Shown here in pieces: positions 1 through 24,995 of a DNA stretch of 24,995 nucleotides. Source of the DNA: a virus. The position numbers and the translations under genes are program-made. Positions within the stretch are counted from its first letter, which is position 1; every line of letters starts with the position of its first letter. The notes below the pieces were generated by a model. That model did not search any database and was not told the origin of the DNA. It was given only the letters and a program-made list of their open reading frames with translations. The stretch lies in IMG/VR virus record IMGVR_UViG_3300047552_000886, positions 1 through 24,995 of that record. The stretch is one strand, 5' to 3'.

Positions 1-1
1 T

Positions 2-1096
2 CTTGTAACTATTGAATGTAATGACCACAATGTGTTCTGGGTTTGTAGTTACATCGAAACCGCGTTGCAACGTGCTATTTGGTATCCTACCACTATTGCT
101 AGTATGGATTGGGATATCAAACATGATATCAAGCACTTTTATACTATTAGTGGTGCTGATATGGGACTGCTACCTTTCGCTCTGCACGATTTCGGAGCAC
201 GTGGTGTAAGTAGTTCAGAATCTGCTGAGATCGGTGGAGCTGCACACTTGGTTAACTTCATGGGCTCTGATAATATTGAAGGTATTCGCGCAGCCAACTA
301 CTACTATAATGAGCAGATGTCTGCTTTTTCAGTACCGGCTACTGAACACAGTGTGGAATGTTCATATGGTCCTACCTATGAAAATGAAGTGGAATACCTT
401 AGTCAATCTATTAAGAATCTAGCTAAGCCTGGTGGTATTGTTTCCATCGTACTAGACGGCTATGATGTGTATCGTGCGGCTACTATTCTGTGTACAGAAC
501 TTAAGGATCTAGTAATTTCTAGTAAGGCTAAGATTGTATTCCGCCCAGATAGTGGTGATATGATGGAAGTTGTTCCACGTATTCTAGCCATGCAAGCTGC
601 TGCATTTGGTACTGTCACTAATGCTAAGGGATACAAGAAGATTAACAATGTAGGCATTATTCAGGGTGATGGAGTAGATCATATGTCTATTAAGTCACTA
701 CTAGGTAAGGTACTTGCGCTTGGTTACTCAGCTGACAACGTTATTTTCGGGTCTGGTGGTGCATTGCTACAGAAGGTCAATCGTGACACTTTCAAGTTCG
801 CACAGAAGGCTAGTGCAATTAGTGTACGTGTTCACACAGGGCTTCGAGAAGATGGTCCCTTTGGTAAACTAGTATGGATTCCTATTAGTAAGAATCCTGT
901 AACCGATCCAGGTAAGAAGTCCAAGGCTGGTAGGTTAACCCTAATCCGCAGCAAGATGACTGGAGAATTGAGTTCAGCTCAGGTAGATGAGTTCGATAAA
1001 TCTCAGTTTGACGATATGATGGTTATCGTATATAATAATGGAATGATTTGCAATAAAGCATCTCTGAAAGAGATTCGAGAAAGAGCATCATTTTGA
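2..1096 (+). CDS. nadV: Nicotinamide phosphoribosyltransferase, 5' end cut by window
   Basis: Makes NMN from nicotinamide and PRPP, the committed step of NAD+ salvage. The reading frame is open from base 2 (LVTIECNDHNVFW...), so the start lies outside the window and the first ATG at 32 is internal. Family motifs appear in order: YIETALQRAIWYPTT, FGARGVSSSESAEIGG, HLVNFMGSD, SVPATEHS (active-site His), VFRPDSGD (the Arg/Asp that bind the ribose-phosphate), IIQGDGVD, and FGSGGALLQKVNRDT. These match the NAMPT/NadV core closely. The missing N-terminus should be roughly 100 or more residues. The stop overlaps the TTG start of the next gene (TTGA). In phages nadV is often paired with an NMN adenylyltransferase, which would have to lie upstream because none is seen here. 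Confidence 0.95.
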   Translation, partial: LVTIECNDHNVFWVCSYIETALQRAIWYPTTIASMDWDIKHDIKHFYTISGADMGLLPFALHDFGARGVSSSESAEIGGAAHLVNFMGSDNIEGIRAANYYYNEQMSAFSVPATEHSVECSYGPTYENEVEYLSQSIKNLAKPGGIVSIVLDGYDVYRAATILCTELKDLVISSKAKIVFRPDSGDMMEVVPRILAMQAAAFGTVTNAKGYKKINNVGIIQGDGVDHMSIKSLLGKVLALGYSADNVIFGSGGALLQKVNRDTFKFAQKASAISVRVHTGLREDGPFGKLVWIPISKNPVTDPGKKSKAGRLTLIRSKMTGELSSAQVDEFDKSQFDDMMVIVYNNGMICNKASLKEIRERASF

Positions 1097-1356
1097 AAAC
1101 CATTCATAAGTTTATATTAAACGGAACACGCGGTACTGTATTTACATCTAGGGCTGGTGGAAAGATTATATCAGCCGGAATACAGGGTATAGATCAACTT
1201 GTTGTATGGATTGAGATTGATACCTCAGTACGAGATCTGCAACAATACTCTGTAGATGTATACGGAACTGGATGGGAAATGCCAGAAAATCTTGGAAGAT
1301 TTATTGCCACTGTGCAAGAAATTGGTGGGTTTGTTTGGCATATTTACGAGAAATAA
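1093..1356 (+). CDS. Small conserved phage protein (DUF7352-like)
   Basis: An 87-residue protein starting MKTIHKF and ending FVWHIYEK. The opening MKTI-K-, the central LVVWIEID and the closing FIATVQEIGGFVWHIYE follow the pattern of a widespread small phage family of unknown function (DUF7352-type), from memory of that family. It starts at TTG overlapping the nadV stop, with AGAAAGAG upstream as ribosome-binding site, so translation is probably coupled to nadV. It has no signal peptide, membrane segment or catalytic motif. The function is unknown. Confidence 0.8.
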   Translation: MKTIHKFILNGTRGTVFTSRAGGKIISAGIQGIDQLVVWIEIDTSVRDLQQYSVDVYGTGWEMPENLGRFIATVQEIGGFVWHIYEK

Positions 1357-1360
1357 CAAA

Positions 1361-1450
1361 GGAAGTTTGCCAGAGTGGTAATGGTCTGGTTTGCTAAACC
1401 ATGGACACTGAGCAATCGGTGCGAAGGTTCGATACCTTCAACTTCCGCCA
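1361..1450 (+). tRNA. tRNA-Ser(GCU)
   Basis: Acceptor GGAAGTT (1361-1367) pairs with AACTTCC before GCCA, and CCA is encoded. The anticodon loop TTGCTAA gives GCU, reading AGC/AGU. A long class II variable arm is present (CACTGA gcaa TCGGTG), as expected for serine. The T loop is TTCGATA. There is one C-U mismatch at the base of the anticodon stem. Confidence 0.93.
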
Positions 1451-1456
1451 TAAATT

Positions 1457-1651
1457 ATGAATACAAGAAACATCATTAAAGAACTATACGAGTACCAAGT
1501 GCCTCTCTATAAAGATTTAGTCGGCACTCTATATCCTCAGATAGTCTACAACGACCTAATGCATCTACTAGACTTATATGCTAAGGCTGGTGGTGATATT
1601 AATGAACTAACTTATGTTCAGTCGCCTTCTAAACTAGGATATTCTCGGTGA
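1457..1651 (+). CDS. Hypothetical protein, 64 aa
   Basis: Starts 6 bases after the CCA of tRNA-Ser with no clear Shine-Dalgarno sequence, so its translation may depend on tRNA processing or be weak. The protein (MNTRNIIKELYEYQVPLYK...) is mostly helical in character and has no recognisable motif. Its stop overlaps the GTG of the next gene (GTGA), which supports its reality as part of a run of small coupled genes. Not recognised. Confidence 0.6.
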   Translation: MNTRNIIKELYEYQVPLYKDLVGTLYPQIVYNDLMHLLDLYAKAGGDINELTYVQSPSKLGYSR

Positions 1652-1836
1652 AATTCAGAACTTTAGTTGAACTGTATCTAACATTTCTAAATCATAATGA
1701 TTCTTATATGGTAAAAGTACCAGTAGGATCTGTACTAACACTAGTACACGGAGATTTATGCTATAATGGTAAAGTTAGTATAGATAATCATATAGGATTT
1801 ATGTACCATAAGTACATAGAAGAATACAATGACTAA
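1648..1836 (+). CDS. Hypothetical protein, 62 aa
   Basis: GTG start overlapping the preceding stop (GTGA). The C-terminus overlaps the following ATG by 8 bases. The sequence has a helical N-terminus (LVELYLTFLNHND) and a strand-rich middle (YMVKVPVGSVLTLVHGD). No known family is recognised. Overlaps on both sides and the absence of any competing frame argue that it is expressed. Confidence 0.6.
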   Translation: MKFRTLVELYLTFLNHNDSYMVKVPVGSVLTLVHGDLCYNGKVSIDNHIGFMYHKYIEEYND

Positions 1837-2020
1837 ATCAATACAATATAAAGATACAACAGTTTTACGAGGCTCCCAGCTATACGAGCTATTGACTTCA
1901 GACAAGCCAGAAGATAAGAAAAAGGCTGAAGCACTATACAAGCAAGTATGTACTGCCTTTGATAAGACCTGGGATCCTAAATATAATCACCTAAGGAATT
2001 GGTGTGTCGGAAATTGTTAA
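1829..2020 (+). CDS. Hypothetical protein, 63 aa
   Basis: ATG start inside the end of the preceding gene. It is a charged, helical protein (GSQLYELLTSDKPEDKKKAEALYKQVCTAF) with a Cys-containing C-terminus (NWCVGNC). The last 17 bases overlap the next gene. No family is recognised. Confidence 0.6.
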   Translation: MTKSIQYKDTTVLRGSQLYELLTSDKPEDKKKAEALYKQVCTAFDKTWDPKYNHLRNWCVGNC

Positions 2021-2258
2021 ATATATTGCTATTACGTATAAAGATACTAAAGTGGTAAATCCATATTGGAGTCGTGCTAACGATGGTATTGAGTCCGAAT
2101 ATGTTGAAGATGTGATAGTAACTCCCATTCATCTTTATTCTGACAAAGAACTACAGAACTTTATTCTAGAAAATGAGTCTACTCGTAACACTATCAAATA
2201 CTATAAAGTCGAACAAATCCACCCCCGTATTGAAACAACCCACATTCTTTCCTTCTAA
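2004..2258 (+). CDS. Hypothetical phage protein, 84 aa
   Basis: GTG start at 2004 with AGGA about 9 bases upstream, overlapping the preceding stop. MSEIVKYIAITYKDTKVVNPYWSR... looks like a compact beta-rich domain and resembles small conserved phage proteins, but no function can be named. The 3' 86 bases overlap the 5' end of the next gene in another frame, an unusually long overlap. One of the two starts could therefore be different. Confidence 0.65.
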   Translation: MSEIVKYIAITYKDTKVVNPYWSRANDGIESEYVEDVIVTPIHLYSDKELQNFILENESTRNTIKYYKVEQIHPRIETTHILSF

Positions 2259-2415
2259 AGAAGATTGGAAACAAAAGTTTAGCGGTAGTACTTCACCACC
2301 TAAAACTAAAGAATATACAGGTACGGCTATGTTAGGCATTGCTACAATGCACAAGTCTAACGCTGTGCCTGTGTTCAGTACTGAATCTGCTAAGGATATT
2401 AGCAAGATGAAGTAA
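2173..2415 (+). CDS. Conserved phage protein with MLGIATMHKSN motif
   Basis: An 80-residue protein. The C-terminal block (MLGIATMHKSNAVPVFSTESAKDISKMK) is of a kind I recall as strongly conserved in small phage proteins of unknown function. The N-terminal half is Ser/Thr/Pro/Lys rich (TFFPSKEDWKQKFSGSTSPPKTKEY) and probably disordered. The start at 2173 gives an 86-base overlap with the upstream gene; no later ATG would preserve the conserved part. The stop lies a few bases before the acceptor piece of the tmRNA. Confidence 0.75.
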   Translation: MSLLVTLSNTIKSNKSTPVLKQPTFFPSKEDWKQKFSGSTSPPKTKEYTGTAMLGIATMHKSNAVPVFSTESAKDISKMK

Positions 2416-2481
2416 CTATAACTGTATGAAGTAAGTAGAAACGTATTCAAGACGCGGGTTCGATTCCCGCCAGCTACACCA

Positions 2482-2557
2482 TAAATATCTATTCTCTTTA
2501 GTGAAACCCAAATGCTAGGGTGTAGCATTACTAAAGAGCGCAATGGATATTTATAAT
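2482..2557 (+). other. Intervening segment of permuted tmRNA, excised hairpin
   Basis: This segment joins the mature 3' CCA to the mature 5' G of the tmRNA. It folds into one long hairpin: ATAAATATC (2481-2489) with GATATTTAT (2546-2554), then CTCTTTAGT (2494-2502) with ACTAAAGAG (2530-2538), then AATGCTA (2511-2517) with TAGCATT (2523-2529). Such a loop is cut out by tRNA-type end processing in other permuted tmRNAs. RNase P at 2557/2558 and a 3' nuclease after 2481 are expected here by analogy. Confidence 0.85.
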
Positions 2558-2640
2558 GTGGCTGACCTGGTTTCGATTGGGTAAAGAGTACACAAACAGA
2601 CAGTTCGCCAAGAAAGGCGTTAAAATCACAAACTATAAAT

Positions 2641-2682
2641 GCAAACGATGCGTTTTACGGAGAAGTTCGCTTAGCTGCTTAA
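2641..2682 (+). other. tmRNA tag-peptide reading frame ANDAFYGEVRLAA
   Basis: Resume codon GCA at 2641, thirteen codons, then TAA at 2680-2682. AND- at the start and -LAA at the end are standard for proteobacterial tags; the LAA end is the ClpX/ClpA degron. The GEVRLAA end is closer to rhizobial-type tags ending RLAA than to the enterobacterial ENYALAA. Confidence 0.9.
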
Positions 2683-2826
2683 GCTTTTCCTGAGGTTTAA
2701 CCCATTTTCCTTATAAAAGAATAAGTGGGCATTAATTAGCATAGTGCATTGGACCCTGGGAACTACGTGAAAGCGTACTATAAAATGAATGCAGTTATAG
2801 GTACTGTGCTAATTAATAAAAACTAA

Positions 2827-2917
2827 GGAAGTGCAACCCAACTGGCGATGGGATCTGTCTTGAAAACAGCCGAGTACTAATACTGCCTTTGGAGTTCGAC
2901 TCTCCACACTTCCGCCA
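2827..2917 (+). tRNA. tRNA-Ser(UGA)
   Basis: Acceptor GGAAGTG pairs with CACTTCC before GCCA. The anticodon loop CTTGAAA gives UGA, reading UCN codons. The long variable arm (AGTA CTAA TACT) confirms class II serine. The T arm is TGGAG TTCGACT CTCCA. CCA is encoded. It begins directly after the tmRNA coding piece and probably shares its transcript. Confidence 0.93.
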
Positions 2918-2923
2918 AATAAT

Positions 2924-3487
2924 ATGAAAACAATCCTATCTCTATTCGATTATTCCGGCAATTGGCCTAAGTTCTACAAAGAAGCCGGTTACGATGTTTA
3001 CCAAGTCGATATCAAATTAGGTATTGATATACTAGACTTATCAGTAGAGGACCTACCAGATAACATTCACGGTATTCTAGCAGCACCTCCTTGCACGGAT
3101 TTTAGTGGCAGCGGTGCCCAATACTGGAAAACTAAAGATGAAGATGGTAGAACTGCTTTCTCTTTATCCTTAGTAGATAAAACATTAGAGATAATTGAAG
3201 CCACAGAACCTAAGTGGTGGGCTTTAGAAAATCCAGTGGGCAGACTTTCTAAATTGCGTCCAACCCTCGGAAATCCGTGGTACTTTCAACCACACTGGTA
3301 TGGGGATCCTTACACAAAGAAAACAGGTCTTTGGGGTAACTTCAACAAGGATTTACCTAGAAATGATGTGGTGCCAGACCCTAATTCCTGGATAATGAAA
3401 CTAGGTGGTAAGTCTGAAAAGACTAAAGAACTGCGTAGTATGACACCATTAGGTTTCGCCAAAGCATTCTTCTTAGCAAATCCATAA
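2924..3487 (+). CDS. DNA cytosine-C5 methyltransferase-like protein
   Basis: Predicted SAM-dependent methyltransferase of the C5-cytosine type, 187 aa. Motif I is LSLFDYSGNW at the N-terminus, followed by YDVYQVDIKLG. Motif IV is APPCTDFSGSG with the PC catalytic cysteine (Cys about 58). ENP replaces the usual ENV of motif VI, and GDPYTKKTGLWG and a C-terminal helix follow. It is about half the length of a full Dcm/M.HhaI enzyme and has no visible target-recognition domain, as is typical of this short phage form. Target specificity, and whether it acts on DNA or on a nucleotide, cannot be read from sequence. It starts 7 bases after tRNA-Ser without a clear ribosome-binding site. Confidence 0.8.
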   Translation: MKTILSLFDYSGNWPKFYKEAGYDVYQVDIKLGIDILDLSVEDLPDNIHGILAAPPCTDFSGSGAQYWKTKDEDGRTAFSLSLVDKTLEIIEATEPKWWALENPVGRLSKLRPTLGNPWYFQPHWYGDPYTKKTGLWGNFNKDLPRNDVVPDPNSWIMKLGGKSEKTKELRSMTPLGFAKAFFLANP

Positions 3488-3495
3488 ATCCTGAC

Positions 3496-3524
3496 TTGAA
3501 TATTCAGTTAAAACATTATACAAT
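3496..3524 (+). promoter_or_regulatory. Sigma70-type promoter for the gene at 3550
   Basis: -35 TTGAAT (3496-3501), 17-bp spacer, -10 TACAAT (3519-3524). A 10-bp palindrome TGAATATTCA (3497-3506) overlaps the -35 and could be an operator. The next gene starts 25 bases downstream of the -10. Confidence 0.65.
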
Positions 3525-3549
3525 AATCTTTGATTAATCGGAAAAGCAA

Positions 3550-3801
3550 ATGAATAAGTACGTAATTGGTTATTTTTCGGAATTCCAAGGTGAACTTCTA
3601 CTAGAAGAAGTGGAAGCTAATTCTGCTGTAGAAGCTATGACTTCGTATCTTGAAATAGACCCTAAACTGTTCACATCTGTAGCTTCTGTACATAATTATT
3701 GTGCCAACACAGATTGTTATATTGAAGTGCTTCAAATCAATAAGCCGAGGTCCGGGCGTCAAGGTGGCGATCTGCCCACTTTAGAAATTAGAGCTCATTA
3801 A
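3550..3801 (+). CDS. Hypothetical small phage protein, 83 aa
   Basis: MNKYVIGYFSEFQGELLLEEVEANSAVEAM... has the look of a small alpha/beta phage protein with a conserved EVEA-SAVEAM core; I know of similar unnamed proteins. The last 20 residues (INKPRSGRQGGDLPTLEIRAH) differ in character from the rest and may be a replaced tail. It has its own promoter and is followed by a non-coding stretch leading to the HNH gene. The function is unknown. Confidence 0.65.
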   Translation: MNKYVIGYFSEFQGELLLEEVEANSAVEAMTSYLEIDPKLFTSVASVHNYCANTDCYIEVLQINKPRSGRQGGDLPTLEIRAH

Positions 3802-3833
3802 GCTAGTGGTCAGGAGGTGGTTCGAATTTCATA

Positions 3834-3862
3834 TTGATATTATTGTACCTATATGGTATAAT
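3834..3862 (+). promoter_or_regulatory. Sigma70-type promoter for the HNH gene
   Basis: -35 TTGATA (3834-3839), 17-bp spacer, perfect -10 TATAAT (3857-3862). The HNH ATG follows 24 bases after the -10. The sequence ATATTGAT matches two other promoters in the window (5007, 10812). Confidence 0.75.
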
Positions 3863-3886
3863 GTATTATTGTGTTAAGGAATCACC

Positions 3887-4576
3887 ATGGAAAACTTTTT
3901 AGAAGAAAAATACACTATACTAAAATCTTGTTTTGAGAAAGACTTAGTATTTGAAATGTGGCCAATAAATGCCAAATTTACGGCAGAGCAATTACTATAT
4001 GTAATATCTCATAAATCATACGCTATGTCACGGGATTTAGGTATACGTGGACAAACCATAACACATACTTTGGATATTTTTTGGCCATATAGACCAAAAA
4101 ATAGCTCAAATAAAGTGTGTAAGTATATACTTAATACACACGGACACAAGCTATGTGGTACCTGTTTAACAGTGAAAGATTTATTAGACTTTAATAAAGA
4201 TATATCTAATACTGACGGTTTATTAGATATATGTAGAGATTGTAGTATACAGAAGTCCAGAGATTACAGGATTAATAATAAAAAAGCCTCTAGAGAATCT
4301 TCCTTGAATAACTACTATAGTCATAGAAATGAGTATATAGCTAGAGCTATACAATATAAAACGCATAGAAGATTTGCAACCCCTGGTTGGGCTAACCTAG
4401 ACAAAATAAAAGAAATATACGATAAATGCCCTCCAGGATATCAAGTAGATCATATAATACCTTTACAAGGTAAATTAGTAAGTGGGTTGCATGTAGAAAC
4501 TAACTTACAATACCTAACTAAGGAAGAAAATAATAGGAAAAGTAATAAATATAATCCGTTGGCCGAGTGTACTTAG
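3887..4576 (+). CDS. HNH homing-type endonuclease
   Basis: 229 aa. The C-terminal HNH nuclease is clear: CPPGYQVDHIIPLQGK (DH of the beta-beta-alpha metal site), then GLHVETNLQYLTKEENNRKS with the NLQ-N pattern. A zinc-ribbon-like middle has two Cys pairs (CGTC and CRDC, about residues 88-117), which probably helps DNA binding. The gene is more AT-rich than its neighbours and has its own promoter and AAGGA site, typical of a free-standing mobile endonuclease. Its last 24 bases form the 5' part of tRNA-Cys, so the C-terminal residues NPLAECT are encoded by tRNA sequence. Insertion just ahead of the tRNA is inferred. Confidence 0.9.
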   Translation: MENFLEEKYTILKSCFEKDLVFEMWPINAKFTAEQLLYVISHKSYAMSRDLGIRGQTITHTLDIFWPYRPKNSSNKVCKYILNTHGHKLCGTCLTVKDLLDFNKDISNTDGLLDICRDCSIQKSRDYRINNKKASRESSLNNYYSHRNEYIARAIQYKTHRRFATPGWANLDKIKEIYDKCPPGYQVDHIIPLQGKLVSGLHVETNLQYLTKEENNRKSNKYNPLAECT

Positions 4577-4628
4577 GCGTATATCTGCAAAATATACTAC
4601 ATTGGTTAAATTCCAATACGGATTTCCA
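4553..4628 (+). tRNA. tRNA-Cys(GCA)
   Basis: Acceptor AATCCGT (4553-4559) pairs with ACGGATT, followed by discriminator U and encoded CCA; U73 is the cysteine identity base. The anticodon stem TATAT/ATATA closes loop CTGCAAA, giving GCA. The T arm is ATTGG TTAAATT CCAAT. The first 24 bases are also the end of the HNH coding frame. Confidence 0.9.
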
Positions 4629-4638
4629 TATTAATTAT

Positions 4639-4713
4639 ACCCGGATAATTCAATGGTTAGAATAGTCGACCGATAATCGACCTATACTAGTTCGACTCTA
4701 GTTCTGGGTACCA
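4639..4713 (+). tRNA. tRNA-Ile(GAU) with C33
   Basis: Acceptor ACCCGGA pairs with TCTGGGT (one G-U), then A73 and encoded CCA. The D stem is ATTC/GAAT and the T arm ACTAG TTCGACT CTAGT. The anticodon stem GTCGA/TCGAC is perfect and closes loop CCGATAA, giving anticodon GAU. Position 33 is C rather than the near-universal U, which is unusual. Confidence 0.85.
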
Positions 4714-4737
4714 TATATTATAACGTGGGAACCAAAT

Positions 4738-4923
4738 ATGCAAATACTTAGTTTCATGCCGAAACCAAAATTCGCACTACTGTGGTATGTAGACGAGTAT
4801 GGTTTCGTGGATTTTGAGATTATACCAATTACGTGAAGTCTCTATTTCTAGGGTAGAGCTTGAACCGGGGAAGCCAGTTGAAGGAGTGTTCGGTCCACAA
4901 AGAATTAAACTGGTTCACGTAAG
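4738..4923 (+). pseudogene. Frameshifted small phage gene
   Basis: Frame 1 from ATG 4738 encodes MQILSFMPKPKFALLWYVDE... and stops at 4834-4836 after 32 codons. From about 4829 a second frame carries on with protein-like sequence (REVSISRVELEPGKPVEGVFG...) up to the downstream tRNA, with no stop of its own before it. The best reading is one gene of about 60 residues broken by a +1 shift near 4826-4836. A programmed shift is possible, but no clear slippery site is seen. If a sequencing error is responsible, the gene may be intact. Its function is unknown. Confidence 0.4.
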
Positions 4924-4924
4924 G

Positions 4925-4993
4925 AAGTGGGTAGCTCAGTTGGATAGAGCAGTGCGACGGCATATGTCGGTGGTTCGAGCCCATCCCCACTTC
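4925..4993 (+). tRNA. Degenerate or atypical tRNA, probable tRNA pseudogene
   Basis: Acceptor AAGTGGG pairs with CCCACTT. The D arm is GCTC AGTTGGATA GAGC and the T arm GGTGG TTCGAGC CCATC; all three are good. Between D arm and T arm only 18 bases remain (4948-4970 region), too few for an anticodon arm plus variable loop. The only hairpin there (CGAC ggcatat GTCG) has no U33 and uses T-stem bases. CCA is not encoded. A deletion through the anticodon/variable region is the simplest explanation, so no amino acid is assigned. Confidence 0.6.
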
Positions 4994-5006
4994 ATTAATT
5001 TTTATA

Positions 5007-5035
5007 TTGATTTTACCTTTCTCAATCTGTATAAT
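5007..5035 (+). promoter_or_regulatory. Sigma70-type promoter for the gene at 5066
   Basis: -35 TTGATT (5007-5012), 17-bp spacer, perfect -10 TATAAT (5030-5035). It lies inside the inverted repeat 5016-5056. Confidence 0.78.
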
Positions 5036-5056
5036 CTATTTATAGATTGAGAAAGG
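5016..5056. promoter_or_regulatory. 13-bp inverted repeat spanning -10 and ribosome-binding site
   Basis: CCTTTCTCAATCT (5016-5028) and AGATTGAGAAAGG (5044-5056) are perfect inverted copies separated by 15 bases that contain the -10 TATAAT. The right arm includes the GAGAAAGG Shine-Dalgarno of the gene at 5066. It may be an operator at DNA level. In read-through transcripts it would form a hairpin hiding the ribosome-binding site. Confidence 0.7.
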
Positions 5057-5065
5057 ACAAACAAA

Positions 5066-5341
5066 ATGACTCGTAAAATTGTATTTTTCTACCACACTGG
5101 TTATTGCGGCTCTGACGGATGCGAAATGCACGAATATCCTGATGATGTTAGTGATAACGAACTTGATAATGTAGCTTGGCACGGTGCTCTAGATAACGCT
5201 GCCTCCTACGGGTATTACCCTACTTCAGACATGCCCGAAGATTACAATGACGAAGAATACGAAGGTGGGGACGAGTATTCTGACAATATCGAAGGCTATT
5301 GGGAAGAATATGACGCTGAAAAGCATGACGGACTATTCTGA
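5066..5341 (+). CDS. Acidic hypothetical protein, 91 aa
   Basis: Starts after GAGAAAGGA with a strong promoter of its own. The first half has a CGSDGCEMHEY motif (Cys pair and His), reminiscent of a small metal site. The second half is extremely acidic and Tyr-rich (DYNDEEYEGGDEYSDNIEGYWEEYDAE), as in some DNA-mimic or anti-defence proteins, but this resemblance is composition only. It overlaps the next gene by 17 bases. No family is recognised. Confidence 0.75.
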   Translation: MTRKIVFFYHTGYCGSDGCEMHEYPDDVSDNELDNVAWHGALDNAASYGYYPTSDMPEDYNDEEYEGGDEYSDNIEGYWEEYDAEKHDGLF

Positions 5342-5774
5342 TTTGACTGAAATTAAAGGCTTCTTTGGACCCTATAGGTGGTTATCTAACTTCTGTCTAG
5401 CAGACGTTGAGTATTCAGGAGTAATGTACCGATCAAATGAGCACGCGTATCAAGCCGCTAAAACTCTTAGTGAAAGAGAGCGTGCTTGGTTTACTGACCC
5501 TAAAACCACTTGTGGTAAGGCTAAAAGGCTCGGCTTAGTGGTTACTATGCGTGACGATTGGAACGAGATCAAGTATAGTGTAATGTATGATCTCAACCGC
5601 CAAAAGTACTTTAATCACGAAGATTTGAAGCAAATGCTATTGGATACAGGTATGATGTACCTAGAGGAAACAAATACCTGGGGTGATAGATACTGGGGTG
5701 TTTGTGATGGAGTCGGTGAAAATAATCTCGGTAAAATCCTGATGCAGATTAGGAAGGAATTAAAGAATGGTTGA
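5325..5774 (+). CDS. NADAR-family protein (YbiA-like, DUF1768)
   Basis: About 149 aa. Diagnostic motifs are FFGPYRWLSNF near the N-terminus, SNEHAYQAAKT (the E-x-x-Q-x-x-K signature) and the C-terminal WGVCDGVGENNLGKILMQIR. NADAR proteins are N-glycosidase-type enzymes. E. coli YbiA/RibX acts on riboflavin intermediates, and other members remove ADP-ribose from modified guanosine as partners of DarT-type toxins. Which chemistry applies here is not readable. The start at ATG 5325 gives MTDYSDLTEIKGFFG; an alternative ATG at 5310 has GGGAAG upstream. The end overlaps the next ATG by 8 bases. Confidence 0.88.
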   Translation: MTDYSDLTEIKGFFGPYRWLSNFCLADVEYSGVMYRSNEHAYQAAKTLSERERAWFTDPKTTCGKAKRLGLVVTMRDDWNEIKYSVMYDLNRQKYFNHEDLKQMLLDTGMMYLEETNTWGDRYWGVCDGVGENNLGKILMQIRKELKNG

Positions 5775-5934
5775 CTACTCACGCTGTACTTTAGAAGAAC
5801 TCATCTTGCATCAAGAGTTTGAACAGGATCGTCTAGATATTAACCCGTTGGACGCTAGTGCCAATGCAAGGTGGAAACATTTAGAACAACTTATTAACGA
5901 AAAACTACAACAGTCCAATAGCAAAGAGGCCTAA
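5767..5934 (+). CDS. Hypothetical protein, 55 aa
   Basis: MVDYSRCTLEELILHQEF... ending QQSNSKEA, a small charged helical protein. The ATG lies inside the last codons of the NADAR gene (8-base overlap), with AGGAAT about 12 bases upstream, so it is probably translated by coupling. The last 23 bases form the 5' side of tRNA-Met. No family is recognised. Confidence 0.65.
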   Translation: MVDYSRCTLEELILHQEFEQDRLDINPLDASANARWKHLEQLINEKLQQSNSKEA

Positions 5935-5988
5935 TGCGCTAGTTTCATACGCTAGTTATCGTTGGTTCAAATCCAACTTGGACTACCA
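5912..5988 (+). tRNA. tRNA with CAU anticodon (Met, or Ile if lysidine-modified)
   Basis: Acceptor AGTCCAA (5912-5918) pairs with TTGGACT, followed by A73 and encoded CCA. The anticodon stem CTAGT/GCTAG closes loop TTCATAC, giving CAU. The T arm is GTTGG TTCAAAT CCAAC. The A1-U72 pair argues against an initiator tRNA of the C1xA72 type. Elongator Met and Ile2 cannot be separated by eye. The 5' end overlaps the preceding coding sequence. Confidence 0.88.
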
Positions 5989-5993
5989 AATAT

Positions 5994-6227
5994 ATGTACA
6001 CAATTAAAGAACTAGTAACTAATACTACTGCATACTTTATCGAATACCGTAAAGGTAATTTATGGTATGGTATTTCGGGTAAGGAAAACTTTGAATTTCC
6101 TGTTCCTATTGAAGACGTTGGTGATGGTATTTTTCGTGCCAATGAAAAAGGGATTATCTTGATGCGATATATTCGGAAGCACCTTGATACCTTAAAAGAT
6201 GGCTATAACATTCAAAGCACTACGTGA
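5994..6227 (+). CDS. Conserved small phage protein, 77 aa
   Basis: MYTIKELVTNTTAYFIEYRKGNLWYGI... then FEFPVPIEDVGDGIFRANEKG and LMRYIRKHLDTL. This is the pattern of a widespread phage protein of unknown function (YR-G-LWY, F-FPVPI-D-G, MRYIRKHL), recognised from family memory. It starts 5 bases after the tRNA CCA without a clear ribosome-binding site and overlaps the next gene by 29 bases. Confidence 0.8.
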   Translation: MYTIKELVTNTTAYFIEYRKGNLWYGISGKENFEFPVPIEDVGDGIFRANEKGIILMRYIRKHLDTLKDGYNIQSTT

Positions 6228-6543
6228 CCCTAGGTTTCTAGGCCTAGATGATATCCTACCATTCGGTAGACATTCAGGATACTCCGTACTAGAAATTATA
6301 AAAGATAGGCCCTCTTACATAGACTGGCTTATTAAGAATACAGATCTAAAATTCTATCAGTCAGTTCATGAGGAACTAGCTAGGCAGGATTATAAGAAAG
6401 CTACCACGGGTGCAGTTCCTAAGAACTACTTTTATGCCGGGGATTTACGTGGTGAACAAGCTCACTACTCTATGACAGATAGAGACGAAAGTCATAATAT
6501 TTATTCTGATATGGATGACTGGTTTGATGACGTCCCTTTTTAA
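6199..6543 (+). CDS. Exonuclease X C-terminal-like domain protein with SSB-type acidic tail
   Basis: 114 aa. LPFGRHSGYSVLEIIKDRPSYIDWLIKN near the N-terminus matches the small domain found at the C-terminus of exodeoxyribonuclease X-type proteins (PFG-HxG--- and P-YIDWL). No DEDD exonuclease motifs are present, so it is not a nuclease by itself. The last residues MDDWFDDVPF closely resemble the conserved C-terminal tip of bacterial SSB (MDFDDDIPF), which recruits repair and replication proteins. A role on single-stranded DNA or as an SSB mimic is inferred. Confidence 0.75.
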   Translation: MAITFKALRDPRFLGLDDILPFGRHSGYSVLEIIKDRPSYIDWLIKNTDLKFYQSVHEELARQDYKKATTGAVPKNYFYAGDLRGEQAHYSMTDRDESHNIYSDMDDWFDDVPF

Positions 6544-6551
6544 CAAATAAC

Positions 6552-6627
6552 GCCTGGGTAACTGAGAGGTTCAAGTGCCCTCCTTACAAGTGGGAATATG
6601 TCGGTTCGAGTCCGACACCAGGTACCA
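6552..6627 (+). tRNA. tRNA-Val(UAC)
   Basis: Acceptor GCCTGGG pairs with ACCAGGT (one G-U, and a G-A mismatch at the inner end), then A73 and encoded CCA. The anticodon loop CTTACAA gives UAC. The anticodon stem CCCTC/GTGGG has one internal T-T mismatch. The T arm GTCGG TTCGAGT CCGAC is perfect. The imperfect stems lower confidence in full function. Confidence 0.82.
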
Positions 6628-6639
6628 AATAAAGACCTA

Positions 6640-7010
6640 CAGGTACGTTGAAGTACGTGATAGGCGCGTGTTGATTATCCAGCCGAACACGTTTAATCGG
6701 GGGTGATTACCCATCGGGATATAGTCTAACCGCTGCAGCGGAGGCTATTGGCTAGTGCAGTATCTTACTATCTAGTTGCTCAGACCAACATAGAAGTTGA
6801 AACAGTGAAACCGCTTTTAGGGATGAAGGCCAAAGTAGTGAGTTTCAGAGATAAATCCTCTGCACTAGCCAATAGTGATGTACGTCGAGTAAGCACTTGC
6901 GACGGTTATCGTACCACTGACTTAGTTATGCATATTAAGTATAAAATTGCATATGACAGTTCGGAAAGTAAAAGGACGAACACGATAGCGAGATAACCGC
7001 GCTGTCACTT
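6640..7010 (+). ncRNA. Structured RNA of unknown class between tRNA-Val and tRNA-Phe
   Basis: Dense pairing fills the gap. CTATTGGCTAGTGCAG (6745-6760) and CTGCACTAGCCAATAG (6860-6875) are perfect 16-bp inverted copies, extended by TATCT/AGATA. Further hairpins are CGTGTT/AACACG (6667-6691), GGGT/ACCC (6701-6712), CCGC-tgca-GCGG (6730-6741), CGTCG/CGACG (6883-6904), TATGCA/TGCATA (6927-6953), and TGACAG/CTGTCA (6954-7007) enclosing TTCG/CGAA. CGGTTATC (6903-6910) and GATAACCG (6992-6999) could form a pseudoknot. An 82-codon TTG frame (6748-6996) runs through it but starts within the main stem and has no ribosome-binding site. No match to RNase P, group I intron or other known RNA is apparent. 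The borders are approximate. Confidence 0.55.
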
Positions 7011-7011
7011 T

Positions 7012-7087
7012 CCTGCTTTAGCTGATGTGGTCATAGCGCGGGTTTGAAGCACCCGGGAACTTAGTTCGAATCTAAGAGGCAGGACCA
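7012..7087 (+). tRNA. tRNA-Phe(GAA)
   Basis: Acceptor CCTGCTT pairs with AGGCAGG (one T-G), then A73 and encoded CCA. The anticodon stem CGGGT/ACCCG is perfect, with loop TTGAAGC giving GAA. The T arm CTTAG TTCGAAT CTAAG is perfect. G37 instead of the usual A37 is noted. Confidence 0.88.
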
Positions 7088-7191
7088 TAATATTGTTGCA
7101 TTGTACTAAATAAGAGACTTCGACCCGACTGGCTATGGGTAACGTATTGAAAGTGTCTCATGCCGAAAGGTATAGTGCAACAATATTATGG
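7085..7191 (+). ncRNA. 22-bp helix RNA spacer between tRNA-Phe and tRNA-Asp
   Basis: 7085-7100 and 7176-7191 are perfect 16-bp inverted copies. Pairing continues inward (7101-7106 with 7170-7175, two G-U) to 22 bp. The enclosed part folds further: GAGAC/GTCTC (7114-7118 with 7155-7159) and ACCC/GGGT (7123-7126 with 7137-7140); ATGCC GAAA GGTAT with a GNRA loop is an alternative to the inner helix. The helix includes the CCA of tRNA-Phe and the first two G of tRNA-Asp, so it would tie the two tRNAs together. It may be a processing substrate (RNase III-like) or a small RNA in its own right. There is no coding frame. Confidence 0.6.
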
Positions 7192-7264
7192 CTTATTCGT
7201 ATAGAGGTAATTACGGGGGATTGTCGATCCCTTTACAGGAGTTCGATTCTCCTATAGGCCGCCA
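7190..7264 (+). tRNA. tRNA-Asp(GUC)
   Basis: Acceptor GGCTTAT pairs with ATAGGCC (one T-G), then G73 (the aspartate discriminator) and encoded CCA. The anticodon stem GGGGA/TCCCT closes loop TTGTCGA, giving GUC. The T arm AGGAG TTCGATT CTCCT is perfect. Confidence 0.92.
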
Positions 7265-7265
7265 T

Positions 7266-7301
7266 ATTTTTTGACCATCGTATTAAACGACGGTCAAAAA
7301 A
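7266..7301. repeat. Hairpin-forming inverted repeat after tRNA-Asp
   Basis: TTTTTTGACC-A-TCGT and ACGA-C-GGTCAAAAAA are inverted copies with one A-C mismatch and a 4-5 base loop. The T run precedes the stem and the A run follows it, on both strands, so it lacks the usual U-tract of a rho-independent terminator. A 3' end stabiliser or processing site for the tRNA transcript is more likely. Confidence 0.6.
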
Positions 7302-7307
7302 TATATT

Positions 7308-7336
7308 TTGTATTTATGTAGGTAATGTGTTATAAT
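7308..7336 (+). promoter_or_regulatory. Sigma70-type promoter for the GIY-YIG gene
   Basis: -35 TTGTAT (7308-7313), 17-bp spacer ending TGTGT, perfect -10 TATAAT (7331-7336). The ATG lies 22 bases downstream of the -10, with TGGAGAAA as ribosome-binding site. Confidence 0.72.
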
Positions 7337-7358
7337 ATTTTACAGATGGAGAAATATT

Positions 7359-8078
7359 ATGACCAAAGAAATTATATCAATTTACATTATTTATTATGAT
7401 GATCCTGTCAAATGTTATATAGGGCAGTCCATACATACAATTACTAGATTCAAAAAACACGCACAAATGTTATTATCTGGTAAACATCATAGCTATAAGT
7501 TGCAAGAAGAATATAATAATAGACAAAATCTACCTACTATGGAAGTATTAGAGGAATGTAATTCAGCAGAATTAAATGATCTGGAAATTTTCTATATAGT
7601 AGAGTTTGATTCTATATATAGTGGATTTAATATACTTAGTGGAGGTAAAGTACCTATAGGACATTCTTCCTCAAGAAGTAAATATTCACAAGAAGAATTA
7701 ATAGACATATTTATGTTATTATCAGACGATTCCTTAACAAATAAGGATATTTCAGAAATAACAGGACAATCTATTAGACTAGTGGAAACTTTGGCATATG
7801 GCAAAAGACATATTTGGCTAAACGAATCGTATCCAGAGATACGCGAAAAAATAGATAAAATAATATCCAGTAAATTACGATCTTCGTTATGTAACGATTA
7901 TAATGCTAGAACAGGTGTAGTATATACGGTAATATCTCCTACAGGGGTAGAATACAGCTTTAGCAATATTTCAAGATTTTCAGTAGAACATAACTTAAAT
8001 AGATCTCATCTTAATCAGGTAATATTAGGAAAAGAAATGCAGCATAAAGGATGGAGAAAGGGGGCATCTGATGTATAA
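7359..8078 (+). CDS. GIY-YIG homing-type endonuclease
   Basis: 239 aa. The N-terminal nuclease domain has IYIIYY (GIY position) and CYIGQS (YIG), then the expected R and H in FKKHAQ and E in LEIFYIVEF. The middle (YSQEELIDIFMLLSDDSLTNKDISEITG...) looks like a helix-turn-helix. The C-terminal SPTGVEYSFSNISRFSVEHN...KGWR matches the DNA-binding repeats of intron-encoded nucleases. Strong AT bias and a private promoter fit a mobile element. It ends 8 bases into the metallophosphoesterase start and no intron is visible, so it is a free-standing endonuclease. Confidence 0.9.
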   Translation: MTKEIISIYIIYYDDPVKCYIGQSIHTITRFKKHAQMLLSGKHHSYKLQEEYNNRQNLPTMEVLEECNSAELNDLEIFYIVEFDSIYSGFNILSGGKVPIGHSSSRSKYSQEELIDIFMLLSDDSLTNKDISEITGQSIRLVETLAYGKRHIWLNESYPEIREKIDKIISSKLRSSLCNDYNARTGVVYTVISPTGVEYSFSNISRFSVEHNLNRSHLNQVILGKEMQHKGWRKGASDV

Positions 8079-8118
8079 TATATTTTTTGTAGCAGATCAT
8101 CATTTTCGCTCACACTAA
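8071..8118 (+). pseudogene. Out-of-frame N-terminus of metallophosphoesterase
   Basis: ATG 8071 encodes MYNIFFVADHHF, the classic start of a calcineurin-type phosphoesterase with the first metal motif D-x-H. After TTT at 8104-8106 one extra base shifts the frame and translation stops at 8116-8118. Removing one base near 8107 joins it to HTKPYDTFTRE... and the rest of the enzyme. A +1 insertion, either real or a sequencing error, is the likely cause. ATG 8071 overlaps the end of the GIY-YIG gene. Confidence 0.7.
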
Positions 8119-8197
8119 GCCCTACGACACTTTCACTAGAGAAGATGGACGCTTTCTGCGTCATGAGTTCTCAAATGCTCAGGAATGTGACGAAGCA

Positions 8198-8596
8198 ATG
8201 ATCGAAAGGCACAACAAAGTCGTTAAACCAGAAGACCGTGTTTACTTTGTTGGTGACGTTTGCTTTCATAAGCGCGACCTGCCAAAGGTAGGGCGTATGA
8301 ATGGGCGTAAAGTTCTTGTCAAAGGAAATCACGATCTTCTAGAGTTTAAGGAGTACATGCACTATTTTGATGATGTTCGTGCAGTACACCAGTTCAAAGG
8401 TATTCTAATTGCTCATATTCCGGTTCATGAAAGCTGTCTAGGACGTTGGGGTTTTCAGGTTCATGGTCACTTGCATGATAAGGTGGTACTGAAAGATAAT
8501 CACCCCGACCCTAGGTACTTTAACGTCTCAGTAGAGCGTATCAATTACACCCCCATTTCACTAGAAGAAGTAAAGAAGTTCAAACCAAATGTTTAA
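8198..8596 (+). CDS. Metallophosphoesterase, main open part of a frameshifted gene
   Basis: Calcineurin-like phosphoesterase. Metal-binding motifs after the first are present: VGDVCFH (GD), VKGNHD (GNHD), LIAHIPVH, and VHGHLH (GHxH). The frame is open upstream of the ATG at 8198, back through HTKPYDTFTREDGRFLRHEFSNAQECDEA, so the true protein starts at 8071 in the neighbouring frame (see 8071-8118). If only this ATG is used, the product lacks the D-x-H motif and should be inactive. Related phage proteins are about 170 residues and are thought to be phosphodiesterases of unknown substrate. The gene lies directly after the GIY-YIG gene, which may have been inserted beside it. Confidence 0.85.
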   Translation: MIERHNKVVKPEDRVYFVGDVCFHKRDLPKVGRMNGRKVLVKGNHDLLEFKEYMHYFDDVRAVHQFKGILIAHIPVHESCLGRWGFQVHGHLHDKVVLKDNHPDPRYFNVSVERINYTPISLEEVKKFKPNV

Positions 8597-9101
8597 GATT
8601 AACAAGCCTATGCCGTATAGTTTCAATTTAGGTCCTGCTGCCTCGGCTTGGCCTTTTCCAGTTTATGATCCGACTAATCTAACTATTATTACTACAGGAC
8701 GCATTTCATCTGAATGGCCCTGCCAAATTTCAAACACACCTAAGGAAGATACCACAATGAAGCTAAAAGATAACCCCAATTTCGATAAGCAAGACTATAA
8801 AGATCTAAAAGAGTGGGCTAGTACCAATCAAGTAAGTACCATTGTATCTGCTGAGGGTAACATTAACTATAACGGATATGTTATTGCATGGCAACGCGCA
8901 ATGCCACATGCCGCAGAAGGTAAGATGATTCGTGTAGCAGTATCTTTTTGTTCTGTTGACGATGATTTCAAGAAGAAGATTGGTAAGTATCAAGCCTTTA
9001 ATAAGATTTATTACAACGAATATATTCAGCTTCCTCTTGCTCAGTACGAAGACGAAGAAATCGAAGATATGCTACGTACTATCTTCGATAACGTAGAGTA
9101 A
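8589..9101 (+). CDS. Hypothetical phage protein, 170 aa or 114 aa from internal start
   Basis: ATG 8589 overlaps the end of the phosphoesterase gene. The first 56 residues are Pro/aromatic-rich (MPYSFNLGPAASAWPFPVY) and differ from the rest. An in-frame ATG at 8757 is preceded by AAGGAAG at good spacing and starts MKLKDNPNFDKQDYKDL, like the N-terminus of a separate small phage protein (NYNGYVIAWQR, IRVAVSFCSVDDDFKKKIG). Two products from one frame are therefore possible. A terminator follows immediately. The function is unknown. Confidence 0.7.
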   Translation: MFKINKPMPYSFNLGPAASAWPFPVYDPTNLTIITTGRISSEWPCQISNTPKEDTTMKLKDNPNFDKQDYKDLKEWASTNQVSTIVSAEGNINYNGYVIAWQRAMPHAAEGKMIRVAVSFCSVDDDFKKKIGKYQAFNKIYYNEYIQLPLAQYEDEEIEDMLRTIFDNVE

Positions 9102-9103
9102 TT

Positions 9104-9129
9104 AAAGCCCACCTTAGAGTGGGCTTTTT
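9104..9129 (+). terminator. Rho-independent terminator
   Basis: Stem AAAGCCCAC / GTGGGCTTT with loop CTTAGA, followed by a T run (TTTTT). It ends the operon before thyX. Confidence 0.92.
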
Positions 9130-9140
9130 GATTTTTGAAC

Positions 9141-9169
9141 TTGAAGTATCCTCTTAAATGAGTTATACT
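9141..9169 (+). promoter_or_regulatory. Sigma70-type promoter for thyX
   Basis: -35 TTGAAG (9141-9146), 17-bp spacer, -10 TATACT (9164-9169). It starts 11 bases after the terminator T run, and thyX begins 27 bases downstream of the -10. The -35 context ACTTGAA is shared with 3496 and 12546. Confidence 0.72.
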
Positions 9170-9196
9170 TATCATATATTAACTAAACGAGTGTAA

Positions 9197-9877
9197 ATGA
9201 AACCTGTAATTTTACGTGGTATTACTTGCCCTGTCTTTTCTGAGGAAGATGGAACTGATGCTCCTATCACCGCAGAAGAACTTGTAGCATATACTGCCAG
9301 GGTATCAAATCCTGGTAATCAAAATAATCTAGAAACTGCACCTAAACTGTTGCGATATTTAGTAACTCATAAGCATTGGTCACCATTTGAAATGGTGCAT
9401 GTACTTATGGAGATTAATACTACTCGTGACATTGCACGCCAGATCCTAAGGCACCGCAGCTTCTCCTTTCAGGAGTTTAGCCAGCGGTATGCAGTAGCAA
9501 GTCAACTAGGTGTAACATACAAAGAGTGTCGACTACAAGATGCTAAGAATCGTCAATCTAGTCTAGAAACTACTGATGAAGAACTTACTCACGAGTGGTA
9601 CTATAGGCAAAGAGAAGTTAGTGAATATGCACAGGAAACATATTCTTGGGCATTAGCAAATGGTATTGCTAAAGAACAAGCGCGAGCGGTTCTACCGGAG
9701 GGCATGACTAATTCCAGAATGTATATGTCTGGCAGTTTACGTAGTTGGATTCACTATATTCTATTACGTCGTGGTAATGGCACCCAGAAAGAACATAGAG
9801 ATATTGCATTAGATGCTGAAAGCATCATTGTTAAAAGATTTCCTTCTATTGCAGAAGTATTAAATGATAGTGAATGA
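9197..9877 (+). CDS. thyX: FAD-dependent thymidylate synthase
   Basis: Makes dTMP from dUMP using methylene-THF and NADPH/FAD. The ThyX signature RHRxxSxxExSxR is intact as RHRSFSFQEFSQR (residues 85-97). Flanking family features are HKHWSPFEM, the C-terminal ARAVLPEGMTNSRMYMSGSLRSWIHYILLRR, and the closing EHRDIALDAESI. Length 226 aa is normal for the family. It supplies dTMP for phage DNA synthesis. It ends with a 14-base overlap with the next gene. Confidence 0.96.
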   Translation: MKPVILRGITCPVFSEEDGTDAPITAEELVAYTARVSNPGNQNNLETAPKLLRYLVTHKHWSPFEMVHVLMEINTTRDIARQILRHRSFSFQEFSQRYAVASQLGVTYKECRLQDAKNRQSSLETTDEELTHEWYYRQREVSEYAQETYSWALANGIAKEQARAVLPEGMTNSRMYMSGSLRSWIHYILLRRGNGTQKEHRDIALDAESIIVKRFPSIAEVLNDSE

Positions 9878-10106
9878 AACAGAGTATAATCCACTAAGGG
9901 ATATACTAGATATTTTACCAGTAGAATTCGTACCTATGGAAAAGGAAATACTGAATTCTATAAACAAACTTTTATTTTCCGCAGGAGTTGTTGCAGAGAA
10001 TGAGAAAGATGTAAGCATACTAATAAATACTTTAGTTAAAGTAGGTATTATAGTGGTAAAGTTTGACAAAGACGGTAACGGTTTTATTAAACGAGGGTAT
10101 AATTAA
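9864..10106 (+). CDS. Hypothetical protein, 80 aa
   Basis: ATG inside the end of thyX. The protein MIVNETEYNPLRDILDILPVEFVPMEK... is mostly helical, with a hydrophobic strand segment (VGIIVVKFDKDGNGFI). Its stop overlaps the next ATG by one base (TAATG), so it is probably coupled to thyX. No family is recognised. Confidence 0.7.
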   Translation: MIVNETEYNPLRDILDILPVEFVPMEKEILNSINKLLFSAGVVAENEKDVSILINTLVKVGIIVVKFDKDGNGFIKRGYN

Positions 10107-10549
10107 TGGCAGGTAAGTCAGGTAGTAGTAAGAGTCAGGAACTTAACTATGTTAAGTATAAGACTGCTAATAAGCAGGCAACTAATCGCAGGATTAAGTT
10201 GGAAAAGCTTATTAAGGAAAATCCTAATAATGAGCAATTAGTACTTGCTCTAAAGGATATTAAGTATCGTCGCGGTACTCCTAAGACTCACGTCTGGGAT
10301 AAGAATATGATTGCTACGGCAAGTCTATTCAAGAAGGTAACGGGTAAGTTCGATAAGCTATATTTTAGTACCGACCCTAAGGTGTCGCATGCTGCGGCCC
10401 TTAGCCGAAACCCTAACAAGTTTCTATTTAATTCTAAGAAGTTTCCTTTTTACGGTTTGAACCCTAACCCGCATCCAACACAACTAAAGCGTCCATTTAG
10501 TATTATGGCTCGTGCTCATGATAATCAAGGTAATCTTGTATGGGCCTAA
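10106..10549 (+). CDS. Basic hypothetical protein, 147 aa
   Basis: Starts MAGKSGSSKSQELNYVKYKTANKQATNRR. It is very Lys/Arg-rich, with a helical N-terminal half and aromatic/Pro segments later (FPFYGLNPNPHPTQLKRPF). Its composition suggests nucleic-acid binding. Similar starts occur in unnamed phage proteins, but I cannot assign a function. The last 10 bases overlap the next gene. Confidence 0.75.
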   Translation: MAGKSGSSKSQELNYVKYKTANKQATNRRIKLEKLIKENPNNEQLVLALKDIKYRRGTPKTHVWDKNMIATASLFKKVTGKFDKLYFSTDPKVSHAAALSRNPNKFLFNSKKFPFYGLNPNPHPTQLKRPFSIMARAHDNQGNLVWA

Positions 10550-10809
10550 TTGAGTGGTACTGCCTATTTGCACTAGCCACAGCCCTTACATCTTACTACG
10601 AATTATTTAACCCAGTATTACAACAATTAGAAGTAGCACAGCCTGAGAATAACCTGGTAACTACGAAGTTTCTATCTTTTGTGATTTTCGTTGGTGGAGC
10701 TTTCTTAATTGCTCCTTTACTGGTACTTCCATGTATTCACCCAAAGTCAGGTGAAACCTTTAGAAAAGCGCTTTTCGAAACACTTTTAGATAAAGATACG
10801 AAAATTTAA
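10540..10809 (+). CDS. Small membrane protein, 89 aa
   Basis: Two predicted membrane segments: WYCLFALATALTSYYELF near the N-terminus and FLSFVIFVGGAFLIAPLLVL in the middle. The loop between them and the tail (KSGETFRKALFETLLDKDTKI) are charged. There is no signal-peptidase site. Small two-helix phage proteins like this are often membrane-associated accessory proteins; its role is unknown. The ATG overlaps the previous gene. Confidence 0.78.
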   Translation: MGLIEWYCLFALATALTSYYELFNPVLQQLEVAQPENNLVTTKFLSFVIFVGGAFLIAPLLVLPCIHPKSGETFRKALFETLLDKDTKI

Positions 10810-10811
10810 TA

Positions 10812-10840
10812 TTGATTCTTGATATCAAATCATCTATAAT
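10812..10840 (+). promoter_or_regulatory. Sigma70-type promoter with palindromic spacer
   Basis: -35 TTGATT (10812-10817), 17-bp spacer, perfect -10 TATAAT (10835-10840). The spacer contains the perfect palindrome TTGATATCAA (10819-10828), and the -10 sits in ATCTATAATAGAT, itself near-palindromic. A repressor or activator site is possible. Confidence 0.75.
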
Positions 10841-10864
10841 AGATACTTCTTTGGGAAATTACAC

Positions 10865-11131
10865 ATGAAAACCATTACTTTTGATTACGCTAAGAAAGAC
10901 GGTTCTATTTCTGCTCGCACTTTGCTTGCTCTTGTTACCCCCGGTGATAAGTACGCAGGTATTGACCTGAGTGAACTTGATCCGGTTGTTGCAGCTAACT
11001 TTGTACACGCTGCCGAAGATTTGCATGAAAAGTATATTCTTGACATGCAAGCACTTCAAACTAAGTTTGATCTAAAGTTTGCGTATAAGCAGTTCCTAGC
11101 TTCTGGAGCTACTAACGTAACCCAAGTATAA
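10865..11131 (+). CDS. Conserved small phage protein, 88 aa
   Basis: MKTITFDYAKKDGSISARTLLALVTPGDKYAGIDLSELD... then a helical C-terminal half. The opening (K-I-F-Y-K-DGS-S-R) and KY-GID-SEL recall a family of unnamed phage proteins of similar size. It has its own promoter. The 3' end abuts tRNA-Trp. The function is unknown. Confidence 0.75.
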   Translation: MKTITFDYAKKDGSISARTLLALVTPGDKYAGIDLSELDPVVAANFVHAAEDLHEKYILDMQALQTKFDLKFAYKQFLASGATNVTQV

Positions 11132-11132
11132 T

Positions 11133-11206
11133 CTAGCATTCGTTCAGTGGTAGGACCTGAAACTCCAAATCTCATGATCGCGGTTCGATTCCGTGATGCT
11201 AGGCCA
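11133..11206 (+). tRNA. tRNA-Trp(CCA)
   Basis: Acceptor CTAGCAT pairs with ATGCTAG, then G73 (the tryptophan discriminator) and encoded CCA. The loop CTCCAAA gives anticodon CCA. The anticodon stem TGAAA/TCTCA has one A-C mismatch. The T arm is CGCGG TTCGATT CCGTG (one G-U). Confidence 0.87.
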
Positions 11207-11214
11207 AATCAGTA

Positions 11215-11287
11215 GTGACTTTAGCATATTGGTAATGCCCCCGGCTGTGAACCGGAAGAAGAGGGTCCGATTCCCCAAGTCACCCCA
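11215..11287 (+). tRNA. tRNA-His(GUG), divergent T arm
   Basis: Acceptor GTGACTT pairs with AAGTCAC, then C73 (the histidine discriminator) and encoded CCA. The D arm is GCAT ATTGGTA ATGC. The anticodon loop CTGTGAA in stem CCGG/CCGG gives GUG. The T loop TCCGATT is unusual and the T stem is one pair short, so the molecule is 73 nt. Confidence 0.82.
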
Positions 11288-11306
11288 TACTATTGAAAGG
11301 ACGATC

Positions 11307-11582
11307 ATGAAAATACGTAATCTCGTCCTTGCATTGAAAGACCAAGGGCCTTTATTTAGATTCATTAAGAACTTCTTTATCAACCGAAACGCATGGGGAT
11401 TGTTCCATAAGAACTCACACATTTCCCAAGGCTCTGGAAAACCAAAAGTGATGTACAACACAAAGGTTTCTGCTACCAAAGCAGCAGCCTCGATGGCTAA
11501 GAAGCAAGGGATTTGGTTTTCCAACTACAAGTGTGTTCATTGCGAGGGGTATCATATAGGAAAGAACCGAGACACCACATAA
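11307..11582 (+). CDS. Small phage protein with Cys/His C-terminus, 91 aa
   Basis: Start chosen at ATG 11307 because GAAAGGA lies upstream; an in-frame extension to 11193 would run through tRNA-His. The C-terminus IWFSNYKCVHCEGYHIGK carries a CxxC...H pattern shared with short zinc-finger-like phage proteins. The basic N-terminus (MKIRNLVLALKDQGPLFRFIKNFF) may bind nucleic acid. The stop lies 3 bases before tRNA-Thr. Confidence 0.75.
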   Translation: MKIRNLVLALKDQGPLFRFIKNFFINRNAWGLFHKNSHISQGSGKPKVMYNTKVSATKAAASMAKKQGIWFSNYKCVHCEGYHIGKNRDTT

Positions 11583-11585
11583 TAA

Positions 11586-11659
11586 GCTCCTATAGTATAT
11601 TGGTATTACAATTGCCTTGTAAGCATTAGAACTTGGTTCGATTCCAGGTTGGAGCACCA
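11586..11659 (+). tRNA. tRNA-Thr(UGU)
   Basis: Acceptor GCTCCTA pairs with TTGGAGC with one T-T mismatch, then A73 and encoded CCA. The anticodon loop CTTGTAA gives UGU. The anticodon stem ATTGC/GCATT has one T-T mismatch. The T arm CTTGG TTCGATT CCAGG has one G-U. Confidence 0.84.
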
Positions 11660-11665
11660 GATTTA

Positions 11666-11920
11666 ATGAATAACCTATCAAAGTTGGAAACAAATGTAGT
11701 AATAGATAATTTGCAGAAACTAATGCAAATCAGGTACAAGATTCTAGAACTATTCAAAAATACGGAAGATGCTCAGAAACTATCTGATCTACCACCTTCC
11801 ATGATACCTTCAGACTTACTATATGATATTTCAGTATGTTATGAGGGTATGTATGATACACTTTTCAAAGCTCAGTTAATTAAAGCTGGGCATATTACAA
11901 CAAGCAAACAAGTACATTAA
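11666..11920 (+). CDS. Hypothetical helical protein, 84 aa
   Basis: Start at ATG 11666, 6 bases after tRNA-Thr, because the longer frame to 11633 would include tRNA sequence. No clear Shine-Dalgarno. The protein MNNLSKLETNVVIDNLQKLMQIRYKILELF... is strongly helical, with possible coiled-coil heptads at residues 10-35. No family is recognised. Confidence 0.65.
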   Translation: MNNLSKLETNVVIDNLQKLMQIRYKILELFKNTEDAQKLSDLPPSMIPSDLLYDISVCYEGMYDTLFKAQLIKAGHITTSKQVH

Positions 11921-11928
11921 GGAAAATA

Positions 11929-12291
11929 ATGGCCTGGACAGAAGAACAAAAGACACAAGCAATTGAACGTTATCAAGCAAGTGACCCAACTCCTGCTAAT
12001 AGCACCGAGATTGTTAAGGAAATCGCCGAAGAAATGGAGCAGTCTGCGAATGGTGTACGTATGGTACTCATTCAAGCTGGAGTATACCTAAAGAAGGATG
12101 CTACCGCTGATAAGGAAAAGACTGGTGCTAAGGCTACGGCGGGCGAAGGTGCTAAGCGAGTATCGAAGGAATCACAGGTTAAGGCCTTGCGTGAAGCTAT
12201 TGAAGCTAAGGGCGCTACAGTTGACGAAGATATTCTATCTAAGCTAACTGGTAAGGCTGCTGCGTATTTCGCGGAAGTACTAGCTAAGTAA
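11929..12291 (+). CDS. HTH DNA-binding protein, 120 aa
   Basis: MAWTEEQKTQAIERYQASDP... then STEIVKEIAEEMEQSANGVRMVLIQAGVYLKK forms a helix-turn-helix of a type recurring in phages (EIVKEIAEE--QS-NGVRM-L-QAGVY). An Ala/Lys/Thr-rich linker follows, then a helical C-terminus. GC content is higher than in the neighbours and codons are uniform, which suggests high expression. AAGGAA upstream is the ribosome-binding site, and a terminator follows at once. It may be a transcription or genome-organising factor, by fold. Confidence 0.78.
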   Translation: MAWTEEQKTQAIERYQASDPTPANSTEIVKEIAEEMEQSANGVRMVLIQAGVYLKKDATADKEKTGAKATAGEGAKRVSKESQVKALREAIEAKGATVDEDILSKLTGKAAAYFAEVLAK

Positions 12292-12296
12292 ACATA

Positions 12297-12320
12297 GGCT
12301 GCCATTGTGCAGCCTTTTTT
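12297..12320 (+). terminator. Rho-independent terminator
   Basis: Stem GGCTGC / GCAGCC with loop CATTGT, followed by TTTTTT. It ends the transcript of the HTH gene. Confidence 0.92.
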
Positions 12321-12349
12321 CATGTTTGCGCCAACCACCATAAATCTAT

Positions 12350-12544
12350 ATGTTAAGTAAACCACAAGCTATTGCATTATTGCACAAACATCAAGATGCT
12401 TCCAAATGTAATTTTGGCTTTAAGGAATTACCTGAGTGGATGATCGAAGCAGTACAAGAAGCATCTCAGCATAATCACATTTCTAGGACATACTACGACT
12501 ACGATACTAAGACACTTGGTGAAAAAGTGTCAAGAATTAATTAA
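12350..12544 (+). CDS. Hypothetical protein, 64 aa
   Basis: MLSKPQAIALLHKHQDASKCNFGFKELPEWMIEAVQEASQ..., a compact helical protein. No strong ribosome-binding site is seen, and the nearest upstream signal is the terminator at 12297-12320, so its promoter is unclear. The next promoter starts 2 bases after its stop. No family is recognised. Confidence 0.6.
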   Translation: MLSKPQAIALLHKHQDASKCNFGFKELPEWMIEAVQEASQHNHISRTYYDYDTKTLGEKVSRIN

Positions 12545-12545
12545 C

Positions 12546-12574
12546 TTGAATCTTAGTAGTGCTTATGCTATAAT
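12546..12574 (+). promoter_or_regulatory. Sigma70-type promoter for the ligase operon
   Basis: -35 TTGAAT (12546-12551), 17-bp spacer, perfect -10 TATAAT (12569-12574). It drives the genes from 12594 onward, including the ligase adenylation subunit. Confidence 0.76.
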
Positions 12575-12593
12575 TATTCTTTAAGGTGGAATT

Positions 12594-13187
12594 ATGGCAA
12601 CAAAACGAACAAAAAATGAAAACGAGCGTCTTGATGACGCTAGTATTGAGCGAGTCATTAAGCACTTAGAGGAAAAAGGAACTAAGAAAGATGCTTGTGC
12701 TATTCTCAATATTTCTTATAATACTGTTAGGCTTGGTAATATTCTTGACAAGTATGTGGCAAGGAAAGCCGATGAAGCCAAGCGCAGAGCAGAAAAGCGT
12801 GGTAAGCCAGCCACTCCTGCAGAAATTACTTACACTATTCAAGCGTATCTAGAGGGTTCTACAGTTGAAGCTATTTCGTCATCACTCTATCGTAGTGCAT
12901 CCTTTGTCAAGACTATTCTTACTAAGTATGCTGTTCCTATCCGTCAAAGTGCTCATAGTTACTTTCGCCCCGAACTAGTACCTGAGGACGCTATGCGTCC
13001 AACATTTAAGGTAGGTGAGAAAGTATACAGTATGAGATATGATTCCCTAGCTGACATTCGTAGCGAATTTAAGCCAGGTATTTACTGTATATTCTTGCTG
13101 GGTGAAAAGTGGCAGCAGTTTGCGTATCAACCAGCAGAAGAACTAGCTAGCCTAGAACATTTGAAGGAAGTGGGGATTAATTTGTGA
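12594..13187 (+). CDS. Conserved phage DNA-binding protein with two HTH units
   Basis: 197 aa. It matches a widespread phage family by its ordered motifs: SIERVIKHLEEKGTKKDACAILNISYNTVRL (first HTH), AKRRAEKRGKPATPAEI, YLEGSTVEAISSSLYRSASFVKTIL (second HTH), PELVPEDAMR, and the C-terminal EKWQQFAYQPAEELASLEHL. Members are thought to act as transcription regulators; direct evidence for this one is lacking. TTAAGGTGG is the ribosome-binding site. The stop overlaps the GTG of the next gene (TTGTGAGTG), so translation is coupled. Confidence 0.82.
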   Translation: MATKRTKNENERLDDASIERVIKHLEEKGTKKDACAILNISYNTVRLGNILDKYVARKADEAKRRAEKRGKPATPAEITYTIQAYLEGSTVEAISSSLYRSASFVKTILTKYAVPIRQSAHSYFRPELVPEDAMRPTFKVGEKVYSMRYDSLADIRSEFKPGIYCIFLLGEKWQQFAYQPAEELASLEHLKEVGINL

Positions 13188-13492
13188 GTGATGTAATATA
13201 CGAGAAGTTAATCTTCCAGAACGACGAGAAAGCTTTCCAAGTACGCATAGTAATCAACATATTCAAGGAAACAGAGTACTTACATCTACGTAAGTACTTT
13301 CTAGATTTTGAAGGTGAGTGGCTACCTTCCAGTGAAGGAATTGGTATTCCTCTTACTTTTCAGAATATATTTGCTTTACTAGACGGCTTAGTGGAAGTTT
13401 GTGCTAAAGCTGAGAGTGACGATACAATTAATAAGTATTTCAAAGACAAACTAAATGAACAAAATCGAACAGTATCTGAACCTATGTGCTAG
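13184..13492 (+). CDS. PC4/p15-like single-strand DNA-binding protein
   Basis: 102 aa, GTG start overlapping the upstream stop. Strand-turn-strand core VRIVINIFKETEYLHLRKYFLDFEGEWLPSSEGIGIPL followed by a helix (FQNIFALLDGLVEVCAKAES) is the PC4/YdbC fold signature (-LHLRKY--D-EGEW-P-KEGI-LPL). Such proteins bind single-stranded DNA and can affect transcription or replication. The long overlap (38 bases) with the ligase gene means the C-terminal tail is encoded in shared sequence. Confidence 0.8.
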   Translation: MSDVIYEKLIFQNDEKAFQVRIVINIFKETEYLHLRKYFLDFEGEWLPSSEGIGIPLTFQNIFALLDGLVEVCAKAESDDTINKYFKDKLNEQNRTVSEPMC

Positions 13493-14411
13493 AATGTATT
13501 ATGCGGGCACACCAATTGTGTCAGACGAAGTGTTTGATAGACTGGCAGAATCTATTGGATATACTGCAGTAGGTACATCTAAGCAGCACGATCACATTGA
13601 AAAGCATTACTTTCAGATGTATAGTCTTCAGAAGCATTACGAAGACGAAGGTAAGAAGTCACCACTAGAAGGTGAACGTGATATAGATATCTCTCCTAAG
13701 TTAGATGGTGCAGCATGTTCCTTACTGTATATTAATGGTGAACTAGCCCGCGCGCTTACACGCGGAAATGGGGTAGAGGGTACAGTTGTTACAGAGAAAT
13801 TCCTGGCTACAAACTTAGTACCACACAAAATCCCCATGACCGATGGTATTCTACAAGTTACTGGTGAACTTGTAGCTCCTAAGCTTATTGAGAATGCCAG
13901 AAACTATGCGTCTGGTGCTCTTAATCTAAAGGATGTAGAAGAATTTAAGAGTAGAACAGTCACATTCGTAGCCTACGGGGTACAGCTAACTCCTACAGAT
14001 ACATTTCAAGGAGATATGAGGGTACTTAAGCAGTGGGGTTTTGATACTATCAAAGACCCAGACCTTCATAATATTTTTCCCTGTGATGGATTAGTGTTTC
14101 GTCTAAATAGCAACGAAGCCTTCTACGGTGCTGGATTTACTTCATCTTTTCCCAGAGGTGCATACGCTCTTAAGGAGCGAGGCGTTTCGGTTGAAACTAC
14201 ACTACTAGATGTAGTTTGGCAGACAGGAAAAAGTGGTAAAGTAACACCAGTAGCAGTTCTTGACCCTGTTTACGTAGGTGACGCATTAGTTAGTAGAGCT
14301 ACATTAAACAATATTGCTTTTATTCGTGCATTGGATATTCGCATCGGAGATCGCGTAGGTATAGTGAGGGCCGGGGCTATAATACCTCAAGTTACTCATA
14401 AGATTGAATAG
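13455..14411 (+). CDS. NAD+-dependent DNA ligase, adenylation and OB subunit
   Basis: 318 aa. Domain Ia-like start LCARMYYAGTPIVSDEVFDRL binds NMN in bacterial LigA. The nucleotidyltransferase domain has the adenylation motif SPKLDGAACSLLY (Lys82), TRGNGVEG, NARNYASGALNLKD and CDGLVFRL. An OB-type end follows: VWQTGKSGKVTPVAVLDPV and GDRVGIVRAGAIIPQV. The Zn-finger, HhH and BRCT parts are absent and lie in the next gene, as in the two-gene ligase of T5. It seals nicks using NAD+, which links it to NadV. The start at 13455 overlaps the PC4-like gene. Confidence 0.93.
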   Translation: MNKIEQYLNLCARMYYAGTPIVSDEVFDRLAESIGYTAVGTSKQHDHIEKHYFQMYSLQKHYEDEGKKSPLEGERDIDISPKLDGAACSLLYINGELARALTRGNGVEGTVVTEKFLATNLVPHKIPMTDGILQVTGELVAPKLIENARNYASGALNLKDVEEFKSRTVTFVAYGVQLTPTDTFQGDMRVLKQWGFDTIKDPDLHNIFPCDGLVFRLNSNEAFYGAGFTSSFPRGAYALKERGVSVETTLLDVVWQTGKSGKVTPVAVLDPVYVGDALVSRATLNNIAFIRALDIRIGDRVGIVRAGAIIPQVTHKIE

Positions 14412-14427
14412 GAATAAAAATTTACAC

Positions 14428-14456
14428 TTGCGTAGCCATTCCAAATGCCTTATAAT
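14428..14456 (+). promoter_or_regulatory. Sigma70-type promoter, ACTTGCGT class
   Basis: -35 TTGCGT (14428-14433), 17-bp spacer, perfect -10 TATAAT (14451-14456), in the context ACTTGCGT...TATAATATA. The same -35 and -10 contexts occur at 23263. It separates the two ligase genes, so the second subunit can be transcribed independently. Confidence 0.74.
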
Positions 14457-14480
14457 ATACATATTGGATGAGAAAGTAAC

Positions 14481-15239
14481 ATGACATTCATTGAAGAGCC
14501 TACTAATTGCCCTTGTTGCAACTACAAACTAGAAAAAGTAAACGATCAATTATTTTGTCGGAATACTTCGTGTGCAGCACAATTAGCAGGTAAACTACAA
14601 CACTTTTGTAAAGTGTTGGGTATCAAAGGTTTAGGCCCTAAGACAGCCGAAAAGCTGAACATCCAAGAACTTACTGAGCTGTTCTATCTAGAATTAGATG
14701 ATATCTCTCCCATTATTGGTGAGAAGCTAGCTACTAAGCTACTAGACGAAATAGAGCGTGCGAAAGGTTCTGATTTAGCTACTGTCTTAGAGTCTTTTTC
14801 TATACCACTAGTTGGTGGTACTGCTTCTGGAAAGATAGCAGCAAAAGTTTCTAAAATTGAAGACATTACATACGATCTTTGTAGGTCTGCAGGTTTAGGA
14901 GAAAAAGTTAGTACAAACCTTATTAACTGGTTAGACACAGAATATAAGGAACTTAAAGAATTTTTACCATTTACGTTCAGTAAAGGTATTAAATCAAGTA
15001 ATCCAAATGCTAAAAAGGTTTGTATTACTGGTAAACTAAAAGCCTTCAAAAAGAAATCAGACGCAGAAGACTTATTATTAAGTGCTGGTTTCATTCTAGT
15101 AGATTCTATAACTAAAACTACGGACTACTTGGTTGATGAAGAAGGTAAAATGTCTAGTAAAAAAGAAAAAGCCATTAGTTATGGCATACCAATTATAACC
15201 GATCTAAACGATCTTTTGAAAGTAAAAATTAATGAGTGA
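14481..15239 (+). CDS. NAD+-dependent DNA ligase, Zn-finger/HhH/BRCT subunit
   Basis: 252 aa. The C4 zinc finger CPCCNYKLEKVNDQLFC...C is at residues 9-34, then HFCKVLGIKGLGPKTAEKL and further helix-hairpin-helix segments (SPIIGEKLATKL, GGTASGKIAAKV, GLGEKVSTNL). A C-terminal BRCT domain (KKVCITGKLKAFKKKSDAED...KTTDYLV...KEKAISYGIPII) spans residues about 177-248. It completes the ligase started at 13455 and would be the DNA-binding half. It carries no nucleotidyltransferase motif of its own. The stop overlaps the next gene by 8 bases. Confidence 0.92.
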   Translation: MTFIEEPTNCPCCNYKLEKVNDQLFCRNTSCAAQLAGKLQHFCKVLGIKGLGPKTAEKLNIQELTELFYLELDDISPIIGEKLATKLLDEIERAKGSDLATVLESFSIPLVGGTASGKIAAKVSKIEDITYDLCRSAGLGEKVSTNLINWLDTEYKELKEFLPFTFSKGIKSSNPNAKKVCITGKLKAFKKKSDAEDLLLSAGFILVDSITKTTDYLVDEEGKMSSKKEKAISYGIPIITDLNDLLKVKINE

Positions 15240-15981
15240 ATCAAATAAGAAGTGGAATGACGCAGCCGTTGCAACCCTACTACAGGTTGTTGGTAATGAG
15301 TCTCCAGTTTCGGCCGCAACAGTACAATCAGCCGCAGAAAAGCTAGAAATTAGCACACGTTCAGTAGCTTCAAAGCTACGCAACCTGGATATCGAAGTAG
15401 CCAGCCTAGCTAAGGAAAAGGTAGCCACCTTCAATGTTGAGCAAAGTGCTGCACTTACTCAATTTGTTAATGACAATGCGGGTCTCCTAACCTATAAGGA
15501 AATTGCAGAACAGTTTCCGGGCGAATTCTCAGCTAAACAGATTCAAGGTAAGCTTCTAGCTCTTGAACTAACTGACAAGGTTAAACCTACTGAGAAGGTT
15601 GAAGTTGCGCGTACTTATACTCCCGCTGAAGAAGCTACTTTTGTTAGCATGTCAGAAGCAGGTAAGTTCATCGAAGATATTGCGGCAGCTCTTAACAAGA
15701 CTATTGCCTCAGTTCGCGGTAAGGCACTATCACTAACCCGTAGTGGTCAGATTGCTAAGATTCCTGAGCAGCGCGAAAGCCATGCTAAGGATGTTGTTGA
15801 TCCGGTTGTTGCCCTGGGTGATAAGCTATCAACTATGACAGTTGCAGCAATCGCAGCAGCTGTGGATAAGACAGAGCGTGGTATTAAGACCCTGCTTACC
15901 CGCCGTGGAATTACCGTAGCTGATTACGACGGTAAGGCAAAGAAGGAAAAGGCAGAAGCTAGCAAGGCCGCAACAGCCTAA
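15232..15981 (+). CDS. D5-like multi-HTH DNA-binding protein
   Basis: 249 aa of repeated short helical units, each like a small HTH/SANT module: WNDAAVATLLQVVGN...SVASKLRNL (about 8-44), SAALTQFVNDN...QIQGKLLALEL (65-104), YTPAEEATFVSMSEA...SVRGKALSLTRSG (122-168), and MTVAAIAAAVDKTERGIKTLLTRRG. The Ala/Lys-rich tail (KAKKEKAEASKAATA) is basic. Position after the ligase and before the helicase matches the T5 D5 gene, a DNA-binding regulator. Higher GC and uniform codons suggest abundant expression. A terminator follows immediately. Confidence 0.78.
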   Translation: MSESNKKWNDAAVATLLQVVGNESPVSAATVQSAAEKLEISTRSVASKLRNLDIEVASLAKEKVATFNVEQSAALTQFVNDNAGLLTYKEIAEQFPGEFSAKQIQGKLLALELTDKVKPTEKVEVARTYTPAEEATFVSMSEAGKFIEDIAAALNKTIASVRGKALSLTRSGQIAKIPEQRESHAKDVVDPVVALGDKLSTMTVAAIAAAVDKTERGIKTLLTRRGITVADYDGKAKKEKAEASKAATA

Positions 15982-15996
15982 TAGTTAACTACTTAC

Positions 15997-16034
15997 TAGG
16001 GGCTGGAGTTCGTAATAGGCTCCAGCCCTATTTT
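15997..16034 (+). terminator. Rho-independent terminator
   Basis: Stem TAGGG(G)CTGGAG / CTCCAGCCCTA with one bulged G, then TTTT. It closes the ligase-D5 operon. Confidence 0.88.
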
Positions 16035-16049
16035 CATTTTAGGATTGAT

Positions 16050-16151
16050 ATGTATTATAGAATATTTTGGATGTCTTGTGCGGAATGCTCTATGACACAG
16101 ATACATCAGCCATGCGAGGCTTGTCCAAACAAAGAGGTTCAGTTTAGATGA
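16050..16151 (+). CDS. Four-cysteine mini-protein, 33 aa
   Basis: MYYRIFWMSCAECSMTQIHQPCEACPNKEVQFR has two CxxC pairs (CAEC, CEAC), a plausible zinc knuckle. TTTAGGA upstream provides a ribosome-binding site, and its TGA overlaps the ATG of the next gene (ATGA), consistent with coupling. It is very short, so the call rests on the cysteine pairing, signal and overlap. Confidence 0.55.
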   Translation: MYYRIFWMSCAECSMTQIHQPCEACPNKEVQFR

Positions 16152-16447
16152 AAGTAGTAATATCGTATCACGATAATGATTCCTTTACTACAGAGGAAGT
16201 AGTAAAATTAGCGCATCATAACTATGGAAAGTCCGCAAAGATTGAGGTCTCTGCGGACTCTGCTGCGCCTCACGACACCATATACTTCGCGCTACAGCAG
16301 ATGGTAACGCCACAACAGCTTTCTTTACTGTACGATAGCAAGTACTCGTATAATAAAGATATCAAGATGTTGCGTGCAGAGGTATTAATGAAGCTAGAAG
16401 AAATTCTGGACACAGTTATAATTGACAATGAAGCAAAAGTAGCATAA
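16148..16447 (+). CDS. Hypothetical protein, 99 aa
   Basis: MKVVISYHDNDSFTTEEVVKLAHHNYGKSAKIEVSADS..., an N-terminal alpha/beta part and a helical C-terminus (MLRAEVLMKLEEILDTVI). It starts at an ATGA overlap and ends one base before the helicase ATG, so it belongs to the replication operon. It may assist the helicase by position, but no motif supports a specific role. Confidence 0.7.
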   Translation: MKVVISYHDNDSFTTEEVVKLAHHNYGKSAKIEVSADSAAPHDTIYFALQQMVTPQQLSLLYDSKYSYNKDIKMLRAEVLMKLEEILDTVIIDNEAKVA

Positions 16448-16448
16448 C

Positions 16449-17831
16449 ATGGATGTAAGTGCTGTAGTACTTAATAAGTTGCTGCTAGAGCAAAATATAG
16501 ATATATGGGCAAAGCTTAAACTTGCTTTCCTAGACTCGGCGTATGCATCCGTATATAGTGCTATTTCTAGGCATTATGACAAATACAGTACTATACCTAC
16601 ATTTCCAGAATTAGAAATAACGGTAAGAGATACTGCAGCGGCTAAAACGCTAGCAACACTAGTTTTAATTGATGAACCAGATATCAGTGCGGAAGTAGCT
16701 TTAGACGCACTGATGGACCAGTATACTCAGGATCAAACTATCAACCTGTTAGAGAAGTTTGTTGATAAATTGCCGGTATATGATACAGAGGAAATTAAAG
16801 AGAATTTAGCTAATATAGTGCTAACTCTAGATGAAAAAACACTTACTACTGAAGGCGTTTTTTCAATGGCAGATATTATGCTGTTCAAGAGTCATGACGA
16901 ATTAGCACGTGATAGAGTATACTTAGGACTTAATAATCAGTTTGATTCCGTTTTAGGCGGCGTAGCCTTACAAGAACTTATTCTTATTGGTGGAGAACGT
17001 GGAGCGGGTAAATCTATTGTTTCTAACAATATATTTGTTAACCAGTATGAAGCAGGTAATTCGTGCGTGTACTTTACCATTGAAATGGTTGCGCACGAAA
17101 CTCTAGAAAGAACACTTTCTATTGCTTCCGATGTACCATACATGGGGCTAAAGAACAATACCCTTAGTGATCAGGATATGCTCAAAGTCATCAAGACTAG
17201 AGCTAATATGTTCGTTGATGCGGATGATCTTGTTATGGACTACATGCGTAGCAAAGATCGCTTCAAGTTCGAACAACGATTAGTTAAAGAGAAAGTGCTA
17301 AAGACAGATAATCAGATGATTATCATTGATGATAGAGCACTGACGCTTAGTAGCATTGATTTACACTTAGGTAAGTTGAAAGCCAGATTTGGTGATAAGT
17401 TGAAGGTAGCCGTTATTGACTACCTTAACCAAATTGTTATTGATGGTGACACTAATCAATTTGATTGGCAACCACAAATTATCATTTCCAAGAAGTTAAA
17501 AGACCTGGCTAGAAAGCATAATATGATTCTAGTATCACCATATCAGATTGACGCTAGTGGTGCAGCTAGATTTGCGAAGGGGATTCTTGATGCTGCGGAT
17601 ATTGCAGTGCTAATGAAACCTTATCCTAAAGAAAATCAGGCTATTGGTTTTGAAACTACTAATATTCGTGGGGGGCCTCCTGTTAATGTAACTAGTCCTA
17701 TTAATTGGGAAACATTACGTGTATCTCCTACTAATATAGATACACCAATAGAAAAAGAAAAGATAAAGAAGGCTGGAAAGTCTAAAACACAAACGGAAGA
17801 AAAAGCTGAGGATATTCCATGGGACACGTAG
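16449..17831 (+). CDS. DnaB-type replicative helicase
   Basis: 460 aa, hexameric helicase type. The helical N-terminal domain (about 1-135) has a DnaB-like arrangement. The RecA-like domain has Walker A GGERGAGKS (181-189), the DnaB-family TIEMVAHETLERTLS after it, Walker B-like VAVIDYLNQI (320-329), and a further family segment SPYQIDASGAARFAKGILDAADIAVLMKP. It resembles the T5 replicative helicase by position and domain plan. It unwinds DNA at the fork with the primase encoded just downstream. The start is one base after the preceding stop. Confidence 0.92.
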   Translation: MDVSAVVLNKLLLEQNIDIWAKLKLAFLDSAYASVYSAISRHYDKYSTIPTFPELEITVRDTAAAKTLATLVLIDEPDISAEVALDALMDQYTQDQTINLLEKFVDKLPVYDTEEIKENLANIVLTLDEKTLTTEGVFSMADIMLFKSHDELARDRVYLGLNNQFDSVLGGVALQELILIGGERGAGKSIVSNNIFVNQYEAGNSCVYFTIEMVAHETLERTLSIASDVPYMGLKNNTLSDQDMLKVIKTRANMFVDADDLVMDYMRSKDRFKFEQRLVKEKVLKTDNQMIIIDDRALTLSSIDLHLGKLKARFGDKLKVAVIDYLNQIVIDGDTNQFDWQPQIIISKKLKDLARKHNMILVSPYQIDASGAARFAKGILDAADIAVLMKPYPKENQAIGFETTNIRGGPPVNVTSPINWETLRVSPTNIDTPIEKEKIKKAGKSKTQTEEKAEDIPWDT

Positions 17832-18022
17832 AAATAGAACTAAGAAAGATTTTGGCCTTTTCTCACAGGCATTCAGCCACAATGTACTTTGATGATGGAG
17901 AAATGCAGTGTAGTACTTGTGATATAGACTTCAAAAGAGATAGTCCAGAAGTGATTTACAGTCAAATGCATAAACAGGCTCTCAAGGAGTTTAATGAGCG
18001 ATCCAGTACTAAGTCTACTTAA
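17819..18022 (+). CDS. Small CxxC protein, 67 aa
   Basis: MGHVEIELRKILAFSHRHSATMYFDDGEMQCSTCDIDF... with a CSTC pair and a helical tail (VIYSQMHKQALKEFNERS). It starts 13 bases before the helicase stop and overlaps the primase by 29 bases, so it is part of the coupled replication gene run. A small zinc-binding or helicase-primase accessory role is conceivable but unproven. Confidence 0.72.
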   Translation: MGHVEIELRKILAFSHRHSATMYFDDGEMQCSTCDIDFKRDSPEVIYSQMHKQALKEFNERSSTKST

Positions 18023-18848
18023 TGAAAAGGGAATTGCATTTAAGGTATCTGGTAAAGATTACCTAATCAAGTGTTTAAACCCAGACCACGAAGATAGTAA
18101 CCCGTCTTGTAGAGTTGACCGTGTAAGCGGTATTACGCATTGTTTTTCGTGTGGTTGGAAAAGAAACTTATTTAAGCACTTTGGCATCTTTACGAACTTT
18201 AGCTCTATTAGAGTGGCAAAACTAAAAGAAAAATTAAAAGAGCTAAAAACGTCTATGGCAGATTTAGAATTACCAAATGGTGCGATCCCATATACTAGAG
18301 AGTTTCGGGGTATTTCTACAACAACTCTTAAACACTTTGGTGCCTTTCATACCTTAGAAGACGAAGAGTTAAAAGATAGAATTATATTTCCTATCAAAGA
18401 TGCTTTAGATAGAACAGTAGTATTTGTTGGCAGACATACTCTGTCTAATAGCAATCCCAGGTATCTTAATTTTCCCAAACATTCGCAGATACCTCTGTTT
18501 CCAGTGAAACTGGATGATCACTATACTTCTATAGTGCTTGTTGAAGGTATCTTTGATATGCTCAACTTATATGATAAAGGTCTACGCAACGTAGTTGCGT
18601 GCTTTGGTACTAGTACATTAAAAGGAAATACAGCTACCAAGTTACTACCCTTTAAGACCCAGGGTATAACTAAAATATACATTATGTTTGATGGAGATAC
18701 TGCTGGCAGTACAGCGGCCAAAGAACTGAAGCCTCTAGTAGAGGAATGTGGTTTTGAAACTACAATTATAGAACTACAGGACGGAATGGACCCTGGAGAC
18801 ATGAATCAAGAATATGTATCTAGTATTAAGGAATATGTAAATAAATGA
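17994..18848 (+). CDS. DNA primase (CHC2 + TOPRIM)
   Basis: 284 aa, shorter than DnaG. An N-terminal zinc ribbon is present: Cys27, His32, Cys50, Cys53 in CLNPDH...HCFSCGW. A short RNA-polymerase-like linker (PYTREFRGISTTTLKHFG, KDRIIFPIKD) leads to the TOPRIM domain, with Glu184 in LVEGIFDML and Asp233/Asp235 in FDGDTAG. It makes primers for lagging-strand synthesis and should work with the DnaB-type helicase. The ATG overlaps the small CxxC gene; its TGA overlaps the polymerase ATG (ATGA). Confidence 0.93.
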   Translation: MSDPVLSLLNEKGIAFKVSGKDYLIKCLNPDHEDSNPSCRVDRVSGITHCFSCGWKRNLFKHFGIFTNFSSIRVAKLKEKLKELKTSMADLELPNGAIPYTREFRGISTTTLKHFGAFHTLEDEELKDRIIFPIKDALDRTVVFVGRHTLSNSNPRYLNFPKHSQIPLFPVKLDDHYTSIVLVEGIFDMLNLYDKGLRNVVACFGTSTLKGNTATKLLPFKTQGITKIYIMFDGDTAGSTAAKELKPLVEECGFETTIIELQDGMDPGDMNQEYVSSIKEYVNK

Positions 18849-21136
18849 ACATAGCAATTATTGATAAAGCCCCAAGTAAAAATAACTACAGCAAATATTT
18901 TGATTTTAAGTTCGATCATTTCCATATGTCCAGCGTTCCAGTATCAAAGCTACTTAAAAAAGACGTAGACTTAGATATTGACTTAGACTTATATGATCTA
19001 GTTATTTTAGTAGGATCAGAAGCAGCAAAGAATTACGCTAAAGTAACAAGCATTACCACACATGCTGGTGTACTAATTGATGATAAGTTCGTATGTATTA
19101 GTAATCCAGCAATGCTTATCTTCAAACCCGAAGGTAAGGCAGCTTTTGAAAAGAGTGTAGAGCAAGTAAAGAAGTATGCTTCTGGGACATATGTAACACC
19201 CAATGTAGATGGTGAGTTTAGAGGGATAGAAACTACAGAAGAAGCTAAGGCTTTCTTGTTTGAAGTACTAACATACGCCGAAGAATTTGTAGCAATAGAC
19301 ACAGAAGGTACAGCTCTCTATCCTAGAGATGGTTACGTTTTAGGGGTTTCACTCACTTATAAGAAAAGACAAGGAGTCTATATTCTTGTTGAGGCTCTTA
19401 ACGAGGAAAACTTAGAACTGCTACAACAAATCATCTATAAGTACAAAATCATATTTCATAATATGAAATATGACCGAAAGATGATGGAATATCACCTAGA
19501 CTTAAAGTTCGACCCTAGGACCGTGCATGATACTATGGTAATGCACTACGTGCTAGATGAGAATGGTCAGCACGGACTTAAAGCTCTAGCTCTTAAATAT
19601 ACAGAGTATGGTGACTACGATGAAGCTCTAGATACCTTCAAGAAAGAATATTGTGTTAGACACGGTATTCTTCAAGAAGATTTCACCTATGACTTAATTC
19701 CATTTGGCATTATTGCTCCTTATGCCTGTAAAGATACAGCAGTAACCTTTGAATTAGCATTGAAGTTCTTACCTCTAATAGAAGCAAATGATAAGCTAAA
19801 AAGTGTTTATTATAATATATTAATGCCAGGTACCTGGTTTCTAGGAGATATGGAAGAAGTAGGTATTCCAATTAGTAAGTCAAGAATGCAAGCTTCTGAG
19901 AAGTATTTAGACGAACAGATTTGGAAAGCTAAGGAAAAGATTTATGAATTTGAGGAAATTAAGCAATTTGAAAAAGATGAGGGTATTATATTTAACCCGA
20001 ATTCGGTTCAGCAACTTAGAAAAGTTCTATTCGACTATTTGGGTCTCACTCCAACGGGAAAGCTTACAGCAACTGGAGCAATCTCCACGGATGCAGAAGT
20101 ACTCGAGGAGCTTAGCGATGAGCACCCACTTCCAAAAGCTATACTCACCGTCCGTCAACTAGGGAAGATGAAGAATACTTACATTAGTAAGATTCTTCCA
20201 GAATTAGACAGAGATTCTAGAATTCGCACTAACTTTAATCTTATCTTTACTACATCTGGGCGTTTAAGTAGTAGTGGTAAGTTTAATGCACAACAAATAC
20301 CTCGTGACGACCCTATCATTAAGGGTTGTATTTCTGCTCCAGAAGGCTATAGTATTGTAAGTCAGGACTTACAAACTGGTGAAATGTATTATGCCGCGGT
20401 ACTTAGTGGTGATACAAACCTACAAAAGGTATTTAAGACCGGTGGTGACTTCCACTCTACTATTGCCTCTATGGTATTTGATATTCCTGATAAACCAGAG
20501 ATTAAAGACTGGTTCAAGAAAAATCATAAGTCAGAAAGACAAAGTGCAAAAGCCATTTCATTCGGTATTTTGTATGGTTCAGGTCCACAGAAGGTAAGTG
20601 ATACAGTTTCAAAAGAAACAGGCGAATACTACGGTATTGATCGCGCCAGAGACGATATTAAGTCATACTTTACTAAATTTAGTAAGCTAAAGCGCTGGTT
20701 GAATTCTAGAAAAGAATTCATTGAGACTAATGGGTATACGTATTCATTCTTCGGACGCAAGCGCAGACTAATTAATGTCTTCTCAGCGGATAAAGGCATA
20801 GCGGCGCACGAAGTGCGCAGTGGCATTAATAGCGAAGTTCAATCAATATGTTCAGATGTAAATCTGTTAGGTGCTATTGATACCCATAACGAGGTTAGAC
20901 GAAAGAAGTTAGATGCTCACATATTCATGTTAGTACATGACTCTATTGTAGCATTAGTTAGAGACGATCAGATTGAGGAATTCTGTGAAATTCTAAAGAG
21001 AAATACTCAGAAAGACAGAGGCTGTTCTATCCCAGGCTGTCCAATCGGAGTGGATCAGGATATTGGAAAGGACTACTCTTTTGGAAAGTTCGACGAATAC
21101 TATAAACTTGAGGGAGATATCCTATCCCGTATTTAA
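18845..21136 (+). CDS. Family A DNA polymerase with 3'-5' exonuclease
   Basis: 763 aa. The N-terminal 115 residues are phage-specific. The exonuclease domain has FVAIDTEGT (Asp152/Glu154), HNMKYD (205-210) and YACKD (293-297), all intact, so proofreading is expected. The polymerase domain has motif A SQDLQTGEMYYAA (Asp508, Glu513), motif B RQSAKAISFGILYG (565-578) and motif C LVHDS (698-700). HDS replaces the HDE of bacterial Pol I. The C-terminus CSIPGCPIGVDQDIGKDYSFGKF is phage-type. It is the main replicative polymerase by context, comparable to T5 D9 polymerase. It is coupled to the primase by ATGA. Confidence 0.95.
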   Translation: MNIAIIDKAPSKNNYSKYFDFKFDHFHMSSVPVSKLLKKDVDLDIDLDLYDLVILVGSEAAKNYAKVTSITTHAGVLIDDKFVCISNPAMLIFKPEGKAAFEKSVEQVKKYASGTYVTPNVDGEFRGIETTEEAKAFLFEVLTYAEEFVAIDTEGTALYPRDGYVLGVSLTYKKRQGVYILVEALNEENLELLQQIIYKYKIIFHNMKYDRKMMEYHLDLKFDPRTVHDTMVMHYVLDENGQHGLKALALKYTEYGDYDEALDTFKKEYCVRHGILQEDFTYDLIPFGIIAPYACKDTAVTFELALKFLPLIEANDKLKSVYYNILMPGTWFLGDMEEVGIPISKSRMQASEKYLDEQIWKAKEKIYEFEEIKQFEKDEGIIFNPNSVQQLRKVLFDYLGLTPTGKLTATGAISTDAEVLEELSDEHPLPKAILTVRQLGKMKNTYISKILPELDRDSRIRTNFNLIFTTSGRLSSSGKFNAQQIPRDDPIIKGCISAPEGYSIVSQDLQTGEMYYAAVLSGDTNLQKVFKTGGDFHSTIASMVFDIPDKPEIKDWFKKNHKSERQSAKAISFGILYGSGPQKVSDTVSKETGEYYGIDRARDDIKSYFTKFSKLKRWLNSRKEFIETNGYTYSFFGRKRRLINVFSADKGIAAHEVRSGINSEVQSICSDVNLLGAIDTHNEVRRKKLDAHIFMLVHDSIVALVRDDQIEEFCEILKRNTQKDRGCSIPGCPIGVDQDIGKDYSFGKFDEYYKLEGDILSRI

Positions 21137-21620
21137 GATAGGAACTACAAAACCCCTATTCGAAGAAGGTGTACACTTCTACATTAAATATGAAGAAGAT
21201 AAGCCACCTGGATATGCGATTGTTGATGATAAAACAGTACAAGGTGATACCCTTGCTAAAAGAAGATTAAAACTTCTTAAGCAGGGTACCCCTCTTAAGA
21301 AGTTAAGTAAAGCTATATTTTACTTGGGGGACCTGGTAAAGATAGCTAAAGCTAATATTTGGTTCATTGACAGTACAGGCAAAGTATTCAACTACAAAAA
21401 AGAAACTTTTCATAAAGTAATTGTTAAGAAAATAACAAAGATAATACCAATAAACACTGGTGGAGCAATAATAGAAGTCGATGGCATAATGTCTAGATTT
21501 AAGGTATTATTTGCTCCTAGTGCATACTCTAAATATGCTAGTTTATTATTAGATGGTATGTCTTACATATTATATGGCTTACATGAAGAACCACCAGAAA
21601 TAAAGAACAGAAAAATATGA
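21108..21620 (+). CDS. Conserved phage protein (VFKIGTTKPLFE family)
   Basis: About 170 aa. YPVFKIGTTKPLFEEGVHFYIKYEEDKPPGYAIVDD opens the protein; DTLAKRRLKLL, KAIFYLGDLVKIAKANIWFID and ITKIIPINTGGAIIEVDG...RFKV follow. I recall similar proteins beside phage polymerase genes, with no known activity; a beta-rich fold is likely. The start is uncertain: TTG at 21108 gives MREISYPVFKIG, and TTG at 21081 has AAAGGA well placed upstream. All lie within the end of the polymerase gene. Its stop overlaps the next ATG (ATGA). Confidence 0.8.
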   Translation: MREISYPVFKIGTTKPLFEEGVHFYIKYEEDKPPGYAIVDDKTVQGDTLAKRRLKLLKQGTPLKKLSKAIFYLGDLVKIAKANIWFIDSTGKVFNYKKETFHKVIVKKITKIIPINTGGAIIEVDGIMSRFKVLFAPSAYSKYASLLLDGMSYILYGLHEEPPEIKNRKI

Positions 21621-21958
21621 GAACTATTATAGCAGGATCAAGAACAATTAGGGATATTACCCCACTATATGAAGCCATTGAAGATTGTGGTTGGACACCT
21701 ACCGTAGTAATATCTGGAGGAGCTAGAGGGATTGATTCTATTGGAGAGTGGTGGGCAAAACAAAATAATATAATTGTTGAAGTATATCCTGCCAACTGGT
21801 CCAGATTTGGTAGAGGTGCTGGAAAGATACGTAATGCTGAAATGGCATTAAAAGCTGAAGCACTAATAGCAATCTGGGATGGTTATAGTAAGGGCACAGG
21901 GCATATGATAGACTGTGCAAGAGCCAATAACTTAAAAATCTACGTACACTTAGTATAA
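21617..21958 (+). CDS. SLOG-fold protein (DUF2493/YspA-like)
   Basis: 113 aa. A Rossmann-type SLOG domain is shown by IIAGSRTIRD at the N-terminus, VISGGARGIDSIGEWWA (GGARGID), FGRGAGKIRNAEMAL, and IAIWDGYSKGTGHMID. Relatives include DprA-, LOG- and cpYpsA-type proteins that bind nucleotide-like ligands or nucleic acid, several linked to conflict systems. The ligand here is unknown. It sits between the polymerase-linked gene and the helicase and overlaps both (ATGA, TAATG). Confidence 0.85.
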   Translation: MRTIIAGSRTIRDITPLYEAIEDCGWTPTVVISGGARGIDSIGEWWAKQNNIIVEVYPANWSRFGRGAGKIRNAEMALKAEALIAIWDGYSKGTGHMIDCARANNLKIYVHLV

Positions 21959-23253
21959 TGCCAAAAGCTGTTATTAGTAATAGAATATATCTAACGTATA
22001 ATTCAGAAGAAGAATGCGAAAGATATAAAAAGGCTCTTACATACAAGATAGTAAAGCCTAGTCCAGGTAAGGGTAAGCTTGGTAGTATTGAGTTCATTCG
22101 TAATTACAAACTACTGCCTAAGAACATTATCAGCATACCCCAAGGTAGAACAGATTTAATACCAGAAGGATACGAAATAATGGATAAGCGTGTATTAAAT
22201 GACATGCCTTTTCCAGAACCTAAGGTACCTCTACGCGAGGAACAATTAAAGGTATTCAATGATGTTAATGATACCTGCTTTATTAATGCTCTAGTAGGGT
22301 GGGGCAAAACCTTTGTTGCTTTGCATATTGCGCGAAAGTTAGCACAAAAAACCTTAATAATAACCCATACAACGTTATTAAGAGATCAGTGGGTGGAAGA
22401 AATTGAAAAACTATTCGGAATGCAAGCAGGTATTATTGGTTCTGGTCATTATGACATTGACAGTGCTATCGTGGTTGGTAACGTACAGAGTCTAACTAAG
22501 TATAAGCTAGAACTTAGTAAAGAATTTGGTACTATCATTTTAGACGAATGCCATCACGTTAGCGCTACTACTTTCTCAGAGCTTATAGACACTAGCTATG
22601 CTAGATATCGTATAGGCCTTAGTGGTACAATGGTCAGAAAAGATGAAAAACACGTAGTCTTTCCTGACTATTTTGGACATACTGTACATAAACCACCACA
22701 ATCACATACTCTTAATCCAGTAGTAAAGATTATCAAGCCAGGTATTACACTAACACCTGGACAGCCTTGGGTCAAGAAGATTAATAACCTTCTATATGAT
22801 CCTGATTATCAAGAGTATGTTGCCACTATAGTGCAAACTCAACTGCGATTAGGTTATCGCGTACTATTAGTAGCTAGTAGAGTGGAATTTCTATCTAATA
22901 TAAAGGAATATCTTGGCGATTCGTGTGTGTTGGTTACTGGCTCCACAGACTTTGAAGAACGAAAGAAAGCAGCCGAAGCAATCGAAGACGGTTCAAAACT
23001 GTGCATTATTGGCTCCCGCCAAATCTTCTCAGAAGGTATCTCAGTAAATAGACTAGATTGTCTGATTTTACCCGAACCTATCTCTAATGAAGTTCTACTA
23101 GAACAATTAGTTGGTAGAATCATGAGAAAACATGATGACAAGAAAGAACCAGTAGTAATAGATGTTATGTTTTCTGGTGCTGCTGATAGAAAGCAAAACA
23201 ATCTAAGGCTAGGATTTTATATGAAGAAAGGCTGGGTTACCAAAAGCATATGA
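21958..23253 (+). CDS. Superfamily 2 ATP-dependent helicase (D10-like)
   Basis: 431 aa. Walker A ALVGWGKT (about 111-118), motif Ia TLIITHTTLLRDQW, motif II LDECHH (DECH at 196-199), motif III LSGTMVRKDE (222-), motif V QIFSEGISVNRLD, and motif VI EQLVGRIMR are all present. The order and the XPB/UvsW-like architecture fit the T5 D10 helicase, which acts in recombination-linked replication. N-terminal residues 1-90 are a phage-specific domain. The start overlaps the preceding stop by one base. Confidence 0.93.
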   Translation: MPKAVISNRIYLTYNSEEECERYKKALTYKIVKPSPGKGKLGSIEFIRNYKLLPKNIISIPQGRTDLIPEGYEIMDKRVLNDMPFPEPKVPLREEQLKVFNDVNDTCFINALVGWGKTFVALHIARKLAQKTLIITHTTLLRDQWVEEIEKLFGMQAGIIGSGHYDIDSAIVVGNVQSLTKYKLELSKEFGTIILDECHHVSATTFSELIDTSYARYRIGLSGTMVRKDEKHVVFPDYFGHTVHKPPQSHTLNPVVKIIKPGITLTPGQPWVKKINNLLYDPDYQEYVATIVQTQLRLGYRVLLVASRVEFLSNIKEYLGDSCVLVTGSTDFEERKKAAEAIEDGSKLCIIGSRQIFSEGISVNRLDCLILPEPISNEVLLEQLVGRIMRKHDDKKEPVVIDVMFSGAADRKQNNLRLGFYMKKGWVTKSI

Positions 23254-23262
23254 AATTTGTAC

Positions 23263-23291
23263 TTGCGTGGATATATCTAAAGTGCTATAAT
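23263..23291 (+). promoter_or_regulatory. Sigma70-type promoter, ACTTGCGT class
   Basis: -35 TTGCGT (23263-23268), 17-bp spacer, perfect -10 TATAAT (23286-23291), with contexts ACTTGCGT and TATAATATA identical to 14428-14456. It drives the SSB operon. Confidence 0.74.
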
Positions 23292-23311
23292 ATATCTTCA
23301 TTAGGGCTAAT

Positions 23312-23716
23312 ATGACCCTATGGTTTAACCTTAAAATTCTGGAAGAGGAAGCACAATGTAACTCTGAAAAGTTCATATTCTTGTTGGAAAGATTTTTCTA
23401 TAAGGGGTTACCTAGACTACGAGATAAATATAAATCTAATAAGTCTTTAGCCGGAGTAAACTATTTACTAAACCCTGAACCTTTATTTAAGTTAAAGAAT
23501 ACAATAGATATTAATTTTATTGTACAATATGTAAAGTTAGCTGCTAGACGTGATTACACACTTTATAAGTATTACGCTGACGCAACACTACATATATCAT
23601 ATTATCCAGATTTAAATATAAACGCATTAAAAAGAAACCCGCTGTTAGAAATAACAGATTCACAAATAAAATTCCTCTACGAGGAGAAAGTTAAAAATGG
23701 CAGTATCATTCGCTAA
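23312..23716 (+). CDS. Conserved phage protein, 134 aa, next to SSB
   Basis: MTLWFNLKILEEEAQCNSEKFIFLLERFFYKGLPRLRDKYK... then NYLLNPEPLFKL, IVQYVKLAARRDYTLYKYY, and the closing ITDSQIKFLYEEK. The LPRLR-K, LNPEPLF, IVQY-KLAARR-Y and I-D--I-FL-EEK pattern is known to me from unnamed phage proteins. The basic helix (KLAARRDY) suggests nucleic-acid contact. It overlaps the SSB gene by 20 bases, whose ribosome-binding site lies in its end (GAGGAG). It may act with SSB. Confidence 0.8.
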   Translation: MTLWFNLKILEEEAQCNSEKFIFLLERFFYKGLPRLRDKYKSNKSLAGVNYLLNPEPLFKLKNTIDINFIVQYVKLAARRDYTLYKYYADATLHISYYPDLNINALKRNPLLEITDSQIKFLYEEKVKNGSIIR

Positions 23717-24344
23717 TACAAAAGGCAAGGCAGTTAAGAATTCTCATGAAGCTTATGCTTATAAAGACGGAGAAAATACAGTACGACTAGTCGGCGGCAT
23801 CCTGCCGCGTTATGTCTACTGGGTAAAGGGTACGAACAATAAAGACATTCCTCTAGAGTGTCTAACTTTTAATCGCGAAAAGGAAAAGTTCGACAACAGT
23901 GGCTCAGTAATTGATTGGGTACAGAAGTATTTCCCAGATAAGAAGTGCCAGTGGTCTTACAGTGTTAACTGTATCGACCCTAGTGACGGTAAGGTTAAGG
24001 TACTTAATCTAAAGAAGAAGCTATTTGAGCAGATTATGTCTGCGGCCGAAGACCTGGGCGATCCTACTGACTACACTTCAGGTTGGGATGTAGTATTCAA
24101 GCGTGCTAAGACTGGTCCCCTACCTTTCAACGTTGAGTACACTTTGTCTGTTCTACGCTGTAAGCGTCGTCCTTTAAATGAAGCTGAGCGTGCAGCGGCC
24201 GATGCCGCGATTAGTATTGATGACAAGTTCCCCCTTGCTACATCTGATGAAATCAAGACAATGTGCGAAAAGATCAAGGCTGGTGAGACCGATGAGTCTA
24301 CTACCAGCGACGCAGAAAAGGAAGCTGTTAACGAGCTAAGTTAA
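23697..24344 (+). CDS. Single-stranded DNA-binding protein
   Basis: 215 aa. An OB-fold core is suggested by NTVRLVGGILPRYVYWVKGTNN, LECLTFNREKEKFDNS and WVQKYFPDKKCQWSYSVNCIDPSDGKVKVLNLKKKLFEQI, like the core of T4/T7-type phage SSB proteins. The tail is acidic (GETDESTTSDAEKEA) but lacks the terminal DDIPF-like tip of bacterial SSB. Codons are uniform and GC higher than in the neighbours, as for an abundant protein. A strong terminator follows. It coats single-stranded DNA at the fork. Confidence 0.82.
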   Translation: MAVSFANTKGKAVKNSHEAYAYKDGENTVRLVGGILPRYVYWVKGTNNKDIPLECLTFNREKEKFDNSGSVIDWVQKYFPDKKCQWSYSVNCIDPSDGKVKVLNLKKKLFEQIMSAAEDLGDPTDYTSGWDVVFKRAKTGPLPFNVEYTLSVLRCKRRPLNEAERAAADAAISIDDKFPLATSDEIKTMCEKIKAGETDESTTSDAEKEAVNELS

Positions 24345-24350
24345 TTAATT

Positions 24351-24388
24351 TGCCCCCATGGTTTATTTGAAGCTATGGGGGCATTTTT
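24351..24388 (+). terminator. Rho-independent terminator
   Basis: Stem TGCCCCCAT (24351-24359) / ATGGGGGCA (24375-24383) followed by TTTTT. It ends the SSB operon. Confidence 0.94.
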
Positions 24389-24399
24389 GACTGAAAAAC

Positions 24400-24561
24400 A
24401 TGATTACATTCACTGATGATGACTTAGACGAATTCTTCTGCGAGGAAGAAGTTAGTATTATAAAACGCCTAGCTATTAAACTAGAACAGTATAAACAGTA
24501 CAATCTAAAAAGAGAAGCGGAATTTAACGAAAATGAGTATGATATTTGTATTCGGGAGTAA
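24400..24561 (+). CDS. Hypothetical acidic helical protein, 53 aa
   Basis: MITFTDDDLDEFFCEEEVSIIKRLAIKLEQYKQYNLKREAEF..., a short acidic N-terminus and an amphipathic helix. It overlaps the macro-like gene by 29 bases. There is no strong Shine-Dalgarno. No family is recognised. Confidence 0.6.
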   Translation: MITFTDDDLDEFFCEEEVSIIKRLAIKLEQYKQYNLKREAEFNENEYDICIRE

Positions 24562-24877
24562 TCTAGCTGGTAGACACGGTAAAGGTGCTGCTAAAGATGC
24601 TGTGCGGGAATGGGGGGCTCAATACAGTGTAGGAATTGGGCGTACTGGTGAAGCTTATGCTATACCTACTAAAGATAGAAACCTCAATACTCTACCGCTA
24701 AAAGAAATCAATCTATATGTAGATGACTTCTTACACTATGCTAAGTCTCATCCTGATTTAGAATTTTTTGTAACTCGTATAGGCTGTGGGTTAGCTGGCT
24801 ACACAGAGGAACAGATTAAGCCTATGTTTATGAACTCACCACTTAATTGTATATTGCCAGAAGGTTGGGAGGAATGA
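24533..24877 (+). CDS. Macro-domain-like phage protein (A1S_2505 type)
   Basis: 114 aa. MIFVFGSNLAGRHGKGAAKDAV at the start is the phosphate/ribose-binding opening of a short macro-like fold. AIPTKDRNLNTLPLKEI, FLHYAKSHPDLEFFVTRIGCGLAGYTEEQIKPMF and CILPEGW follow in the usual order. The family occurs in phages and bacteria; ADP-ribose-type ligand binding is predicted by fold similarity, not shown for this group. ATG 24533 gives MSMIFVFG; ATG 24539 gives MIFVFG, matching most relatives. The stop overlaps the next gene by 4 bases. Confidence 0.85.
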   Translation: MSMIFVFGSNLAGRHGKGAAKDAVREWGAQYSVGIGRTGEAYAIPTKDRNLNTLPLKEINLYVDDFLHYAKSHPDLEFFVTRIGCGLAGYTEEQIKPMFMNSPLNCILPEGWEE

Positions 24878-24995
24878 AATTCTGCAAAGATTGTAAACAT
24901 CATACAACGATAGCATACAGCCATTATTGTAAGGCTGCAGTCCTACGTTCCTTAACTAGCTTTATAACAGGTAAAAAGCACGAAATGTATGAACC
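24874..24995 (+). CDS. Cysteine-rich small protein, 3' end cut by window
   Basis: ATG overlaps the preceding stop (ATGA), with GGGAGGA upstream. The visible part MKFCKDCKHHTTIAYSHYCKAA carries CKDCKHH and YCKA, a likely zinc-binding pattern seen in short phage proteins (-FCKDCK-- ... -C-). The rest is outside the window. Confidence 0.72.
   Translation, partial: MKFCKDCKHHTTIAYSHYCKAAVLRSLTSFITGKKHEMYE

Follow-up and report, generated by a model that had tools for sequence, protein, structure and literature searches.

On the evidence of its sequence, the stretch between positions 2416 and 2820 of the window (a linear virus record of 24,995 bases, IMGVR_UViG_3300047552_000886, taken here in its entirety) is a complete gene for a circularly permuted tmRNA; its outer limits, 2416 and 2820, are approximate. 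The Rfam model for permuted tmRNA (RF04321, tmRNA_permuted) aligns over its full length (model positions 1–213) with positions 2420–2682 (+), scoring 123.5 bits (E 4.5e-24) against a cut-off of 47, and we see all of the elements expected of a member: the order of the two pieces, a 7-bp acceptor stem with G3-U70 and CCA, the T arm, a P2 helix formed across the pieces, and a tag frame closed by a stop codon. The betaproteobacterial model (RF01850, beta_tmRNA) aligns with 2367–2738, downstream stem included, at 85.3 bits, a marginal score lying ~1 bit over its curated cut-off of 84; with the threshold relaxed, it remains the best-scoring model of the clan at this locus. The encoded tag, ANDAFYGEVRLAA, is not of the ANDE..A.AA type found in the bacterial members of RF01850. 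The original prediction of a phage-encoded, circularly permuted tmRNA with a tag, its acceptor half lying upstream, is therefore upheld by the covariance search against Rfam that it had itself proposed, both models scoring over cut-off; the acceptor stem, T arm, cross-piece P2 and full tag frame that it had read by eye were likewise all located.

Judged by gene content, the record is viral and is that of a T5-like phage: its PolA shares 48% identity with the PolA of T5-like Vibrio phages over 99% of its length, and other genes encode a split NAD ligase, a DnaB-like helicase, a primase, a helicase, ThyX and a NAPRTase-family protein. The last of these (nicotinamide phosphoribosyltransferase; 32–1096) lies in the same phage region as a NADAR domain protein (5247–5774), a pair possibly serving NAD-related counter-defence. 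An 80-aa ORF ends immediately 5′ of the tmRNA gene (~2416). Directly beyond its other end there is a tRNA-Ser-like gene (2827–2917; anticodon TGA by eye) that ARAGORN misses, and which in Rfam scores 42.2 bits as tRNA-Sec, under the cut-off of 47. ARAGORN calls ten tRNAs in the window and does not call the tmRNA gene; across the family of related tags described below, it independently recognises 71 of the 73 members parsed, labelling them ‘tmRNA*’ (permuted) and giving identical tags; the window is among the two missed. The acceptor stem of the window carries U2-A71 in place of G2-C71, differing in this from 72 of the 73 family members—a possible cause of the miss.

Table 1. Elements of the permuted tmRNA gene, in window coordinates.
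Element	Positions	Strand	Evidence
3′ (acceptor) piece; 5′ end approximate	2416–2481	+	RF04321 match from 2420; RF01850; CCA 2479–2481
Outer P2 strand AACUG, partner CAGUU 2601–2605	2420–2424	+	RF04321 alignment
P2a, 3′-piece strand UAUUCAA	2444–2450	+	7/7 standard pairs with UUGGGUA 2577–2583
T arm GCGGG-UUCGAUU-CCCGC; stem 2454–2458/2466–2470, 5/5 pairs	2454–2470	+	Rfam; family comparison
Acceptor 3′ strand CAGCUAC 2471–2477, discriminator A2478 (A73), encoded CCA 2479–2481	2471–2481	+	
Intervening hairpin, 76 nt, probably removed from the precursor	2482–2557	+	Fold z −7.6; family stems
Acceptor 5′ strand GUGGCUG; 7/7 pairs including G3-U70; U2-A71	2558–2564	+	
Conserved UGGUUUCGA, tRNA-like domain	2568–2576	+	RF04321 alignment
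P2a, 5′-piece strand UUGGGUA	2577–2583	+	RF04321; family comparison
Hairpin CGCC-AAGAAA-GGCG, upstream of resume codon	2606–2619	+	RF04321 alignment
Tag frame ANDAFYGEVRLAA and stop UAA; resume codon GCA at 2641, preceded by UAUAAAU	2641–2682	+	
Possible helix at tag end, GGAGAAGU 2659–2666/GCUUUUCC 2683–2690	2659–2690	+	
Downstream stem CCCAUUU 2701–2707/AAGUGGG 2723–2729; loop has CCUUAU	2701–2729	+	RF01850 aligns
Long A+U-rich terminal hairpin, without U tract	2731–2817	+	Fold −28.3 kcal/mol, z −4.2

The hairpin joining the two pieces was foreseen at 76 bases, precisely the length that we find; folded together with the acceptor strands it reaches −40 kcal/mol, against −16.6 ± 3.1 for shuffled sequences (z −7.6). 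With CCA ending the first piece and the second beginning immediately after this fold, 2481/2482 and 2557/2558 stand as the predicted points of processing. No intrinsic terminator is called on the + strand 3′ of the gene. The possible helix at the end of the tag is not significant taken alone, such helices being no longer than those in shuffled sequences; the Gly-Glu codons might owe their conservation to an RNA helix. By eye we also see that CTATAACTG (2416–2424) is perfectly complementary to CAGTTATAG (2793–2801) in the terminal hairpin, a 9-nt pairing that would compete with the outer P2 helix; a rough count puts the chance expectation at ~0.03, and the pairing is not strong enough to claim.

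Comparison across the family indicates that the structure of the tmRNA is under selection, as read from its pattern of substitution. In a set of 42 distinct family cores, whose kinship in sequence inflates the compensatory counts somewhat, the acceptor stem is 100% paired with 58 compensatory cells (shuffle maximum 26), the T stem 100% paired with 42 (shuffle maximum 18), and the cross-piece P2a 80% paired with 42 (shuffle maximum 22), a pairing that is lost when slid. Stems closing the intervening segment run to 6–13 bp or more in 39 of the 42 members, mostly 8–13, as against ≤7 in shuffles. G3-U70 is found in all 73 family members and ACCA in 68 of them, whilst the loop of the downstream stem holds CCUUAU or CCUUGU in 52 of 54 distinct relatives. 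In a tree built from the tmRNA without its tag (136 columns), the highest identity of the window tmRNA to any other is 72%, with its structural elements all intact. Three family members (L156 and two more) have T loops like GGCAGUA rather than the usual UUCGANN, with the tag intact. The tag has its own pattern of conservation: among 53 distinct 13-aa tags, Arg10 is kept in 47, Leu11 in 50 and Ala12-Ala13 in all 53, with synonymous codon changes at the Leu and Ala positions. Since the search pattern comprises only eight residues, this shared ending is independent evidence.

That pattern, ANDAF[YF]G[ED] following the resume motif, was scanned for in IMG/VR and in genomes. A further 88 viral contigs contain it, and of the 50 tag-bearing contigs tested, 49 score above the Rfam threshold for permuted tmRNA. 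It has no match in 84,980 bacterial and archaeal genomes (GTDB; 257 billion bases); the exact tag of the window occurs only once. The looser ANDAF[YF] matches 33 genome stretches, which shows that the scan works. A single one of these resembles a tmRNA, in a metagenome-assembled genome (L184, JAKQDR010000036.1), and the remainder were rejected, continuing as ordinary or chance sequence. The L184 contig, the only one labelled bacterial to bear a tmRNA-like ANDAF tag, encodes a permuted tmRNA with a different tag, ANDAFFLQAANA. Permuted tags sampled from the Burkholderiales take the form ANDE[RQHNS][FY]A[LIM]AA. The suggestion that the tag would differ from those of hosts thus proves stronger than claimed, the whole family being absent from every genome searched. 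The string ANDAFYG was not found in the part of the literature that was searched, and the family is apparently virus-only and new to the literature. A further viral permuted tmRNA (L060, G039:C1:10700-11013) has an unusually long tag of 26 aa, ANDDAFDFAAMSFNGNTVGGRVALAA.

Phage-borne permuted tmRNAs as such are already on record. Mycobacteriophage tmRNAs (Bxz1 and its kin) resemble that of the window in being phage-encoded with a tag of their own, but are one-piece with the standard gene order. A list of ssrA-bearing phages has been published (PMC4131195), and Buchholz et al. (2022) reported that phage Melnitz has a two-piece tmRNA and that, of 133 distinct phage tmRNA structures, 53 were called as two-piece (PMC9004378). 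The earlier remark that no characterised permuted phage tmRNA was known consequently does not hold; to these published cases we add eleven records of cultured or named phages that pass the Rfam cut-off, amongst them phages of Stenotrophomonas, Xanthomonas, Pseudomonas, Acinetobacter and Caulobacter, a cyanophage, a crAss-like phage and an acidobacterial phage. Separately, a scan of IMG/VR with one short motif gave 50 contigs, 32 with a permuted tmRNA over cut-off. The genes called as two-piece in that study, mostly from aquatic phages, are likewise phage-carried and circularly permuted, but that of Melnitz groups with alphaproteobacteria and has a glutamine riboswitch (PMC9004378), whereas the gene in the window scores best as beta type, belongs to a T5-like phage and encodes another tag. 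Its likeness to the betaproteobacterial tmRNAs extends over the whole of RF01850, with piece order, helices, resume region and downstream stem all aligning; those sampled, however, have 10-aa tags and intervening segments of 24–42 nt, as against 13 aa and 76 nt here. Also close in kind are the isolates Stenotrophomonas DLP_6 and Marzo, Xanthomonas Rb1 and XacN1, Pseudomonas PaMx31 and Acinetobacter BUCT628, all phage-borne, permuted and over cut-off, but with tags unlike that of the window (e.g. ANDDSFAPMAIAA, ANDDSYTVRIAA, ANDTSFDVRLAA and ANDNVFGAKTLAA). Permuted tmRNAs of the beta type are known from phages that infect Stenotrophomonas, Xanthomonas, Pseudomonas and Acinetobacter; the type of tmRNA therefore does not identify a host, and the idea that it points to the host lineage has to be given up. 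Several hosts of the eleven phages have a one-piece tmRNA. In Tunturiibacter phage Tunturi_4 (L275), an RF-1 domain release factor is annotated beside the permuted tmRNA (418–765, 770–1179), which suggests a combined ribosome-rescue cassette.

Carriers of the tag fall into several groups by gene sharing. The largest, with ~60 loci and genes for PhoH, an exonuclease and a T4 gp32-like ssDNA-binding protein, we read as T4-like; further groups include nine with ribonucleotide reductase, three with topoisomerase, and the window with L131. The tag is present in at least four groups besides the main one. T5-like relatives L006 and L131 also carry a permuted tmRNA, and other tags are found amongst such relatives (ANDTQFALAA in L006, ANDEHFLMAA in L056). 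The idea that the tag arose once, on one backbone, was rejected, an AU test on only 136 columns refusing one clade (p 0.002). That leaves three possibilities: recombination carried the tag, the tmRNA bodies beneath a retained tag were exchanged, or the tags converged. A bolder reading, which we hold less likely than not, is that ANDAF[YF]G[ED]xRLAA is a degron owned by the phages—selected by them, common to unrelated groups, moved between backbones, and combining SspB- and ClpX-type ends with a longer spacer. The alternative, that a single phage lineage simply inherited the tag from a host lineage as yet unsequenced and that phages did not select it, seems to us rather unlikely. GTDB is without some hosts and most carriers belong to the one group of ~60 loci, as such an inheritance would have it, but the tag's presence in at least four other groups and on separate backbones (AU p 0.002) speaks against it, as do the parsed Burkholderiales permuted tags, 12 of 12 of which are ANDE-type. 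It concerns the tag only, and is compatible with a working two-piece tmRNA.

As to function, the gene very probably works, giving the phage a two-piece tmRNA that would be processed by the host, alanylated and delivered by host SmpB, freeing ribosomes and adding a ClpXP degron. If it behaves as permuted tmRNAs of bacteria do, host RNase P and 3′-trimming enzymes would cut at 2557/2558 and after the CCA at 2481; host AlaRS would charge the two-piece molecule through G3-U70, and host SmpB would bring it into stalled ribosomes. The ribosome would then add A+ANDAFYGEVRLAA (giving a product ending AANDAFYGEVRLAA) and terminate. Once the charged alanine is counted, the tag becomes AANDAFY-GEVR-LAA, keeping both the AAND-x-x-[Y/F] motif and the LAA end of known tags around a longer spacer, and is thus a predicted SspB–ClpXP degron. 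In E. coli, SspB recognises AANDENY and ClpX the ALAA end, and a longer stretch before ALAA gave better degradation by ClpXP without SspB (PMC8512704); because a longer spacer helped there, we infer an efficient degron here. If the E. coli data carry over to the host, tagged products would be good substrates for its ClpXP, and the phage would therefore free ribosomes and clear broken products during infection. No gene for SmpB was found in the window or in 47 other viral records, nor one for SspB in the same 48, records that may be fragments; with SmpB missing from them, the phage tmRNA would depend on the host for its function.

The same lack of a phage SmpB in the 48 records would also suit an RNA that mainly binds host SmpB or stalled ribosomes and blocks host trans-translation, its tag incidental, and there is a precedent of sorts in the tmRNA of phage DS6A, which has the tRNA-like domain only and resembles a tmRNA inhibitor, perhaps titrating SmpB (PMC4131195). 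Such a decoy would need neither resume region, full tag, stop codon nor downstream stem, all of which are kept, and the tag varies synonymously whilst conserving residues outside the search pattern; because the reading frame is conserved, we regard this as improbable. More improbable still is a host tmRNA gene recently captured (e.g. at an integration site) and carried without phage function: tmRNA genes commonly serve as integration sites and this one sits amid many phage tRNA genes, but the tag family is shared with 88 further viral contigs and absent from all 84,980 genomes, the nearest sequences are viral and ≤72% identical, and the gene is not truncated.

The usual view is that phages rely on the rescue system of their host. 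Whilst the phage two-piece tmRNA is already known, the tag family looks new, and being apparently confined to viral sequence it offers a mass-spectrometry marker to tell phage-tagged from host-tagged peptides; phage-run ribosome rescue therefore becomes testable. For annotation, the form of a tmRNA gene is no guide to the host, and divergent phage tmRNAs can escape ARAGORN. Should the tag indeed be a degron of the phages' own, infected cells would degrade phage-tagged products differently from those tagged by the host.
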